A stretch of DNA of 64,000 bases from Porphyromonas vaginalis. GTDB taxonomy: Bacteria > Bacteroidota > Bacteroidia > Bacteroidales > Porphyromonadaceae. Location: NCBI RefSeq assembly GCF_958301595.1, contig NZ_CATQJU010000001.1, forward strand, positions 992,001-1,056,000, read 5' to 3'. Positions 1 to 64,000 of the stretch are shown here, piece after piece. The position numbers and the translations under genes were made by a program. Each line of letters starts with the position of its first letter. Positions within the stretch are counted from its first letter, which is position 1. The notes under the pieces were generated by a model that searched no databases, was not told the origin of the DNA, and worked only from the letters and a program-made list of their open reading frames with translations.

Positions 1-1
1 G

Positions 2-877
2 CTGCGGAGCGTTATCGGCGAGGCGACCTGGTATGTGAGCTTAGAGCCTTGCGCTCACTACGGCAAGACACCACCCTGCGCAGAACTCATTGCGGGGTTG
101 CGACCCGCCCGAGTGGTCATCGCGATGCTGGATCCCTTTGCCAAAGTGGACGGACGAGGCGTGGCACGCCTTCGCAAAGCGGGTATAGAGGTCTCGGTCG
201 GATGCTTAGAGCAAGAGGCTATCGCGCTCAACCGCCACTTCCTCGTGGCGCAAACCTTAGGACGCCCCTACGTCACGCTCAAGTGGGCTGAGAGTGCCGA
301 CCACTACATCGACCGCCTGCGTCACGATGCGAGCGATGCGCCTTACATCTTCAGCTCGCCACTCCGCCAGCACTCGGTGCATCATCTGCGAGCACTTCAC
401 GACGCTATCTTGGTGGGGCATCACACGGCCGAGCTGGACGACCCACTCCTGACCAATCGCTCGGGTAGTGGCGGTCAGCCGATCCGTCTCCTCTGGTGTC
501 ACAGTCGGCTACCTCGTCCCGAGCTGCGTATGCTACAAGACGCTACGGCACCAACGATCATTCTCCTCCCGCCTGCACTCCTCAAGCAAGTGTCCGATGG
601 GCAATACCCGCCCCACGTCTCCTGCCTCGCCACGACGGGCGAGGTGCGCGACCTGCTCACGCTCCTGCATAGTCAGGGCATCGAGTCGCTCCTCGTCGAG
701 GGAGGCGCACAGCTCCTGCAGCGCTTCCTAGACGCCGACCTCTACGACGAACTCAACGTCGAGCATGCCCCCGTCCAGCTCCACAACGGCGTCCCCGCCC
801 CTCACGACGCAGACCATCAGAACGCAGACCGTCGGAACGCACATCTCGTGCATCCCGACGGTTTGACTCACCAGTAA
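2..877 (+). CDS. ribD: Riboflavin biosynthesis protein RibD (5' end missing)
   Basis: C-terminal part of the bifunctional diaminohydroxyphosphoribosylaminopyrimidine deaminase / 5-amino-6-(5-phosphoribosylamino)uracil reductase of riboflavin synthesis. The frame is open to the left edge, so the gene starts outside the window; a GTG at 35 is internal. Visible first is the end of the deaminase domain with the zinc-ligand signature PCAHYGKTPPC. The reductase domain follows, ending with the family motif LLVEGGAQLL. The last ~40 residues (rich in H, D and N) look poorly conserved. A strong hairpin lies just after the stop at 875-877. The upstream HxE zinc ligand is not in the window. Confidence 0.93.
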   Translation: MRSVIGEATWYVSLEPCAHYGKTPPCAELIAGLRPARVVIAMLDPFAKVDGRGVARLRKAGIEVSVGCLEQEAIALNRHFLVAQTLGRPYVTLKWAESADHYIDRLRHDASDAPYIFSSPLRQHSVHHLRALHDAILVGHHTAELDDPLLTNRSGSGGQPIRLLWCHSRLPRPELRMLQDATAPTIILLPPALLKQVSDGQYPPHVSCLATTGEVRDLLTLLHSQGIESLLVEGGAQLLQRFLDADLYDELNVEHAPVQLHNGVPAPHDADHQNADRRNAHLVHPDGLTHQ

Positions 878-902
878 CTTAATATAGTAGCTGTCGAAAA
901 CT

Positions 903-955
903 GAGAGGAGGCGTAGCAGCGGAACTTGCGTGCCGACTGGTTACGCACTCTCCTC
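903..955 (+). terminator. Stem-loop after ribD
   Basis: GAGAGGAG (903-910) pairs with CTCTCCTC (948-955), and GCGTA (911-915) with TACGC (942-946), leaving one bulged A. This gives a 13-bp stem starting 26 bases after the ribD stop. There is no long T-run directly after it, so termination is inferred from position and strength. Confidence 0.6.
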
Positions 956-969
956 AGAACTACTAACAG

Positions 970-1100
970 CTATTTTTTGTTGGCTGTTGGCTCTTGGCTG
1001 TTAGCTTTTAGCTGTTGGCTGGGATCACCTGTTGCACTAGTGCTACTAGTGGCACTAGAGGTACTAGCCACACTAGCCCTTCTAGAGAAAGCCTCTAATC
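970..1100. repeat. Short-word intergenic repeats
   Basis: The gap 878-1220 has no gene. It contains runs of TGTTGGCT / TGTTAGCT words, then CTAGTGCTACTAGTGGCACTAG-like words, then CTCTAATCTCTAAT. The same word families recur at 8265-8520, 12705-12860, 19765-19850, 20150-20225, 37495-37545, 37845-37940, 41765-42300, 54690-54800 and 55084-55200. Confidence 0.7.
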
Positions 1101-1144
1101 TCTAATTACACTCCGATCTTTTCTCCTAAGAGAAAACAAAAGGT

Positions 1145-1152
1145 TAACTTTG
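1145..1152 (+). promoter_or_regulatory. -7 box of the S9 peptidase gene
   Basis: TAACTTTG matches the Bacteroidota sigma-ABfr -7 consensus TAnnTTTG, 69 bases before the ATG at 1221. I do not see a convincing TTTG -33 element at the usual spacing. Confidence 0.5.
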
Positions 1153-1220
1153 TGGCGTGGAAACTTAGCCGGAGCTCTTACGGAGCACCGCTATCTAGGT
1201 AAAATAATCAGCAACAGGAT

Positions 1221-3770
1221 ATGAAACGAGACTTATTACGACTCCTTGCGATGCTTCCGCTTTGGGTGCTCGCGACGCTCTACACGACCGCTCAGCAACC
1301 AGCGGCAGCTCCGTCAGCTACGACGGATCAACCAGACACCCTCACCATCGTACCGCTACAGGTGCAGCAGTATCGGGTGATGATGCCGTTTATCTCGGAT
1401 AGTCTCGATGTGCAGGGCAAGGCGTACGACGCTACCGACCTACTCAAGCCGGTGAACCATATCAAGCTGAGCCAGGCGCATGGCACCCTGCCCTTTGCGA
1501 AGGAGGGCGTCGTCACGCTGCGCACCGCAGAGGATGCGATTACGACCTATGCGGTACGCCTGCGCACGCCGAGCTATGAGCAGGCGACGCTACAGATCGA
1601 GGCGTCGGTACCCTTTGTCTTAGCACTCGATGGTGCCAAGCTCTCGTCTGCTACGCTGTATCAGAGCGAGCTAAAGCTGGCTTCGCCTGCGTCACTCACG
1701 CTGACGCCTGGACGGTCGCACCTGCTCACGCTGCAGCTACTCACCAAGGGGGGCGAGCCGGCGCAGTATCGTATGAAGCTCATCCCTGCCAAGGCTGACA
1801 GCCAAATAGAGCTACGTCACGACGACAAGGAGTACTTGAGTCTAGAGTATATGATGACAGGTCGCAATCTCTACTCAGTCTCTGTGTCGCCTACGGGTCG
1901 CTATACGCTTCTCATAGAGCGCGAGACGAACGCTCTGAAGAGCAATTACCGCACCTATCTGTACCAAGGCGATAAGCTCCTCTCCACGCTAAGCGAGGAG
2001 TATCGCTTCGCCAGCTGGATGCCCAAAGAAGACAAGCTCTACCGCACGCTTACGACAGATGATGGACGGCTGTTGATCAGCTACGATCCCAAGACGCAGG
2101 AGGAGCGTGTCGTAGCAGAGCAGATCCCCACTGGTTCCTTCTTTATACTCCCTGACGGCAAGCAATTGCTCTACACCATCGAGGAGGAGGGCCCCGCACG
2201 AGGCAAGATCACCGAGCAGGTACTGGGACGCTATGACCGTATGGCAGACTTTCGCAAGCGCACCTTCCTCGCCCTTTACGACCTTGAGAGCGGTCGTTAT
2301 CAGCCGCTCACCTTCGGCCATCGCTCTACCTATCTACATGATGTCAGTCCCGACGCTCGTGAGATCATCTTGAGCACATCGGAGGATATCACCGAGATCC
2401 CCTTCTCTCAGAGCAACTTCTATACGATGAACCTAGAGACGCTAGAGGTCAAGCCACTCTTTACCCAGGAGCGCTCTATCTCGTCGATCTCCTACACGTC
2501 GCAGCCTCATGTGCTACTCATACAGGGTGATGCGAATGCTTTCGATGGGATCGGGCGCAATCTGCCTGAGGGGATGATCACCAATACATACGATGGTCAG
2601 CTCTTCCTCTATGACCGCCAGAGTCAGCAGGCGACGCCCCTGACCAAGGAGTTTGACCCTGCCATCAAGCGGGTCAAGGTCAGCACGGTCCGGCCCGTTG
2701 CTTACTTTACAGCGGAAAACAAAGACCGCATCTCCCTCTACCGCCTCGACCTTACACGCAAGCAGATCGAGCAGGTAGCTACGACGGAAGACCTCGTGCG
2801 TTCCTTTGACATCAGCGATGACGCTAGTCAGCTCGCCTACTATGGGCAGAGTGCGATGAATGCAGATCGCTTCTATACGCTCAGAGGAAAGCGTGAGACG
2901 CTCCTCTACGACCTCGCTAAGAGCAAGATGCAGGATCTAGAGCTGGGTACCATGAGCGACTGGGTACACACGATGCCCAATGGCGACAAGGTGGAGGGAC
3001 GCTACTACTTGCCGCCTCACTTTGACGCTACGAAGCAGTACCCGATGATCGTCTATTATTATGGAGGTACCTCGCCGACGACTCGCTTCTTCGAGGGCTC
3101 TTACTCACTGCCGATGTATGCAGCGCAGGGCTACGTGGTCCTCACACTCAACCCGAGCGGTACCACCGGCTTCGGTCAGGAGTATGCGGCTCGCCACGTC
3201 AATGCGTGGGGCAAGGTAACGGCCGACGAGATTGTGGCTGCGACGAAGCAGTTTTGCCAAGAGCACCCCTATGTCAATGCGAAGAAGATCGGCTGCATGG
3301 GTGCTAGCTACGGAGGCTTTATGACGCAGTACCTGCAGACCATCACCGACATCTTTGCGGCAGCGATCAGCCATGCGGGCATCAGTGCGCTCTCCTCTTA
3401 CTGGGGCGAGGGTACCTGGGGCATCGGCTATAGTACGGTGGCGAGCTACAACAGCTATCCGTGGAATAATCCTCAGCTCTACACGGAGCAGAGTCCGCTC
3501 TTCCATGCCGACAAGATCCACACGCCGTTACTGCTGATCCACGGCACGGCCGACACGAACGTCCCCATCGGCGAGAGCATCCAGATGTACAACGCTCTGA
3601 AGATCTTGGGTCGTGAGGTCGCCTTTGTCAAGGTGCATGGCGAAGATCACATCATCACGGCTCCCGAGAAGAAGATCGAGTGGACGAATACGCTCTTCGC
3701 GTGGTTCCAGAAGTGGCTCAAGGACGACCCCACCTGGTGGGATGCTCGCTATCCGGAGGCACACCTCTAG
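1221..3770 (+). CDS. Secreted S9-family (prolyl oligopeptidase-type) serine peptidase
   Basis: 849-residue exported peptidase. An N-terminal signal peptide (charged MKRD then a hydrophobic stretch to about residue 24) is followed by a long beta-rich region expected to form the propeller of S9 enzymes. The C-terminal alpha/beta-hydrolase domain carries the triad Ser696 (GASYGGF), Asp778 (HGTADTNV) and His810 (GEDHII). S9 peptidases cut small peptides from the N-terminus, which suits an asaccharolytic, peptide-using lifestyle. The overall arrangement resembles DPP-IV/acylaminoacyl-peptidase members of Bacteroidales periplasm; I cannot assign the exact specificity. Single-gene unit with its own promoter. 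Confidence 0.9.
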   Translation: MKRDLLRLLAMLPLWVLATLYTTAQQPAAAPSATTDQPDTLTIVPLQVQQYRVMMPFISDSLDVQGKAYDATDLLKPVNHIKLSQAHGTLPFAKEGVVTLRTAEDAITTYAVRLRTPSYEQATLQIEASVPFVLALDGAKLSSATLYQSELKLASPASLTLTPGRSHLLTLQLLTKGGEPAQYRMKLIPAKADSQIELRHDDKEYLSLEYMMTGRNLYSVSVSPTGRYTLLIERETNALKSNYRTYLYQGDKLLSTLSEEYRFASWMPKEDKLYRTLTTDDGRLLISYDPKTQEERVVAEQIPTGSFFILPDGKQLLYTIEEEGPARGKITEQVLGRYDRMADFRKRTFLALYDLESGRYQPLTFGHRSTYLHDVSPDAREIILSTSEDITEIPFSQSNFYTMNLETLEVKPLFTQERSISSISYTSQPHVLLIQGDANAFDGIGRNLPEGMITNTYDGQLFLYDRQSQQATPLTKEFDPAIKRVKVSTVRPVAYFTAENKDRISLYRLDLTRKQIEQVATTEDLVRSFDISDDASQLAYYGQSAMNADRFYTLRGKRETLLYDLAKSKMQDLELGTMSDWVHTMPNGDKVEGRYYLPPHFDATKQYPMIVYYYGGTSPTTRFFEGSYSLPMYAAQGYVVLTLNPSGTTGFGQEYAARHVNAWGKVTADEIVAATKQFCQEHPYVNAKKIGCMGASYGGFMTQYLQTITDIFAAAISHAGISALSSYWGEGTWGIGYSTVASYNSYPWNNPQLYTEQSPLFHADKIHTPLLLIHGTADTNVPIGESIQMYNALKILGREVAFVKVHGEDHIITAPEKKIEWTNTLFAWFQKWLKDDPTWWDARYPEAHL

Positions 3771-3782
3771 TTGTTCGGAAAA

Positions 3783-4068
3783 ATCAACGCCAGCTGGCTA
3801 CAATAATTTAGAGCCGACTACATATCAAAACGGTCCCGCGTCGGGGAAAAGTGATTTCCACGTGGATATTTCAAAATCTCCACGTGGAGAATAAAAAATT
3901 CTTCGGAGGAATGAAATGAAACTTCGGAGGAATGAAATGAAACTTCGGAAGAAATAAATCACGCCCACGTGGAAAATAAAAAACATCCACGTGGAGAATC
4001 TCAAATCTCCACGTGGAAATCCGCAAAAGGCGGGAATCGGACGAATCCCTCCGTAAAGATATGTAAAG
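3783..4068 (+). repeat. CCACGTGG element, copy 1
   Basis: Copy of a ~285-bp dispersed element. CCACGTGG sites start at 3858, 3880, 3965, 3987 and 4009 (spacing 22, 85, 22, 22). Between sites 2 and 3 lie three ~21-bp tandem units of the form CTTCGGAGGAATGAAATGAAA. The left arm has CAATAATTTAGAG and ACTACATATC; the right end reads CGTAAAGATATGTAAA. Short open frames crossing it are low-complexity by-products. Other copies: 19852-20140 (inverted), 37553-37840, 54802-55084. Confidence 0.9.
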
Positions 4069-4184
4069 TCGCAAAGAGCGGATCGGAGGTGTCGGAGTGA
4101 AACGTCGTCCTGCTTTCGTCCCCGTCATCCCCCCATGTCGTCCTGCTTTCTAAGTTCATGTGCAAGTAAAAAGCGAAGTTTTTT

Positions 4185-4398
4185 CTCGTTTCGCAAGCTC
4201 GGTCTACTTCTCTTCGGGGGACCGCTCGTCGGGGTGGGGGCTCCCACCCCTTGCCGCGGGGCGCTCCCGGAGCGGAGACTTTCCTTTCTGAACTTGACTC
4301 GGAGGACTCGCTTCTCTTCGGGTGAACCGCTCGGCGGGGTGGGGGCTCCCACCCCTTGCCGCGGGGGCGCTCCCCGAGCGGAGACTTTCCTTCCTTGG
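4185..4398. repeat. Two tandem ~105-bp GC-rich hairpin repeats
   Basis: Two direct copies 105 bp apart, each with TTCTCTTCGGG, CCGCTCG, a perfect stem GGGGTGGG-GGCT-CCCACCCC (4231-4250 and 4336-4355), TTGCCGCGGGG, GAGCGG and AGACTTTCCTT. An outer CCGCTCG/CGAGCGG pairing can enclose each hairpin. They abut the 3' end of the IS110 transposase gene. The stretch 4069-4184 between this and the CCACGTGG element shows nothing I can name apart from a repeated CGTCCTGCTTTC. Confidence 0.75.
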
Positions 4399-4399
4399 A

Positions 4400-5437
4400 C
4401 TAGGCTCGAAGAGCTCTCTTCGCTTCGTGGTCCAGCTCGAAGTCGCAGTCGTGCAGAACCAAAGAGAAGAGAATGTGTACGAGCTTATTGTTGACATTGT
4501 TGAGGATGACCCCGTAGGGCTTACCTTGGGCTTTCATGCGTAGGTAGTATTGTCTTAATGTTGGGTTATGAGTTATGGCACTTCGGGCTGCTTGGGTCAA
4601 GATTCCTTTTAGCCGTCGGTTACTGTAGCCACTTGTGTTGGCTTTGTGAAAGACTGAGCTCCCAGAGCTCTCGTAGAAAGGTGCTATACCGCAGTAGCTA
4701 GCCATCTTCTTGGGACTCCAGCTCTTGAAGTTGTCGGTGTAGATGATCAGCATGACAGAGGTGACGAGCCCCACTCCTTTGCAGGAAATGAGGTGTAGGT
4801 AGTTGCGGTACATCTCCTCGTCTTCCTTGATGATCTCGAGCATTTGGCGCTCGCACTCCTTGATGCTTTGGGTCAAGAGGTCAATGGCTTTTTGGGCATT
4901 TCGGTAGATGAAGTTGTCGGATTTAGACTCGCTAGAGATGTACTGTTTTTCCTTGGAGCTAACTATCTTAGCCTGCCTCTCAGCAACTAGTGACTGCCTG
5001 TAGAGGAAGAGGTCTCGTAGGCTACGCATGTTTCCGTCCAGAGGTTTATAGAGAGTGGCTTTGGAGCGGAAGCGTAGAGCGTAGTAAGCGATCATCTCCG
5101 AGTCGGCTTTGTCATCCTTGCCTTTGCGCAGCCCCATGCTACGCTTGATCTGCAGGGCGCTCTCGCGCCAGATGTCTAGACCATTGCCGTAGAGCCAGTC
5201 GCAGAGTGCGCGATCGTATCCTCCTGTAGTCTCGCAGCAGAAGAGCATGGTGTCGGTCTTGACTCCTCGACCAGCGTTCTTCTTGCTCCAAGAGACGAGG
5301 CTCCGGAACCCCTTAGGGTTGTTTTCTACAGTGGTGTAGGCGAGCTGCTGCTCGCTGTCTGATTTTGATTCGTAGTGAATCAAGGTGGCATCTAGTTTCT
5401 CTTTGGATACGTCAATGCCAATAAAGTAGTATTTCAT
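4400..5437 (-). CDS. IS110-family transposase (DEDD/serine recombinase)
   Basis: 345-residue recombinase. The N-terminal RuvC-like DEDD domain shows Asp9 (GIDVSK), Glu69 (CCETTGGYD) and Asp109/Asp112 (KDDKADS). A middle helical region follows. The C-terminal Transposase_20 domain has CKGVGLVTS (about 219-227, helix-hairpin-helix-like) and APFYESSGSS, where Ser257 or Ser258 is the expected nucleophile. Length fits the family and no frameshift is visible, so it may be active. IS110 enzymes excise and insert a circular DNA guided by a bridge RNA. Candidate RNA lies immediately upstream. Confidence 0.95.
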   Translation of the reverse strand: MKYYFIGIDVSKEKLDATLIHYESKSDSEQQLAYTTVENNPKGFRSLVSWSKKNAGRGVKTDTMLFCCETTGGYDRALCDWLYGNGLDIWRESALQIKRSMGLRKGKDDKADSEMIAYYALRFRSKATLYKPLDGNMRSLRDLFLYRQSLVAERQAKIVSSKEKQYISSESKSDNFIYRNAQKAIDLLTQSIKECERQMLEIIKEDEEMYRNYLHLISCKGVGLVTSVMLIIYTDNFKSWSPKKMASYCGIAPFYESSGSSVFHKANTSGYSNRRLKGILTQAARSAITHNPTLRQYYLRMKAQGKPYGVILNNVNNKLVHILFSLVLHDCDFELDHEAKRALRA

Positions 5438-5439
5438 AA

Positions 5440-5690
5440 CTTTGTACTTGAATATTTGATAAGGCAGCTAGGCTACATTAGGCTATTACTTTAATTAGGC
5501 TCTGAGCCTCTCTTTCTAATAAGTCTCGAGTAGCTGAACTCCAGAGGGTCTCTAACAGAGCTTAGGCTCGAAGCCTCGTAGGGACGATAGATTACCCTCT
5601 GGTTGCTGTCCTTACCTTACTACAACAAAGGTAAGAACAACCCGTTCAACTGACCTAATCTCGGGTCGATTTCTTTTCACTCTGCAAACT
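5440..5690 (-). ncRNA. Candidate IS110 bridge RNA
   Basis: Non-coding region upstream of the IS110 recombinase, the position that holds bridge RNA in IS621-like elements. Seen in sequence: a stem CCAGAGGGT (5541-5549) with ACCCTCTGG (5594-5602) enclosing a ~44-base internal region with hairpin AGGCT-cga-AGCCT (5564-5576); a second hairpin with the same stem, AGGCT-ctg-AGCCT (5497-5509); and a hairpin at 5601-5642 (CTTACCTT with AAGGTAAG, flanked by GGTTG/CAACC). A stem enclosing a large loop is what donor- and target-binding loops look like. Exact ends and guide bases are not determined. Confidence 0.5.
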
Positions 5691-5694
5691 TAAA

Positions 5695-5885
5695 GTAGGG
5701 ACGCACGAGAGTGTCTAGCCGGAGGGCGTCCGTTGTGTCAAAAGTTACAGCATCGTGGTTTTAACGGGGACGGACGCACAGATCGTGCGTCCCTACAGGA
5801 TTCAGTCACGGCTAATGTCGTCAAGATCGTTCGACAACGGACGCCCTCCCGCTAGATACTCTCGAGCGTCCCTATAGGGCGCAGT
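5695..5885. repeat. GGACGCAC hairpin repeats
   Basis: Contains GGGACGCACGAGAGTGTCTAG, GGAGGGCGTCCG, and GGACGCAC-agatc-GTGCGTCC followed by CTACAGGA, then CGGACGCCCTCCCGCTAGAT. The same units recur at 8310-8500. Together with copA's downstream words (CCAACAGCCAACGGCC) they fill the gap 5691-5911; no gene is visible. Confidence 0.75.
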
Positions 5886-5911
5886 AGTAGCCAACAGCCA
5901 ACGGCCAAAGG

Positions 5912-8092
5912 CTAGCGCGTGGCTATGCGGCGCTGCAGGAGGAGGCTGTTGACGACGACGCAGATGGAGCTGAGCGCCATGGCAGCCGCCGCGATGGCGG
6001 GCGTGATGGTCAAGCCCCATCGTGTGAAGAGCCCCGCAGCGATCGGTATGGCGATGACGTTGTAGAGAAGTGCCCAGAGGAAGTTGAAGCGTATCGTGCG
6101 TACCGTTTGTCGTGCTATCTCGGTAGCCTCGACGAGGAGCGATAGGTCGGGTTTGGAGATGACCAGCTGCGCCATCGAGGTGGCTAGGTCGCTACCCCCG
6201 GCGAGTGCTATGCTCACGTCGGCACGAGCTAGTGCCTGTCCGTCGTTGACGCCATCGCCTACCATGGCTACGACGAGGCCTTGCTCTTGTAGGGAGGCTA
6301 GTATAGTCTCTTTGTCTTGAGGCATGAGCTCGGCATGTAGCGTGTCTATTCCTATTTGCTGAGCGATGCGCTCCGCTTCGGGTTTGCGGTCTCCCGTGAG
6401 CATGAGGAGCTTTTTGCCTTGTGCCTTAAGCTGTGCGATCGTCTCGGCAGCGTGCGGTGTGAGCGTGTCCGAGAGAGCTATGATAGCGACGAGCTGGGCC
6501 CCCTGCGCCACATAGACGAGCGAGCCAGTGAGGTCGCAAGAGGGTACCGACGCAACGCCCCCCTCGGCAATCCACGAGGCGCGTCCGATGCGCAGCTCAC
6601 CCTCAGGCGTCGTGACGAGCAAGCCTTGCCCTGGTTGCTCGGTGACGGTCAGTTCGCTGGTCGTCGCTCCCTGCGCCTCGCCATAAGCGACGATCGCTTG
6701 CGCCAGTGGGTGCAGACTGTGTTGCTCGGCAGAGACGATGAGCGAGAGCATGGCGGCGCGCTTCTCCTCGGGGATGAACCATTGCAGCTCCGTGACTGAG
6801 GGGCTGCCCAGGGTGAGGGTACCAGTCTTGTCTAGGAGGAAAGCCTCGACACGGGGCAACGTCTCCAGTGCCGTGGCCTCGGCAAAGAGTATGTTCCTCC
6901 GAGCCGACTCGCCGACAGCTACGGTCAGTGCGGTGGGTGTGGCTAAGCCCAAAGCGCAGGGGCAGGCGATGACGAGGACGGAGATAGCGTAGCGTGCAGC
7001 TAGATCGAGTGCGCCTGGCTCTACGACCCAGTGCCATAGGGCAAAGGTGAGTAGCCCGAGGAGGAGTATGGCGGGTACGAAGTATTGTGCGATGCGATCG
7101 GCCAAGAGACGTAGCGGAGGTTTGTCCGCCAAGGTCTTGCGCACAGTTGCAACGATATGTCCCAGCGCGGTGTCGGCGCCGACGCTTTCGGCACGCACCT
7201 CTATGGCGGTGGAGAGGCAGATGGTGCCAGCGAAGACTTTGTCACCCTCGCCACGCTCCACAGCCTCTGCTTCACCGGTGATGGTTTGTTCGTTGATGTG
7301 GGTTGCACTTTGCGAAGTGATTACGCCATCGACAGGGATCGCTTCGCCAGGGCGTACCCGCACGGTCATGCCGGGCTGTACCAACTGCAGTGGCACGCGT
7401 CTTGTCTCCTCACCGACGACGAGCGACGCCTCACGAGGTGTCAAGTCGAGGAGTGCCCGCAAGGCACTAGCTGTGGAGGCTGTGGCGCGCTGCTCGAGCC
7501 ACTTGCCGATGAGTACGAAGGCGGGGATCATGACCAGCGCATCGAGGTAGAGGTGTAGCTGATGCCCCTCGGAGCCGTAGGCGAGGATCAATCCGATGAC
7601 GGAGCAGGTGGTGCTGAGGGAGACCAATGTGTCCATGCCCATGACGCCCCGTCTTAGTTGCTTCACGGCTCTCCAGTGAAAAGGTCCTGAGACATAGATG
7701 TATGCCACGAGTGCGACGAGCGGGGCGACCCAATGCTCGCCGACACCTCCGAGTAGATACATCCAGATCATGACGCCGATGGTCAGAGCTGCGCCGATGG
7801 CTGTGCGCCATGCTAGCTGACGCGCTGAGCGACGCTCTTGCTCCAACGCTTGGCTGACGGCCTCGGTCTCGTCTGTTGTGAGTATGAGTGAGAAGCCTAG
7901 TGAGGCGACCAGGTCAGCGATCTGCTCGCGGGTGATCTGCTCGGCGTCGTACACGATGTATAGGGAGCGGGTGTCTATCTGTGCGGTGGCCTCGAGGACA
8001 CCGGTGACACCTTGCAGTTTGTTTGTTACGGCAGCAGCGCATCCGGCGCAGTGCATGCCGACGATGGGAATATATTCGGTAGTTTGTTTCAT
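5912..8092 (-). CDS. copA: Copper-translocating P1B-type ATPase
   Basis: 726-residue inner-membrane ATPase, most likely exporting Cu(I). One N-terminal heavy-metal-associated domain has the GMHCAGC motif (Cys15, Cys18). Membrane segments follow. The metal-site CPC motif is at 377-379, the phosphorylation motif DKTGT at 421, and SLHPLA and GDGVND motifs lie further on. The ATG at 8092 is chosen over an in-frame upstream ATG at 8140 because a TATCTTTG -7 box lies between them and the HMA domain starts right after 8092. CPC is consistent with copper or silver. No regulator or chaperone is adjacent. Confidence 0.93.
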   Translation of the reverse strand: MKQTTEYIPIVGMHCAGCAAAVTNKLQGVTGVLEATAQIDTRSLYIVYDAEQITREQIADLVASLGFSLILTTDETEAVSQALEQERRSARQLAWRTAIGAALTIGVMIWMYLLGGVGEHWVAPLVALVAYIYVSGPFHWRAVKQLRRGVMGMDTLVSLSTTCSVIGLILAYGSEGHQLHLYLDALVMIPAFVLIGKWLEQRATASTASALRALLDLTPREASLVVGEETRRVPLQLVQPGMTVRVRPGEAIPVDGVITSQSATHINEQTITGEAEAVERGEGDKVFAGTICLSTAIEVRAESVGADTALGHIVATVRKTLADKPPLRLLADRIAQYFVPAILLLGLLTFALWHWVVEPGALDLAARYAISVLVIACPCALGLATPTALTVAVGESARRNILFAEATALETLPRVEAFLLDKTGTLTLGSPSVTELQWFIPEEKRAAMLSLIVSAEQHSLHPLAQAIVAYGEAQGATTSELTVTEQPGQGLLVTTPEGELRIGRASWIAEGGVASVPSCDLTGSLVYVAQGAQLVAIIALSDTLTPHAAETIAQLKAQGKKLLMLTGDRKPEAERIAQQIGIDTLHAELMPQDKETILASLQEQGLVVAMVGDGVNDGQALARADVSIALAGGSDLATSMAQLVISKPDLSLLVEATEIARQTVRTIRFNFLWALLYNVIAIPIAAGLFTRWGLTITPAIAAAAMALSSICVVVNSLLLQRRIATR

Positions 8093-8115
8093 AGTGAGTG
8101 ATATTTCTCTATAGG

Positions 8116-8123
8116 CAAAGATA
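8116..8123 (-). promoter_or_regulatory. -7 box of copA
   Basis: Reads TATCTTTG on the minus strand, 24 bases upstream of the ATG at 8092. It excludes the longer start at 8140 and predicts a short leader. Confidence 0.55.
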
Positions 8124-8264
8124 CGCCAAATCAATTGCAAGGGAGTTGCAAACTAGGGACACTGCGTGCGTACGGATGTCGTCATGCTATTGCACTGATT
8201 CGGTTGCGCATACGAGTTCCAAGGAATGGCTTTTTAATTTCTACGTAGAAAATCGGATTAGAGG

Positions 8265-8522
8265 TTAGAGGTTAGAAGTTAGAGTGATTGGAGTGATCGG
8301 AGCGGGGCGTCTTGCTTTGACGCAACGGACGCCCTCCCGCTAGATACTCTCGTGCGTCCCTACAGGACTCGTCTCTGTGCGTCCATCGTGTCAAAGGTTA
8401 CATCTTCAAGTTGGTTCGACAACGGACGCACAGATCGTGCGTCCCTACAGGACTCAATCACGGCTAGATACTCTCGTGCGTCCCTACAGGGTGCAGTAGT
8501 AGCTAACAGCTAACAGCTAACA
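8265..8522. repeat. Word repeats and GGACGCAC hairpins
   Basis: The gap 8124-8607 has no gene. It starts with GATTAGAGGTTAGAGGTTAGAAG and GATTGGAGTGATCGGAG words. Then come two rounds of CGGACGCCCTCCCGCTAGAT / CTCTCGTGCGTCCCTACAGG and GGACGCAC-agatc-GTGCGTCC, ending in GCTAACAGCTAACAG. It is the sister of 5695-5885. Confidence 0.75.
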
Positions 8523-8526
8523 AAAG

Positions 8527-8566
8527 CGCAGACCACCAAGACGGATGAGTGTCTTGATGGTCTGCG
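8527..8566 (-). terminator. Stem-loop after the Omp28-like gene
   Basis: CGCAGACCACCAAGAC (8527-8542) pairs with GTCTTGATGGTCTGCG (8551-8566) with one mismatch; on the minus strand CTTTTG follows. It lies 42 bases beyond the stop of the gene at 8608. Confidence 0.75.
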
Positions 8567-8607
8567 TTTCGTTTAGGAGTATTAGCTGACTAATTGGTCG
8601 CTGGGGA

Positions 8608-9432
8608 TTACCGTAACGGAGCCTTTGTGACCTCGTAGACCTCGCCAGTCTTGTGGTCGTAGAGTATAGCGACGACGGAGCAGTGGTCGGGGTTGATGAC
8701 CTCTCGCTCGATGGCGCTGGTCTTGTCGTAGCTCTTGCCCAGCTGGTAAGCCTCTCCGTCGATGCCGTTGAGCGTCTGACGGAAGATGTGATTGTGCTGG
8801 TAGTCCTCCTGGAGTCTAGCTGAAAAGTGCTGGGGAGCTATGATGTCGTCCTCGATGAGCCAGAGCTGTAGGTATAGCTCTGGATCTGTAGCTACCTCGG
8901 CACCCTCTAGAGCGGTAGCGGTGCATTGTGCCGTAACCTTGCGGTTGCTCTCAGAGACCTGCAGGTCTATCTTGTAGAGCTGCGGAAGCTCGCGCACCGC
9001 TTGCATCTCGCCAGGCCACTGTGCAGCACTGGTGCTAAAGGTTTTGTCACCATTGCTGGCTAGCGGACGACGATTGAATGTCGCAACAGGTAGTTTGTCC
9101 GAATGGAGTCGCTCGAAGTAGGTCTTTGCCTCGAGATTGTATAGCCCCTTGGGGTCCTCCTTGGGTCGTGTGCCGATGCCGGTATTGCTCCCGTGTATCG
9201 CAACGATGACTACCTTGTTGCCATGTGGCTGTGCGGCCTCGGTGATCGTCTGAGCAGCGCCCGGGCAGTTGATACAGCCCACACCACTGTAGTCCTCGAT
9301 GAGTACGGAGCGCCCCTTTGTGGTCTCGATCTCATTGGGAATGAATCGCTCACTCTCAGGCATAGGCTTGCAGGCTGCCATAAGGATGAGAGCTAGAGCT
9401 GAGAGGATTGTATAGCGTGTATATAGTTTCAT
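8608..9432 (-). CDS. Omp28-related lipoprotein
   Basis: 274 residues. Lipoprotein signal peptide with lipobox LMAAC (lipidated Cys21), then a domain with a CINC pair (Cys53, Cys56) in a thioredoxin-like context (DYSGVGCINCP, VVIVAIHG). This fits Omp28-type outer-membrane proteins of Porphyromonas and relatives. The ATG at 9432 is used because it starts the lipoprotein signal; an upstream in-frame ATG (9531) would overlap the preceding gene and add an unusual leader. It lies 41 bases after the beta-barrel gene and probably shares its transcript. Function of the family is not established; redox or adhesin-like roles are possible. Confidence 0.8.
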   Translation of the reverse strand: MKLYTRYTILSALALILMAACKPMPESERFIPNEIETTKGRSVLIEDYSGVGCINCPGAAQTITEAAQPHGNKVVIVAIHGSNTGIGTRPKEDPKGLYNLEAKTYFERLHSDKLPVATFNRRPLASNGDKTFSTSAAQWPGEMQAVRELPQLYKIDLQVSESNRKVTAQCTATALEGAEVATDPELYLQLWLIEDDIIAPQHFSARLQEDYQHNHIFRQTLNGIDGEAYQLGKSYDKTSAIEREVINPDHCSVVAILYDHKTGEVYEVTKAPLR

Positions 9433-9473
9433 CTTGATATAATGGTCAAATGTGATAATGAAGTGGCGGCGCA

Positions 9474-11204
9474 TTAGAATGATCCGTTGTAGCTTAGGTA
9501 TATACCCTTCGTCTCGGGCATATAGCGGCATACGCCCCCAGAGCAGTTGATACCAGCGCGTGTACGTCCGTAGCCGAGCTGTAGGCGGTGATTGCCCTTG
9601 GCGTAGGTGAGTGAGCCCATGTAGTAGTGCTCCTTGGTGGCGTCTATATTGTACTGATCCGATAGGGAGATCATCCAGTGTGGTGCTACTGATAGCTCGG
9701 CCAGACCAAAGAGCCAGCTACCCTCAGCCTGACGACTGTATAGGTACTGTAGCTCGGTGCGTAGCGTGTAGCGAGGAGCTAGTCTAAACTTGCCGTCGAG
9801 GACGAAGATGTTGCTATAGACGAGCGGGTTATTGATGGCGTGCCCCTCGACGACCTGCTGGTTGTAGATCTGGTGGTAGTACTCGAAGGTCATGGAGACG
9901 GTGCGAGAGAACTTCTTGCTCAGCTCGAAGTTGAAGTCCGAGTAGTATAGCTCACCCATGCCAAAGAAGGGGTGCTGATAGCCGTCAGTGCCATAGAGCT
10001 TGTTCTTCTCCGCATCTAGAGGAAGCTGGTCTGTAGCGACGCTCTTGAGGCCTCTGACATGTGCATAGTTGACTCGTAGTCCAGTGCCATACTTACCGCC
10101 TAGGAGGGTACCTCTGGGGATGGTATAGCGTATGTCACCCTGTAGAGCCCACTCGCCATCAGGCTGTGTAGCGTAGGGGTAGAGTGCTGCGAGGGTGTAG
10201 GTATGATTAGCGGTAAAGGCTGGCAGGTGGTTGATATGTAGAGGCGTACCGACAGAAGAGCGAGCCGAGAGGTAGTTGAAGTTTTCGCTACGCTTAGCTT
10301 GTAGCAGGAGGCTCAGCCCACGCTGTGAGTAGGAGGTGGAGAGCATAGCTACAGAGCCGGGAGAGTAGATGTAGTGGTTGGTCGCTGTGGGGTCGCTACT
10401 CTTGTAGGCGTACTCGCCGTTGAGTACCCATCCACCGAGTGTAAACTTAGCGCGCCCCCCGAAGGCGTGCACCTGACGGGGCAGGTTGAGTCGCATGGGA
10501 CCTGTCATCCCTGCGGGCGTCTCTACGGGTATGATCTCATCGCCTTCGACCTTATTGACATAAGCACCGCCTAGTGTGAGCGTCATCTGATTGTCTCGTA
10601 GAGCTGGTACCCACTGGTGGATAGCGAGCTCTCCATCAGCACCTGATATGAAGCCACGATCTTTGTTGAATAGGCGGAAGGTGCGGTCGAAGTAGTTGCG
10701 CTGCTGACCTGTGAATCCCTTGAGTCGTACGCCGTCGTATGGAGTGAGAGATACGTGTACACCTCGTACGGCATTGTCAATGCCTAAGGTACGCTCCTCA
10801 TAGCTGCGGAAGAGGATGCCTGATCCAAACTGATCGTAGAAGTCACCCAGCGTGACCTCAGCATACTTGCCTACGAAGCCCTTGAGGTGTAGGTGTGGTA
10901 TGCCACGCCCCTGCTCAGGCTCGTGACCGGGCATGGGTCGTAGTAGCTCTTCGTAGCGAAGTCCTAGCTCGAGGTAGTTATTTCGTAGGGTACCTGTTAC
11001 GTAGCTATTGCCCATCCAGGTTTTGTACCCGTTAGCTTTGTTGTCTAGAGAGAAGAGCATATCGCTCTGCACGCTAAAGGAGGGGGAGAACTTGTCCCAA
11101 GGCTTCCACTCGCTATCACTTTGAGCCGTGAGGGCCGTTAGTGTAGCGAGGCCCATACAGGATAGTATGCAAAGGTGCCGTACGATGCGTAGCGTATATC
11201 GCAT
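9474..11204 (-). CDS. Outer-membrane beta-barrel protein, DUF6029-like
   Basis: 576 residues. Signal peptide to about residue 27 (ATLTALTAQ). The rest is rich in alternating aromatic and polar strands (repeated Tyr/Leu/Arg patterns, YLSYNGSF at the C-terminus ending in Phe), typical of a barrel inserted by BamA. A conserved-looking early region reads GDFYDQFGSGILFRSYEER. I recall DUF6029 for proteins of this layout but this is from memory. It sits directly upstream of the Omp28-like gene, suggesting a joint envelope complex. No catalytic motif is seen. Confidence 0.7.
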   Translation of the reverse strand: MRYTLRIVRHLCILSCMGLATLTALTAQSDSEWKPWDKFSPSFSVQSDMLFSLDNKANGYKTWMGNSYVTGTLRNNYLELGLRYEELLRPMPGHEPEQGRGIPHLHLKGFVGKYAEVTLGDFYDQFGSGILFRSYEERTLGIDNAVRGVHVSLTPYDGVRLKGFTGQQRNYFDRTFRLFNKDRGFISGADGELAIHQWVPALRDNQMTLTLGGAYVNKVEGDEIIPVETPAGMTGPMRLNLPRQVHAFGGRAKFTLGGWVLNGEYAYKSSDPTATNHYIYSPGSVAMLSTSYSQRGLSLLLQAKRSENFNYLSARSSVGTPLHINHLPAFTANHTYTLAALYPYATQPDGEWALQGDIRYTIPRGTLLGGKYGTGLRVNYAHVRGLKSVATDQLPLDAEKNKLYGTDGYQHPFFGMGELYYSDFNFELSKKFSRTVSMTFEYYHQIYNQQVVEGHAINNPLVYSNIFVLDGKFRLAPRYTLRTELQYLYSRQAEGSWLFGLAELSVAPHWMISLSDQYNIDATKEHYYMGSLTYAKGNHRLQLGYGRTRAGINCSGGVCRYMPETKGIYLSYNGSF

Positions 11205-11285
11205 ATAGATTGTGTCTAAAAAAAAGGAGGGTTGAAAAATAGAAGGATCGATCGTATTCGGTCCGTTAGCTTGTCAAAACATCTC

Positions 11286-11331
11286 AGAGGAGAGATGCTA
11301 GCACTCTATGTGGGTGCTAGGTCTCTCCTCT
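11286..11331 (-). terminator. Stem-loop between TlpA-like and barrel genes
   Basis: GAGGAGAGATGCTAGCAC (11287-11304) pairs with GTGCTAGGTCTCTCCTC (11314-11330) with one bulge. On the minus strand it follows the stop at 11352, so it probably ends that transcript. The barrel gene would then need its own promoter in 11205-11285. Confidence 0.7.
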
Positions 11332-11351
11332 TACTTTGTGCTATGATCTAG

Positions 11352-11846
11352 TTACTCTTCTGTGGCTTGTAGTAGCTCACGCACCTTTGCGATGAGCTCT
11401 TGCTCACCACCATCGGTGTATCCGCTATGAGAGAATGCGACACGCCCCTTGCCATCGATGACGAATACGTGGGGTATCATATTGACATTCATAGCTCGCT
11501 TGAAGTCTCCATTGGGATCCAGTAAGACTTCGTACTCAAAGCCTAGCGCATCGACTAGCGGCTTGACGCGGTCAGCGTTTTGCCCCTCATCGATCGATAC
11601 AGCGATGAGCTTGACGCCCGTCTCCTCCTGCCAGTCTACATACTCCTCGTGTATCGCCTTGAGCTCACGGAGACAAGGCTTGCACCAGGTGGCGAAGAAT
11701 GAGATGATAAAGGGCTTGCCGTCGTTACTCAGTTCGCTCGTGTTGACTACATTGTTCTGTAGATCCTTGAGCTCGACCTGAGGTAGCTGGGCTTGCGCTA
11801 GAGTGACTACTATGAGGGATAGTAGTATAGTTAGAACGTGCTTCAT
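11352..11846 (-). CDS. TlpA-family thiol-disulfide oxidoreductase
   Basis: 164 residues. N-terminal signal sequence (to about residue 20, LAQAQ), then a thioredoxin fold with active site WCKPC (Cys55, Cys58), a VSIDEG segment and the cis-Pro motif MIPHVFVID. Members of this family are periplasmic reductases or thioredoxins. It lies between a lipoprotein gene and the barrel/Omp28 pair on the same strand. The Omp28-like protein also has a CxxC pair, so a redox partnership is possible but only inferred. Confidence 0.88.
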   Translation of the reverse strand: MKHVLTILLSLIVVTLAQAQLPQVELKDLQNNVVNTSELSNDGKPFIISFFATWCKPCLRELKAIHEEYVDWQEETGVKLIAVSIDEGQNADRVKPLVDALGFEYEVLLDPNGDFKRAMNVNMIPHVFVIDGKGRVAFSHSGYTDGGEQELIAKVRELLQATEE

Positions 11847-11873
11847 ATCAGTGTCTATTGATTTAGGTGTGTG

Positions 11874-12632
11874 TTACTTGACGGTGATTGCGACGTTGAT
11901 CGTCCAAGAGAGAGTCTCGCTACCATCTTCAGGGATGAGCTTGACGACGATCCGGTTCTTGTAGGTCTCACCAGCAGGTGTAGAGAGCTTGAAGTGGAGC
12001 CAACCACCAGTCATATCACCCTTATTCTTGATAGGGCCCTTCTCGCTATCTGCTGTGTACTCTGTAGCATCAGCCTTATAGGATTTTATGTTATTGACCG
12101 TCTCGCACTCACCTATGCAGATAAATCCATCGAACTCATTGTCGAAGGTTATCTCAGTCTTGTATTTCATCGTCTTGATGACGCTAAAGAGGAGGTCTAG
12201 GTCACAGTTCCCAGCATCTTCCTCAGATATAGTTGTTACGTAGTCGATGGTGCTGCCTGAGGGGTACTTCTTGCCATCTAGCTTGTTAAAGATAGAAACG
12301 TTCTTGCCCTCAATGACAGTGATGGTGCAGGTAGCCTTCTTGTCACCGGCCTGAGCCGTGATGGTAGCTGTGCCTGGTGCGATAGCCTTGACGACACCCT
12401 TCTCGCAAACTGTTGCGACAGCGGTGTTACTTGAAGAGAATGTCACCTTAGCATCAGCCGGTGAGACGGTGGCCGTGAGCTCTAGCGTCTCTCCAGTCTG
12501 CAGTGTGGCAGCAGACTTCTGGAGCGTTATGCTGGTCACCTCAGGGGTGGGCTTGTTGGCCTCAGGGCCACAAGATGTAAAGAGAACTAGCGAGATGAGA
12601 GCTAGTGTGAGTGATAGATAAGTTGCTTTCAT
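11874..12632 (-). CDS. Lipoprotein with bacterial Ig-like (BIG2) domain
   Basis: 252 residues. Lipobox LFTSC (Cys about 21) marks it as a surface or periplasmic lipoprotein. Residues ~33-108 are a BIG2 domain (VTSITLQKSAATLQTGETL, SSSNTAVATV, GTATITAQAG). The remaining ~140 residues are beta-rich and unassigned (SEEDAGNCDLDLLFSVI, ...). Such proteins are common surface lipoproteins in Bacteroidales; ligand unknown. It heads a minus-strand run with the TlpA-like gene 27 bases downstream. Confidence 0.8.
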   Translation of the reverse strand: MKATYLSLTLALISLVLFTSCGPEANKPTPEVTSITLQKSAATLQTGETLELTATVSPADAKVTFSSSNTAVATVCEKGVVKAIAPGTATITAQAGDKKATCTITVIEGKNVSIFNKLDGKKYPSGSTIDYVTTISEEDAGNCDLDLLFSVIKTMKYKTEITFDNEFDGFICIGECETVNNIKSYKADATEYTADSEKGPIKNKGDMTGGWLHFKLSTPAGETYKNRIVVKLIPEDGSETLSWTINVAITVK

Positions 12633-12671
12633 TGGAATGCTTAGTTAAGTTTCGAAGTAGTTTAACACCGC

Positions 12672-12679
12672 CAAAGGTA
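12672..12679 (-). promoter_or_regulatory. -7 box of the BIG2 lipoprotein gene
   Basis: TACCTTTG on the minus strand, 40 bases before the ATG at 12632. It is divergent from the cobalamin operon promoter at 12872. Confidence 0.55.
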
Positions 12680-12704
12680 ATAAATATCTTGCAAATGGGA
12701 GAGC

Positions 12705-12860
12705 TTTTGGTTTTTGGTTTTTGGCTGTTAGCTGTTAGCTTTTGGCTATCGGAGTGGATCAGAGCGGATCGGAGTGCTAGGGGCTCTAGTAGCACTAGCC
12801 AATAGCCAACAGCCAAAGGCTAACGGCCAAGAGCTAACAGCCAAGAGCTAACAGCTAACC
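12705..12860. repeat. Short-word intergenic repeats
   Basis: TTTTGGTTTTTGGCTGTTAGC words on the left and CCAACAGCCAAAGGCTAACGG words on the right run in opposite sense, so the tract can fold back on itself. GGATCAGAGCGGATCGGAG and CTAGTAGCACTAGCC words sit between them. It separates the two divergent promoters. Confidence 0.7.
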
Positions 12861-12871
12861 GCTAAATTCGT

Positions 12872-12879
12872 TACCTTTG
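12872..12879 (+). promoter_or_regulatory. -7 box of the cobalamin operon
   Basis: TACCTTTG, 45 bases before the first ATG at 12924. The leader is too short to hold a cobalamin riboswitch, and I see no B12-box in the region. Confidence 0.6.
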
Positions 12880-12884
12880 CATGA

Positions 12885-12906
12885 GGCTTCTGTAAGGAGC
12901 CTTTTT
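12885..12906 (+). promoter_or_regulatory. Terminator-like hairpin in the cobalamin leader
   Basis: GGCTTC (12885-12890), loop TGTAA, GGAGCC (12896-12901), then TTTTT (12902-12906). The 6-bp stem has one G-T pair. It sits between the promoter and the first start codon, where it could attenuate transcription or simply structure the leader. Confidence 0.4.
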
Positions 12907-12923
12907 AATCTAGAGACTGATCT

Positions 12924-14006
12924 ATGCGATTGCTTATAGCACGTCACGGAGAGACGGAGGAGAACTTGCGCTCTATCTGTCAGGGGCAGACAGCTGGCAC
13001 GCTGACCCGACGAGGGGTGGCGCAATGTCTACAGTTGGGGGACAGACTGAAGGGATGCCCCATCACACATATATATAGTAGTGATCAGCTACGGGCACGC
13101 CGCTCGGCTGAGCTGATGATGTCGTCGAGTGGCTGTAAGGCTCCTTTGGTGCTGGACGAACGACTGCGCGAGCGTGCCTTCGGACGATGGGAGGGGCGCC
13201 CCTTTGTTGAGCTCCCGCCACTAGAGGAGGAGCCAAACGAGATCGAGACGGTGGAGGCTATTGCGGAGCGTCTGCAGAGCTTCCTGGAGGAGTTAAAGCA
13301 GCGGCACAGCAATACAGAGGATCTGGTACTGCTCATGGGGCACGGCTTTACCATGAGGGTGCTAGAGGCATTGCTCCAGGGCGGACCTCTAGACAAGGTG
13401 GAGGAGATCACTTTCCTACCCAATGGGGACTATCGTCTATATGAGGATGGCAAGCTTTGTCAGCGCCCTCGAGTGATCTACATATCGGGTGGGCAACGCA
13501 GTGGCAAGAGTGGCTACGCTCAGCGACTGGCGCGCTCGCTCTCTGACCGGCCGATATACCTTGCTACGGCACGTCACTGGGACGAGGACTTCGAGCGTCG
13601 CATAGCGCGTCACCAAGCGGATCGGGGACCTGAGTGGACTACTATCGAGGAGCCGCGCTACCTGAGCCAGACGCAGATAGCAGGGCGTGTCGTATTGATA
13701 GACTGCGTGACGCTGTGGCTGACGAATATATACAGCGACTTGGAGTTTGACGCTGAGGCTTCGCTCAGCGAGGCGCGTCGTGAGTGGCAGCAGTTGCTGC
13801 ATCACTGCGAGGCGGATACGCTCATCGTGGTGAGCAACGAGATCGGTATGAGCCTGCACGCTCCCGATGCGGGTTCACGAGCTTTCGTAGATCTGCAGGG
13901 ATGGGTCAACCAATATGTATCTGCCACGGCTGACGAAGCTTACTTGATGGTCTCTGGCAGAGCTTTACGGACGGAATTGATTTCAGACTTATATAGAGAG
14001 ATATGA
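12924..14006 (+). CDS. cobU: Histidine phosphatase fused to CobU (adenosylcobinamide kinase/guanylyltransferase)
   Basis: 360 residues, two domains. Residues 1-~180 are a histidine-phosphatase domain: RHGE at 7-10, a fold motif ERAFGRWEG, and MGHG near 138. Residues ~185-360 are CobU: Walker A GGQRSGKS (189-196), TARHWDEDFERRIARHQ with the guanylated-His region, DCVTLWLTN, and VSNEIGMSLHAP. CobU phosphorylates adenosylcobinamide and adds GMP to form AdoCbi-GDP. The phosphatase half could act as an alpha-ribazole phosphatase, but a separate cobC lies at 15822, so the fused one may serve another phosphate. First gene of the operon; its stop overlaps the cobT start (ATGA). Confidence 0.9.
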   Translation: MRLLIARHGETEENLRSICQGQTAGTLTRRGVAQCLQLGDRLKGCPITHIYSSDQLRARRSAELMMSSSGCKAPLVLDERLRERAFGRWEGRPFVELPPLEEEPNEIETVEAIAERLQSFLEELKQRHSNTEDLVLLMGHGFTMRVLEALLQGGPLDKVEEITFLPNGDYRLYEDGKLCQRPRVIYISGGQRSGKSGYAQRLARSLSDRPIYLATARHWDEDFERRIARHQADRGPEWTTIEEPRYLSQTQIAGRVVLIDCVTLWLTNIYSDLEFDAEASLSEARREWQQLLHHCEADTLIVVSNEIGMSLHAPDAGSRAFVDLQGWVNQYVSATADEAYLMVSGRALRTELISDLYREI

Positions 14007-15007
14007 CTTTTGAGGAGACACTACAAGAGCGGATCGACAGTCGCACGAAGCCAAAGGGTTCGCTGGGGCAACTAGAGCGCATCGCCTACAAGGTGGGCAT
14101 GATACAGCATAGCGTGACGCCTCAGCTGGTCGATCCCGTGCTACTGGTGATGGCCGCAGATCATGGGATCGTCGAGGAGGGCGTGAGTCCCTGTCCTAAG
14201 GAGATCACCTGGCAGCAATGCATCAACTTCGTCTCGGGGGGCGGAGCTTGTAGTGTCTTGGCACGGCAAAATGGCTTTCGTCTGCGTGTCATAGATGTTG
14301 GCGTCGACTACGACTTTCCTGAGACTTGTCGTATCGAGTCGGCTAAGGTGATGCACGGCACCCGCAATATGCTTCACGAGCCAGCTATGACGACCGAGGA
14401 GTGTGCTGAGGCAATGCTGATCGGTGCTCAGTGTGTGACGCAAGAGGCGGAGCGAGGAGCTAATGTGATTGCCTTCGGCGAGATGGGCATCGGCAATACT
14501 TCGCCAGCGACGCTGATCCTACACAAGATCACAGGACGCTCTATCACCTCGATCATTGGCCCAGGCTCGGGACTGCGTGGCTCAGGGCTAGAGCATAAGG
14601 CGAAGGTGCTCGAGGCGGTGGCTGCACGCTACAATCCGCAGAGTCCTATGGAGCTATTGTCGCAGATGGGCGGGCTAGAGATTGCCGCCATCTGTGGCGG
14701 TGTCCTAGAGGCGTATAAGAGGGGTATGCTGATCCTTGCGGATGGAGTGATCGCTACCTCAGCCTTTATGGTGGCACACGAGATGGAGCCACGCATTGTG
14801 GACAATGTACTCTTCGCTCACACCTCCGAAGAGCCAGGACACCAAGCGATGATCGACTATCTAGGCGGAGAAGCGATCTTGTCCCTAGAGATGCGCCTCG
14901 GCGAGGGTACGGGCGCACTCGTTGCCTATCCGATCATTCAGTCGGCCGTTGCCTTTATGAATAATATGCGCGGCTTTGACGATGCGGCGGTGTGCCGTGT
15001 AGACTAA
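14003..15007 (+). CDS. cobT: Nicotinate-nucleotide--dimethylbenzimidazole phosphoribosyltransferase
   Basis: 334 residues, slightly shorter than the ~350 usual for the family. It makes alpha-ribazole phosphate, the lower-ligand nucleotide of cobalamin, from nicotinate mononucleotide and dimethylbenzimidazole. Seen: RTKPKGSLGQLE near the N-terminus, AADHGIVEEGVS, GEMGIGNTSPA, GPGSGL, and the catalytic-base motif LGEGTGA with Glu301. Starts by a 4-base overlap with cobU (ATGA), which implies translational coupling. Cytoplasmic. Confidence 0.96.
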   Translation: MTFEETLQERIDSRTKPKGSLGQLERIAYKVGMIQHSVTPQLVDPVLLVMAADHGIVEEGVSPCPKEITWQQCINFVSGGGACSVLARQNGFRLRVIDVGVDYDFPETCRIESAKVMHGTRNMLHEPAMTTEECAEAMLIGAQCVTQEAERGANVIAFGEMGIGNTSPATLILHKITGRSITSIIGPGSGLRGSGLEHKAKVLEAVAARYNPQSPMELLSQMGGLEIAAICGGVLEAYKRGMLILADGVIATSAFMVAHEMEPRIVDNVLFAHTSEEPGHQAMIDYLGGEAILSLEMRLGEGTGALVAYPIIQSAVAFMNNMRGFDDAAVCRVD

Positions 15008-15030
15008 CAAGAAAAGAGACTCATTGACCT

Positions 15031-15816
15031 ATGGCTTGGCATCTGTGGCGCACGATACGCTCTGAGTGGGACCTGCTTCGTCTCTCGCTACTCTTCTACA
15101 CCCGCATACCGGTGGGACACGTGGAGTATCGTGAGGAACGTATGGAAGCGTCCTTTCGCTACTTTCCTCTGCTGGGAGCGATCGTAGGAGCTGTGATGGC
15201 GGGGATCTACGCTTTGGCTGGCTACTATCTACCAAATGCGGTGGCTGCGGTGATGAGCGTGATCGTTGGCTTAGTTGTCACGGGCGGGATGCATGAGGAT
15301 GGCTTGTCGGACTATTGCGATGCTTTCGGAGGGTATCACGATAGGGATACGACGCTACGCATTATGAAGGACAGCGCGACAGGCGTGTACGGTATACTGG
15401 GGCTGGTGATGCTCCTCATGAGCCGTGTCGTCCTGCTGAGCTACATACCTTACGAGACCGCCATCGGGACGATCGTGGCTATGGCTGTGGTGGCGCGCTG
15501 GATGCCCATCCTCGTGATGCGCCTCTCGACCTACGCACGTAAGAGTGGCGAGGCGAGCAAGGCAACGCATCTGCGACAAGCGGTCACTACGAAGACGCTA
15601 CTCATAGCGGCTGTCTGGGCACTCCTAGCCCTCTTGCTCCTGCCCTGGCAGGCTGCCGTTGTGGCTCCCGTGCTGATGATAGGGCAGTCGCTACTGATCA
15701 TGCGTATTAGCAACAAGCGTATCGGCGGACACACGGGCGATGTGCTGGGAGCTATCGTCTGCTTGGCTGAGCTGACGCTACTGCTGGTCACACTTGTGGT
15801 AACTATCTACGCCTGA
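15031..15816 (+). CDS. cobS: Adenosylcobinamide-GDP ribazoletransferase (cobalamin synthase)
   Basis: 261 residues. Integral membrane enzyme joining AdoCbi-GDP and alpha-ribazole (phosphate), the last step of nucleotide-loop assembly. Seen: FYTRIPVG near the N-terminus, the metal-binding DGLSDYCDAFGG, RIMKDSATGVYG, and GGHTGDVLGA near the C-terminus, with several hydrophobic segments between. 23 bases after cobT, 5 bases before cobC. Confidence 0.96.
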   Translation: MAWHLWRTIRSEWDLLRLSLLFYTRIPVGHVEYREERMEASFRYFPLLGAIVGAVMAGIYALAGYYLPNAVAAVMSVIVGLVVTGGMHEDGLSDYCDAFGGYHDRDTTLRIMKDSATGVYGILGLVMLLMSRVVLLSYIPYETAIGTIVAMAVVARWMPILVMRLSTYARKSGEASKATHLRQAVTTKTLLIAAVWALLALLLLPWQAAVVAPVLMIGQSLLIMRISNKRIGGHTGDVLGAIVCLAELTLLLVTLVVTIYA

Positions 15817-15821
15817 CCGGT

Positions 15822-16352
15822 ATGAGTCTCTACCTCGTGCGTCACACCCCTGTTGCCCTACCGAAAGGCATCTGCTACGGCTGGCTCGAAGTGCCACTCT
15901 CGGAGGAGTACCCTCGCTATGCGCAGCAGATCGTCGCAGAGCTGAGGGAGGTTCAGCTAGACAAGATCTACAGTAGTCCATCGCTCCGTTGTGCTGTCCT
16001 CGCTGAGGCGATAGCCCTGACCAAGGGACTGACCACTTGTCAGGACGAGCGACTGCGCGAACTGAACTTTGGCGCATGGGAAGGGCTCTCTTGGCAGGAG
16101 GTCTACGAGCAAGAGGCGGGACGAGCCTGGTTTGCCGACTACTGGCACGCTAAGACAGCGGAGGGCGAGAGTCACGACGACCTACTGGCGCGGGTTGCAG
16201 ACTTTGAGGCGGAGCGGGACAAGGATCGTCAGACGCTGCTTGTGACGCACGCAGGGGTCATTCGCGCTTATCGTATTTTGCTGGGCAAGCTCTCGCCTAG
16301 CGAAGCGATGGCGCAAGAGGTTAACTTTGGAGAAATCTATCAATATGAATAA
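15822..16352 (+). CDS. cobC: Alpha-ribazole phosphatase
   Basis: 176-residue histidine phosphatase. Catalytic RHTP at residues 7-10 (MSLYLVRHTPV, as in CobC rather than the RHGE of general phosphatases), ICYGWLEVPL, ERLRELNFGAWEG and the second His in VTHAGVIRAY. Removes the 5' phosphate from alpha-ribazole phosphate or adenosylcobalamin phosphate. The stop overlaps the cobQ start by 8 bases. This is the second phosphatase domain of the operon. Confidence 0.92.
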   Translation: MSLYLVRHTPVALPKGICYGWLEVPLSEEYPRYAQQIVAELREVQLDKIYSSPSLRCAVLAEAIALTKGLTTCQDERLRELNFGAWEGLSWQEVYEQEAGRAWFADYWHAKTAEGESHDDLLARVADFEAERDKDRQTLLVTHAGVIRAYRILLGKLSPSEAMAQEVNFGEIYQYE

Positions 16353-17826
16353 GCTAAAGCCGATCATGCTCGTCGGAACAGGCTCCGACGTAGGGAAGTC
16401 CATCGTGGCGACAGGCATCTGTCGTATCTTGCTGCAGGAGGGGTATAAGCCTGCTCCCTTTAAGGCGCAAAACATGTCGCTCAATAGCTATCCCACCCCC
16501 GAAGAGGGCGAGATAGGTCGTGCGCAAGCAGTGCAGGCGGAGGCGTGTGGCATACCTTGTCACACCGATATGAACCCGATCCTCCTCAAGCCGACGGCCG
16601 ATCAGACGACGCAAGTGATCCTCAATGGCAAGGCGGTGGGCAATCAGTCGGCACGCTCTTACTTCAATGCGGAGCAGCGCAAGCCTCTCTTTGTAGAAGC
16701 GATGAAAGCGTTCGACAGGCTAGCGAGCCAGTACAACCCGATCGTGATAGAGGGTGCCGGCAGCATCTCGGAGGTCAACTTATGGCCCATGGACATTGTC
16801 AACATGCGGGTGGCACTGCGTACGGGTGCTGACGTTTACCTCGTGGCAGACATCGAGCGTGGGGGGATCTTCGGTAGCCTCTACGGGACGATCGAGCTCT
16901 TGCCCCCTGCAGAGCGCGCTGCGATCAAGGGGATCATCATCAATAAGTTTCGAGGCGACAGCTCGCTCTTTGACTCGGGGCGGGAGATCATTCAGGAGTT
17001 GACCAAAGTGCCAGTCGTGGGGCTGCTCCCTTACCTGCCCAATATGCAGATAGATGCTGAGGATGGGGTCTCCATCGATAGCTACGCTGCGCAGCCTCGA
17101 CCCGACACACTCAATGTGGCAGTGGTGCGACTGCCTCACATCTCCAACTTCACCGACTTTGACTCGCTACGCTTCATCTCTGGCGTCACGCTCTACTTCA
17201 CTTCCGATGCGGAGGCGCTGCGCCAGGCGGACATCATCATGCTCCCCGGGAGTAAGAACACGATCGACGACCTCCTCTGGCTACAAGCTGAGGGGCTCGA
17301 TGCGGTCATCCAGGCTCACCACAAGGCGGGCCGGCCACTCTATGGCATCTGCGGCGGTTATCAGATGATGGGTCTGCGCATCACCGACAGCGATGGCGTC
17401 GAGGGCGAGCCGCGTACCGTCTGTGGTTTAGGACTTCTACCCACAGAGACCACGCTGCAGAGCAATAAAGCGGTACGTACCTCCACTTTTACCTACCTCC
17501 CTACGGGTACTCCCGATTGTCAGGGCTACGAGATCCACTGCGGGGTGACGCAGCCCGTCGATGCGCCCGACTCACCGGTAGTTATGAGGGCTGGTGAAAC
17601 GCCCGACGGCTACTGGGTCTCTCCTCGCCTGTGGGGTAGCTACATGCACGGCATCTGGGACAATGAAGCGATCGTGCAGCAGATCCTGCACGAGGTAGCT
17701 CCGGATCGAACCTTCCACCTAGAGCGCACCTTTGCTACACGCGAAGCGGCTTACGACCGCCTCGCCGAGCACATGCGTCAGCATCTAGACATAGAGTATA
17801 TGCTACAAAGTCTGCGTAACGTATGA
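16345..17826 (+). CDS. cobQ: Cobyric acid synthase (glutamine-dependent)
   Basis: 493 residues. Amidates adenosylcobyrinic acid a,c-diamide at four side chains. N-terminal P-loop-like ATP site GTGSDVGKS (11-19), QAQNMSLN-type segment, GAGSISE, and a C-terminal class I glutamine amidotransferase with Cys336 (GICGGYQ) and His435 (MHGIWDN). The ATG at 16345 is preferred over an in-frame TTG at 16327: a GGAG lies 12 bases ahead and the family N-terminus starts there. Overlaps cobD by 4 bases (ATGA). Confidence 0.96.
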   Translation: MNKLKPIMLVGTGSDVGKSIVATGICRILLQEGYKPAPFKAQNMSLNSYPTPEEGEIGRAQAVQAEACGIPCHTDMNPILLKPTADQTTQVILNGKAVGNQSARSYFNAEQRKPLFVEAMKAFDRLASQYNPIVIEGAGSISEVNLWPMDIVNMRVALRTGADVYLVADIERGGIFGSLYGTIELLPPAERAAIKGIIINKFRGDSSLFDSGREIIQELTKVPVVGLLPYLPNMQIDAEDGVSIDSYAAQPRPDTLNVAVVRLPHISNFTDFDSLRFISGVTLYFTSDAEALRQADIIMLPGSKNTIDDLLWLQAEGLDAVIQAHHKAGRPLYGICGGYQMMGLRITDSDGVEGEPRTVCGLGLLPTETTLQSNKAVRTSTFTYLPTGTPDCQGYEIHCGVTQPVDAPDSPVVMRAGETPDGYWVSPRLWGSYMHGIWDNEAIVQQILHEVAPDRTFHLERTFATREAAYDRLAEHMRQHLDIEYMLQSLRNV

Positions 17827-18842
17827 TAGTAGGACACGGGGACGACCGATACAGCTACGGAGCGCTCGTGCGCTACGACTTCTCTAGCAATGTACCTTAC
17901 CGCAATCATGCGGGCGAAATTATAGACTATCTCTCAGGGAGGCTAGAGAGCTTGACACACTATCCAGACCCTCAGGCGAAGGAGTTGCGGGAGCTCTTGG
18001 CACAGCACTGGCACCTTGATCCCGACTGGCTACTAGTGACCAGTGGATCAACGGAGGCTTTTTACCTCTTAGCGCATCTCTTTGCGGGAGGCGAGACGCT
18101 CATCACCGTTCCCTCCTTTGCTGAGTATGAGGACGCTTGCCAGCTTTATCGCCATCACATTACCTATATCCCGACAAGCGATATAGCCAGCCAAAGTGCC
18201 TCTGTGGACCTTCTCTGGAGTGCTCTGCCAAACAATCCCGATGGTGAGATCTCGCATCGAGCTGCACTGCTCAACTATTGCTCGGCGCATCCAGATAGTT
18301 ACGTGATCGTGGACGAAGCCTACGCCGAGCTCTGTGCCGAGCCAGTGACGCTCCTAGACGAAGTGACGCATCACCCCAATCTGATCATCGTTCGTTCGCT
18401 GACCAAGAGCTTTGCGCTCCCAGGCATACGTCTCGGCTACATTGTTGCTCACCCCTCCTTGCTGGCACGCCTAGAGCCACTTCGCTCACCGTGGAGCGTC
18501 AATGCCCTTGCCCTAGAGGCGGGTGCTTACATCTGCCAGCATTACGAGCAGTTGCTACCTGATGCTGCGGGCTTGGTGCGGGAGGCGCAGCACCTCGCTC
18601 ACGAGGAGGCGCAGATCGCCGGTGTCTCGCTGATACCCAGTCCTACACCTTACTTCCTCGCTTGTCTAGATGAGGACCGAGGCGCCGCCGCTCAGCTCAA
18701 GGAGTACCTCGTCACGCAGCATGGAGTCTTGATCCGAGATGCGGCCAACTTCCGCTCGCTCACGCCTCGCCACTTCCGCCTCTCGGTGCAGTCTCCCGAA
18801 GCTGGTCAAGCGTTGCTCCGTGGTTTGTCAAGCTACTTATAG
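17823..18842 (+). CDS. cobD: Threonine-phosphate decarboxylase / CobD-type aminotransferase
   Basis: 339-residue PLP enzyme of fold type I. Expected to convert L-threonine-phosphate to (R)-1-amino-2-propanol phosphate, the aminopropanol arm of cobinamide. Seen: HGDDRYSYG N-terminus typical of CobD, DFSSNVPY, VTSGSTEAFYLL, DEAYAE, and the PLP lysine Lys195 in SLTKSFALPGIRLGY. Histidinol-phosphate aminotransferase is the close alternative, but the flanking cobQ and cbiB settle the role. Confidence 0.9.
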   Translation: MIVGHGDDRYSYGALVRYDFSSNVPYRNHAGEIIDYLSGRLESLTHYPDPQAKELRELLAQHWHLDPDWLLVTSGSTEAFYLLAHLFAGGETLITVPSFAEYEDACQLYRHHITYIPTSDIASQSASVDLLWSALPNNPDGEISHRAALLNYCSAHPDSYVIVDEAYAELCAEPVTLLDEVTHHPNLIIVRSLTKSFALPGIRLGYIVAHPSLLARLEPLRSPWSVNALALEAGAYICQHYEQLLPDAAGLVREAQHLAHEEAQIAGVSLIPSPTPYFLACLDEDRGAAAQLKEYLVTQHGVLIRDAANFRSLTPRHFRLSVQSPEAGQALLRGLSSYL

Positions 18843-18843
18843 T

Positions 18844-19758
18844 ATGTACCCGCTACTCTTCGGCCTGCTCCTCGACCTGCTCCTCGGTGATCCCCGCTGG
18901 GCACTCCATCCGATACGACTCTTTGGGCAGCTCATCGCATGGGGCGAGCGGTGGCTCAACCATCCGCCCCATCAGAAGGCAAAAGGCACACTCCTCGCCC
19001 TCACGCTCGTGCTGGGCGTCTGGGGCTTTTTCTATGCTGTCGAATGGCTCCTAGCGGACTATCGTTACGTCTTATTGGCTTGGCAGACGATCTTTTTCTT
19101 CTTTGCGATCTGCCCGCGGAGCTTGATCGGCGAAGCCTTGGCGGTAGAGCGTTATGTGGTGGCTGACGACCTCGAGGGGGCTCGCAAGCGTCTCTCGTGG
19201 ATCGTGGGTCGTGACACCTCGCAGCTCACCTTTGCGCAGATCCGCACCGCTGTGCTGGAGACACTTGCGGAGAATCTCTCCGACGGCGTCATCGCTCCGC
19301 TCTGCTTCTACGCTCTGGGTGGGGTGCCGCTCATGATGGCTTATAAAATGATCAATACGCTCGACTCCATGATCGGCTACAAAGATCAGCACTACAAAGA
19401 CTTCGGCTACTTTGCGGCACGTATCCTCGATGACGCTGCGAACTATATTCCGTCTCGTCTCACGGCGCTCCTGATGCTCCTCGTGGCTCCGAGTCGGCGA
19501 GCCGTGCGCACCGTGTGGCGGGATGCACGCAAGCATGCTAGTCCCAATTCGGGCTATCCCGAGTCGGCTCTGGCGGGTATCCTTGGGGTGCAGTTTGGCG
19601 GGCCCAACATCTACCACGGTATGCTCGTCGAGAAGCCCTATATCGGCACCCCGATCCATCCTGTCACTGCACAGACACTCCGACGCACCATCCGCATCGT
19701 CATCGCTGTCACGCTGCTCGCCAGTCTACTCGTTCTCCTCACCTATCTCTATCGCTAG
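18844..19758 (+). CDS. cbiB: Adenosylcobinamide-phosphate synthase
   Basis: 304-residue membrane protein joining adenosylcobyric acid and aminopropanol (phosphate). Seen: N-terminus MYPLLFGLLLDLLLGDP with the family HPIRLFGQ next, RDTSQL, AVLETLAENLSDGVIAPL, MINTLDSMIGYK and PSRLTALL. The ATG at 18844 follows the cobD stop by one base (TAGTATG). An upstream in-frame ATG at 18739 lies inside cobD and would add a charged non-membrane leader. Last gene of the operon. Confidence 0.95.
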   Translation: MYPLLFGLLLDLLLGDPRWALHPIRLFGQLIAWGERWLNHPPHQKAKGTLLALTLVLGVWGFFYAVEWLLADYRYVLLAWQTIFFFFAICPRSLIGEALAVERYVVADDLEGARKRLSWIVGRDTSQLTFAQIRTAVLETLAENLSDGVIAPLCFYALGGVPLMMAYKMINTLDSMIGYKDQHYKDFGYFAARILDDAANYIPSRLTALLMLLVAPSRRAVRTVWRDARKHASPNSGYPESALAGILGVQFGGPNIYHGMLVEKPYIGTPIHPVTAQTLRRTIRIVIAVTLLASLLVLLTYLYR

Positions 19759-19851
19759 AAATCGGCAAAAGGCTAAAAGCCAAAGACTAGAGACTCTAGT
19801 GCCACTGGGATCACTAGCCCTCCTAGCGAAAGTCTCTAACCTCTAACCACT

Positions 19852-20140
19852 ATTTACACATCTTTACGGGGAAATTTGTCCGATTCCCTCCTTTCTCGAA
19901 TATCCACGTGGGGAATCTCAAATCTCCACGTGGATGTTTTTTATTTTCCACGTGGGGGCGTTTTGATTCTTCCGAAGTTTCATTTGATTCTTCCGAAGTT
20001 TTATTTCATTCCTCCGAAGAATTTTTTATTCTCCACGTGGGGATTTCGAAATATCCACGTGGAAATCAGTTTTCTCCGACACAGCACCGCCTCGACATGT
20101 AGTCAGATCTAAATAATTGTAACGAGCCGGCGCTGAATTT
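19852..20140 (-). repeat. CCACGTGG element, copy 2 (inverted)
   Basis: Same element as 3783-4068 on the opposite strand. CCACGTGG starts at 19904, 19926, 19948, 20033 and 20055, i.e. spacing 22, 22, 85, 22, the exact mirror of the other copies. The TTCCGAAG/CCTCCGAAG tandem units lie between 19970 and 20020. It sits between the cobalamin operon and nrnA; the rest of the gap 19759-20264 holds CTCTAAC and GGCTGTTGGCTGTT words. Confidence 0.9.
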
Positions 20141-20231
20141 CCCCTACTTTTTGGCTGTTGGCTGTTGCCCGTAGGCTAGGGGCTACTAGTGCCACTCGAA
20201 TCTAATCTCTAACATCTAACCTCTAATTTCG

Positions 20232-20239
20232 TATCTTTG
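20232..20239 (+). promoter_or_regulatory. -7 box of nrnA
   Basis: TATCTTTG, 26 bases before the ATG at 20265. Confidence 0.55.
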
Positions 20240-20264
20240 CGGGTGTATACCTTTCCCGATCTCT

Positions 20265-21344
20265 ATGTCGCAGCTGAGCAATAGACCTTTATCAGACACT
20301 CTGGATCTTACCTCCCTAGGAGGCGAGGGTGAGCGTCGTGTCGTCATCGTAGGACACAAGTCGCCCGACGGGGACTGCATAGGCAGTGCCTTGGCTCTAC
20401 GTAGCTATCTGCTAGCACGCGGTGCTAACGAGGTCTCTATCATGGTCGTGGGGCGTATGCCGGACAACCTCCTCTGGCTCCCTGGCGCTGAGACGATACA
20501 TCAGCTCTCACCGCAGAGCGACTTAGAGCCGATACGTCATATATTGGCTCAAGCTAGGCTACTGCTTTTGGTCGACTTCAACCATTTGGGGCGCATCGGC
20601 AACCCGCTTGAGCCCTTGATCGCTGAGGTCGTGCGTAAGCCCGAGGTGCGCTCCGTGATGATAGACCATCATCCAGAGCCTGAGATGGGACTGGTCGATG
20701 AGATGTATAGCGACACCTCGGCGTGTGCTACGGGCTTCCTCATAGCGGAGCTACTTGGTGGTGAGTCGAGAGAGCTAGAGCTACATGGCGGTGCCGATAT
20801 GGCGACCTGCTTGCTGGCAGCGACCTATACCGATACGGGACTCTTGCGACATGGCCAGATTACGCCGACGCTCTTTAGGACCATCGCTCATCTCCTAGAG
20901 GTCGGTGCAAGGCATGAGGAGATCGTGCTACGGATCTTCAAGAGTGACAAGCTGAGCCGACAGCGCCTCCTCGGCTATATCATCAACGAGCGCACGACTT
21001 ACGACCTCGATCTAGGGGTGGCGGTCTTTACGCTCAGACAGGAAGACTTTGACCGCTTTGGCATAGAGCCTGGAGATACAGAGGGTCTTGTTAATGTGCC
21101 CCTTGATGTGGCGGGTATACGAGCAGTTGCGTTCCTTAGGGAGCAACGTGATCCCGACGAACCAGTTAAGATCTCACTGCGCTCGCAAGGTAACTTGCCT
21201 GTCAATGAGGTGGCGAGCAAACTCTTTGATGGGGGCGGGCATCTGAACGCTGCAGGTGCTGAGTACCAAGGCACGCTGTCGGATGCGCTAGCACTCGTGT
21301 GGCAGGGACTGCGCCAGCTCGTACAGGATTACCCGGGTTGTTAG
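20265..21344 (+). CDS. nrnA: DHH-family phosphoesterase (NrnA-like oligoribonuclease/pAp phosphatase)
   Basis: 359 residues. DHH domain with GHKSPDGDCIGSA (first metal ligands), LVDFNH, and MIDHHPEPE (Asp134-His135-His136); the C-terminal DHHA1 domain has DGGGHLNAAGAE (His326). Such enzymes degrade nano-RNA and 3',5'-pAp, and some hydrolyse pApA from c-di-AMP. This genome segment also encodes a c-di-AMP synthase and a PgpH-type phosphodiesterase, so a role in the last step of c-di-AMP turnover is plausible. Followed by DUF4827 and glmM. In 21345-21383 there is a run of AGATTAGAAGTTAGAA words. Confidence 0.9.
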   Translation: MSQLSNRPLSDTLDLTSLGGEGERRVVIVGHKSPDGDCIGSALALRSYLLARGANEVSIMVVGRMPDNLLWLPGAETIHQLSPQSDLEPIRHILAQARLLLLVDFNHLGRIGNPLEPLIAEVVRKPEVRSVMIDHHPEPEMGLVDEMYSDTSACATGFLIAELLGGESRELELHGGADMATCLLAATYTDTGLLRHGQITPTLFRTIAHLLEVGARHEEIVLRIFKSDKLSRQRLLGYIINERTTYDLDLGVAVFTLRQEDFDRFGIEPGDTEGLVNVPLDVAGIRAVAFLREQRDPDEPVKISLRSQGNLPVNEVASKLFDGGGHLNAAGAEYQGTLSDALALVWQGLRQLVQDYPGC

Positions 21345-21383
21345 AGATTAGAAGTTAGAAATTAGAGATTAGACAATAGATAT

Positions 21384-22013
21384 ATGAAAGCAACAAACCA
21401 TACCATCACCACCCTTGTGACACTCGTCCTGATGCTCCTACTGGGGCAGGGTGCCTTGACCAGCTGTCGCGATAAGCAGCATATCAAGTCGCTCTCGGAG
21501 ATGCTACGCGACGAGAAGAAGATGATAGACAACTTCGTCCAGGAGCAAGGAATGAACGTGCAGGAGGGTGCCGAGGAGCAGCGCGAGTTTGACCCCAATG
21601 TGTGGTACAAGTTCCCCAATGGCGTCTACATGCAGGTCCTCAACAAAGGTGGCGAGCTGGCCAAGCCTGAGCGTACGCGCGTCATGCTACGTATGAAAGG
21701 TCGCTTCATCGCACCAAACTACAACCACGCCTTTGACAACCTCTCTAAGGGTTACCAGCAGTCTACGGAGTTTATCTACGTCAATACCCGCGACCGTACG
21801 GGTTCTGTCCACTATAAGCTGATCCAAGAGCAATACGGCCACTCCATCGATGCGCTAATGTGTGAGGGCGTCGCCTATCCGCTCACGATGGTGGGCGATG
21901 GTGCTAGGATACGTCTTCTCGTTCCCTTCCTCCTCGGGCCCAATGTCGCATACAATGCGGGTGCACCGATGTATTGCGAGGAGGTATGGTACCAGTTTGT
22001 AGAGGAGGCCTAG
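21384..22013 (+). CDS. DUF4827-type lipoprotein
   Basis: 209 residues. Signal peptide with a lipobox-like GALTSC (Cys about 28). The mature part starts with an acidic/basic helix (SLSEMLRDEKKMIDNFVQEQGM) and then resembles an FKBP-like fold (VYMQVLNKGGE, VMLRMKGRF, LMCEGVAYPLTMVGDGARIRLLVPFLLG). The neighbourhood nrnA-DUF4827-glmM is one I recall from other Bacteroidales. Envelope location is inferred; no prolyl-isomerase activity can be claimed from sequence. Confidence 0.75.
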   Translation: MKATNHTITTLVTLVLMLLLGQGALTSCRDKQHIKSLSEMLRDEKKMIDNFVQEQGMNVQEGAEEQREFDPNVWYKFPNGVYMQVLNKGGELAKPERTRVMLRMKGRFIAPNYNHAFDNLSKGYQQSTEFIYVNTRDRTGSVHYKLIQEQYGHSIDALMCEGVAYPLTMVGDGARIRLLVPFLLGPNVAYNAGAPMYCEEVWYQFVEEA

Positions 22014-22095
22014 CGTCCTACGGACCTCTTAGGTGCTGTCTCGTGATACGGGACGCAAACTATTCATTTTTGCAACAACACACTTAATCAAAACT

Positions 22096-23493
22096 ATGAC
22101 GGTCATCAAATCAATCTCTGGAATACGTGGCACGGTCGGAGGCTCTCCGACAGACGGCTTCAACCCACTGACGATAGCACACTTTGTCGTGGGGTATGCA
22201 CAGCACATCAAGCTCTACGAGTCTATCAGCAGACCAACCATCGTGGTGGGACGCGACGCCAGACTATCGGGAGAGATGGTGCAGCAAGTGGTCATAGGCA
22301 CGCTGCTTGGTATGGGCTGCGATGTAATCAATATAGGACTGGCTACGACACCCACTACGGAGATGGCTGTCTTAGGACACCGTGCCAACGGCGGAATCAT
22401 CATCACCGCTTCGCACAACCCGATCCAGTGGAACGCGCTGAAGTTCCTAGGTAGCGACGGCACCTTCCTCAATGCAGATCGTGGCAACGAAGTGCTACGT
22501 CTCTCGGAGGATCACACCGTGCCTTTTGCTTCGGTAGAAGATTTGGGACAGGTCATCTCGACCGACTCGTATCTGCAGAAGCATATCGACGCAATCCTCG
22601 CACTGCCCGAGGTGGACGTGGAGGCTATCCGCAAGGCTGAGCTGACTGTCGCCTACGATCCGATCAACTCGGTCGGAGCTATCGCTCTGCCCCCGCTCTT
22701 TGAGGCACTGGGCGTCAAGCAGTGGAGAGGGATCAACGACACCCCCGACGGTAAGTTTGCGCACAACCCGGAGCCACTACCCAGCCACCTCGTAGATCTC
22801 TGCGAGCTGGTACGCATAGCACGTGCCGATGTAGGCTTTTCGGTCGACCCAGACGTGGATCGCCTAGCGATCATTGACGAGACGGGGCACCCCTTTGGCG
22901 AGGAGTACACACTGGTCTCTGTCGCTGACTACCTCCTAGGCTATCATGAGGGTGGCAACACGGTCTCCAACATGAGTTCGACACGCGCTCTGCGCGACAT
23001 CACCGAGCAGCATGGCGGTAGCTACACGCCCGCAGCGGTCGGCGAGGTCAACGTGGTCAAGCGTATGCGAGAGACCGATGCACTCATCGGCGGCGAGGGC
23101 AATGGCGGTGTCATCTATCCGCATCTGCATGCCGGACGCGATGCGCTCGTCGGCATCGCGCTCTTCCTCACGCACTTGGCAAAGAGCGGCGAGACAGTTA
23201 GCCTGCTACGTAAGCGCTACCCCGACTACGCCATGTGCAAGCGTCGTGTGGAGCTACCTGCGGGGACGGATGCGGTAGCCCTCTTTGCAAACTTAGAGCG
23301 TGAGGTCGCCTCGCTGAAGCCCCTGACAGAGGATGGTCTGAAGATCGACTTCGACGACTCGTGGGTGCAGGTACGTCCCAGCAATACGGAGCCGATAGTC
23401 CGTGTCTATACGGAGGCTCCCACCGAGGAGGCTGCCTCGGCACTGGCTGATGAGTACGTCTCTCTCGTCGAGCAGCAGCTAGCCCGCAAGTAG
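22096..23493 (+). CDS. glmM: Phosphoglucosamine mutase
   Basis: 465 residues. Converts glucosamine-6-phosphate to glucosamine-1-phosphate for UDP-GlcNAc, hence peptidoglycan and LPS. Seen: ISGIRGTVGG at the N-terminus, the phosphoserine loop TASHNPIQWN with Ser106, the metal-binding DPDVDR (251-256), the sugar-binding GGEGNGGV, and the phosphate loop RPSNTEPIVR. The ATG at 22096 is chosen because family members begin right at this motif; in-frame codons from 22033 add an unrelated leader. Phosphomannomutase is the alternative within the same superfamily. Confidence 0.88.
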   Translation: MTVIKSISGIRGTVGGSPTDGFNPLTIAHFVVGYAQHIKLYESISRPTIVVGRDARLSGEMVQQVVIGTLLGMGCDVINIGLATTPTTEMAVLGHRANGGIIITASHNPIQWNALKFLGSDGTFLNADRGNEVLRLSEDHTVPFASVEDLGQVISTDSYLQKHIDAILALPEVDVEAIRKAELTVAYDPINSVGAIALPPLFEALGVKQWRGINDTPDGKFAHNPEPLPSHLVDLCELVRIARADVGFSVDPDVDRLAIIDETGHPFGEEYTLVSVADYLLGYHEGGNTVSNMSSTRALRDITEQHGGSYTPAAVGEVNVVKRMRETDALIGGEGNGGVIYPHLHAGRDALVGIALFLTHLAKSGETVSLLRKRYPDYAMCKRRVELPAGTDAVALFANLEREVASLKPLTEDGLKIDFDDSWVQVRPSNTEPIVRVYTEAPTEEAASALADEYVSLVEQQLARK

Positions 23494-23496
23494 CCT

Positions 23497-24967
23497 ATGG
23501 CAAGAGGTCGCAAAGAGCCTAGATATCTAGACGATGTACTCATCGAGCGGATGGGTGCCGAGGGGCAATGTGTAGCACATGTCGAGGACAAGGTGCTCTT
23601 CGTCCCCTATGCGGCACCAGGTGACCGCTGTCGCATACGTGTAGGTCGCTCCAAGCGGAGCTATATGACAGGCACCATCGAGGAGCTGCTAGAACCTTCG
23701 CCACTGCGTGTGGAGCCTCGCTGTGAGGTCTTTGGCACTTGTGGCGGCTGCAAGTGGCAGCAGCTACCCTACGAGGAGCAGCTTCGTGGCAAAGCGCAGC
23801 AAGCTGCAGACGCGATGACCCGCATCGGACACATAGCAATCGAAGAGACCGAGCCGATTGTAGGTTGTGAGGATCCGTGGCACTACCGCAACAAGGTCGA
23901 GTTCACCTTTAGCAAGAAGCGCTGGCTCACCGAGGAGGAGCTCAAAAGCTTGCCCGAGGAGGCGAGCGAACAGGAGCTTTGCGGGGTGGGCTTTCACAAG
24001 GCTGGTATGTTTGACAAGGTACTAGACCTGCATGGCGTGACTTGTCAGATAGCCGACCCGATAGCTTCGGAGATACGAGACTATCTCAATGACTACTGCC
24101 TAGCGCGCTGGGAGGAGTACCCTTACTACGACCAGAGAGCGCACGAGGGTGTGATGCGAACGCTCCTGATCCGCACCACGACCCTGGGCGGGCTGATGGT
24201 TTTGATTGCTTTTGCTGAGGGCACCGAGGAGCTGCGCGTACAGCTCCTCGAGGCACTGCGTGTGCGCTTCCCCCAGATCACGTCACTCTACTACATGGTC
24301 AATACGAAGCTCAACGACAGCCTAGCCGACCTCCCAGCGCAGCTCTACAGCGGCGCGCCATACATCGAGGAGGATATGCACGGCTTGCGTTACCGTATCG
24401 GACCTAAGTCCTTCTATCAGACGAATAGTCGGCAGGCGGAGCGACTCTATGAGAAGGTGCGTGAATATGCTCAGCTCACGGGCGATGAGGTGGTCTACGA
24501 CCTCTACACAGGTGCTGGGACGATTGCCAACTACTTGGCACAAAGCTGTCGTTCTGTCATCGGGATCGAGTATGTGCCAGAGGCTGTCGAGGATGCGTTT
24601 GTCAATAGAGACCAGAATGGGATTGTCAATTCCACATTCTACGCTGGAGATATGAAGGCTATCCTGACAGATGACTTCGTCGCAGCGCATGGTCGTCCTG
24701 ATGTTCTGGTGACCGACCCGCCACGTGCAGGTATGGATGCGCCCGTCGTAGAGGTAATCCTGCGGGCGGCTCCACAGCGCATCGTCTATGTCAGTTGCAA
24801 CCCTGCGACCCAGGCACGAGACTTAGCTCTTCTTACGGCTGAGGGGCAGTACAGAGCCGTGAAGGCTTGCGCTGTCGACATGTTTCCCCATACGCATCAC
24901 GTGGAGACGGTAGCTCTGTTGTCCAAACTAAATACAGAACATCATTTAGATATAGAAATAGGGGAAG

Positions 24968-24978
<11 letters not shown>
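23497..24978 (+). CDS. rlmD: 23S rRNA (uracil-5-)-methyltransferase RlmD/RumA type
   Basis: 493 residues. TRAM domain (~10-65), [4Fe-4S] cysteines Cys76, Cys82, Cys85 (CEVFGTCGGCKW) with a later fourth ligand, SAM-binding VYDLYTGAGTIANY, TDPPRAGMD, catalytic Cys434 in YVSCNPAT, and FPHTHHVETVALL near the end. Methylates a uridine of 23S rRNA from SAM. Anomaly: the last ~20 codons from ~24915 are AT-rich, unlike the rest, and continue into the next gene, which overlaps by 11 bases. The 3' end looks replaced by foreign DNA. The usual conserved end (VETVALLSK) is intact. Confidence 0.92.
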
Positions 24979-25447
<469 letters not shown>

Positions 25448-25751
25448 TTACAGTCGATATGTTCCTACAAACGAGAGCCAATCTTTGATATGTTTCCATC
25501 TACGAGCGTGGATATGTTCCCCATAACCATAGGGGTTGAGCATGTGGTGCTACTGGAGCGTACTGAGTAGCAGGAGAAGAGCGCATAGGATCGAATAGTA
25601 AGAATTGCTTAACTTCGCACAAGAAACGGCAGATTACAGCGCCCATCGCCAAAAGCATCGTCAGTCGCTTACGACTAAGTCTGGATATGCCTCTGGACAC
25701 TGTATGAAGACAAGTCATATATCCCAACTCTAATCACAAAACATATAGACT
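25448..25751. other. Gap after the acquired tract; possible gene remnant
   Basis: Near-repeats GATATGTTCC (25456, 25511) and GATATGTTTCC (25486). On the minus strand 25500-25727 stays open for 75 codons with one hydrophobic stretch and a Pro/Ala/Gln-rich tail resembling the linker of the GYF protein next door. It could be a decayed relative of that gene, but no start signal or domain is clear, so I do not call it a gene. Confidence 0.3.
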
Positions 25752-26285
25752 ATGAAACAGTACTATCTCGTCATCAATGGGGAGAAGAGTGGCCCGTTTA
25801 CCATCGACCAGCTGGCTACACAGCAGCTCACCCCTGAGACTCCTGTATGGACAGAGGGCATGAGTGACTGGATGCCGGCACAGCAGGTCGCTGAGCTTAG
25901 CTCATTCTTTGCACCACAGACTCCAGGACCAGAGATGGCTCAGCCCACAGTTCCTCCACAGGCGCCGGCTTACAACGCTGCTCCTTCCTATGGCAATCCC
26001 CAGCCTCAGACGCCAAACGGTCAGGTTATGCCTCCCAACTACCTCGTCTGGAGCATCCTCGTGACGCTCCTCTGCTGTTTGCCTGGTGGAATCGTCGCCA
26101 TCGTCTACTCAACGCAGGTCTCCTCTCGCTTCCTACAGGGCGACTACGAGGGTGCTAATGCTTCGAGCCGCAACGCTCGCAAGTGGGCGATTATCTCAGC
26201 CGTCGCGGGAGCAGTGATTGGTATCATATACGCAATTATCATTGCTGTCACAGGAGCTTCCGCCTTTGCCTTGAGTCAATACTAA
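25752..26285 (+). CDS. GYF_2 plus CD225/dispanin membrane protein
   Basis: 177 residues. Residues 1-~55 form a GYF_2 domain (YYLVINGEKSGPFTIDQL, WTEGMSDWMPAQQV). A Pro/Gln/Ala-rich linker runs to ~95. The C-terminal CD225 region has two membrane helices (YLVWSILVTLLCCLPGGIVAIVYS; AIISAVAGAVIGIIYAIIIAV) with the family's SSRFLQGDYEGANASSRNARKW between. GYF domains bind Pro-rich peptides, so it is probably a membrane adaptor. It has no operon partner. Confidence 0.88.
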   Translation: MKQYYLVINGEKSGPFTIDQLATQQLTPETPVWTEGMSDWMPAQQVAELSSFFAPQTPGPEMAQPTVPPQAPAYNAAPSYGNPQPQTPNGQVMPPNYLVWSILVTLLCCLPGGIVAIVYSTQVSSRFLQGDYEGANASSRNARKWAIISAVAGAVIGIIYAIIIAVTGASAFALSQY

Positions 26286-26327
26286 AGGCATGGTGTAGAC
26301 CTATTCGATAGTTCTATCAAGTCAAAA

Positions 26328-26359
26328 GAGAGGGAGTCCCCGTGGTGGGGCTCCCTCTC
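26328..26359 (+). terminator. Stem-loop after the GYF/CD225 gene
   Basis: GAGAGGGAG-T-CCCC (26328-26341) pairs with GGGGCTCCCTCTC (26347-26359). It begins 43 bases after the stop. The gap to 26560 is otherwise gene-free, with a weaker hairpin (ACACGG...CCGTGT, ~26413-26437). Confidence 0.8.
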
Positions 26360-26559
26360 GTCGCTTCTGTTCAATTTACAACTAAAACTAATCACAAAAC
26401 AGTCTTGCCACACGGAGCCTTATGGGCTCGCCGTGTATGAAGTGTGTACGGTACTCACGTATGGTCACGCTTCGCAAGTTGCTACAGTTACGTGTAGCCC
26501 GTTTGTAGGTACTTATTGAAAGGTTAAGTAGATGGGTCTAGGTGTACAAGAGACAAGAG

Positions 26560-27096
26560 TTACCTTTTGTGCCTGCGACTGTTGTCTTGGGTGACCGCCT
26601 TTTCGAGCTGTCGACGGGAGAAGCTCCCCGAGAAATTGATCACCGTGTATTCGTCATCGCCCGTGACGATCATGTATAGCTCGGAGGCGTTGTCGCCCTG
26701 TAACTGTCCGATCAAGTTGACGACGCCGTCTTCGTTCTTGACATACATTAGCTGCTCCAGGTCAGCATTACGTAGCTCTGTGATAGGGGCGAAGGTACGA
26801 CGTAGCTCTTGTATCGCCTTGCGGTCGGAGGAGGTGTAGATATGTATCGATGTGATGCCGTCCATGATGCCTGACATAGCGTCAGCGCCGTCTATCTTAA
26901 GGCTCGCCTTGGGTACGCTCTGGAGCATTGCGGGGGATATATATATGACATCCACGTTTTTGATCTCCATGAGTCTAGACGTGTTGATACGTGTACGGGC
27001 TGAGCCACGCTGTGCTACTGCGGGTAGTCCCATCAGGAGGAGCATCGTGAGCGTGACGATGCTCAGACGTGAGAGATGAGTAATGTATGCTTTCAT
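26560..27096 (-). CDS. DUF4252 protein
   Basis: 178 residues. Signal peptide (hydrophobic to VAQRG, about residue 28). The mature domain has the DUF4252 look: IYISPAMLQSVP, IHIYTSSDRKAIQELRRTFAPI, YVKNEDGVVNLIGQLQGDNASELYMIVTGDDEYTVINFSGSFS. Genes of this family commonly sit with ECF sigma and anti-sigma genes in Bacteroidales, as here (76 bases after the anti-sigma-like gene). Function unknown; probably a target or sensor of the sigma system. Confidence 0.82.
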   Translation of the reverse strand: MKAYITHLSRLSIVTLTMLLLMGLPAVAQRGSARTRINTSRLMEIKNVDVIYISPAMLQSVPKASLKIDGADAMSGIMDGITSIHIYTSSDRKAIQELRRTFAPITELRNADLEQLMYVKNEDGVVNLIGQLQGDNASELYMIVTGDDEYTVINFSGSFSRRQLEKAVTQDNSRRHKR

Positions 27097-27172
27097 AATC
27101 TGTACGTGTCTGTATCAGAGATTCTATATATAAGTCGTTTGAGAGAGCAGATTGTTGCAATCATAGACGAAA

Positions 27173-27715
27173 TCAATTGCCCGTCAGGGTCCACCCACCC
27201 TCTGAGACAAAGGGGATCTTCTCCATCGAGCTCTGGTAAGAGTCTTGTAGGCGACCGAAGAGTTGGTCTATCTGCTCATTTTGCTCAGAGCATAGCTCTA
27301 CACAGTCTCCCAGCTTGGTGAGAGCAGCGAGCGTATACTCATTGACCTGCTCCTGCGGTATGGGCTGACCATTGCGAAGGGATAGCTCTGCCTGTCGGCT
27401 ATTGCGTCCCCACTGGAAGACGGAGACCCCTACGCCACCGATGAGTAGTACGGCAGCGACGGCTGCGTACTTACGCACCCACACCTTCCAGCGAGGGGTG
27501 GCTTGATAGGATAGGGATGGCTCTGCCTCTGAGCTCTTCGTCTGTGAGGCAGCACGCTGCAGTGTAGCCTCTAGGAGCATACGATCGGCATAGTATGGCG
27601 ATCCTGGCTCCTCCTGAAGGAGTGCTAGGTAGAGGACAAACTCCTCGTCGGGCGTGGATAACCCGTCGTAGTAGCGCTCTAGTAGCTGATCTATGTCGTG
27701 TGATGAATGTATCAT
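27173..27715 (-). CDS. Probable anti-sigma factor (single-pass membrane protein)
   Basis: 180 residues. N-terminal ~80 residues are cytoplasmic and acidic (LLERYYDGLSTPDEEFVLYLALLQEE, as in zinc-less anti-sigma domains of Bacteroidota). One membrane helix lies at about 84-98 (AAVAAVLLIGGVGVSVF), followed by a ~80-residue periplasmic tail. Placed 38 bases after the ECF sigma gene and before DUF4252, so it should hold that sigma factor at the membrane. No zinc HxxxCxxC motif is present. Role inferred from position. Confidence 0.7.
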   Translation of the reverse strand: MIHSSHDIDQLLERYYDGLSTPDEEFVLYLALLQEEPGSPYYADRMLLEATLQRAASQTKSSEAEPSLSYQATPRWKVWVRKYAAVAAVLLIGGVGVSVFQWGRNSRQAELSLRNGQPIPQEQVNEYTLAALTKLGDCVELCSEQNEQIDQLFGRLQDSYQSSMEKIPFVSEGGWTLTGN

Positions 27716-27753
27716 AGTGGCTTCTGTATTCTATATATAATAAGGTATGCGGA

Positions 27754-28260
27754 TTACGCCTCCATATCTGCAAAAAGCTTTCGTGCCTCCTTGCGCAGTC
27801 GTGAGATCATTGATCGGACGGTCACCTCTTTGAGTCCCATACGCTGGGCGGTTTCTTCGTTGGTGAGCATGAGCTCCTGTCGTAGTCTCCACACCTCTTG
27901 CTGCTGCTCAGGAAGCGTAGCGACCCAGTCGTCGATGCGTGCTAGCTGCTCCTGGGCTATGAGTTGCTCTTGGGGTGTCGTCGTGACTAGAGGCATCTCT
28001 AGTTCTGTGGGCTCCTCCGCATTGCGCAGACGCTGTGCTGGCGCCCGTAGCGTGTCGATGCATTTGTTGCGAGCGATGCGGATGGCGTAAGCTTTCGGTG
28101 AGGCGACCTCCTCTAGATGGTCTCGTTGCTCCCAGAGCTTGATGAGCACATCTTGGGTCACATCCTCAGCCTCCATCTCGTTGGATAGAAGAGCCATACA
28201 GACCTGTAAGATCGTCGGCCGTAGGGGGACGTAGGTCTGTATGAAAGTGGCTCCATCCAT
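27754..28260 (-). CDS. ECF-type RNA polymerase sigma factor
   Basis: 168 residues. Region 2 (NEMEAEDVTQDVLIKLWEQRDHL, then ASPKAYAIRIARNKCIDTLR) and region 4 with a helix-turn-helix (LPEQQQEVWRLRQELMLTNEETAQRMGLKEVTVRSMISRLRKEARK). It directs RNA polymerase to a small regulon. The ATG at 28260 is used; a GTG three codons upstream is possible. First gene of a three-gene minus-strand operon with anti-sigma and DUF4252. Confidence 0.92.
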   Translation of the reverse strand: MDGATFIQTYVPLRPTILQVCMALLSNEMEAEDVTQDVLIKLWEQRDHLEEVASPKAYAIRIARNKCIDTLRAPAQRLRNAEEPTELEMPLVTTTPQEQLIAQEQLARIDDWVATLPEQQQEVWRLRQELMLTNEETAQRMGLKEVTVRSMISRLRKEARKLFADMEA

Positions 28261-28515
28261 TGTAATCACTGTAAACTAAAAACTATTCAATGTGTAACTG
28301 TATTCCGCTCGGACTAACGGTCCAGAAGAGCGTCGTACATCATTAAGACGAGTGAGTCGCCGAAATGTTGCAACGCATAGCACAAAGTTAGCTAGGGGTA
28401 CTAGTGCTACTAGTGGCACTAGACGCACACCCTCCTCAGGCGAGTGCGTAGAAACTGGTGCGAGGAGTATGGAAATACCTTCAAGTAGGTATTGATAAGC
28501 ATAGATGTCAAATAG

Positions 28516-28523
28516 TACCTTTG
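28516..28523 (+). promoter_or_regulatory. -7 box of the HmuY-like gene
   Basis: TACCTTTG, 41 bases before the ATG at 28564. The gap 28261-28563 also carries CTAGTGCTACTAGTGGCACTAG words near 28400; no gene seen. Confidence 0.55.
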
Positions 28524-28563
28524 CACAGCCAATTTGAAATACGATAAAAGCAAAACAACTATT

Positions 28564-29259
28564 ATGAAGAAACTCTCACTACTTACACTCTTGGTACTGC
28601 TCCTGTGCGCTGCTTGTGACAAGCCTGCGCCGAAGCCTACGCCAGAAAACCCTAACACTCCAGACACGCCCGCCGCACCACCTGCTAATCCTGAGAAGGA
28701 GTGGATGGTCAAGCGAATGACCATCGATGCGACTGACTATACCAAGTGGGTCTACCTAAACTTTGCTACTGGTGAGCTGGTCCAGGTGACTGACCCAGCC
28801 AATGACCTCTCGTGGGATCTCGGCCTGCACCGCTACGACTTCAAGACCAATGGTGGAGTGTCGGGCAAAGGCAAGGGCGCTGCTGTGCGCATTGCCAAGC
28901 AGAAGATCCTTACAGAGGAAATACCTACACCTAAGGATAACCAGTGGGAGCTAGATCGTGAGGGGCTACTCCTGATGCAGTTTGAAGATGATGGGCTCGG
29001 CTCTCATAGGACTAAGTATGAGATGCAGCAGGCTAACTTCCTCCTCTCCTCTGAGTGTGATGGCTATGGCAGCTATCTCAACAAGGGAGCTATCTGGCAG
29101 GAGGGTATGCCACCTCAGGTCATAGTAGACAACGGTATCTATCTCGTCCGCTCAGCCTCTGGAGAGATCGTACGCATGCGCGTCCTAGACTATCAGGACA
29201 ACAAGAAGCACCGTGGCTACATCACAATCCAGTATGCCATACAGGTAGATAAGAAGTAG
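28564..29259 (+). CDS. HmuY-family lipoprotein
   Basis: 231 residues. Lipoprotein signal LLCAAC (Cys about 18), then a Pro/Thr-rich linker, then an HmuY-like domain: KWVYLNFATGELVQV, LSWDLGLHRYDFKTNGGVSGKGKGA, and TIQYAIQV at the end. In P. gingivalis HmuY takes haem from host proteins and hands it to the TonB receptor HmuR. No hmuR or other haem genes follow here; the next genes are T9SS cargo. Haem binding is therefore plausible but not proven. Start ATG at 28564 begins the lipoprotein signal. Confidence 0.82.
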   Translation: MKKLSLLTLLVLLLCAACDKPAPKPTPENPNTPDTPAAPPANPEKEWMVKRMTIDATDYTKWVYLNFATGELVQVTDPANDLSWDLGLHRYDFKTNGGVSGKGKGAAVRIAKQKILTEEIPTPKDNQWELDREGLLLMQFEDDGLGSHRTKYEMQQANFLLSSECDGYGSYLNKGAIWQEGMPPQVIVDNGIYLVRSASGEIVRMRVLDYQDNKKHRGYITIQYAIQVDKK

Positions 29260-29308
29260 CAAGACGACTACGCTACGTGCTATACAAACATCAAAACGCA
29301 ATCAATCA

Positions 29309-30931
29309 ATGAATCAACAATTACTACGGCTCCTAAAGCTCTTTGGCGTAGCCCTATCCTTGTGGCTATTCACCCTCCCAGTGGGTGCGCAGGAGATGAC
29401 TTTTATGGAGAAGCCCTTTGACCCCGCTACAGATCAGGCTCAGCTACTTCCGGCAGACCAGAAGGGCTCCGTCTCCTGGACGGCTGCAACTAGGACGCTC
29501 ACACTGCGAGATGTCCAGATCAATACCATCTCGAGGATACTCACAGGCTGGATGTCTGACGAAATAACTATACAGGTCGAGGGCACCAACCAGCTCGTAT
29601 GCACAGGCTCTGATGACGCCATCACGATGCGTTCGTCCGTCCGCATTACAGGTTCTGGCTCTCTCAGCATTACTTCTGAGCAGGCTTATGCCTATGCTTG
29701 TCGATCTGGGGCTAGCCTGACCATTGCCGATGGGGTATCCGTTACAGCCATCGGGCTCAATGGCGGACTCGTGGGCGACTTCGTCTCTTCTCTCCTTTTG
29801 ATTGACAAAGCTTATGTCACCGCATCAACCCTCCACGACGATGGGATGGTTTCTATCGGCTATTTCAAGGAGCTAACCCTCGAGGGATGTGCTATCACCT
29901 CCCCCAGCGGTGCTAAGGTGGCAGAGCTCAACGAGGTAATGTCCATCACCCTCGATGGCAAGGAGGAGTATGCGGGCAAAGTAATCATCGCTCCCCAGCA
30001 GAGCTATCACAAGGTAACCATAGCTCAGGCTGAACATGGCCGCATCGTAGCTCCCGAGGGTGTAGACCTGACGCACCTCCTGGCGGGTAGCGCAGTGACC
30101 TTTACCGCAGAGCCTGAGGATGGGTATGCCCTGACCAAGCTTATGGCAGGTACAGAGGACATTACCAACACCCGCACACTCATCGTCAAGGCTGATGTCA
30201 CCGTCACGCCAACCTTTAGCCCTGTCAAGAGCTATCGTGTCTCACTTCAGAAGCCTGAGCACGGTACCCTTACAGTAAAGGAGCGAGAGTATGACCTCAC
30301 AAAGGTCCCCGAGGGGGCTATCCTACACTTCATCTGCACCCCCGATGAGGGCTATGAGTTAGAGCATCTAATGGCTGGAGACAAAGACATTACGGCTGAG
30401 AAGTATATCTCCGTAGCGAGTGATGTAGAGATCAGTGCCTCCTACAAGCTTATCCCAGTGGACACCTACAAGGTGACGATCGTTAAGCTGGGCAAGGGCG
30501 AGGTAAAGCCCGACTGCCCCGACCTCAATGCTGTGCCAGACGGCACCAAAGTACAGCTCACCTGCACCCCAGATGAGGGCTATGAGCTTAAGTACCTTAG
30601 AGCTAACGGGGAGGACATCCTAGAGGACCGATACTTCTTCATAGATGGTTACAACGTCCGTGTTGAGGCGACCTTCACTAGAGTGGGTAATAGTAATGCA
30701 GTCAGTAGCCCAGTAGGAGAGACTTGCTACACCGTAGAGGTTTCTTCAGATCACCTGACCATCACTGGAGCATCTGCTGGCACTCCTATTACACTGTACA
30801 CACGGCTCGGCGAGACTATCTTCACTACCGTGGCTACGGGAGCTAGCACGGAGCAGATAGACCTTACCAGTACTCCCTCTGGTCTCTACCTCCTTACGAT
30901 CGGTGAGACAACACTCAAACTATCTCTTTAG
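29309..30931 (+). CDS. Secreted InlB-repeat protein with T9SS sorting domain
   Basis: 540 residues. Signal peptide to about 27 (LPVGAQ). Residues ~30-215 form a beta-rich domain with regular strand repeats. Then come three ~77-residue divergent InlB B-repeats starting near 231, 307 and 385 (each with HG.....V, G..V.F...PDEGYEL..LMAG..DIT). The C-terminal ~75 residues look like a type A T9SS signal (ITLYTRLGETI, TPSGLYLLTIGETTLKLSL). Predicted to be exported through the outer membrane and anchored to the surface. Possibly one transcript with the HmuY-like gene (49-base gap). Confidence 0.8.
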   Translation: MNQQLLRLLKLFGVALSLWLFTLPVGAQEMTFMEKPFDPATDQAQLLPADQKGSVSWTAATRTLTLRDVQINTISRILTGWMSDEITIQVEGTNQLVCTGSDDAITMRSSVRITGSGSLSITSEQAYAYACRSGASLTIADGVSVTAIGLNGGLVGDFVSSLLLIDKAYVTASTLHDDGMVSIGYFKELTLEGCAITSPSGAKVAELNEVMSITLDGKEEYAGKVIIAPQQSYHKVTIAQAEHGRIVAPEGVDLTHLLAGSAVTFTAEPEDGYALTKLMAGTEDITNTRTLIVKADVTVTPTFSPVKSYRVSLQKPEHGTLTVKEREYDLTKVPEGAILHFICTPDEGYELEHLMAGDKDITAEKYISVASDVEISASYKLIPVDTYKVTIVKLGKGEVKPDCPDLNAVPDGTKVQLTCTPDEGYELKYLRANGEDILEDRYFFIDGYNVRVEATFTRVGNSNAVSSPVGETCYTVEVSSDHLTITGASAGTPITLYTRLGETIFTTVATGASTEQIDLTSTPSGLYLLTIGETTLKLSL

Positions 30932-30958
30932 ACAAAGACTACAACATCACTTCTCAAT

Positions 30959-32158
30959 ATGAAAGCACTACACAGGACTCTCTGCCTCCTCTACCTACTA
31001 TTAGGCAGCACCATACTTTTATCCGCTCAGATGCTGGAAAACAATCTGAAGGCTCTCAGCGATTTCTACCACGTACCAGATCAAGCCACCTATCGTCTTT
31101 CTAAGGTGGTCGGCGTCTTTGGTGATCAGGATATTGAATTTGAATACAATGCCCACAACGACATCACCCGCTGTAGCTACTTCGAGACGGATACGATAAC
31201 GAGACAACGCAAAGCAGGGCTATACCTAGATTATCTCTACAATGACAAGCACCAGTGCATCGAGCAGGTGGAGTATGGAGAGCGTAGTGGCTTTGACGAC
31301 CTAGTCATCGCCAGGCGCTACTGCTATACATACAACGACCAGGGGCAGATGACCCTCTTCGTGCGCTGGAACAACCTCAACACCAACCCCGAGGATACTA
31401 CTCTCGTGGAGGACTACAAGCTTAATATAGAATATAGTGCCGAGGGACTACCGAGCAAAGCTACGGTTCACTTTCTGGATCCTAATGCCTTTGAGTGGTA
31501 CGAAGGCTTTACCACTACGCTCGAATACAACAAGAGGGGGCAGCTCTACAAGCGCACAGCCGTGAATCCAGACGGAAGCCCCTTTGAGTCAGAGGAGATA
31601 ACCTTTGACGCAGATGGGAGGTACATGCTAGGGCTCTCCTATCTCAAGGCGGGGAGTGATCTCGTTGAGACGGTTCTTGACTATGATGACAAGGGCAATC
31701 TAGTAGCCCTAGGTAGTGGCGGGTTTATCTATCAGTTTACATTTAAGACGGGACAACCAGCCGCTAAGACTTACTATCCTCTCCCCACGTTGGCACGTCT
31801 TTTCCTCTATGGATTTAAGAACTATAACCTAGAGGCTCTCAACTATCCGCTACTGTACAATGGCTCCAAAGACGCCGTGGCGACCGATGTGGACAGTGGC
31901 GGGACATTCGTCTATGAGTCCAATAAGCCACTCGGCTTAGAGCCCCTAGCGACACCCTCTCAGAGTCATTTGGTCTGTGACGATATGAGCTGGACGATTA
32001 CCAATGCGACGACCGCCGTAGCTCTCTATGACTTACAGGGGCAATGCCTACAGGTCGTAGAGCCCGTAGCGGGCGTGGCTACTATCAGTACAGCTACACT
32101 CCCCGCTGGCTCTTACCTAATCAAGGTTGGTAGCCAGACCTTCAAGGTCGTTCGCTAG
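30959..32158 (+). CDS. Secreted YD-repeat-like protein with T9SS sorting domain
   Basis: 399 residues. Signal peptide to about 23 (ILLSAQ). The body is beta-rich with YD/RHS-like strands (IEFEYNAHNDITRCSYFE, YCYTYNDQGQMTLFVRW, LNIEYSAEGLPSKATV, LDYDDKGNLVAL). The C-terminal ~55 residues match a type A T9SS signal (VALYDLQGQCLQVV, LPAGSYLIKVGSQTFKVVR). It starts 27 bases after the preceding T9SS gene and ends before a strong terminator, so it closes the operon. Ligand or activity unknown. Confidence 0.78.
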   Translation: MKALHRTLCLLYLLLGSTILLSAQMLENNLKALSDFYHVPDQATYRLSKVVGVFGDQDIEFEYNAHNDITRCSYFETDTITRQRKAGLYLDYLYNDKHQCIEQVEYGERSGFDDLVIARRYCYTYNDQGQMTLFVRWNNLNTNPEDTTLVEDYKLNIEYSAEGLPSKATVHFLDPNAFEWYEGFTTTLEYNKRGQLYKRTAVNPDGSPFESEEITFDADGRYMLGLSYLKAGSDLVETVLDYDDKGNLVALGSGGFIYQFTFKTGQPAAKTYYPLPTLARLFLYGFKNYNLEALNYPLLYNGSKDAVATDVDSGGTFVYESNKPLGLEPLATPSQSHLVCDDMSWTITNATTAVALYDLQGQCLQVVEPVAGVATISTATLPAGSYLIKVGSQTFKVVR

Positions 32159-32185
32159 GAGCCACTCTAGCCAGCAACCTTAGGT

Positions 32186-32237
32186 ACACGACTCGCTCAT
32201 CTCGTGCGCACTTGCATACGGGATGAGCGAGTCGTGT
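32186..32237 (+). terminator. Stem-loop after the T9SS cargo operon
   Basis: Perfect 16-bp inverted repeat: ACACGACTCGCTCATC (32186-32201) with GATGAGCGAGTCGTGT (32222-32237), 27 bases after the stop at 32158. Confidence 0.8.
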
Positions 32238-32273
32238 GTTCTATGGGGTGCGTTATACGTAAGATGTGCGAAG

Positions 32274-32304
32274 TTGGGGAGCTGAATGACAATTCGTACA
32301 TTTG
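32274..32304 (+). promoter_or_regulatory. Promoter of the small membrane protein gene
   Basis: TTG at 32274-32276 and TACATTTG at 32297-32304 with a 20-base spacer, matching the Bacteroidota -33/-7 pattern. It lies upstream of the ATG at 32345. Confidence 0.6.
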
Positions 32305-32344
32305 TAGCCAGACTCAATGCAGAAAGAAAAGTAGTACGATCCTT

Positions 32345-32716
32345 ATGAAAAACAGATTCCACCTAGATAGCAACTTCTCATGGTTTTGCTCCTTCATTGC
32401 CGCTTGGGTGCTGATGGTCTCCTCTCTAGGAGAAGCCTCTAGTGAGCTTCATGTGCAGATGGCAAAGAGTCTAGCACTCTCGGTCACATTCCTACTGATC
32501 GTACTGGTCGCCTGGGTCTGTCGCAAGGTTAATCATGGAGACTACCCAATCATAGGTATCAAAAAGCTCCTCATAGTCTTAGGCACTAGCTATATACTCC
32601 CTCTGTTTAGCCTCTTATTCTGGTTAGATAGATATTGGATCTACGCCTTTGCGCTGCAGCTACTCCTCATAGTCTCTCTCTGGGTCGGAGAAGTTAGTAA
32701 GTCCCAAAAGAGCTAG
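32345..32716 (+). CDS. Small three-helix membrane protein, unknown function
   Basis: 123 residues with about three to four hydrophobic segments (FCSFIAAWVLMVSS; LALSVTFLLIVLVAWVC; LLIVLGTSYILPLFSLLFWL; IYAFALQLLLIVSLWV). The ATG at 32345 follows a good promoter; the frame is open further upstream from 32204, but those codons lie in the terminator and promoter of the region. I do not recognise a family. It is monocistronic and closed by a bidirectional terminator. Confidence 0.65.
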   Translation: MKNRFHLDSNFSWFCSFIAAWVLMVSSLGEASSELHVQMAKSLALSVTFLLIVLVAWVCRKVNHGDYPIIGIKKLLIVLGTSYILPLFSLLFWLDRYWIYAFALQLLLIVSLWVGEVSKSQKS

Positions 32717-32816
32717 ACGACCTTACGCTTATTGAGTTAACTGTCGTATAGGCTCAATCTCACAACAGCCCGAGACGTAGTAGCCAAAAGCCGGATCACA
32801 GAAAGACCACCAAACA

Positions 32817-32849
32817 AAATAGGGACGGACACAAGGTCCGTCCCTATTT
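32817..32849. terminator. Bidirectional terminator between convergent genes
   Basis: Perfect 14-bp stem AAATAGGGACGGAC (32817-32830) / GTCCGTCCCTATTT (32836-32849) between a plus gene ending at 32716 and a minus gene ending at 32880. Both sides give an A/T tract on the exit side. Confidence 0.85.
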
Positions 32850-32879
32850 GGTTAGTGCTTTGTGCGTCTAGAGAGACGA

Positions 32880-34223
32880 CTAGAAGGCGGTCCAGCCTTG
32901 TAGCCAGTTGCCCTTGCTAGCAGGGAAGGCACCGACCTGAGCTCCTGTGAAGTCGGCTGGAGTGCCGAAAGGAGCCTTCATGCCGAAGGTAGCTGCGGAG
33001 TCTTTGTTGACCACCTCGATGATGCCTGTGGCGGGCTTGGCGGAGCCGTTCTTGATCTCAAAGGCAGTGTCAAAACCGTGGAAGGAGCTACCCTCTATCT
33101 TACTGTGCTCCATCTTGTCGGCATCGGGGTCGAGGACGAAGCCCTTAGGATAACCGGTGAGGATGCAGTCCTTGAGCGTGATCTGACCACCACGACGTAC
33201 ACGAGCTGCGTATTTGTAGGCATCGCCCTGGAAGTTGTTGTGGACGTTGGCTACACGGGTAGATGCACCGATGATAGAGACGTTGGTCAGTGTGGGGTGC
33301 GTCTTAGGGATTAGTGAGAAGGTCTCGTCCTGAGCCTTAGCATTGTTGTCTAGCTCGATGCCGTTGCTGTCAGACTTACCCTTGCTGTCGGAGTGTGTCG
33401 AGGCGGGGTTGGCAATAGCTACGCCGTAAGTGATGCTACCGGTGAAGCCGTTGTCAAAGTCAAAGTTGTCATCGTCGCAAGCGTAGGAGACGAGGTGGGT
33501 AGCATTGACACAACCACCGAAGAACTCGAAGCTGTCGTCTAGCCCCCAGCTAACCTGGATATGGTCTAGCGTGGTGCCACGACCTACGCCACCGCAGGTG
33601 AGACCATTGATCTCGTTGCTGTCGCCTAGGATGAAGCCAGCGTACTCGATGCGTACGTAGCGCAGTACACCGCTATTGTCCTCATCGTTGTCGCCACCGT
33701 AGCGGTACTCCTCGACACCTTGGTTGAGGCCCTCGATAAACTGAGCGTCGGTCGGGGTATTGACCTTAGCTTTACCCAGTATGATGACACCACCGAAGTC
33801 TCCAGGAGCGGGGCGACCTGCATTGCTGTCGACAGCCTTGGAGGAGGTGAAGACGATAGGCTTCTGGGCGGTACCCTCGGCCATGATCTTAGCGCCACGA
33901 GTTACGACGAGTACGCCCGTAGCACCTGATGGTGTGGGTTCCTCGATGATGGTGGTACCAGCGTCGATGGTGAGCGTCTCACTGGCTGGTACGGTGACGA
34001 TGCCCTTGAGTGCGTAGACCTTGTCAGCTGTCCAGTGATTGTTCTTGCCATTGATGCGTCCCTCGACGACTACGAGCTCCTTGCCACCGATGGTGCGACC
34101 AGTGACTTTGTTGTTGTCGCCACCTCCATTAGGCTCATTGCCTGTTTCGTCGCAGGAGGTAAGTAGTGCTAGGCTCATGAGGGTAGCCATCACGAGGCTT
34201 AGTAAACGGATTGTCTTGTTCAT
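32880..34223 (-). CDS. Beta-helix-like surface lipoprotein paired with a TonB receptor
   Basis: 447 residues. Lipobox LLTSC (Cys about 24). The body reads like a right-handed beta-helix: GIVTVPASETLTIDAGTTI, GAKIMAEGTAQKPIVFTSS, DFGGVIILGKA, VRIEYAGF, LDHIQVSWGLDDSFEFFGG, DDDNFDFDNGFTGSI. It ends WLQGWTAF. It lies 42 bases downstream of a large TonB-dependent receptor on the same strand, the usual layout for a receptor and its surface lipoprotein, though this is not a SusD fold. Substrate unknown. Confidence 0.82.
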   Translation of the reverse strand: MNKTIRLLSLVMATLMSLALLTSCDETGNEPNGGGDNNKVTGRTIGGKELVVVEGRINGKNNHWTADKVYALKGIVTVPASETLTIDAGTTIIEEPTPSGATGVLVVTRGAKIMAEGTAQKPIVFTSSKAVDSNAGRPAPGDFGGVIILGKAKVNTPTDAQFIEGLNQGVEEYRYGGDNDEDNSGVLRYVRIEYAGFILGDSNEINGLTCGGVGRGTTLDHIQVSWGLDDSFEFFGGCVNATHLVSYACDDDNFDFDNGFTGSITYGVAIANPASTHSDSKGKSDSNGIELDNNAKAQDETFSLIPKTHPTLTNVSIIGASTRVANVHNNFQGDAYKYAARVRRGGQITLKDCILTGYPKGFVLDPDADKMEHSKIEGSSFHGFDTAFEIKNGSAKPATGIIEVVNKDSAATFGMKAPFGTPADFTGAQVGAFPASKGNWLQGWTAF

Positions 34224-34265
34224 GATATTATGATAGATAATTAAAGTGTTAGTATCTCTGATTCT

Positions 34266-37200
34266 TTAGAAAGTCCAGCTAACGGAGGCACTCAGCGAGA
34301 TGCCGTCGCGGTACTGGTAGACGACGTTGTCGTGACCTGGGTCGTAGTCGCTAGAGGTGCCATGTCTCATGGTGTCTAGGATCTGATTATTGTCAGCGGC
34401 ACGCTCGAAGTCGTCCACATGGTTGGTGTAGATGATATGCTTAGCGTTGAGTAGGTTAGAACCATTGACCTTGATGGTCACGCCATACTTGGGGAAGGTG
34501 TAGGAGAGCTGTGCATCGAACTGACTGAAGGGTGCCTCGTACTCCTGCTCGTAGGCTTGGTTCGTGTTGAGGACGAGCTTGCGTCCAGAGCGGTTCATGG
34601 TGAGATTGGCCCCAAAGGTCTCGCTCTCGTAGGAGAGACCCACATTGTACATATAGGGCACCTGACTGTACATCGGTCGGCGCTGTGTGACGGGCACCCA
34701 GTGCAGGATACCACGCTCGTCGGCACGTGAGACCATACCGGTGACGATGCTCTGGGTGAAGGTCGCATTAGCATTGAGGTAAAGGTGCTCGAGCCAGGAG
34801 CCTAGGGGAATGAAGCCAAAGTTCTTGCGAAGCTCTAGCTCGACGCCGTAGCTGTGCGCTTTGTCGCTATTCATCAGCATGTAGAAGCGGGCGAAGGAGG
34901 CGGTCTTCTGAGCGATGCGCTCGATAGGCTTGTCTAGGTAACGGTAGAAGCCACCGATGGAGATCACCTCGCCAGCGCCGGGGTACCACTCGACACGGAG
35001 GTCAGCACCGTCTACAGTCGTCGATATGACGCTCTGGTTAAAGATCTCCCCGCCGAGGAAGGGATCGTAGAAGCGGTAAGCTGTGCGCTCCATAAACTGT
35101 GGGCGTACCGTGTTGCGGCTGTAGCTCAGTCGTACGTTGAGGTCTTTGATCGGTGTGATCGTGAGATTGATCGACGGCATGATAGCCACCGGCTTCTCCT
35201 TGCGATCCTGCTCGACAATGTTTAGCTCGCCCATCGACATAGAGGGGTTGCTCAGCTCTTGGTAGAGGTAGTGCTCGACACGCAGCCCCCATACGAGGCG
35301 TAGTAGCTCGCTGTATCGGTCATCGAGCATAGCGTAGAGGGCATTCTGAATGACCCTCCCGTGGTACATACGTCCGTCACCTTGTAGTCGCTTGAGATCC
35401 CAGGCGAAGCCCCCGTCGCGCATGTTCTCCTCTTTGATGAGATCAGCGATCGTGCTGGTGGTGAAGTCAAAGCCTCGTGTGTTGAAGAGGTGCATCGAGA
35501 GTTCCCAAAACTCAAAGCGGTTCTCCTTGAAGGCGCCGTCGTACCCTGCCTTGAACTTGTGCGTCCAGTCATTGCCAAAGAGGTCGAAGGGTAGCTCCAC
35601 ATTGACCTGTCCGTTGAAGTCTCGCTCATGGTTGAGGTACCAAGCACGGGTTAGCGGGAAGAGCGTCCCCGACTGCACACCCACCTGATTGTAGAAGTGA
35701 CGCGCTCCAGCCTCGTCTAGTCGGCTCACCTGCTGTGTGAAAGCGGCGTCCTTCTGATTGCGCTGTACGTAGGTGTGTGCTAGCGCCCAGTCGAGGCGGA
35801 GTGACTCGCCTAGCTGATGCTTACCGCTGAGCTTGTTTTGCAAAAGGTCTTGGAAGGTCGGGTAGTTGACCTGCTGTCGGTAAGGATTGCTCTCGGGGTT
35901 GGGGTCTTCGTCACTCAGACCGGTTAGCTCTGAGAGGTCGTTGTCATACTTATGAGTATAGGTGTTGCGCAGGCTGAGGCGATTAGTGCCCCGCTGCCAA
36001 CCGATGTTGAGGACGCCCGCAAGGGTCGTGTTGTACTTGTAGTTAGCTCCGCTATTGCGTATGCCGGTATCGACAAAGCTCTCTTGTACCTTATTATATT
36101 GCTTGGCATTCATCCACTCGCCACGCTCTATGTGGTCGATGATGGTCTGCTGCTGCGTATTGCGATAGGTGAGCGAGGCGATCAAGCCGAGCCGATGGTT
36201 GCCGCTCTTGTTGAGGTCCCAGCTCTTGCCGAGAGAGACTTGATAGTTTTGCGCGAGCGGGGTCTTGCCCTCATGGATGGTGAAGTTGTCGGTGGTCAGT
36301 CGCTTGCTCTGCTCGAAGAGCTCGGGAACGGGATTGTACGGGTCGAAAGGTATCTCGTGGAGTCCCTTAGGGAGGGCGCGCCGACCGTCGTCATAGCCGA
36401 GCCAGTCCCACTGTCCTCTGATGCGGTACTTCTGTGTCTGGAAGGTGCTGAGCGAGTTGTAACTGGTGCCGGCACTGATGGAGATAAAGTCTTTCGTCGG
36501 AATGTCTCTCGTGGTGATCTGGATAAGACCGCCCGAGAAGTTGCCACTAACATCCGGCGTAGCCGTCTTGAGGACCGTCACATTGTCTATGAGCGAGGTA
36601 GGGATCAGGTCAAAGCCGAACGCCTTGGCATTGCTCTCCGTACTGGGTAGTGGGATGCCATCGAGCGAAGCTTCGTTCCAGCGCTCGCCCATACCCCGCA
36701 CGGCGACATACTTATTGCTCATCGTGGTGACGCCCGTGACACGTTTGAGCGCCTCGCCGAGGTTCTTATCGGCCGTCTTACCGATCATCTCGCTCGATAC
36801 GACCGTGGAGAGTTGAGGCATGCTTTGCTGTATCTTCATTGCACCCGCCGTATTGCTCGTCTTGTAGGAGCCAGTCACGACGACGGTGCCGAGGACATTG
36901 TCCGCTATGGCGAGATCAACCGAGAGGTTCGTCTCTTTTCCAGCGGTAATGTGTACCTCCTTGATCTGCTTGGTAGCGTAGCCCACGTAAGCGATCTCCA
37001 CGGTATAGGTGCCAGGGTTCAGACGTAGAGAGTAGTTGCCATCGAAGTCGGTGACCTGTCCGCCGCCTGTCTCGATGATGCGCACGGTAGCTCCGATGAG
37101 CCCCTCGCCGTGCTCGTCGACGATGCGTCCCGTGAGGGTGCCTAGTCGTAGATCCGCCTCGCTGTGAGGGATAGGCTGCCCGTGAGGCTGAGCCATTAGT

Positions 37201-37283
37201 GCAGTGCCAGCGGTGAAGAGTGTCAAGAGGGCGAGTGTGTAGAAAAGCGCCTTGTGTAGCATACGAAGTGTGTCCTGTTTCAA
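34266..37283 (-). CDS. TonB-dependent receptor with N-terminal carboxypeptidase-regulatory-like domain
   Basis: 1005 residues. Signal peptide (to LMAQ, about residue 31). A CarboxypepD-reg-like beta-sandwich (~46-125: LTGRIVDEHGEGLIGATV, TDFDGNYSLRLNPGTYTVEIAYVGY). A plug domain (~140-260: LGEALKRVTGVTTMSNKYVAVRGMGERW, NFSGGLIQITTRD). Then a C-terminal barrel ending in Phe (SASVSWTF). Outer-membrane importer energised by TonB. Its partner is the lipoprotein downstream. Ligand cannot be read from sequence; the position next to neither haem nor glycan genes gives no hint. Confidence 0.92.
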   Translation of the reverse strand: MKQDTLRMLHKALFYTLALLTLFTAGTALMAQPHGQPIPHSEADLRLGTLTGRIVDEHGEGLIGATVRIIETGGGQVTDFDGNYSLRLNPGTYTVEIAYVGYATKQIKEVHITAGKETNLSVDLAIADNVLGTVVVTGSYKTSNTAGAMKIQQSMPQLSTVVSSEMIGKTADKNLGEALKRVTGVTTMSNKYVAVRGMGERWNEASLDGIPLPSTESNAKAFGFDLIPTSLIDNVTVLKTATPDVSGNFSGGLIQITTRDIPTKDFISISAGTSYNSLSTFQTQKYRIRGQWDWLGYDDGRRALPKGLHEIPFDPYNPVPELFEQSKRLTTDNFTIHEGKTPLAQNYQVSLGKSWDLNKSGNHRLGLIASLTYRNTQQQTIIDHIERGEWMNAKQYNKVQESFVDTGIRNSGANYKYNTTLAGVLNIGWQRGTNRLSLRNTYTHKYDNDLSELTGLSDEDPNPESNPYRQQVNYPTFQDLLQNKLSGKHQLGESLRLDWALAHTYVQRNQKDAAFTQQVSRLDEAGARHFYNQVGVQSGTLFPLTRAWYLNHERDFNGQVNVELPFDLFGNDWTHKFKAGYDGAFKENRFEFWELSMHLFNTRGFDFTTSTIADLIKEENMRDGGFAWDLKRLQGDGRMYHGRVIQNALYAMLDDRYSELLRLVWGLRVEHYLYQELSNPSMSMGELNIVEQDRKEKPVAIMPSINLTITPIKDLNVRLSYSRNTVRPQFMERTAYRFYDPFLGGEIFNQSVISTTVDGADLRVEWYPGAGEVISIGGFYRYLDKPIERIAQKTASFARFYMLMNSDKAHSYGVELELRKNFGFIPLGSWLEHLYLNANATFTQSIVTGMVSRADERGILHWVPVTQRRPMYSQVPYMYNVGLSYESETFGANLTMNRSGRKLVLNTNQAYEQEYEAPFSQFDAQLSYTFPKYGVTIKVNGSNLLNAKHIIYTNHVDDFERAADNNQILDTMRHGTSSDYDPGHDNVVYQYRDGISLSASVSWTF

Positions 37284-37294
37284 ATCTTACGCTG

Positions 37295-37302
37295 CAAAGG
37301 TA
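37295..37302 (-). promoter_or_regulatory. -7 box of the TonB receptor operon
   Basis: TACCTTTG on the minus strand, 12 bases before the ATG at 37283, predicting a very short leader. Confidence 0.55.
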
Positions 37303-37552
37303 GCGCGGCGATGTTATCATACGGTTACTCGTTTGTTTCGTTTCGCTGACAAGGGAATATGTGGCGCAAGCTCGCCTTCGGAAAGAAGTGTCGCTAACTT
37401 GACAAAGTTTCCTCCGTATGAAACTCCAGTTTCACCAGGGTTGACGCATTATATATAATGATCTCATCGACCACTCTACTCCTCGCAGGTCGCTCATGTG
37501 TAGCTGTTGGCTGTTGGCTGTTAGCTAGTAGTGCTAGTGCTCTTGGCTGGGC

Positions 37553-37840
37553 AAATTCGACGCTGGCTCGTTGCAATAATTTAGAGTTGATTACATATCG
37601 GTACGGCGCAGTGTCGGGGAAAAGTGATTTCCACGTGGATATTTCGAAATCCCCACGTGGAGAATAAAAAATTCTTCGGAGGAATGAAATGAAACTTCGG
37701 AAGAATCAAATGAAACTTCGGAAGAAATAAATCACGCCCACGTGGAAAATAAAAAATATCCACGTGGAGATTTGAGATTCCCCACGTGGATATTCGAGAA
37801 AGGAGGGTGTCGGACGAATTTCCCCGTAAAGATATGTAAA
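37553..37840 (+). repeat. CCACGTGG element, copy 3
   Basis: CCACGTGG starts at 37631, 37653, 37738, 37760 and 37782 (22, 85, 22, 22). The first two sites and the 14 bases between them form an almost perfect 30-bp palindrome centred on ATTTCGAAAT. The 1122-bp gap 37284-38405 has no gene: besides this element it has TGTTGGCTGTTGGC, AGTTAGAGATTAGAG and GCTAACAGCTAACAGC words and a duplicated ACATTATATATAATGA-like sequence (37448 and 37953), then the MITE below. Confidence 0.9.
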
Positions 37841-38101
37841 GATGCTAGAGGTTAGAAATTAGAAGTTAGAGATTAGAGATCCGATCACTCTGATAGCTCC
37901 GATGGTTCCGATAGCTAACAGCTAACAGCTAACAGCCAATCCATGGGTGACACATTATATATAATGAGCGCATCTATGCCTCGCTTGTCGCTAATGGGTT
38001 GCTTCTGAAAAGACGATTATAATGCGTCAGCCCTGCTAGTTTCACCCAAGTGGTACTGATAGTTAGCTCATTTCTGTAGAGTGATCTACTCGCCCCCTCA
38101 A

Positions 38102-38276
38102 GAGACTGTTGCATAAAGGCGAATCGCTGTGTTGCTTTCGGGATTCGGCTTCGGTCACATACGGATGTATGCTCCCTTCAGACCTCACCCTCAGCGCCTT
38201 GCGCTTCATCCTTTCTGCAAAGTCTAGACAATCTTGCAAGCAAGATTGTGAGACTGTTGACTTTTGCAACAGCCTC
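38102..38276. mobile_element. MITE-like element, complete copy
   Basis: ~175 bp. Terminal repeats GAGACTGTTGCATAA (from 38102) and, inverted, GAGGCTGTTGCAAAA (from 38276 back) agree at 13 of 15 positions. An internal hairpin ACAATCTTGC/GCAAGATTGT lies at 38228-38249. The core (GGCGAATCG ... CTTTCTGCAAAGTCT) recurs at 57868-57991. Too small for a transposase; probably moved in trans. Translations of the minus strand give a Cys/Arg-rich peptide that I regard as non-coding. Confidence 0.65.
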
Positions 38277-38349
38277 CTCAAATAACTCTTACGGGATAGC
38301 AATAACCTACCATGAGGAGAGCACGATACGATCGGGCCGGAAAACGAAA

Positions 38350-38380
38350 AGAAGGAACGCACGCTCGGTGCATTCCTTCT
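38350..38380 (-). terminator. Stem-loop after cdaA
   Basis: AGAAGGAACGCAC (38350-38362) pairs with GTGCATTCCTTCT (38368-38380) with one mismatch; on the minus strand it lies ~25 bases after the cdaA stop and is followed by TTTTCG. Confidence 0.78.
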
Positions 38381-38405
38381 AACCTATATATTATATGTGT
38401 CTGGG

Positions 38406-39188
38406 CTAGCTGGCGTAGATGGCGTCTAGTCGCTGGCGCAGCGTGTCGATGTCGACGTCGACGTCGATGACTCCGTTTTGTGCTAGAGAGATCTTGCCAC
38501 GCTCCTCGCTGATGACGATGACGAGACAGTCTGTGGCCTGCGAGAGTCCTAGTGCACTGCGGTGACGTAGACCTAAGTCTTTAGAGAGATTGGGATCGTT
38601 GGAGACGGGGAGGATACAGCCAGCGGCTCGTATGTCGTTGTCGACGATGATCATGGCACCATCGTGGAGCGGGCTGTTTTTGAAGAATATGTTTTCGATC
38701 AGGCGGGCATTGACATCTGCTCTAAAGACCTCTCCCGTGTGGAGGTAGGCGGTGAGCTCCTGCTTGGCTTGGATAGCGATGAGGGCACCCACCTTCTTGC
38801 GCGCCATATTCATGCAGGCTAGGACGAGTGCTGCGACACAGCGCTGCTCCTCTTGGGCACTCTGATCATCCCCCTTGAAGATCTTCCGCAAGAAGCGCCA
38901 CCTATTGGTACTCCCTAGCGTGATTAGGAAGCGTCTTATCTCCTCCTGAAAGATGATCACCAGGATGAGCATACCCGTGCCGACCAGCTCGTCTAGGATA
39001 CCTCCCAAGAGGATCATGCCGGCCCACTTGGAGACGATGACCCACACGAGGATAAAGGTGAAGATACCTAAGATCAGCGCTCTCGAGGCGGTCGCTCTCA
39101 GTGTCCGATAGACATAGTAGAAGAGGAGTGCCGAGAGGATAATGTCAAAGAGGTCGACAAGCGTGAAGGATAACCAGTCTAGCGTCAC
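38406..39188 (-). CDS. cdaA: Diadenylate cyclase (c-di-AMP synthase)
   Basis: 260 residues. Three N-terminal membrane helices (~10-85), then a DAC domain with both signature motifs: DGAMIIVDN and RHRSALGLSQ, plus SEERGKISLAQNG. Makes c-di-AMP from two ATP at the membrane. 25 bases after folP on the same strand, an arrangement I recall from other Bacteroidales. The matching phosphodiesterase (PgpH type) is at 55262 in this window. Confidence 0.94.
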   Translation of the reverse strand: MTLDWLSFTLVDLFDIILSALLFYYVYRTLRATASRALILGIFTFILVWVIVSKWAGMILLGGILDELVGTGMLILVIIFQEEIRRFLITLGSTNRWRFLRKIFKGDDQSAQEEQRCVAALVLACMNMARKKVGALIAIQAKQELTAYLHTGEVFRADVNARLIENIFFKNSPLHDGAMIIVDNDIRAAGCILPVSNDPNLSKDLGLRHRSALGLSQATDCLVIVISEERGKISLAQNGVIDVDVDIDTLRQRLDAIYAS

Positions 39189-39213
39189 AGTCCTAAGTCT
39201 CTAAGCGTGATAG

Positions 39214-40119
39214 TTAATGGATTTCTAGCGGTCTCTGCCAGTGGGTGTAGCTACTCGCCCCCGTAGCGTCGGGGAGATGCTTGCGGATCATGTCGGTCAC
39301 CTTGATCGCCTCGACAGCGAGACGCACATCATGGGTGCGGATGATCTGTGCGATGCCCTCCATCAGAGCGTAAGTGTGTAGCACATTGGTCGCATCGCCT
39401 GAGTGCATGGCATCGGCTCCGATGACCGTCTGCACCATACGCTTGCGGGAGAAGCCAACCAGTACTGGCTCGGCAAACTCTTGCAGCGCCTCCCGCTGAT
39501 GCGTGAGCAGGCGGTAGTGGTCGTCCATGCTTTTGCTAAAGCCATAGCCGGGGTCGAGGATTACATCCTTGACACCACAGTCGTGAAGCTCTTCGAGGCG
39601 ACGACGGAAGTAGTCCGCCACGCACACCTCTACAGAGGGTTTGTAGTCCACTACCTGATGCATCCCCTCGACGTTGTGCTCTAGGTGCATCAGTATGTAG
39701 GCGACGCCCAGCTCCCCCACGGTGCTGTACATCTTCGCATCGGCCTGACCGCCAGATATGTCGTTGATGATCTCCACGCCATACTCCTCGACGCAGGCTT
39801 TCGCCACGTCAGCACGGTAAGTATCTACCGAGATAGGTAGGTCGGGCACCTCGGCACGGATGATCTCTAGTGCGTGGCGCAGTCGGCGTAGCTCCTCCTC
39901 GCCATCGACCAGTTCGCCTCCCGGACGTGTCGAGCAGGCGCCGATGTCGATGATCCGCCCTCCCTCCTGGACGATCTCGTGGGTGCGCTCAGCGATCGCC
40001 TCGGCGGTCTGCTTGCGACTACCCGCATAGAAGGAGTCTGGCGTCACATTGAGGATGCCCATCACGACAGGCTCCGACAGGTCAAAGGCGCGTCCCCCTA
40101 GGTTGAGTATGTAAGACAT
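39214..40119 (-). CDS. folP: Dihydropteroate synthase
   Basis: 301 residues. Condenses p-aminobenzoate with hydroxymethyldihydropterin pyrophosphate for folate; target of sulfonamides. Seen: VMGILNVTPDSFYAG near the N-terminus, GGRIIDIGACSTRPGG, SVDTYRADVA, INDISGGQAD, LDPGYGFSKSMDDHYRLL, VGFSRKRMVQ and IRTHDVRLAVEA. Heads the folP-cdaA operon. Confidence 0.95.
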   Translation of the reverse strand: MSYILNLGGRAFDLSEPVVMGILNVTPDSFYAGSRKQTAEAIAERTHEIVQEGGRIIDIGACSTRPGGELVDGEEELRRLRHALEIIRAEVPDLPISVDTYRADVAKACVEEYGVEIINDISGGQADAKMYSTVGELGVAYILMHLEHNVEGMHQVVDYKPSVEVCVADYFRRRLEELHDCGVKDVILDPGYGFSKSMDDHYRLLTHQREALQEFAEPVLVGFSRKRMVQTVIGADAMHSGDATNVLHTYALMEGIAQIIRTHDVRLAVEAIKVTDMIRKHLPDATGASSYTHWQRPLEIH

Positions 40120-40150
40120 AAGCGTGTCAGGTCTTGTGGGTCGTTGTGAT

Positions 40151-40189
40151 CGCTCCTCGTCACTTACTATATGGTAGTGGCGAGGAGCG
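40151..40189 (-). terminator. Stem-loop after the CoA-transferase gene
   Basis: CGCTCCTCGTCACT (40151-40164) with AGTGGCGAGGAGCG (40176-40189), one mismatch, 15 bases beyond the stop at 40204 on the minus strand. It separates that gene from folP. Confidence 0.78.
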
Positions 40190-40203
40190 GTTGCTTTTAG
40201 CGA

Positions 40204-41685
40204 TTAAAGTTTAGCTTGGCGCATATCCTTTGACTCTGCCAGGGCTTTGTGGAAGGCGAAGGCTTTCTCCAGACAAACAGGTGTCTGTCCCTCCGAAGCC
40301 TGAGCCAGATAAGCACGTAGCAGTGGACGGTAGTCGGGATGGGCGCAGTTCTCTATGATGCGCTCAGCACGCTGTCGTGGAGAGAGCCCTCGGAGGTCGG
40401 CGATACCGTACTCAGTGATGAGTACCTTGACCGAGTGCTCGCTGTGATCCACGTGGCTCACCATCGGCACGATAGCGCTGATAGCGCCGCCCTTAGCGGT
40501 CGAGGGCGTGGTGAAGATAGAGATGTAACCATTGCGGGTGAAGTCGCCCGAGCCACCGATACCGTTCATCATCTTAGTGCCGAGGACGTGCGTTGAGTTG
40601 ATGTTGCCATAGATGTCTGCCTCGAGAGCGGTATTCATCGTGATGACCCCGAGACGGCGCACGATGCCTGGGTTGTTGGAGTACTCCTCCGGGCGCAAGA
40701 GTAGCTTGTCCTTGAAGAAGTCCCAGTTCTGATAAATGTCTAGGATAACATCGCGACTGACCGAGAGCGAACAGCCTGAAGCAAACTTAACGCGACCCTC
40801 CTTCATCAGCCCAATGACGGCATCCTGGATTACCTCGGTGTAAACCTCAAAAGGTGGGATCTTAGGACTCTTGCCTACGGAGGCTAGGACCGCATTGGCG
40901 ATATTGCCTACGCCACTCTGTAGCGGTAGGAACTCACGGGGGATGCGTCCCGTGCGGATCTCCTCCTCGAGGAACTTCGTGACATTGTCTCCAATTGCCT
41001 GCGTCACCTCATCGAGCGGCGCAAAGCCTCCGTCATCGTTTGGCTCGCTAGTCTTGACGACCGCTACGACCTTCTTCGGGTCGAGCTGTACGTAAGGCTT
41101 GCCGACACGATCAGAGGGCTTGTAGATAGGTAGCTCACGACGTGCGGGTGGGTCAAGAGGCTCAGCGATGTCGTGGAGTCCACGTATCTTGGCGGGGTGA
41201 CGGTCATTGATCTCGACGATGATCCGGTCTGCGAGACGGCAGATGGTGGGTAGGATACCGACGCCCGTGGTGGGTACCAGCTGACCATCTTCCGTTAGCT
41301 CGGCAGCCTCGACGATAGCCACATCGATCTTGCCAAAGAAGCCAGCACGCATCTCCTGTGCTAGCTGCGAGAGGTGCATGTCGCAGTAAGCTACCTCACC
41401 GCTATTGATCTCAGCACGTAGGTCTTTGTTAGACTGATAGGGTGCTCTAAACTTGATCGCATGAGCACGTGCTAGGGCTCCGTCGAGGCGGTCGCCTGTC
41501 GATGCTCCCGTGAAGACGCTTATGCGGAAGGGCCTTCCTGCTGCGTGCTCCTCCTCGGCGTAATGAGCTATGGCTTGTGGCACTACCTTAGGGCAACCAG
41601 CAGGCGTAAAGCCACTGAAGCCTACCTGATCGCCATCGTGAACTAATCTCGCTGCCTCTTCGGCAGTCATGATTGGGTAAGACAT
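40204..41685 (-). CDS. Acetyl-CoA hydrolase/transferase family (succinyl-CoA:acetate CoA-transferase type)
   Basis: 494 residues. CoA-transferase family I: GFSGFTPAGCPKVVPQAIA at the N-terminus, VFTGASTGDRLDG, and the catalytic region NTALEADIYGNINS with the expected active Glu, GIGGSGDFTRNG, TEYGIADLRGLSPRQRAE. Moves CoA between acetate and succinate (or similar acids), fitting amino-acid fermentation to short-chain acids. The ATG at 41685 (MSYPIMTAEE) is chosen over an upstream in-frame start near 41754, which lies on the -7 box. Monocistronic. Confidence 0.9.
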   Translation of the reverse strand: MSYPIMTAEEAARLVHDGDQVGFSGFTPAGCPKVVPQAIAHYAEEEHAAGRPFRISVFTGASTGDRLDGALARAHAIKFRAPYQSNKDLRAEINSGEVAYCDMHLSQLAQEMRAGFFGKIDVAIVEAAELTEDGQLVPTTGVGILPTICRLADRIIVEINDRHPAKIRGLHDIAEPLDPPARRELPIYKPSDRVGKPYVQLDPKKVVAVVKTSEPNDDGGFAPLDEVTQAIGDNVTKFLEEEIRTGRIPREFLPLQSGVGNIANAVLASVGKSPKIPPFEVYTEVIQDAVIGLMKEGRVKFASGCSLSVSRDVILDIYQNWDFFKDKLLLRPEEYSNNPGIVRRLGVITMNTALEADIYGNINSTHVLGTKMMNGIGGSGDFTRNGYISIFTTPSTAKGGAISAIVPMVSHVDHSEHSVKVLITEYGIADLRGLSPRQRAERIIENCAHPDYRPLLRAYLAQASEGQTPVCLEKAFAFHKALAESKDMRQAKL

Positions 41686-41751
41686 ACTATATATTGGGTT
41701 AAGTGTTGGTGCTATAAGAGCCCGCCACCGCCTCACTGCGGTAGCGTTTCT

Positions 41752-41759
41752 CAAAGGTA
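41752..41759 (-). promoter_or_regulatory. -7 box of the CoA-transferase gene
   Basis: TACCTTTG on the minus strand, 67 bases before the ATG at 41685. Confidence 0.55.
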
Positions 41760-41774
41760 CGGAAAAAAGAGATT

Positions 41775-42262
41775 AGACCTTAGAGGTTAGACCTTAGAGG
41801 TTAGAAGTTAGAGATTAGAGGTTAGAGAAACGAGTAACCCTTTGTAGGGGCGGACCTACGTGTCCGCCCGTCCCCGTTGAAGTGCTGTATGCCTTGTGGG
41901 CGGACACGCAGGTCCGCCCCTACAGCGGGTTACACGAACCAATAGCTAAATAAGTAGGGAAATTAGAGGTTAGAGATCAGAGGTTAGAGAAACGAGTAAC
42001 CCTTTGTAGGGGCGGACCTACGTGTCCGCCCGTCCCCGTTGAAGTGCTGTATGCCTTGTGGGCGGACACGCAGGTCCGCCCCTACAGCGGGTTACACGAA
42101 CCACTAGCTAAATAAGTAGAGAAATTAGAGGTTAGAGATTAGAGGTTAGAGAAACGAGTAACCCTTTGTAGGGGCGGACCTATGTGTCCGCCCGTCCCCG
42201 TTGAAGTGCTGTATGCCTTGTGGGCGGACACGCAAGTCCGCCCCTACAGCGGGTTACACGAA
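41775..42262. repeat. Tandem array: three 162-bp units with a large hairpin
   Basis: The marker CGAGTAACCC starts at 41831, 41993 and 42155, exactly 162 bp apart. Each unit begins with TTAGAGGTTAGAG words and holds a 26-bp inverted repeat (one mismatch) around a ~30-base loop, of the form GTAGGGGCGGACCTACGTGT...CACGCAGGTCCGCCCCTAC, then GCGGGTTACACGAACC. The third copy has single-base changes (TATGTGTCC, CACGCAAG). No gene lies in 41760-42304. Confidence 0.92.
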
Positions 42263-42304
42263 CCAATAGCTAATAGCTAACAGCCAAAGGCCAACAGCCA
42301 AGGG

Positions 42305-43831
42305 CTAGAATTGAAAGTAGATAAAGGGTTGCACACCACTGCTCTGGAACTGGACGACGAGCAGCACGACGAGGGCGAAGAGGAGCGCCTGACCGACGAG
42401 CGGCATGCGACTGATGCTACGCTCGAGGGGACGGAAGGCGCGCTGCGGAACGAAGTGGGCTACGAAGCCTAGCACGATCAGCGTCACGACGAGCCAGTAG
42501 CCCTCGAGGAACTGCGGGATGATCTCGGGGTGGAACTCGTACCGTATCATTTCAAACATTTGTCCGATGCCCTCCATCGTTGGCATACGGAAGAAGATCC
42601 ACGCGAAGCAGACGAAGTGGAAGGTGATGAACATGCCTAGGTAGCGTCTCAGCCGTCCCATAGAGGCTCCATCGGGGCGTGCCCACGGGCAGATCTGCAT
42701 ATAGAGCTTGTGCAGGGCAAGTGCGACGCCGTGCATACCACCCCAAAGGATGAAGCGCAGGCTGGCTCCGTGCCATAATCCGCCGAGGAGCATCGTGATC
42801 AGAAGGTTGAGATAAGTGCGCAGCCGACCACGACGACTTCCCCCGAGCGGTATGTAGAGGTAGTCTCGCAGCCAGGAGGAGAGGGAGATGTGCCAGCGTC
42901 GCCAGAACTCGGTGATGGTAGCGGAGCGGTAGGGAGAGTCGAAGTTGATATTAAAGCGAAAGCCGAGCCACAGGGCGATGCCGATAGCCATATCGGAGTA
43001 GCCGGAGAAGTCGCAGTAGATCTGGAGTGCGTAGCCGTAGATGGCCATAAGGTTTTCGAAGCCACTGTAAAGGGTAGGGGCATCGAAGACACGATCCACA
43101 AAGTTGAGCGAGATATAGTCGGAGATGATCGCTTTCTTGATGAGTCCCGAGAGGATCAGGAAGAGCCCCTCGCCAAACTCCTTTTTGGTGACCCATACGG
43201 GCTTGTAGATCTGCGGGATAAAGTCTTTGGCACGTACGATAGGCCCCGCGACGAGCTGAGGGAAGAAGGAGACGTAAAAGAGGTAGTCGACCCAGCGTCT
43301 CAGCGGACGTATCTCGCCTCGATAGATGTCGATGACGTAGCTGAGCGACTGGAAGGTGAAGAAGGAGATGCCAACGGGGAGAAAGATGTCGAGCGGACCT
43401 AGCTGTGTCGTGCTTACCTCGCCAAGCCCAACCAATCCGCCGATCCACTGCACGAGCGGGGTGAAGAGCTCGAGGAGGAAGTTGGTATACTTAAAGTATC
43501 CGAGCATGCCGAGGTTGAAGCAGAGGGAGAGCGTGAGCCAGCGGCGCTTGACCTTGCGCTCTGGTGTGGATGCTATGAGGTGGCCAATGATGAAGTCGAC
43601 CGTGGCGGTCATGATGAGGATCGTAGCGTAGTAGCCACTGCTCTTGTAGTAGAAGAAGAGGGAGAAGCACACTACATAGATGATCCGTGCCAACGTGTGC
43701 CTACGCAGCAGGTAGTAGAGCGGCAGGAAGAGCAGGAAGAGGACGAGAAAGAGTCCACTATTGAAGAGCATTGGTGCGGAGCTATCGTAGGTGAGTAGCT
43801 CGGCAGCTCGTGAGAGATAGGGGGTGAGCAT
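42305..43831 (-). CDS. MBOAT-family O-acyltransferase
   Basis: 508 residues, polytopic (about 10-11 membrane helices). MBOAT signatures: ITEFWRRWHISLSSWLRDYLYIPLGG and LGGLWHGASLRFILWGGMHG with the conserved membrane His. Such proteins (AlgI/PatA-like) move acetyl groups across the inner membrane to a periplasmic acetyltransferase or esterase. Two SGNH-hydrolase genes directly upstream complete the set. The ATG at 43831 is chosen; the frame is open to 43918 but that would run into the upstream gene. Confidence 0.92.
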   Translation of the reverse strand: MLTPYLSRAAELLTYDSSAPMLFNSGLFLVLFLLFLPLYYLLRRHTLARIIYVVCFSLFFYYKSSGYYATILIMTATVDFIIGHLIASTPERKVKRRWLTLSLCFNLGMLGYFKYTNFLLELFTPLVQWIGGLVGLGEVSTTQLGPLDIFLPVGISFFTFQSLSYVIDIYRGEIRPLRRWVDYLFYVSFFPQLVAGPIVRAKDFIPQIYKPVWVTKKEFGEGLFLILSGLIKKAIISDYISLNFVDRVFDAPTLYSGFENLMAIYGYALQIYCDFSGYSDMAIGIALWLGFRFNINFDSPYRSATITEFWRRWHISLSSWLRDYLYIPLGGSRRGRLRTYLNLLITMLLGGLWHGASLRFILWGGMHGVALALHKLYMQICPWARPDGASMGRLRRYLGMFITFHFVCFAWIFFRMPTMEGIGQMFEMIRYEFHPEIIPQFLEGYWLVVTLIVLGFVAHFVPQRAFRPLERSISRMPLVGQALLFALVVLLVVQFQSSGVQPFIYFQF

Positions 43832-43838
43832 ACGGAGG

Positions 43839-45092
43839 TTAGTCTTCGGAGGCTTGAGGGGTGACGTGGGGGGAGCGTTGGCACCACTGCTTATAGTCGT
43901 CTTGAAGGGCGGTAGCAATCGCCTCGCCTACCTTATTATAGCCAGTAGCGGTGAGGTGAACGCGATCGCCAGAGAGGATGCCACTAGAGAGTAACTGTGC
44001 AGCACCCGCCGCTCCACCGAAGTGGGCGAAGAGATCGATGTAGCCACACCCCAGCTCCCGAGCTTGCTGCTGTAATTCGTCGGCAATGAGCTGGCAGTTG
44101 GCATTAGCGCGGTAGGTGGTGCGGTAGACAGTGCGACGACGCCTACGCTTGCCACGACGACTTTTGTGAGCTGTGCGGATCTTCTGATAGTTGGCAAGAG
44201 GCGAGGTGAGGACGATGGCGCAGTCGGGATTGCTCGCTTGGAGCCTGCGTACCAGCCGAGCGACCTCCGCGCCAAAGTTGTTGCGATCGAACTGACGTGC
44301 GATCGACTCATTAGTGCCCAGCGAAAGGATGATCAGCCGAGGACTCAGGGTGGCAACGGAACTAGTGAAGCTTCCCTTGCTGTAAGTGTAGTAGGTAGCA
44401 CCATTGTAGCCGATCGTGTGGACGAGTGCGCCACCGCTGCTACGCTCCAGGCTAGCGCCATACCAGACGGCCGAGGCAGGAGCGGTCACCTCTGCTGAGC
44501 TTACGTAACGACCCACGAGGAGCGTGTCGGTGACGATCTGCTCGGTGGTCAAAGTGTCGTGAGCAATAGCGATCTCGCAGGAGTTAATGCCAGACAAGGT
44601 GAAAGGTTGCGTTCCCCGCTGTCGGTAGATAACGATGCGGTCGAAGGTTTGCCCGCCACCACATTGCAAGGTGTAGGTGATGGCACCACTCGGCCTCGTC
44701 TGTAGCACCATACCCGTAGGACTCTCCCGATCGTAGTCTCTCTGGGTGATCTTAACGCCTGACGTGCCTGCTGAGGAGGCTCGTATCACCGTGTGGATAG
44801 GCGGATTGGTTCCCAACAAGCGAAAAGGACCTACCCAACCCATTCCACCGTTGCCCCAACGCTGTGTAAAGGATTGACGGATCGGCATGGTGAAGTGTCC
44901 TGCCTGTATGTGCGAGTCGCCCAAATGGATGATCGAGATAGTCTGCCCAGTCGCTTTCGCCTCGTCACAAGCGGACCAAAGTTTATCGAGGTAACCAGCG
45001 GGGGCTATGAGCTGTGCCATAAGCGTCTGCGCCATAAGGAGTAGGCTCCCTATGACGACACAACTGATCCGTATCAATCTGCTACTCCTCAT
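43839..45092 (-). CDS. SGNH/GDSL-type hydrolase or acetyltransferase
   Basis: 417 residues. Signal peptide to about 26 (TLMAQ). SGNH blocks: block I IIHLGDSHIQAGH (nucleophile Ser in GDS), a central glycine, block III GTNES, and block V DRVHLTATGY with the catalytic Asp-x-x-His. Between blocks I and III there is a ~170-residue beta-rich insertion. Ends 7 bases before the MBOAT start and starts inside the end of the upstream SGNH gene (11-base overlap). Likely periplasmic O-acetyltransferase or esterase acting on peptidoglycan or a surface glycan. Confidence 0.85.
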   Translation of the reverse strand: MRSSRLIRISCVVIGSLLLMAQTLMAQLIAPAGYLDKLWSACDEAKATGQTISIIHLGDSHIQAGHFTMPIRQSFTQRWGNGGMGWVGPFRLLGTNPPIHTVIRASSAGTSGVKITQRDYDRESPTGMVLQTRPSGAITYTLQCGGGQTFDRIVIYRQRGTQPFTLSGINSCEIAIAHDTLTTEQIVTDTLLVGRYVSSAEVTAPASAVWYGASLERSSGGALVHTIGYNGATYYTYSKGSFTSSVATLSPRLIILSLGTNESIARQFDRNNFGAEVARLVRRLQASNPDCAIVLTSPLANYQKIRTAHKSRRGKRRRRRTVYRTTYRANANCQLIADELQQQARELGCGYIDLFAHFGGAAGAAQLLSSGILSGDRVHLTATGYNKVGEAIATALQDDYKQWCQRSPHVTPQASED

Positions 45093-46476
45093 CGCCGATC
45101 AGATCTGCTGTGAGTAACTTAGCGAGCTGCCGCCCACCCGCCATAGAGATGTGGGTGTAGTCTTTTGCCGCCCATCCTTTGTCCACAAAGCCTTTGATGC
45201 CGCCGAGCGAAGCCATCGCCTCATGCGTATTCCAAAAGAGGAGCCCGTAGCGCTGCGCCAAGCGGTGCTGTATGCGGAGCACACGAGCCACCCCATTGAG
45301 CGGGTGGATCTCACCCTCACGCAGTGTGGCGCGGTCGGAGAGCGACATGAGTAGGATCGTGGCGTGTGGGTAGAGCTGCTGGATATGTTCGATGCTCTTA
45401 GCCATGGCGGCGTAGTACCAGTCGTAGCTGTCGTTATTGTCCTGAGCACTTACCACATTAAGCCCATAGGAAAGGATGATCAGATCGTAGGGGCGGAAGC
45501 GTGAGAGTTGCATCGTCAGAGCTGAGGAGACAGCATTGAGTTTTATGCCAGAGGAGCCACGGAGACTGAAGTTGTCCACAGCGACGCCTGTTATACCGTC
45601 GAAGCATACGCCATAGAAGCGTGTGCCATCGCCTCCCTCGGTAGCAAGCTCAACCCGCTTGACGCCCCTCTGCGGCAGGGTGTACTCGGCCATAGCTCCG
45701 TGGCTAGCGGGTAGCTCGGCACGCTGATGCTCGCCACCATTGATGCCGTAGGTGATCGCCACCGGGATCGAGTCGCTCACGTAGTGAAGCGTCACACGGT
45801 CGGCGGCACTCTTTAGCTTATAGCTTGTGGAGGCGGTAGCGGTTGCTGTGGCAAAGGTCTCTGCCAGTGTAAAGAGGGAGCGAGACTTACTCTTATTGGC
45901 AGAAGTCTCCTGCCAAGCCCCCTCAAAGCGCTGCTGTATGCTCTGCCTAAAGCGAGCCACTGGCGAGGTGAGTGGTACGTAGCCCACGCCTTGACCGCCA
46001 TAAGTCTGCTGGAGTGCCTGACGAAAGGGTTCTACCAATATGTCGCCCTCTATAAAGGAGTCACCGACGAAAGCGATACGTACCGCCCTCGAGCGCCCCT
46101 CCCGTAGTGCAGCACGTAGGCGGCGCAACGCACTCTGCCCCTCAGAGTAGTCTACTAGACGGCTGGAGAGCTCTAGCGGAGGAAGCGTGTCGATAGCTAC
46201 TTGCGTACGACCGGTCGAATCTCCTATTGCGCCAGTGGAGCCCTCCAGAGCTTCTTTCGGATCAAGAGGGTTGTCAGATTCGTCTAGGGGTATGGAGAGC
46301 GTCTCCGACGATTGGTTTGCTGTCGTGTCAAGGAGGTCACTCAGCGGGTTGAATCCCTTGAAGTGGTAGCCCGCGATAGGGCCGACAGCGACGAGTAGCT
46401 CCGAGAGTCCATACGCTAGCAGACCGCCAACGAGGAGTAGCAAGAAGCTACGGTAGAGATGATTCTTTCTTTTCAT
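45082..46476 (-). CDS. Membrane-anchored SGNH-type hydrolase
   Basis: 464 residues. An N-terminal membrane anchor (~8-32, FLLLLVGGLLAYGLSELLVAV), a low-complexity linker (~45-100), then an SGNH domain with VRIAFVGDSFIEGD (GDS Ser), a beta-rich insertion, ILSYGLNVVSAQDN for block III, and DYTHISMAGG (DxxH) at the C-terminus. First gene of the three-gene set SGNH-SGNH-MBOAT. Its likely job is transfer or removal of acetyl groups delivered by the MBOAT protein. Confidence 0.85.
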   Translation of the reverse strand: MKRKNHLYRSFLLLLVGGLLAYGLSELLVAVGPIAGYHFKGFNPLSDLLDTTANQSSETLSIPLDESDNPLDPKEALEGSTGAIGDSTGRTQVAIDTLPPLELSSRLVDYSEGQSALRRLRAALREGRSRAVRIAFVGDSFIEGDILVEPFRQALQQTYGGQGVGYVPLTSPVARFRQSIQQRFEGAWQETSANKSKSRSLFTLAETFATATATASTSYKLKSAADRVTLHYVSDSIPVAITYGINGGEHQRAELPASHGAMAEYTLPQRGVKRVELATEGGDGTRFYGVCFDGITGVAVDNFSLRGSSGIKLNAVSSALTMQLSRFRPYDLIILSYGLNVVSAQDNNDSYDWYYAAMAKSIEHIQQLYPHATILLMSLSDRATLREGEIHPLNGVARVLRIQHRLAQRYGLLFWNTHEAMASLGGIKGFVDKGWAAKDYTHISMAGGRQLAKLLTADLIGDEE

Positions 46477-46507
46477 GAGCTATGCGAGAGCCTACCTCGG
46501 GAGTCAA

Positions 46508-47125
46508 TCAGTGCTTGGCGTCTCTTCTATCTTCCGCCTCTTTGCGTCGCGCCTCTTGGAGTAGCTTGTCCGCCTCGACGAGTTGATCGTAAAAGTGTGC
46601 CCCGAAGGCTGCTATCAGCGGTTCACGCACGAACTGGTAGACCTTGATGCCGAGCTTGCGGCCTCGCTCCACAGCCGCCTGACAGATGTCCCAGCGGTCG
46701 TAATGTAGGGACGAGAAGTACTTGAACTGACGCACACGGATAGGGTAGAGGCGACAACTGATCGGCTTCTCTAGCTGCACCTCGGGATGGGTCGAGGTAT
46801 ACCACTCGATAGCGCAGCGTACCCCTTCGGGCGGTGTGGGGTGAAGCGTGAAGGCGCAGTTCTCGCCGTTCACTATAGAGAGTACCCGCTCGCCAGTTAT
46901 GTCCGTGTAGCTCACGCCCTGATGATGGATCAGCTCACACGCCTCGGGAGCTAGGTGCGGCTCAAGGAGCGAGAGATGACGCTGATAGCTACGGCACTCA
47001 TGCTCTGTGGCAGGAGGGCCCGCATCGCCATGCACGCAGCAAGCTCCACGGCATACAGCGTAGTCGCAGGCGAAGCACTCCTCAAGGATCTCAAAGCTCA
47101 CCACCTTGTCATCGATCTGTATCAT
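46508..47125 (-). CDS. DUF3109 family cysteine-cluster protein
   Basis: 205 residues. Cys-rich N-terminal half: CFACDYAVCRGACCVHGDAG and later NGENCAF, CAIEW, ISCRLYPIRV, WDICQAA, the layout of DUF3109 / YkgJ-like proteins thought to bind zinc or an iron-sulfur cluster. The C-terminus is a charged helix (LLQEARRKEAEDRR). Starts by a 4-base overlap with manA. Function unknown. Confidence 0.85.
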   Translation of the reverse strand: MIQIDDKVVSFEILEECFACDYAVCRGACCVHGDAGPPATEHECRSYQRHLSLLEPHLAPEACELIHHQGVSYTDITGERVLSIVNGENCAFTLHPTPPEGVRCAIEWYTSTHPEVQLEKPISCRLYPIRVRQFKYFSSLHYDRWDICQAAVERGRKLGIKVYQFVREPLIAAFGAHFYDQLVEADKLLQEARRKEAEDRRDAKH

Positions 47126-48057
47126 AGCTCTGTGGGCGTTAAGGTTATCATCAAGGCTTTTCCCTCGCCCGGTGCTACCTGCATCGGGAGCGTCTCAGCG
47201 GGGAGCAGGAGCGCTTCGTGGGGAGCTAGTTGCCACTGCTCTGTGTCTTCACCGCTTAGTAGCAAGCTTCCAGAGATACCGACAAGGATCGCACAGCTCG
47301 TTCCATCGGTTGTGATGAGCTGAGATGAGTCTGGTGTGGCGATCACCTCGTGACAGACGAAGCGTGGCGTATCCAAGGGTAGGAGACGAGCGTCTAGCTT
47401 ATGCGGCTCTAGTGTCGCACTGCGGAGTGCCTCCTCGATGTGTAGCGTTCGCTTGGTACCCTCGTCGTCTACTCGATCGTAGTCGTAGAGACGATAGGTC
47501 GTGTCGCTCGTGTCTTGCACCTCAATCAGCATCGAGCCAGCCCCTAGTGCGTGGATCGTACCAGCCGGTAGGGCGATAGCTTCTCCTGATCTCACAGGTT
47601 CCCAGTGCAGGTAGTGCATCAGATCACCACGCTCGATGGCGGAGCGCAAGGCATCGGCACTCATCGGCTCGGTCAGTCCGAGACAGATACGGCTCATCGG
47701 CTCCGTCTCTAGAAAGTACCAAATCTCATCTTTGCCCCCCTCCTCTGGCGATGGGTGTACCTGTACAGAGAGATCTGTCGCTGCGTCTAGCAGCTTGATC
47801 AATAAGGGGAAAGCTCCACCACATCGTGCTGTCTGTCCTGGTCCTAGTAGGCGATCGCCATAGCGAGATACCAAAGAGTCTAGCGGAGCTCCCTCGTAGT
47901 CGGCACCCTCTGTGAGGGTCTCCTGCCCTGCGAGGGCTGAGAGTAGCCACACCTCGCCAATCTGCTTGTCGCCTCCCGTAGGGGCAAGACGACCTCCACC
48001 CCATATCTTGTGATAGTATTGGGGCGTACAGCGTATCGGTGTGAGCTTACGAGACAT
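47122..48057 (-). CDS. manA: Mannose-6-phosphate isomerase, type I
   Basis: 311-residue cupin enzyme interconverting mannose-6-phosphate and fructose-6-phosphate. Seen: IWGGGRLAP, GEVWLLSA, FPLLIKLLDAATDLSVQVHPS (zinc ligands Gln and His), DEIWYFLE, ALPAGTIHALGAG (zinc His) and EVQDTSDTTYRLYDYDR. Shorter than E. coli ManA, as usual for this subfamily. Coupled to DUF3109 through a 4-base overlap. Confidence 0.93.
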   Translation of the reverse strand: MSRKLTPIRCTPQYYHKIWGGGRLAPTGGDKQIGEVWLLSALAGQETLTEGADYEGAPLDSLVSRYGDRLLGPGQTARCGGAFPLLIKLLDAATDLSVQVHPSPEEGGKDEIWYFLETEPMSRICLGLTEPMSADALRSAIERGDLMHYLHWEPVRSGEAIALPAGTIHALGAGSMLIEVQDTSDTTYRLYDYDRVDDEGTKRTLHIEEALRSATLEPHKLDARLLPLDTPRFVCHEVIATPDSSQLITTDGTSCAILVGISGSLLLSGEDTEQWQLAPHEALLLPAETLPMQVAPGEGKALMITLTPTEL

Positions 48058-48086
48058 ATATAATAATAGGAGAGATGTGGCAATGG

Positions 48087-48311
48087 TTACTTCTCTTCGT
48101 CCTCAGACTGCTCTAGAGCACGACGCTCCTGCTCGGTGCGGTAGTTCCTATGCCATATCCAGGCGAGGAGTGCGATTACCACAAGCGTGCCGATACTGGA
48201 GCCGACACGTATCCAGTCAAAGGGGGCACGCTGTAGGATCCAGACCCACACGTTGAGGGCTATCCACCAGATGAGGAGGAAGTAAAGCTTGAGGCGATCT
48301 CTGCGAGACAT
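48087..48311 (-). CDS. Small two-helix membrane protein
   Basis: 74 residues. Two hydrophobic segments (LYFLLIWWIALNVWVWIL; IGTLVVIALLAWIW) and a charged C-terminal tail (RTEQERRALEQSEDEEK). The ATG at 48311 lies 2 bases after the PAS protein's stop, which decides the start; the longer frame to 48419 would lie inside that gene. Tight coupling to the PAS protein suggests a joint function. No family recognised. Confidence 0.65.
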   Translation of the reverse strand: MSRRDRLKLYFLLIWWIALNVWVWILQRAPFDWIRVGSSIGTLVVIALLAWIWHRNYRTEQERRALEQSEDEEK

Positions 48312-48313
48312 GG

Positions 48314-48667
48314 CTAAGCCTTCTTCTCCGGTGGCACCTGACGTACGTAGTGTGCCATCTCGTGGGGGATGATCATCGATAGCTCCATAAAGCCAGCGTA
48401 CTCGCCATTTTCGTACCACGGGATCTGGTAGATGAGCTTCTTCTTGTCGCCCTTTGTGATGGTGTAGACATGCTTCGTCTGGTGCGCCATCATGTCAGCG
48501 AGTAGCGAGCGTGCCGGCTCTGGGTGGCAGTCGAGGACATTCTTGCCGATCAAGCTTTGCCCTGGCTTAAGATTGACCTGACGCGACTGCTCGTTCATCT
48601 CTATAATGCGCCCCTCACGGTCACAGATCGTGACCGCGACGTCGGCCTCTTCAAAGAATGGTATCAT
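48314..48667 (-). CDS. Stand-alone PAS-domain protein
   Basis: 117 residues, one PAS domain: EADVAVTICDREGRIIEMNEQS, the typical PAS core GKNVLDCHPEPARSLLADMM, VYTITKGDKKKLIYQIPWYENGEYAGFMELS. No kinase, cyclase or DNA-binding domain is attached. CHPE within the core resembles metal- or haem-binding PAS proteins, but the cofactor is not determined. It starts after rlmH and is followed by a small membrane protein 2 bases on. Confidence 0.83.
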   Translation of the reverse strand: MIPFFEEADVAVTICDREGRIIEMNEQSRQVNLKPGQSLIGKNVLDCHPEPARSLLADMMAHQTKHVYTITKGDKKKLIYQIPWYENGEYAGFMELSMIIPHEMAHYVRQVPPEKKA

Positions 48668-48683
48668 GTGATTGGGACTCTAA

Positions 48684-49163
48684 TTAGTCGTGATGGTAAG
48701 GCTCTCCCCGCAGTATCGTGCAGGCTCGGTAGATCTGCTCGACGGCAAAGAGGCGCACCATCTCATGCGTCAGTGTCAAGCGACTGAGCGACCAAGCCTG
48801 CTGCCCGAAGTGCTGCTTAAACTCCGGCGTAAAGCCATAGGGCCCGCCCACCACCAGGAGTAGTCGCTTAGCACCGCTATTCATATAGCGCTGCAACTGC
48901 TCTGCCCACTGACGGCTCGTGTACTCCTTGCCCCGCTCATCGAGCAGAACCACCAGATCACTTGGTGTGATCACGGAGGCAATAGCCTCGCAGGTCGCCT
49001 GTTGCTGATTTGCTATGGAGGCTTGCTGCTTGCGCCGCTTAGGGTCGGGCAAGACCTCTATGTCGAAAGGTATATACCCACCGATGCGCTGCCGATACTC
49101 CTCGATGAGGCGGTGTAGCTCTGGCGAAGAGGTCTCACCCACTACGAGGAGTGTCGTGCGCAT
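48684..49163 (-). CDS. rlmH: 23S rRNA (pseudouridine-1915-N3) methyltransferase
   Basis: 159 residues. SPOUT methyltransferase: VVLLDERGKEYTSRQWAEQL, LLLVVGGPYGF (SAM knot), and the conserved C-terminus LTHEMVRLFAVEQIYRACTILRGEPYHHD. Acts on the decoding-centre helix 69 of 23S rRNA. Sits between DUF3127 (18-base gap) and the PAS gene. Confidence 0.95.
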   Translation of the reverse strand: MRTTLLVVGETSSPELHRLIEEYRQRIGGYIPFDIEVLPDPKRRKQQASIANQQQATCEAIASVITPSDLVVLLDERGKEYTSRQWAEQLQRYMNSGAKRLLLVVGGPYGFTPEFKQHFGQQAWSLSRLTLTHEMVRLFAVEQIYRACTILRGEPYHHD

Positions 49164-49181
49164 ACGATGCAGAGATAGTGC

Positions 49182-49664
49182 TTAGAAAGGTAGGTCGTCA
49201 GCGTTGTCACCAGCGGCTGGGTCAAAAGAGCCACCAAACTGGTTTTGCGCCCCAGCCTCAGGAGCTTGCGAAGCGAAGCCCGTGCTAGGAGCTGATGCTG
49301 CACCGCCCTCTACGTAGGGAGCTTTGCCTGCAAAGGGATCAGCCTCAGGCGCAGCAGCTGCTGTTTGGTCTACCTTGGAGACGCTGTAAGCGGTCACGTC
49401 TGTGTACCAGCGCTCCATATACTCACGGCTCTCTACATCAAAGCGCACCTCGACGAAGTCACCCTCAGTGAGTGCATACTCGTCGATGCGATTATTCCAA
49501 ATGTTGAAGCAGATGGTACGTGGGTACTGTGAGTCGGTCTCTATGACAAAAGAACCCCTGCGCCAAGCGTTGCCTGACTTGCTGACACCCTCCTGTACAG
49601 GGAGAACGCGTATGACGGTGCCTCTTGCGATAAGTGGGTTGGGACGGTTATTATTGCTGTCCAT
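49182..49664 (-). CDS. DUF3127 protein with SSB-like C-terminal tail
   Basis: 160 residues. The N-terminal ~105 residues are a beta-barrel-like DUF3127 domain (IARGTVIRVLPVQEGVSKSGNAWRRGSFVIETDSQYPRTICFNIW, EGDFVEVRFDVESREY). A disordered Ala/Gly/Pro/Gln-rich linker follows, then the acidic tip DNADDLPF. This is the layout of single-stranded DNA-binding protein: OB-fold, linker, and DDIPF-type tip used to recruit repair partners. DNA binding is inference from layout. Confidence 0.82.
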   Translation of the reverse strand: MDSNNNRPNPLIARGTVIRVLPVQEGVSKSGNAWRRGSFVIETDSQYPRTICFNIWNNRIDEYALTEGDFVEVRFDVESREYMERWYTDVTAYSVSKVDQTAAAAPEADPFAGKAPYVEGGAASAPSTGFASQAPEAGAQNQFGGSFDPAAGDNADDLPF

Positions 49665-49713
49665 ATCTAGTCTATAAGTGGTTAGTTATTAGTCGATAGT
49701 TGTTTGTGAATAG

Positions 49714-50709
49714 TTATCGGAGTGTCGGAGCAAATCCAATGATCTCTCTGACCTCCTCGATGGTCTTGCGAGCACTCTCACGCGCCTTCATAGCACCCTC
49801 GGTAGCTACTCGGTGTAGCTGCTCCTTGTCGCTAGAGAGCTCTAGGATGCGCTCACGGATGGGTGCTGTCGCAGTAAGCAGGTCAGCTGCTAGTTGCTTC
49901 TTCAGATCGCCGTAGCGTATGGAGCAGTCCGCATAGGACTGGCGAAAGTGTGCTACCGTCTCAGGCGCAGAGACCAGATCCATAATGGTGAAAAGGTTCT
50001 CCACCGGCTCCGAGGGCTTGCTATTTGGCTCCGTAGGACCAGCATCCGTGACAGCGCGCATCACCTTCTTCGTGATCGCCTTGTCATCTTCGTAGAGATA
50101 GATTGCGTTGCCCTCACTCTTGCCCATCTTGCCGGAGCCGTCGAGCCCCGGCACCTTGATTGGCTTAGACATAGCGGTCCACGAGGCAGGCTCTGTGAAG
50201 TACTCCACGCCGTAGATCGTATTAAAGCGACGAGCGAAGCGACGCGCCATCTCCATGTTTTGCTCTTGATCCTTGCCCACAGGCACCTTGACGGCACGTT
50301 GCAGCAAGATGTCGGCCGCCATGAGCGTCGGGTAGGTGAGCAGACCAGCATTGACATTGTCCGGTTGCTTACGCGCCTTCTCCTTAAAAGTGGTGGTGCG
50401 CTGTAGTTCGCCTAGATAGGCGTTCATATTCAGGTAAAGGTATAGCTCCAGCACCTCAGGTACATCGCTCTGACGGTAGAGGACCACCTTGTTTGGGTCG
50501 AGTCCACAAGCCAGGTACTCCGCGAGGATCGTGTCTGTATCCTGCACGATGTCTCCCGGGTGTGGGTGCGTGGTCAGCGAGTGCCAGTCAGCGATAAAGA
50601 AGTAGCAATCATACTGCTCCTGCATCTCTAGGAAGCTACGCATAGCTCCGTAGTAGTTGCCTATATGTAGATGACCGGTAGGTCGGATACCGCTGACGAC
50701 TCGTTCCAT
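49714..50709 (-). CDS. trpS: Tryptophanyl-tRNA synthetase
   Basis: 331 residues. Class I synthetase with HIGN (15-18, in RPTGHLHIGNYYG) and the KMSKS-type loop GKMGKSEGNAI. Charges tRNA-Trp. Separated from DUF3127 by 49 bases; preceded by a good -7 box. Confidence 0.97.
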   Translation of the reverse strand: MERVVSGIRPTGHLHIGNYYGAMRSFLEMQEQYDCYFFIADWHSLTTHPHPGDIVQDTDTILAEYLACGLDPNKVVLYRQSDVPEVLELYLYLNMNAYLGELQRTTTFKEKARKQPDNVNAGLLTYPTLMAADILLQRAVKVPVGKDQEQNMEMARRFARRFNTIYGVEYFTEPASWTAMSKPIKVPGLDGSGKMGKSEGNAIYLYEDDKAITKKVMRAVTDAGPTEPNSKPSEPVENLFTIMDLVSAPETVAHFRQSYADCSIRYGDLKKQLAADLLTATAPIRERILELSSDKEQLHRVATEGAMKARESARKTIEEVREIIGFAPTLR

Positions 50710-50749
50710 ACTGTGAATGTACTCTCTATATTAATGTATAGTTATAGCG

Positions 50750-50757
50750 CAAAGGTA
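50750..50757 (-). promoter_or_regulatory. -7 box of trpS
   Basis: TACCTTTG on the minus strand, with a TTG about 21 bases upstream (in GCAGTTGCTCC), 40 bases before the ATG at 50709. Confidence 0.6.
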
Positions 50758-51041
50758 GTACTTTTTGCGCTCTTGGAGCAACTGCGTAGGATCGCAATGA
50801 CAAATGCCTTCGCGTCACACCTTGCAGTGAGTGTGGGTGTTCAAGTCTTTGGAGACCGCCTAAATTGCTAAGTCTAAATGTCAGAATACTAATAACTGGG
50901 TATGAAAAAGCTCGTCGCGCCTAGCATCTTTGAGATACCTTTGGATGTTAAAATGAGGAGAGGACAACGATGATGGCTTTAGCATCAGTAGCTAGCTCCT
51001 CTCCCGCTAGATTCGTCTATATATAGTAAAAACAAGTTGAT
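50758..51041. other. Divergent gap between trpS and the LRR gene
   Basis: No gene. A stem GGAGAGGA (50957-50964) with TCCTCTCC (50997-51004) encloses GATGGCTTTAGCATC, another small hairpin. It lies in the leader of the LRR gene, ~40 bases before its ATG. No clear TAnnTTTG box is visible on the plus strand. Confidence 0.4.
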
Positions 51042-54000
51042 ATGAAACGTACTCTTATCGCCCCGCTACTCACGCTCGGGCTACTGCTCTGGGGGCTGCT
51101 GGCTCTTCCCGCCAAGGGGATTGCACAGACTCCAGCAGATGCTGCTACCACAGCACTCAGGCAGTCTCAGGGCTGCTACATCAAGCTCACCACGGCACGC
51201 GCTGTCGGTGAAACCATTGACATGAAGCTCATAGCTGAAAATCCTAAGCTCAAAGACATAACCATCGAGGGTGTCAAGGAGGCCCCCCAGATCGGTAATA
51301 AGAAAGTGAAGTACACACTCTCCAGTCAGACTATCGTACTGAGAGGATCTATCAAGAGCTTTGACTGTGGCAAGAGTCAGATTACTAAGGTCGAGTTAAT
51401 CCAGTGTCCTACGCTCGAGAGCTTCTTCCTCGGAGATAACCAAATTTCCGAGCTAGACTTCACCGCCTGTGTCAAGCTGACGAACTTCAATTGCTACAAC
51501 AATCAGCTTACCGAGCTGGATCTCACTCCCCTCAAGAAGCTCAAATGGTTTAACTGCTACGGCAATAAGCTCACCAAGCTAGACTTAACCTCCTGTCCTG
51601 GAGTCTCAGCCATCCGCTGCCAAGACAACCAGATCTCCGAGATAATTATTCCTCAGGGCTCTCTCCTCTCTGCTATCGACTGCTCTAAGAATCAGCTCAC
51701 CAAGCTAGACATGTCTCACTGCACCAAGCTCAGAACTCTCAATTGCAGTGACAACCTACTCACCGAGCTAGACCTCTCACAGAGTCCTGCACTGGACAAT
51801 CTCGTCTGCTACAATAATAAGATACGAGGCAAAGCGATGACCCTGCTTATCAAGAGTCTCGCTGACCGCTCGCAGAAGAGTACCAAGGGCAAGTTTAAGG
51901 TGCACTTTAACCCTACCCAGCGACCTCAAGATGGCAATGTATGCCTTAAGAGTGACGTCGCTCTTGCGACCAGCAAGAACTGGGTCGTATCCTATGCTGA
52001 TCAAGAGTTAAAAGATCCAGCCTACGAAGGCGAAGAAGCCCCGCTCAATGGCTCCATCACGCTCACTACGAGTCGCCAGATCGGGAGCAAGATAGGACTA
52101 ATCATCGAGGCGCCTGGTGCTGTCCAGATGGCGGGAGTCAAAGAGACACCTGTGCTAGGTAAGTATCAGAACTACACCCTCACCAGCCAGCAGGTCACTA
52201 TACAAGGAGAGATCACCAAGCTACAGTGTAGTAGTAACAACCTCTCGGCACTCCAGCTGACAGACTGCCCCACGCTACGGACGCTTGTCTGTTTCAATAA
52301 TGAAGTCACAGCTCTCGACCTCTCGCATGCTCCTAGCCTTGACTCTTTGATCTGCTACATCAATAAGATTGAGTCGCTAGACTTCTCTCAGACTCCACAA
52401 CTGCAACTCATAGATGTACAGCAAAATCAACTTGCCTCTATAGACTTAGCACCGCTCCAAAAGCTCAAGAAGATCAACTGCGCTAAGAACAAACTCAAAA
52501 CTCTCAACCTTACCACCGCCAAGGCTCTAGAACGTCTAGACTGCTTTGACAATCAGCTCACGCAGCTCGAGCTACCACAGACGGCCACCCTTACCTGGGT
52601 CAACTGTGGAGGCAACCAGCTATCCTCACTAGACGTCTCTGCATGTACGGGACTGCAGACACTCTCTTGCTACAAAAATCAGATACGCAAGCAGGCCATG
52701 ACTCAGCTCGTGCAGGCTCTCCCAGATCGTACAGGTATGGAGCCTGCGGGCATGTTTGGAGTACACTTTGATGAGACCAAGATAGACGAAGATGGCAATA
52801 TATGCCTTCCCAGCGATGTAGCCATAGCTCGGGGCAAGAATTGGCTCGTGCGTGCTGTATCCTCTCAGACAGACTACTCTGGACTAGCTACGGGTGTCAT
52901 CATGATTACCCCCAGTGAGGGCGTTGAGGAGATATCGCTGACCATCCAGGCTGTCGGCGATGTCACCATAGAAGGTGTCATAGAGGAGCCCACTGTCGGG
53001 GAGAAAGCGACCTACACGCTCCTAGACAAAGTTGTCACCATACGAGGTGACATCACCTCTCTCGGATGTAGTAGCTCCAAGCTACAAGAGCTGGACCTCA
53101 TCAGCTGCCCTAATCTGACGCAGCTCTCCTGCTATAGCAACAACCTCGTATACCTCTCCCTCTACAAGTGTCCTAAACTCACCTCACTGAGCTGTCACAC
53201 CAACAAGATAGAGAGACTAGAGCTCGTAGAGTGTTCCAGCCTCAGCTCACTCGACTGCTCTAGTAATCAAATCAAAGGCGAGGCTATGACTCAGCTCATG
53301 AAGAGCCTACCCGACCGCACGGGACTCAAGCAGGGTGAGATGACCCTCTACTTCTCTAGAGACGAGATAGACTTTGATGGCAATGTGTGCTACGATACGG
53401 ACGTAGCTATTGCTAAGGCTAAGAACTGGAAGGTGGGCTTCACTATGTCCAAAGATGAGTACGAGGGCAAGGAGTCGCCCCAAGCCAAGCAAGCCACCAT
53501 CACCCTCACCACCAGTCGCCCCATAGGTCAGAAGATCTCTCTAATGATCAAGGCTGAGGACGACTTCACCATCGAGGGGGTCGATGGAGTACCTTTTGAT
53601 GGCTCCCATATCAAGTACACCCTCACCAGTCAGACCATTACCATACGTGGGCGCATCACACAGCTCGCTTGCTGGGGTAATGATCTCACAGCTATCTCAC
53701 TAGAGAACTGCCAGGATCTGACGATACTAACCTGCTCATCCAATAAATTGACCACCCTAGATCTCTCGCACTGCCCTAAGTTATCACTCCTAGCCTGTGC
53801 TAGGAATCAAATCAAAGGCGAGGCCATGAAAGCTCTCGCTGAGAGTCTCCCTGATAGGAGCAATACACAGCCTGGCATCTGGCAGGTGCATAAGTCTCTA
53901 GATAAGATAGCCGAAGATGGCAACATCTGTCTCAAGAGCGACGTAGCCATTGCGACGCAACGGGGGTGGCGAGTCGTCCTCTCAGAGACCAACGAGGACT

Positions 54001-54494
54001 ACCCTGGAGCTGATCCCAGCGCATCAACCTATACGGTAGACCTCAAGATCGGCACTGGCGGTACAGCCTCTATCACAGGCTACTCAGACCTAAAGGCAGT
54101 CCCCATGGGGACCACGCTTACAGTCGTTGCATCCCCAGATGAGGGATACAAGCTCGCGCAGATACTTGTCAATGAGGTAGACTGCACCGAGAGCAAGAGC
54201 TTTGTCGTCAAGCAAGCAACGATAGTCCAGGTGACCTTCCAGAAGGCAGATCGCATCGAGCGCGTCACAACGCCAGCTCTAGAGATTTACCCCAACCCTG
54301 TCACAGACTATCTACTCGTGCGAGGTGGGGCTAGCGAAGCTACAATACTCCTATACGATACTACGGGAGTGCTCGTCCTGACGGATCAGACCGACTGCCA
54401 AGGCTCCGCCACGCTAGCACTTGGCTCCATCCCTAGCGGGCTGTACATCCTAGTCGTAGGTGACCAGCCTATGTCCGTCCTAGTCGCCAGGTAG
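51042..54494 (+). CDS. Large secreted cysteine-rich LRR protein with T9SS sorting domain
   Basis: 1150 residues. Signal peptide to about 29 (GIAQ). Four long modules start near 44, 336, 616 and 818. Each opens with a beta-type lead-in (ITLTTSRxIGxKI...I.GV...P), then LRRs of the form LxxLxCxxNxLTxLDLSxC, and closes with GEAMxxLxxSLPDRxG...DGNxCxxSDVAIAxxKNW. One InlB B-repeat follows at ~996-1065. A type A T9SS signal ends the protein (YPNPVTDYL, then PSGLYILVVGDQPMSVLVAR). Probably a surface adhesin. Monocistronic, closed by a strong hairpin. Confidence 0.88.
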   Translation: MKRTLIAPLLTLGLLLWGLLALPAKGIAQTPADAATTALRQSQGCYIKLTTARAVGETIDMKLIAENPKLKDITIEGVKEAPQIGNKKVKYTLSSQTIVLRGSIKSFDCGKSQITKVELIQCPTLESFFLGDNQISELDFTACVKLTNFNCYNNQLTELDLTPLKKLKWFNCYGNKLTKLDLTSCPGVSAIRCQDNQISEIIIPQGSLLSAIDCSKNQLTKLDMSHCTKLRTLNCSDNLLTELDLSQSPALDNLVCYNNKIRGKAMTLLIKSLADRSQKSTKGKFKVHFNPTQRPQDGNVCLKSDVALATSKNWVVSYADQELKDPAYEGEEAPLNGSITLTTSRQIGSKIGLIIEAPGAVQMAGVKETPVLGKYQNYTLTSQQVTIQGEITKLQCSSNNLSALQLTDCPTLRTLVCFNNEVTALDLSHAPSLDSLICYINKIESLDFSQTPQLQLIDVQQNQLASIDLAPLQKLKKINCAKNKLKTLNLTTAKALERLDCFDNQLTQLELPQTATLTWVNCGGNQLSSLDVSACTGLQTLSCYKNQIRKQAMTQLVQALPDRTGMEPAGMFGVHFDETKIDEDGNICLPSDVAIARGKNWLVRAVSSQTDYSGLATGVIMITPSEGVEEISLTIQAVGDVTIEGVIEEPTVGEKATYTLLDKVVTIRGDITSLGCSSSKLQELDLISCPNLTQLSCYSNNLVYLSLYKCPKLTSLSCHTNKIERLELVECSSLSSLDCSSNQIKGEAMTQLMKSLPDRTGLKQGEMTLYFSRDEIDFDGNVCYDTDVAIAKAKNWKVGFTMSKDEYEGKESPQAKQATITLTTSRPIGQKISLMIKAEDDFTIEGVDGVPFDGSHIKYTLTSQTITIRGRITQLACWGNDLTAISLENCQDLTILTCSSNKLTTLDLSHCPKLSLLACARNQIKGEAMKALAESLPDRSNTQPGIWQVHKSLDKIAEDGNICLKSDVAIATQRGWRVVLSETNEDYPGADPSASTYTVDLKIGTGGTASITGYSDLKAVPMGTTLTVVASPDEGYKLAQILVNEVDCTESKSFVVKQATIVQVTFQKADRIERVTTPALEIYPNPVTDYLLVRGGASEATILLYDTTGVLVLTDQTDCQGSATLALGSIPSGLYILVVGDQPMSVLVAR

Positions 54495-54524
54495 AGCAAG
54501 GCCAGACCTACGGCCTATCTATAA

Positions 54525-54562
54525 AGAAGGGAGACGCTCCAACGGTGGAGTGTCTCCCTTCT
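54525..54562 (+). terminator. Stem-loop after the LRR gene
   Basis: AGAAGGGAGACGCTCCA (54525-54541) with TGGAGTGTCTCCCTTCT (54546-54562), one mismatch, 4-base loop, 31 bases after the stop. It also faces the 3' end of the tRNA gene. Confidence 0.85.
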
Positions 54563-54587
54563 CATTGTGTATAGCAGTCGTGTTAAG

Positions 54588-54661
54588 TGACTCGGGTGGG
54601 ATTCAAACCCACGACCTTCAGAACCGGAATCTGACGCTCTATTCAGCTAAGCTACCGAGCC
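54588..54661 (-). tRNA. tRNA-Arg (anticodon CCG)
   Basis: 74 bases on the minus strand. Acceptor GGCTCGG pairs with CCGAGTC (one G-T). D arm GCTC...GAGC. Anticodon stem TCAGA/TCTGA with loop TTCCGGT, giving anticodon CCG (reads CGG). T arm GTGGG-TTTGAAT-CCCAC. Discriminator A; CCA is not encoded. Confidence 0.96.
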
Positions 54662-54675
54662 TCGTCTTATCGCCA

Positions 54676-54683
54676 CAAAGGTA
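54676..54683 (-). promoter_or_regulatory. -7 box of tRNA-Arg
   Basis: TACCTTTG on the minus strand, 14 bases upstream of the mature 5' end. Confidence 0.6.
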
Positions 54684-54801
54684 CGGAAAAAAGAGATTGG
54701 CTGTTAGCCTTTAGCCTTTGGCTGTTAGCTGTTGGCTAGAGGCACTAGGGCACTAGCACTCCGGTCGCTCTGATGGCTCCGATCGCTCCGACAGCTCCTA
54801 T

Positions 54802-55084
54802 CAGGACTGGTGCATTACAATAATTTAGGTCTGACTACATATCAAAGCGGAGCTGTGTCAGGGAAAAGTGATTTCCACGTGGATATTTCGAAATCCCCAC
54901 GTGGAGAATAAAAAATTCCTCCGAGGAATGAAATGAAACTTCGGAGGAATGAAATGAAACTTCGGAAGAAATGAATCACGCCCACGTGGAAAATAAAAAA
55001 CATCCACGTGGAGATTTGAGATTTTCCACGTGGATGTTCGAGAAAGGAGGAAATCGGACGAATTTCCCCGTAAAGATATGTAAA
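54802..55084 (+). repeat. CCACGTGG element, copy 4
   Basis: CCACGTGG starts at 54875, 54897, 54982, 55004 and 55026 (22, 85, 22, 22). Same left arm (TACAATAATTTAG, CTGACTACATATC) and right end (CGTAAAGATATGTAAA). Flanked by GGCTGTTAGCC and CTCCGATCGCTCCG words on the left and TTAGAGGTTAGAAG words on the right, which fill the gap up to the pgpH promoter. Confidence 0.9.
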
Positions 55085-55199
55085 TAGAGATTAGAGGTTA
55101 GAAGTTAGAGATTAGAAGCTAGATGTCCGATTCATTCCGATAGCTCTGATTCACTCTAACCTCTAATTTCTAACCTCTAACCTCTAACCTCTAATTTAG

Positions 55200-55207
55200 T
55201 ACCTTTG
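55200..55207 (+). promoter_or_regulatory. -7 box of pgpH
   Basis: TACCTTTG, 54 bases before the ATG at 55262. Confidence 0.6.
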
Positions 55208-55261
55208 CGGTAGAGATTGTCGCGAGGGGTAGTAGCTTCCTCCACATTAGCACACAAGACT

Positions 55262-57313
55262 ATGACACAGTTCAAGACGACACACCTATATGCCCTGCTG
55301 ACCTTTATCCTTCTGGCATTGGTTATCACCCTGCTCTCGCCACATGATGAGGAGACCTTTCAGTACCAAGTGGTGGAGGGTAAGCCGTGGGTGGGTGAGG
55401 AGCTACTGGTGGCGCCTTTTACCTTCCCGATCTACAAGTCGGACGAGATGATACAGCGGGAGCGTGACAGCGTGCGCCAGACGATCTTGCCTTACTATCA
55501 GATTGACACGATCACGGGTAGTAAGATGCTACGCAAGTGGGATGAGGACTGGAGCAGCAAGTGGAGCCGTGAGGTGACGGACGATGCCTATTACTTCTAC
55601 ATCCGTGACTACCTCAGGGATCTCTATCGCAATGGAATCATAGAGGAGGAGATAGCCTCTAAGCTAAGGCAGGAGGACGTGCTGGAGGTTAAGCTACTAA
55701 GCGCCGATCAGGTGAGCCGTCTGACGCCTGCGACGCTCTTCTCAACGCCTATGGAGGCGTACCAGCAAGCTACTGAGAGACTACCTCAGGGGATGAGTAA
55801 GTCTATCGTCCGCAAGTTTGACCCCAGCAAGTATATCGAGGTCAATGTCTATCCTAACGAGGCTAAGACGCAACAGGTGATCGACGATGAACTGCGCAAT
55901 CTCTCTAAGTCTATGGGAGTGGTCCAAAAGGGCGAGCGCATCATCGGTAAGGGCGAGATCGTGAGCCCTCATCAGTACGACATCCTACAGTCACTGCGTC
56001 GTGTCACGGAGGAGCAGCGAGAGGGCACCCTGCGGCAGGTGCTGCCGATGAGTGTGGGGACTTTTTTGATTATAACCTCGCTACTGCTGGGGCTGTGGTT
56101 CTTCCTCTTCTACTACCGACCGCAGATTGTCAAGGAGTACAAGAACACGCTCTTCCTCTCGCTACTGATCTTGATCTATGCGATCTTGACGATCATCTTT
56201 GCCCGCAATGAGCTGGGAGCGTGGGTCTATGCGATCCCGTTTGTGTCGGTAGCGATACTGGTGCGTACCTTCTTTGAGTCTCGTACGGCGATCTACGTCT
56301 TTCTCATCACGGTGCTGATCTGTGCGCTCTATGTCTCATTTCCGCTGGAGTTTGTCATCATACAGTTTGTCGCTGGTCTGGTGGCGGTCTTTAGCCTTCG
56401 ATCTCTCTCCTCACGAGCGCAGATCATCCGTGCTACCTTCCTGATCTTCGTAATATACAATGTGATGACCTGTAGCTACTCGCTGATGACAGGGGGCACG
56501 CTGGGCAGCAATGACCTGAGCAATCTGCTATACTTCTCCTTTAACCTGATCTTCAACATGTTTAGCTACCTGCTCATCTACCTCATCGAGAGGACCTTCG
56601 GCTATGTGTCGAACATAACGCTTGTAGAGCTCAGTGACGTAAATCGTCCGCTACCACGGCAGCTCTCGGAGCAGGCTCCTGGTACCTTCCAGCACTCGAT
56701 GCAGGTGGCACTCCTAGCGAGCGATGCGGCTACCGCTATCGGTGCAGATGCTCGCCTCGTACGTGCTGGCGCGCTATACCACGATATAGGCAAGATGCGC
56801 AATGCAGCATACTTTACGGAGAATCAGGGCGCGATCAATCCGCACAACCAGCTCTCTCCCACAGAGAGTGCGGAGGTCATCATCAAGCATGTGACCGATG
56901 GACTGGCTATGGCGCAAAAGCACAATCTCCCGCAGGCGATACAAGACTTTATCCGTATGCACCATGGACGAGGCATAACGAAGTACTTCTACAACCAGTA
57001 TTGCAACGAGCATCCCGACGAAACGGTCGATGTGGATAAGTTTACCTATCCAGGACCCAATCCGAATACTAAGGAAACGGGTATCCTGATGATGGCGGAC
57101 GCTATCGAGGCGAGCAGTCGCAGCCTCAAGGATCTCAGCAAGGAGACCCTCATAGCACATGTCAATAAGATCATTGACTCAATCGTCGCTGATGGACTGC
57201 TCAACGATACACCGCTGACCTTTAGGGATATCCAAACGATCAAGGATGTCTTTGCTGAGAAGCTCGCCACCATCTACCACTCACGTATTGCTTACCCAGA
57301 GCTCAAGCGATGA
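55262..57313 (+). CDS. pgpH: 7TM-HD family phosphohydrolase (PgpH-type c-di-AMP phosphodiesterase)
   Basis: 683 residues. One N-terminal membrane helix, a ~230-residue extracytoplasmic 7TMR-HDED domain, seven membrane helices (~270-460), then an HD domain with ALYHDIGKM (His507-Asp508) and MHHGRG. PgpH proteins hydrolyse c-di-AMP to pApA. The matching synthase cdaA is in the same window and an NrnA-like enzyme could finish the breakdown. The ATG at 55262 is chosen since residues from an upstream start (55217) are not membrane-like. Overlaps aroK by 4 bases. Confidence 0.92.
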   Translation: MTQFKTTHLYALLTFILLALVITLLSPHDEETFQYQVVEGKPWVGEELLVAPFTFPIYKSDEMIQRERDSVRQTILPYYQIDTITGSKMLRKWDEDWSSKWSREVTDDAYYFYIRDYLRDLYRNGIIEEEIASKLRQEDVLEVKLLSADQVSRLTPATLFSTPMEAYQQATERLPQGMSKSIVRKFDPSKYIEVNVYPNEAKTQQVIDDELRNLSKSMGVVQKGERIIGKGEIVSPHQYDILQSLRRVTEEQREGTLRQVLPMSVGTFLIITSLLLGLWFFLFYYRPQIVKEYKNTLFLSLLILIYAILTIIFARNELGAWVYAIPFVSVAILVRTFFESRTAIYVFLITVLICALYVSFPLEFVIIQFVAGLVAVFSLRSLSSRAQIIRATFLIFVIYNVMTCSYSLMTGGTLGSNDLSNLLYFSFNLIFNMFSYLLIYLIERTFGYVSNITLVELSDVNRPLPRQLSEQAPGTFQHSMQVALLASDAATAIGADARLVRAGALYHDIGKMRNAAYFTENQGAINPHNQLSPTESAEVIIKHVTDGLAMAQKHNLPQAIQDFIRMHHGRGITKYFYNQYCNEHPDETVDVDKFTYPGPNPNTKETGILMMADAIEASSRSLKDLSKETLIAHVNKIIDSIVADGLLNDTPLTFRDIQTIKDVFAEKLATIYHSRIAYPELKR

Positions 57314-57846
57314 CCCTCTACCTAGTAGGCTATATGAGTGCTGGCAAAAGCACCGTGGGGCGAGCTCTGGCGGAGTTGCTCGGCTATGAATTCGTAGATA
57401 CGGACATCTACATCGAGAGTCGCTTCCGTCAGCGGGTGTCTGACCTCTTCCGGCTACATGGCGAGGAGTACTTTCGCCAGAAGGAGCGGATGATCCTAGA
57501 GGAGATCGCCGGACTCCCCGATGCGGTCATCGCCACGGGCGGGGGGCTGCCCATCTACCATGACAATATGGACCTCCTCCTAGAGAGTGGCACCGTGCTG
57601 TACCTACGTTATAGCAGTGAGGAGCTAGCTCAGCGCTTGGAGCTGACGAAGCGTACCCGCCCCTCCGTGGCGCACCTCACGGGAGAGGCGCTACGGCAAC
57701 ATGTCGAGGAAGCGATGCGTCTCCGTGAGCCGATCTACAGCCGTGCGCATCAGATCATCGACATGGAGGCTCTCGCCACTCGCGGCATCTCCTCAGAGGC
57801 GAAGATAGCACACTGGATCGCTCAGCAACTGCCCCCTGCCGAGTGA
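57310..57846 (+). CDS. aroK: Shikimate kinase
   Basis: 178 residues. P-loop kinase phosphorylating shikimate for aromatic amino acid synthesis. Seen: Walker A GYMSAGKST (7-15), FVDTDIYIESR (shikimate-binding Asp), FRQKERMILEEI, ATGGGLPIY and TKRTRPSV lid. Starts within pgpH (ATGA overlap), so co-translated with it. Confidence 0.95.
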   Translation: MTLYLVGYMSAGKSTVGRALAELLGYEFVDTDIYIESRFRQRVSDLFRLHGEEYFRQKERMILEEIAGLPDAVIATGGGLPIYHDNMDLLLESGTVLYLRYSSEELAQRLELTKRTRPSVAHLTGEALRQHVEEAMRLREPIYSRAHQIIDMEALATRGISSEAKIAHWIAQQLPPAE

Positions 57847-57867
57847 AGCTTACTTTCTAGACAAGTG

Positions 57868-57991
57868 GAGACTGTCGCAAAAAGGCGAATCGCGGTGTTG
57901 CTTTCGGAATTCGGCTTCGGTTACATACGGAGGTGTGCTCCCTTCAGACCTCACCCTCAGCGCCTTGCGCTTCATCCTTTCTGCAAAGTCT
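57868..57991. mobile_element. MITE-like element, truncated copy
   Basis: Matches 38102-38225 along its length (GAGACTGT-GCA-AAAGGCGAATCGC, CTTCAGACCTCACCCTCAGC, CTTTCTGCAAAGTCT) but lacks the internal hairpin and right terminal repeat. The gap 57847-58273 otherwise holds only the promoter region of the barrel gene. Confidence 0.7.
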
Positions 57992-58103
57992 CATAAATGA
58001 GTTCATCGACCTCGCTATGGAGAAAGTTGCCCTCCCCCCCAGACACGGAGCTATTGGGGATATTTCTAGACAGGGCGATTAATAGTCGGTCCTATTCGGT
58101 AAG

Positions 58104-58259
58104 CGTTTCAGTCGTTTCGGTCATCTCAATGTGCGTTTCGGTAGGTAAAGGGTTGTAGGGGCATTTTTGGTTCTCTACCTTTGCCCCAGAGTTCGTTGAT
58201 CTATTGCGATCGGATAGGTCTACAGGACTCGAAACAGAAACGTATAAGTCTAACGAAAC
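58104..58259 (+). promoter_or_regulatory. Promoter and flanking GTTTC/GAAAC boxes of the barrel gene
   Basis: TTG at 58153-58155 and TACCTTTG at 58176-58183 (20-base spacer) form a good promoter. Upstream, CGTTTC occurs at 58104, 58113 and 58134; downstream in the leader, the inverse GAAAC occurs at 58231, 58237 and 58255. The paired arrangement could be operator sites. The promoter also rules out the in-frame start at 58181. Confidence 0.5.
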
Positions 58260-58273
58260 AAACAGAAGAAAGT

Positions 58274-58978
58274 ATGAAACGCAACATCATCGCTATCGTA
58301 GCAACCGCCCTCATGGGTATGACGGCTGTCTCAGCTGTCGCACAGACCACATCACTCAACTATGGTGTCAAGGCTGGTGTCAACTGCTCTAGTATGATCC
58401 TGAGTGATGACTTTAACGTTCTCAAGACAGAGGTTAAGCCTGGAGCTGACTTCGGCGGGTTTATGAGGATTAATCTACACGAGAACTTCGCTATCCAGCC
58501 TGAGCTAGAGTTTTACTACCGTGGCACAGGTATCAAGGCTGAGGCAGGTCCTGTCTCACTAGAGAATAAGATCAACCAGTGGGGTATGCAGATTCCGGTG
58601 TACGCTTTGGGTAAGGTAGAGCTAGGCAAAGGCCAGTTTTACGGAGGTGTAGGCCCTTACGTCGGTGTAGGCTTCTCTGCCAAGACTGATGAGATCGAGT
58701 TTGGTCCATTTAAGAAGGATCCGATAGATCTGTATGAGCAGCACAACGACAAGTCAGCACTCCAGAGATGGGACGTAGGTGTCGCTTGTCAGCTGGGCTA
58801 TGAGTTTGCCAATGGTATCCAGATCAACGCTGGCTACAAGTATGGCTTCATCAATCAGGTAGACGATCTCAAGTCGACAGTCAACGATGTCGCCTCTCGC
58901 TTTGGCACCTCTCTCAAGGATGACGCTTACAAGGCTAATGCTAGCGTCTTTACGGTAGGTGTGGGCTATCGCTTCTAG
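58274..58978 (+). CDS. Small outer-membrane beta-barrel protein (porin-like)
   Basis: 234 residues. Signal peptide to about 24 (VSAVAQ). The mature chain follows the OMP_b-brl_2 pattern: LNYGVKAGVNCSSMIL, FGGFMRINLHENFAIQPELEFYYRG, GGVGPYVGVGFSAK, VACQLGYEFANGIQINAGYKYGF, and the terminal strand ASVFTVGVGYRF ending in Phe for BamA recognition. Likely an 8- to 10-strand barrel. Monocistronic with its own promoter and terminator. Confidence 0.85.
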   Translation: MKRNIIAIVATALMGMTAVSAVAQTTSLNYGVKAGVNCSSMILSDDFNVLKTEVKPGADFGGFMRINLHENFAIQPELEFYYRGTGIKAEAGPVSLENKINQWGMQIPVYALGKVELGKGQFYGGVGPYVGVGFSAKTDEIEFGPFKKDPIDLYEQHNDKSALQRWDVGVACQLGYEFANGIQINAGYKYGFINQVDDLKSTVNDVASRFGTSLKDDAYKANASVFTVGVGYRF

Positions 58979-58986
58979 TGTCAAGT

Positions 58987-59052
58987 AAGAAATAGGGACC
59001 CTATCTCCGTCGCCCTAAGAGGGGAGGGGGATGTAGGGTTCCGCTATTTCTT
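58987..59052 (+). terminator. Stem-loop after the barrel gene
   Basis: AAGAAATAG (58987-58995) with CTATTTCTT (59044-59052), and ACCCTA (58998-59003) with TAGGGT (59034-59039), around a CG-rich loop. Confidence 0.65.
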
Positions 59053-59114
59053 GCTACCTTAGCACGAGCATACTGATAGTGGCAGAGCCGCCACGTAGAG
59101 TAGACAAGAGGTAT

Positions 59115-60242
59115 ATGACGAGACGCATCATAACGGGTCGCCTGAGACGGCGACAAGGCAAGGGCTTCATACTGCTCAGCAATGAGCGCAAGAGCGTGCT
59201 ACTGGCTACGCTGATCATCAGCTTCTTGCTGGCATTTGTGATGCTGTCGTCATCGATCTACTACTACAGCTTGCTGGATACGAACCGAAAGATTGACCTA
59301 GGAGCGATCCTATCGCTAAATTCGCTAGCCTCGCTACTGGTCAATATGGTTTTCTTCTATCTCTTGCTCAGCATCCAGTCCTGGGCGATCAATAGATACG
59401 AGATACGTCAGTATCAGCTCTGGCTGATCTTGCTGGGACTACTCGTGGGGGTGATCTTCATCTCGCCTTACTTGTCTCGACTACAGCGCTGGTGGTTTAG
59501 AGATCTCTTTAGCTATCATGCCTATGCTGCGATGCAGTATGTCAAGGACTTGGTGATCCTCGTGGTGACCTTCCTCTTTACTATGACCATCTATCTGATG
59601 AAGCAAAATCACCTGGCAGTGGTCGGTATGCAGGAGCTAGACTTTGAGAATCTGCAAAACAGGTATACGGCACTGAAGAACCAGACGGACCCGCACTTCC
59701 TCTTTAACTGCCTCAACACGCTCAACGGGCTGATAGGTCGCGATGATGAGCGTGCTAGAGCCTATGTGCAGGAGCTGGCGACCGTCTTTCGGCACACGAT
59801 GCGCGACAAGGTGGTGGTGCGTCTCTCGGAGGAGCTAGAGTTTGTCCACTCGTATCTCTACCTGATGTGTATCCGCTACTTCGACGGGCTGCGTGTGGAG
59901 TGGAATGTGGATAAGCAGTATCTAGACTACTATGTCATCCCATCGGGACTACAGATCTTGGTGGAGAATGCGATCAAGCACAATATAGCTAGTGCCAAGG
60001 TGCCGCTGACTATCTACATCACTACCAGAGAGGGAAAGATCGTGGTGGACAATAAGATCCAGCTGCGAGAGGATAGCAAGTCGGGTAGCACGGGCGTAGG
60101 TCTAGACAACCTGATGGAGCAGTATCGCTTGCTCTTTGGCAAGGATATAGATATTGTCTCTAAGGATGGACACTTTACGGTCTCCCTGCCCCTGATCCGA
60201 AGCTTAGAAGAAGTCGAACCCAAAGCCAAATCACTGATATGA
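59115..60242 (+). CDS. LytS/YehU-type sensor histidine kinase
   Basis: 375 residues. Four membrane helices (~30-165), a short coiled segment, then a His_kinase domain (PF06580 type) with QTDPHFLFNCLNTLNGL (phospho-acceptor His194), and an HATPase region (LQILVENAIKHN, GVGLDNLMEQYRLLFG). The ATG at 59115 has an AAGAGG Shine-Dalgarno-like site; the GTG at 59079 is a weaker option. Overlaps the response regulator by 4 bases. Confidence 0.9.
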   Translation: MTRRIITGRLRRRQGKGFILLSNERKSVLLATLIISFLLAFVMLSSSIYYYSLLDTNRKIDLGAILSLNSLASLLVNMVFFYLLLSIQSWAINRYEIRQYQLWLILLGLLVGVIFISPYLSRLQRWWFRDLFSYHAYAAMQYVKDLVILVVTFLFTMTIYLMKQNHLAVVGMQELDFENLQNRYTALKNQTDPHFLFNCLNTLNGLIGRDDERARAYVQELATVFRHTMRDKVVVRLSEELEFVHSYLYLMCIRYFDGLRVEWNVDKQYLDYYVIPSGLQILVENAIKHNIASAKVPLTIYITTREGKIVVDNKIQLREDSKSGSTGVGLDNLMEQYRLLFGKDIDIVSKDGHFTVSLPLIRSLEEVEPKAKSLI

Positions 60243-61027
60243 GAGTAATAATCGTAGAGGATGAGTACTTTACCGCCACTGGGCTGCAAGCACTCCTCAC
60301 TGAGATAGACCCTGACATAGAGGTGCTGACCATGCTGCAGAGTGTATCTGAGTGTGTCGAGTGGTTCGGGAGTCATCCGGAGCCTGATCTGGCTTTTATG
60401 GATATTCACCTGGCAGATGGACCCGTCTTTTCACTCTTTGAGCGGATTGAGGTGACCTGTCCGATCATCTTCACGACAGCTTATGAGGAGTATGCGCTGA
60501 AAGCGTTTGAGGTCAACAGTATCGACTACCTCCTCAAGCCGATCAAGGAGAGAGACCTCCAGAGAGCTCTAGATAAGGTGAAGCGGTTTAGTCATACGGA
60601 GCAGAGGGTAGACAACCAAGCTCTGATGGCTAAGATGATGCAGGCGCTCAATGAGTCGCAGATGAGCTACAAGAGCCACTTCCTGATCCCGTGGAGAGAT
60701 AAGCTGATCCCTATATCGGTGGACAAGATCGCCTACATACGTGCAGATAGTAAGGCTTCGGTCATAGTGACGACGGATAGGAAGGAGCACTTTGTCGACC
60801 TGTCATTAGAGAAGATGGCGCAGGAGCTCAATCCGAGGCTTTTCTTCCGAGCCAACAGGCAGTACATCGTGGCACACAGTGCGATACAGAGTATGTCGAC
60901 CTGGTTCGGTGGCAAGCTGACGGTGACCCTCGACATAGAGACTCCAGAGAAGATCGTAGTAAGCAAAGCGAAAAACAAAGAGTTTAAGGAGTGGTATCAG
61001 GGAGCTTACGATCCCACCACTAAGTGA
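60239..61027 (+). CDS. LytTR-family response regulator
   Basis: 262 residues. Receiver domain with VEDE (acidic pocket Glu7, Asp8), phospho-acceptor Asp55 (FMDIHLADG), FTTAYEEYALKAFEVNSIDYLLKP; then a linker and a LytTR DNA-binding domain (~155-255: DKLIPISVDKIAYIRADSKASVIVTTDRKEHFVDLSLEKM, FFRANRQYIV). Binds DNA through beta strands. Partner of the upstream kinase; the RND efflux genes begin 28 bases later and are its likely target. Confidence 0.93.
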   Translation: MRVIIVEDEYFTATGLQALLTEIDPDIEVLTMLQSVSECVEWFGSHPEPDLAFMDIHLADGPVFSLFERIEVTCPIIFTTAYEEYALKAFEVNSIDYLLKPIKERDLQRALDKVKRFSHTEQRVDNQALMAKMMQALNESQMSYKSHFLIPWRDKLIPISVDKIAYIRADSKASVIVTTDRKEHFVDLSLEKMAQELNPRLFFRANRQYIVAHSAIQSMSTWFGGKLTVTLDIETPEKIVVSKAKNKEFKEWYQGAYDPTTK

Positions 61028-61055
61028 TGTCGTAACGAATAGACATTAGCAAATC

Positions 61056-62471
61056 ATGAGATATAGACTTAATGGGAGGAGTTTTCTTCTCCTAGGCACG
61101 GCTCTTGTCTTTACCTTTGGGTGGCGTGCCGAGGCGCAGACCCAAGAGCAAGTGCAAGAGCCGATGTCGCTAGAGCAGTGTAGAGACCTCGCTCTAGAAC
61201 ACAACAAGCAGATACAGATGGCGCAGGCAGATGCCGTGGCCTCCGACTACTTAGTCCAGTCGGCCAAGACGAAGTATCTACCACGCGTCGACTTCGCTGG
61301 GGCGTGGATTAATCCGGGGGATAGAGCCTTGCGCCCCTTTGCGATCGACTTTAACATCCCAGGAGTGACACCGCCGGGGCTATCGATGCCGCTAGACTTC
61401 ATCAGTGTCGCTCCTCGGGAGATCTATACGGGTGGCTTCACCTTACGTCAGCCACTCTTTATGGGCGGTAAGATTGTCGAGGCAAATAAGATGGCGCGCT
61501 ACACCTCCGACCTAGCACATGAGAAGGTCAAGATGAAGGAGGCTGACGTCCTAGCCACTGTCGATGAGGCATACTGGCGCGTCCTCTCTGTACAGGAGAA
61601 GGTGCGCCTCGCTCAGACCTACAAGTCGCTCCTAGACCACCTCGTGCAGGACTTGGAGAATGTCTACGCCGAGGGCATGACGACTAGAAACGAAGTCCTG
61701 AAGGTGCAGGTCAAGCAAAACGAAGCGGAGCTTACCCTCGTGAAGGCGCAAAACGGCCTCCAGCTCTCCAAGATGCTACTCGGGCAGATCATTGGCCTAG
61801 AGGCTGAGCAGATTGAGCTAGATAGTGAGATCATTAGCGAGGAGCAGCTGAGCAGTCGTCTCTTGGCACTAGAGAGCAGTAATGCTGAGCGGGCTGAGAT
61901 CGTCATGCTGCGCAGCAAGCTCGCCCTCACGGAGTCGGCAAGAAAGATGGTCAAGTCGCAGTTCCTCCCCAACGTCTTCCTTACTGCTGGGTACAACTGG
62001 GTCGAGCCAAACGTCTACAAGGGTAGCCAGAGCAATCTCGGAGGAGACTGGATGGTAGGCATCGGTGTACAGGTGTCCATCCTCACGTGGGGAGATCGGA
62101 TACACCAGGTACATATAGCCGACCAAGAGGTAGCCAAGGCGGAGCTGGAGCTGCAAGATGCTCAGGAGATGATCACCCTGCAGGTACAGCAAAACAGATT
62201 TAAGCATGCCGAGGCACTTAAGAAGATGGAGCTGACGAAGCTCTCGAAGGAGCAGGCCGAGGAGAATCTCCGCATTACCAAAAACAACCTCCTGGAGGGG
62301 ATGAACAGCGTCCGTGACATCCTCGAGGCGCAGACTATGTGGGAGAAAGCCGCCTCCGAAGATATCGACGCCCGCGTAGAGGCTGCCGTGACGCTCTCTG
62401 AGCTTGAGAAGACCACCGGGGCGCTCTATCAGTATGCGACCGAGCATACACAGCCCCAAGAGGAGAAATAA
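61056..62471 (+). CDS. TolC-family outer-membrane efflux protein
   Basis: 471 residues. Signal peptide to about 29 (EAQTQ). Two long coiled TolC repeats (LEQCRDLALEHNKQIQMAQADAVASDYL, and again LALTESARKMVKSQFLPNVFLTAGYNW). It forms the outer-membrane duct of a tripartite pump with the adaptor and RND transporter that follow (39 bases to the adaptor). Confidence 0.93.
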   Translation: MRYRLNGRSFLLLGTALVFTFGWRAEAQTQEQVQEPMSLEQCRDLALEHNKQIQMAQADAVASDYLVQSAKTKYLPRVDFAGAWINPGDRALRPFAIDFNIPGVTPPGLSMPLDFISVAPREIYTGGFTLRQPLFMGGKIVEANKMARYTSDLAHEKVKMKEADVLATVDEAYWRVLSVQEKVRLAQTYKSLLDHLVQDLENVYAEGMTTRNEVLKVQVKQNEAELTLVKAQNGLQLSKMLLGQIIGLEAEQIELDSEIISEEQLSSRLLALESSNAERAEIVMLRSKLALTESARKMVKSQFLPNVFLTAGYNWVEPNVYKGSQSNLGGDWMVGIGVQVSILTWGDRIHQVHIADQEVAKAELELQDAQEMITLQVQQNRFKHAEALKKMELTKLSKEQAEENLRITKNNLLEGMNSVRDILEAQTMWEKAASEDIDARVEAAVTLSELEKTTGALYQYATEHTQPQEEK

Positions 62472-62510
62472 ATAGAAGATCAGAACTAGATAGAAAGATC
62501 ACATCACAAT

Positions 62511-63590
62511 ATGCATACTAAAGAACTTAAGAGCTACTTGCTCCCAACGATATTACTCCTGCTAACCTTAGGCTCCACAACTGCCTGCAACAAGCAAGGA
62601 GATCAGGATCAGAAGTCCGAAGCGGACAAAGTGATCCCCGTAACCATCGCGCAGGCTAAAGAGATGACCTTTATGCCGAGCGTTCGCTTCTCTGGTACAG
62701 CCGAAGCCTCCAAGAGTGCCAATCTAGGCACCGCGCTACCCGGCAAGGTAGAGCGCATACGCTACAGCAAGGGGAGCTTTGTACCCAAGGGGGCCGTCAT
62801 CGTAGAGATGTCGGACGAGATGCTATTACAGGCACAGGTGGAGAACGAAGCGATCAAGCGCGACTTCGACCGTGTCACACGTCTGAGAGAGAAAGAGAGC
62901 ATCAGCCAGATGGACTACGACCATGTCAAGGCTAAGTACGATGCCTCTGTCGCTAAGGTCGCGATGCTCAAGAAGAATACCTCCATCGTGGCACCCTTTA
63001 GCGGAGTCATCACGGAGATCATGATCAACGAGGGTGAGACCTACGCTTTCACCCCCAGCCTCAGCAGTGATCTCAAGCTCGAGAGCGGGATCGTCGAGCT
63101 GCGCCAGATCAATCCACTCAAAGCGACCATCGAGGTCAATGAGAAGGATCTGAGCTATATAGAGAAGGGGCAGCAAGCCACGATCATCTTCGACGCTTAT
63201 CCCGATGAGCCCGCTACGGGTAAGATCTCTTACATCTCTCCAGTCCTCTCATCGATGACGCGTACCGCCTCTGTAGAGGTCAATATCCCGAATAGCAACA
63301 ACCGGCTCAAGCCTGGCATGTACTGCAATGTCTCTATTGCCCTGCCCGAGCGCGAGGGACTATTTGTACCCCTCAATGCGATCTATCGTCTGGCGGGTAC
63401 GGCTGAGGAGTTTGTCTTCAAGCTCAACGAAGATGGCACGACCGTGAGCCGCATCGCCGTGAAGCGTGGCGAGATTAAGGACGGTTGGGTTTACGTAGAC
63501 AGCAATGAGGTCAAGAGCGGCGACACCATCATCGTAGATGGCAAGAACAAGCTCAGCGATGGCTCTAAGGTAAACGTGGTGAAGAAGTAA
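62511..63590 (+). CDS. RND efflux periplasmic adaptor (membrane fusion protein), lipoprotein
   Basis: 359 residues. Signal peptide with lipobox-like STTAC (Cys about 26). Lipoyl-like half-motif (GTALPGKVERIRYSKGSFVPKGAVIVEM), a helical hairpin (~85-150), second half-motif SIVAPFSGVITEIMINEGE, beta-barrel and membrane-proximal domains (KPGMYCNVSIALPE). Bridges the RND pump and the TolC duct. The next gene begins 4 bases after its stop. Confidence 0.93.
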   Translation: MHTKELKSYLLPTILLLLTLGSTTACNKQGDQDQKSEADKVIPVTIAQAKEMTFMPSVRFSGTAEASKSANLGTALPGKVERIRYSKGSFVPKGAVIVEMSDEMLLQAQVENEAIKRDFDRVTRLREKESISQMDYDHVKAKYDASVAKVAMLKKNTSIVAPFSGVITEIMINEGETYAFTPSLSSDLKLESGIVELRQINPLKATIEVNEKDLSYIEKGQQATIIFDAYPDEPATGKISYISPVLSSMTRTASVEVNIPNSNNRLKPGMYCNVSIALPEREGLFVPLNAIYRLAGTAEEFVFKLNEDGTTVSRIAVKRGEIKDGWVYVDSNEVKSGDTIIVDGKNKLSDGSKVNVVKK

Positions 63591-63594
63591 GCCT

Positions 63595-64000
63595 ATGAAA
63601 CTTCCCGAATTTGGTGTAAAACGGCCCATTGCGGCGGCGATGATCTTCGTCGCCATACTGGTCATCGGTGTCTTCTCGCTGACGAAGCTACCGCTAGACC
63701 TGATGCCAAACATGGAGTTCCCCTCCCTGACGGTCATCACGGTCTACCCAGGAGCCTCAGCGATAGAGGTCGAAGAGCAGGTCTCCAAGCCTCTGGAGGC
63801 AGTGCTCTCCTCGGCGGAGAACCTCGTCGAGATCAAGTCTATCTCTAAGGAGAATGTCTCCTTCATACAGCTCCGCTACGAGTGGGAGGAGGATATTACG
63901 GCTGCGGCAAACAATGCTCGAGACCTCCTCGAGCTGGTTAAGTCCCGTATGCCGTCGCAAGCTTATACGCCGATCATCTATAAGATTAACGCCTCCATGA
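63595..64000 (+). CDS. RND-family efflux transporter (3' part outside the window)
   Basis: First 135 codons are present. The N-terminus reads MKLPEFGVKRPIAAAMIFVAILVIGVFSL (first membrane helix), then LPLDLMPNMEFPSLTVITVYPGAS and EVEEQVSKPLEAVLSS, the start of the porter domain of AcrB/HAE1-type pumps. ATG at 63595. The gene runs off the right edge. Substrate unknown. Confidence 0.93.
   Translation, partial: MKLPEFGVKRPIAAAMIFVAILVIGVFSLTKLPLDLMPNMEFPSLTVITVYPGASAIEVEEQVSKPLEAVLSSAENLVEIKSISKENVSFIQLRYEWEEDITAAANNARDLLELVKSRMPSQAYTPIIYKINASM

Follow-up and report, generated by a model that had tools for sequence, protein, structure and literature searches.

The window analysed here, a 64-kb stretch of the Porphyromonas vaginalis genome (G000; positions 992001-1056000 of its 2.517-Mb chromosome), raises the question of why a short dispersed element should carry five palindromes CCACGTGG at set distances from each other, and what such an arrangement is for. 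A preliminary description, made from the letters of the window alone, had reported four copies of this element and had proposed either a phased array of protein-binding sites or an RNA with regular stems. The observation was confirmed and the interpretation is partly supported, as set out below for the window, the rest of the genome, up to 60 relatives, and the phages, plasmids and IMG/VR contigs in which the array was also searched.

Array copies in the window

The window contains 21 CCACGTGG sites, against a mean of 0.94 and a maximum of 4 in 100 dinucleotide shuffles. Twenty of the 21 fall into four groups of five, spaced 22/85/22/22 bp from start to start, with mirrored spacing (22/22/85/22) in the inverted copy at 19904-20055, exactly as first described; the remaining site stands outside the groups at 40449 (given earlier as 40450). 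The ends derived from a profile built from the copies lie within 16 bases of those first proposed in all four copies, and the 85-bp interval does hold 21-bp tandem units. The features of the window are:

3797..4066, plus strand: array copy 1, long type, from the profile built from copies; sites P1-P5 at 3858, 3880, 3965, 3987 and 4009
3900..3956, plus strand: 21-bp-unit core of copy 1 (TTCGGA units), limits approximate and set by eye; common to five genomes of the genus
19854..20124, minus strand: array copy 2, long type, from the profile; sites at 19904, 19926, 19948, 20033 and 20055
37569..37839, plus strand: array copy 3, long type, from the profile; sites at 37631, 37653, 37738, 37760 and 37782
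37754..37795, minus strand: predicted terminator-like hairpin of copy 3, formed by the last two palindromes (17 pairs) and followed by a T-rich tail
54815..55083, plus strand: array copy 4, long type, from the profile; sites at 54875, 54897, 54982, 55004 and 55026

The copies are flanked by genes for an S9 peptidase and an IS110 transposase (copy 1), CobD and a DHH protein (copy 2), a TonB receptor and a CdaA-type cyclase (copy 3), and an LRR protein and a 7TM-HD protein (copy 4), and since these genes are mutually unrelated the array is not tied to one gene function. GC-rich direct repeats are present at 4160-4400, between copy 1 and the IS110-type transposase gene (4400-5437, minus strand).

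A genome-wide family of arrays

Pairs of CCACGTGG separated by 10-18 bases occur 263 times in the P. vaginalis genome, while a reversed control pattern does not occur at all, and the search for spaced sites revealed a genome-wide family of at least 110 copies on the chromosome after copies split by insertions had been merged by rule. This set was assembled from a left-end pattern (100 of 102 matches listed), a right-end pattern (99 matches) and the first 100 of the 263 pairs; the latter reach 802 kb, so that copies recognisable by the array only are under-counted beyond this point, and a drop in density after 1.4 Mb is not safe given the partial list of pairs.

The spacing had been called invariant, and this holds for 81 of the 89 copies that have both end markers and no insertion, in which site 1 and site 5 are 151 bp apart. 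The other eight show the variable spacing that had been named in advance as an argument against a phased array, by 1 bp (152 bp in four copies, 150 bp in one), by one unit less (130 bp in two) or by collapse (one). Of 52 full-length copies retrieved, 34 retain all five sites intact, and 33 copies (30 fetched loci and three from the window) align with few gaps over approximately 270 bp, from about GTTACAATAATTTAG to CCCCGTAAAGATATGTAA, after which most continue into a degenerate RRTTAGA tract.

The array consists of about eight repeats of 21-23 bp, each with a near-palindrome. The AT content has a period of 21-22 bp; phasing at 10-11 bp was weak or absent. The long type of the window represents a subtype that can be written PPCCCPPP, whereas the relative G020 has mostly PPPCCPPP; the lengths of the two are nearly equal (151 and 152 bp) because a core unit takes the place of the third left palindrome.

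One array (G000:C1:1282001) is collapsed to a single CCACGTGG between the element ends, the outcome expected from recombination between sites. Four further copies are split by insertions of about 1.6-1.8 kb, and in the two that were inspected the insert encodes a transposase with an rve integrase core, has ends TGTCCTCTTCCTG... or TGTCTTACCCTG... and is bordered by apparent 3-bp duplications in the array core, as judged by eye; by their layout these inserts are presumably IS3-like. The two are different rve-type insertion sequences, both in array cores (L093:2400-4250 and L098:2430-4480). The IS end TGTCCTCTTCCTGAAAAAAGTACACAG was also found in arrays of G013 (L049) and G020 (L180 and L360), and the arrays are therefore targets of insertion.

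Arrays in related genomes

The full element has a match in six of 41 genomes, P. vaginalis included, and the core is present in five of 26 genomes of the genus (G000, G020, G018, G013 and G002), so that related arrays occur in four of the 25 others. No core match within 3 mismatches was found in 21 of the 26 genomes, and any role of the arrays is thus not needed throughout the genus, which counts against a function for the host. A remnant with a single site in G016 (L035) resembles the collapsed copy of P. vaginalis. The whole element had no match among the phages or plasmids searched, and the exact core pattern had none in IMG/VR contigs.

In G020, where the core has 128 matches (100 of them listed), an alignment of 86 copies was centred on CTTCGGAGGAATCAAATGAAACTTCGGAGGAA. 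Most have three outer sites per side, 22 bp apart, with 64 bp across the core, and the register is kept on both sides in 58 of 68 non-redundant copies, among which the letters differ widely. In G013 the same core is flanked by palindromes spaced at about 23 bp, for the most part TTCCTACCTAGGAA to the left and, to the right, the reverse complement of this sequence. The core of G002 has 155 matches (the 100 listed are all exact) and its palindromes are mostly of CTCC..GGAG forms that vary between copies. Pairs of CCACGTGG are few in G013 (6) and G002 (3), in which other palindromes replace most of them, so five fixed CCACGTGG sites cannot be regarded as the essential design. The phased array proposed at the outset thus stands as to its register, which is kept despite changes of letters, and as to the symmetry of the A sites described below; it does not stand as to the 22/85/22/22 layout, which belongs to one subtype, nor as to CCACGTGG, which is replaceable.

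Conservation decreases from the core to the flanks

In bacteria, dispersed repeats tend to be scattered, and those that are mobile to be conserved at the ends. The arrays present the contrary picture, with ends that vary and a near-invariant centre. In G020 the profile yielded 26 copies from one contiguous stretch of 400 kb; their mean pairwise identity amounts to 0.946 for the core (the middle 32 bp) and 0.775 for the palindromes, and falls to 0.579 next to the palindromes, 0.594 in the spacers and 0.28 outside the array on both sides; the profile was built from long copies of P. vaginalis, and strongly changed copies may be missed. The core of 21-bp units is therefore the most conserved part of the array, and it is the centre, not the ends, that the copies have in common. 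A recent spread predicts uniform identity and a MITE predicts conserved ends, and neither fits this gradient. The corresponding core identity in G002 (0.995, 36 copies) is biased by the way in which the copies were selected and was set aside.

The gradient is most simply read as purifying selection on the core, and the invariance of the core could in part be due to gene conversion centred on it. A near-invariant middle with outer palindromes that vary from species to species points to a job that the arrays share.

One covarying hairpin and a terminator-like signal

Among the 15 pairs of outer sites (A1-A3 and B1-B3) in the 58 in-register copies of G020, a single pair, B2-B3, is clearly more complementary within copies than between them (z 5.4, Fisher P 1.8e-5; next best pair, z 1.6). 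Higher values (z 6.7 and 7.8, Fisher 1.9e-8) are inflated by out-of-register copies, and the in-register figures stand. Both inner half-sites of B2-B3 are changed in ten copies, of which seven are exactly complementary and of three kinds. Correction of quasi-palindromes during replication is a known source of changes that look compensatory, and could have produced those at B2-B3. The A sites keep their own symmetry when they change (A1, z 3.6; A3, z 3.7; A2, z 2.2), which the B sites do not (B1, 0.8; B2, -0.1; B3, 0.7).

On the minus strand, 49 of 68 G020 copies have a T-rich run behind B2-B3, and for 47 of the 68 a stable hairpin is predicted as well; ten of these 68 copies are out of register. 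A stable hairpin with a T-run is found for other neighbouring pairs of the minus strand in only 6, 8 and 15 of the 68 copies, and for B2-B3 on the plus strand in 17. Copy 3 of the window has one terminator-like signal on its minus strand, against 0.6 in shuffles. Both marks of an intrinsic terminator, a GC-rich hairpin and a T-run, are accordingly seen in these predictions.

The alternative first proposed, an RNA with regular stems, holds for this hairpin and does not extend to the entire array. In the RNAalifold folds only core letters are paired, with almost no covariation term; the energies for the two strands are -3.5 and 0.0 kcal/mol in G020 and -5.4 and -3.2 kcal/mol in G002, and the z values against column shuffles are -27.5 and 0.4, and -8.0 and -7.1, respectively. 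Association column by column was swamped by the relatedness of the copies, and a complementarity scan in G002 gave no strong segment. A stem of A3 with B1 around the core was also considered: complementarity is seen in 11 of the 12 copies with changes on both sides, but across the copies a change on one side is not associated with one on the other (Fisher P 0.79). At the gathering score of Rfam no array was matched, the matches being one tRNA in the window and one SAM riboswitch and one tRNA in six pieces of G020.

Gene context

By simple ORF calls, 60 copies of P. vaginalis lie between tandem (25), divergent (24) or convergent (11) genes, and 26 copies of G020 between tandem (14), divergent (9) or convergent (3) genes, the background of that part of G020 being 57 tandem, 23 divergent and 11 convergent among intergenic gaps longer than 150 bp. 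Overlap with a called ORF was seen for 7 of the 60 and 2 of the 26 copies. Where the flanking genes are in tandem, they are mostly read in the direction that a B2-B3 terminator would stop (28 to 11, P 0.009; 18 to 7 in P. vaginalis and 10 to 4 in G020). For the 24 copies of P. vaginalis that lie between divergent genes, there is nothing for a terminator to stop.

Spacing and orientation along the chromosome

The position of the copies on the chromosome, a question already raised by the preliminary description, proved informative, as the copies are over-dispersed: in four species they are more evenly spaced than chance. For the copies of P. vaginalis (at least 110) the coefficient of variation (CV) of the gaps is 0.62 against 0.99 in simulations, with 9 gaps below 10 kb for 38.7 expected. 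This evenness is strongest between 0 and 1.4 Mb (CV 0.43 against 0.98; 4 gaps below 10 kb against 30.0) and weaker from 1.4 Mb (CV 0.65, P 0.004; 5 against 9.7). In G020, 93 positions obtained from 100 listed of 128 matches give 2 gaps below 6 kb for 20.7 expected, and the 27 copies of the contiguous 400 kb give 2 for about 7.9 (P 0.0004-0.001) under a null that restricts placement to the 76 intergenic gaps measuring at least 200 bp. Among the matches listed, gaps below 6 kb number 3 of 70 in G002 (18.9 expected) and 5 of 73 in G013 (14.3 expected), from 93 and 86 listed places respectively, with overlapping matches merged and contigs with a single match left out. As a control, RRTTAGA tracts of the same 400 kb (21 places) have 4 gaps below 6 kb for 5.4 expected, and are mildly regular by CV (P 0.029).

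The overall CV of G020 (1.09 on listed positions) is not low because the listed positions are sparse after 1.65 Mb. They suggested a depletion at the terminus (9 from 1.65 Mb against 22.8), which was rejected since the profile scan still finds arrays there: in seven samples of 20 kb each, taken between 1.64 and 2.08 Mb, it detects 7 arrays (one is split) over 140 kb, compared with 27 over 400 kb elsewhere.

The P. vaginalis chromosome has a single parS-like site, at 825308, where the sampled GC skew changes sign. Orientation depends on the arm, with 39 plus and 12 minus copies on the right and 22 plus and 33 minus on the left (P 1.8e-4), and does so too when no split is chosen (P 5e-5, turning points at 0.93 and 0.02 Mb). 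There is no such bias in G020 (P 1.0; 0.16 without a split), in which the origin is placed only roughly, the parS-like site being at 550252 and the sampled change of GC skew at about 0.75-0.85 Mb. Arm-dependent orientation is consequently not a general trait of the arrays and may be one of the long type of P. vaginalis, arising for example from strand-biased insertion.

Turnover and placement

For 19 full-length copies of P. vaginalis, at least 400 bp of flank could be matched to the contiguous 400 kb of G020; such a match was obtained for 25 profile hits altogether, of which six were partial copies, some matching through repeats. The nearest G020 array is no more than 600 bp away for nine of the 19 and farther off for the other ten. 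Two of the nine shared placements correspond to one and the same G020 array (415150), and since 27 arrays in 76 intergenic gaps would give about one third by chance, any excess of shared places is mild. Long-type copies are differently placed in the two species. Within the window, copy 1 belongs to a segment of about 5 kb that is absent from the syntenic place of G020, copy 2 has no array within 7 kb at its syntenic place, the right flank of copy 4 leads to a place whose nearest array is 2.8 kb off, and no syntenic match was found for copy 3.

Alignment of six places of G020 that lack the array often revealed a TTAGA-type tract, and showed that the insert brings other repeats with it; these tracts and co-inserted repeats are the reason why a simple transposition product is not evident. 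No clear target-site duplication was seen at the six places, whose flanks consist of repeat tracts and some of which align poorly. In the window, several ends of synteny blocks fall less than about 200 bp from a G020 array (233473, 248243, 274261 and 335099), as would be expected of recombining arrays, but arrays and breaks alike are intergenic. The flanks of the G020 array at 415150 map to two distant arrays of P. vaginalis (706547 and 953455), a rearrangement with its breakpoint at the array.

Comparison with known systems

BOX, RUP and SPRITE of Streptococcus pneumoniae are modular intergenic elements with many copies, SPRITE being terminator-like; the arrays share the modular, intergenic and multicopy nature and differ in sequence and architecture. 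REP and BIME are likewise multicopy intergenic palindromes into which insertion sequences insert, as into the arrays, and differ from them in structure. The sites bound by Noc and SlmA, matS and parS are palindromic protein-binding sites spread over the chromosome, and parS has a CACGTG core in common with the array palindrome; these are single sites, whereas an array has eight units and is present in at least 110 copies in a genome with one parS-like site. CRISPR arrays were discarded because the spacers are common to the copies and not unique.

A literature search gave the BrickBuilt papers as the nearest match, and otherwise nothing or other subjects. According to the accessible portion of one of these, BrickBuilt of Porphyromonas gingivalis is an intergenic, dispersed element with 23-nt tandem units, present in 19 copies in one strain and with IS5-like terminal inverted repeats (PMC4596501). 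Thus, as far as that portion goes, both are intergenic and dispersed in the same genus with tandem units of about two helical turns, and the text available mentions no conserved core with exchangeable palindromes in BrickBuilt (PMC4596501). The arrays do not belong to BrickBuilt, whose 23-nt unit AGAYCATARTATCCTCTCRTRTG differs from the array unit CTTCGGARGAATSAAATGAAA when compared by eye. For the pneumococcal elements, the words 'evenly' and 'spacing' do not appear in the text of the review PMC10969869.

What the arrays may be for

We tentatively favour, at somewhat less than even confidence, a protein-binding DNA array combined with a one-way terminator and kept for a role at the scale of the chromosome, because the core is conserved, the spacing even, the symmetry of the A sites kept, B2 paired with B3 and followed by a T-run, and the flanking genes biased in direction. 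The approximately eight units of 21-23 bp, each with its near-palindrome and an AT-rich spacer, would seat a dimeric DNA-binding protein, so that the putative protein would recur every two helical turns on one face of the DNA. Binding, probably cooperative, would be nucleated on the near-invariant core units, while the outer palindromes would follow a changing specificity of the protein. The last two palindromes with the T-run of the minus strand would act in vivo as a one-way terminator of transcription. Copies would be kept mostly more than 6-10 kb apart for a task of nucleoid or domain organisation and not for neighbouring genes, and mobile array-bearing cassettes would renew and relocate them. 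A narrower version, which we consider speculative and rather unlikely, would make the arrays a new kind of chromosome-organising site in Bacteroidota, with periodic anchors about every 12-20 kb; the candidate protein would coat the eight phased sites, its specificity for the outer sites varying between species while the core is constant, and fresh copies would replace lost ones and so maintain the spacing. To our knowledge, little is known about the chromosome-organising proteins of Bacteroidota. Single ParB_N matches occur in G020, G018, G013 and G002, and G000 has four, of which two fall below the cut-off; a ParB/Noc paralogue as the array protein was rejected since none is common to the array-bearing species. 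Against the favoured reading are the shared placements (9 of 19), which are not clearly above chance, the copies between divergent genes, the mild regularity of the control tracts and, in G020, the lack of an orientation bias and the CV of 1.09.

The main rival reading, which we regard as doubtful and yet serious, is that the arrays belong to a MITE-like non-autonomous family whose sites bind a transposase and whose even spacing reflects transposition immunity, as known for Mu, Tn3 and Tn7, with no function for the host. Many short, mostly intergenic copies without a transposase (at least 110) were indeed found, ten of the 19 mapped full-length copies have no G020 array within 600 bp (six of these places were aligned), the right end of the long type abuts an RRTTAGA tract in most of the 33 aligned copies by eye (copy 1 of the window being an exception), and inverted ends GAGGTGCTGGG...CCCAGCACCTC can be seen, again by eye, in a subset of the G020 copies. 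Array-bearing copies move like MITEs, though as a class the arrays lack conserved terminal inverted repeats: flank identity among the 26 G020 copies (0.28) is no more than chance, and it is the centre and not the ends that is conserved, the reverse of a MITE. Nor was there a clear target-site duplication in the six alignments, an array in phages or plasmids (whole element) or in IMG/VR contigs (exact core pattern), or a transposase with array-like ends in the regions inspected. We consider it improbable that the array acts through a transcript, be it a structured RNA or a small RNA, or that it is a plain terminator module. The compensatory changes of B2-B3, the minus-strand signal of copy 3 and of 47 of 68 G020 copies, and the short core pairing, which outdoes column-shuffled alignments, agree with this view, but the folds are confined to the core with almost no covariation, one site pair of 15 covaries, Rfam matches no array in the window or the six G020 pieces, and 24 of 60 copies stand between divergent genes. 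Least probable, in our opinion, is a neutral minisatellite whose copies are homogenised by gene conversion and spread by homologous recombination between intergenic repeats; its tandem units, the arrays near the ends of synteny blocks and the nesting of copies among other repeats would suit it, but a near-invariant core beside varied outer units, a fixed register and over-dispersion are unexpected under neutral drift. The distance of several kb that copies keep in four species would reflect either a rule of transposition, in which case immunity would act on elements that measure 165-270 bp and have no transposase gene, or a rule of chromosome structure, in which case Bacteroidota would possess periodic anchor sites.

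Other repeats around the copies

Degenerate 7-base repeats (RRTTAGA and TTRGCTG) are present at 37500-37900 of the window and on the 3' side of most long copies, and the intergenic regions around the copies also contain 9-base repeats that are CTAGAGTCA-like and CTCCGATAG-like. A second dispersed repeat, with ends ATTATATATAAT and GATGCGTCAGCCCTG/CAGGGCTGACGCATC, lies beside several long copies, for example at about 37430-37500 and 37940-38040.
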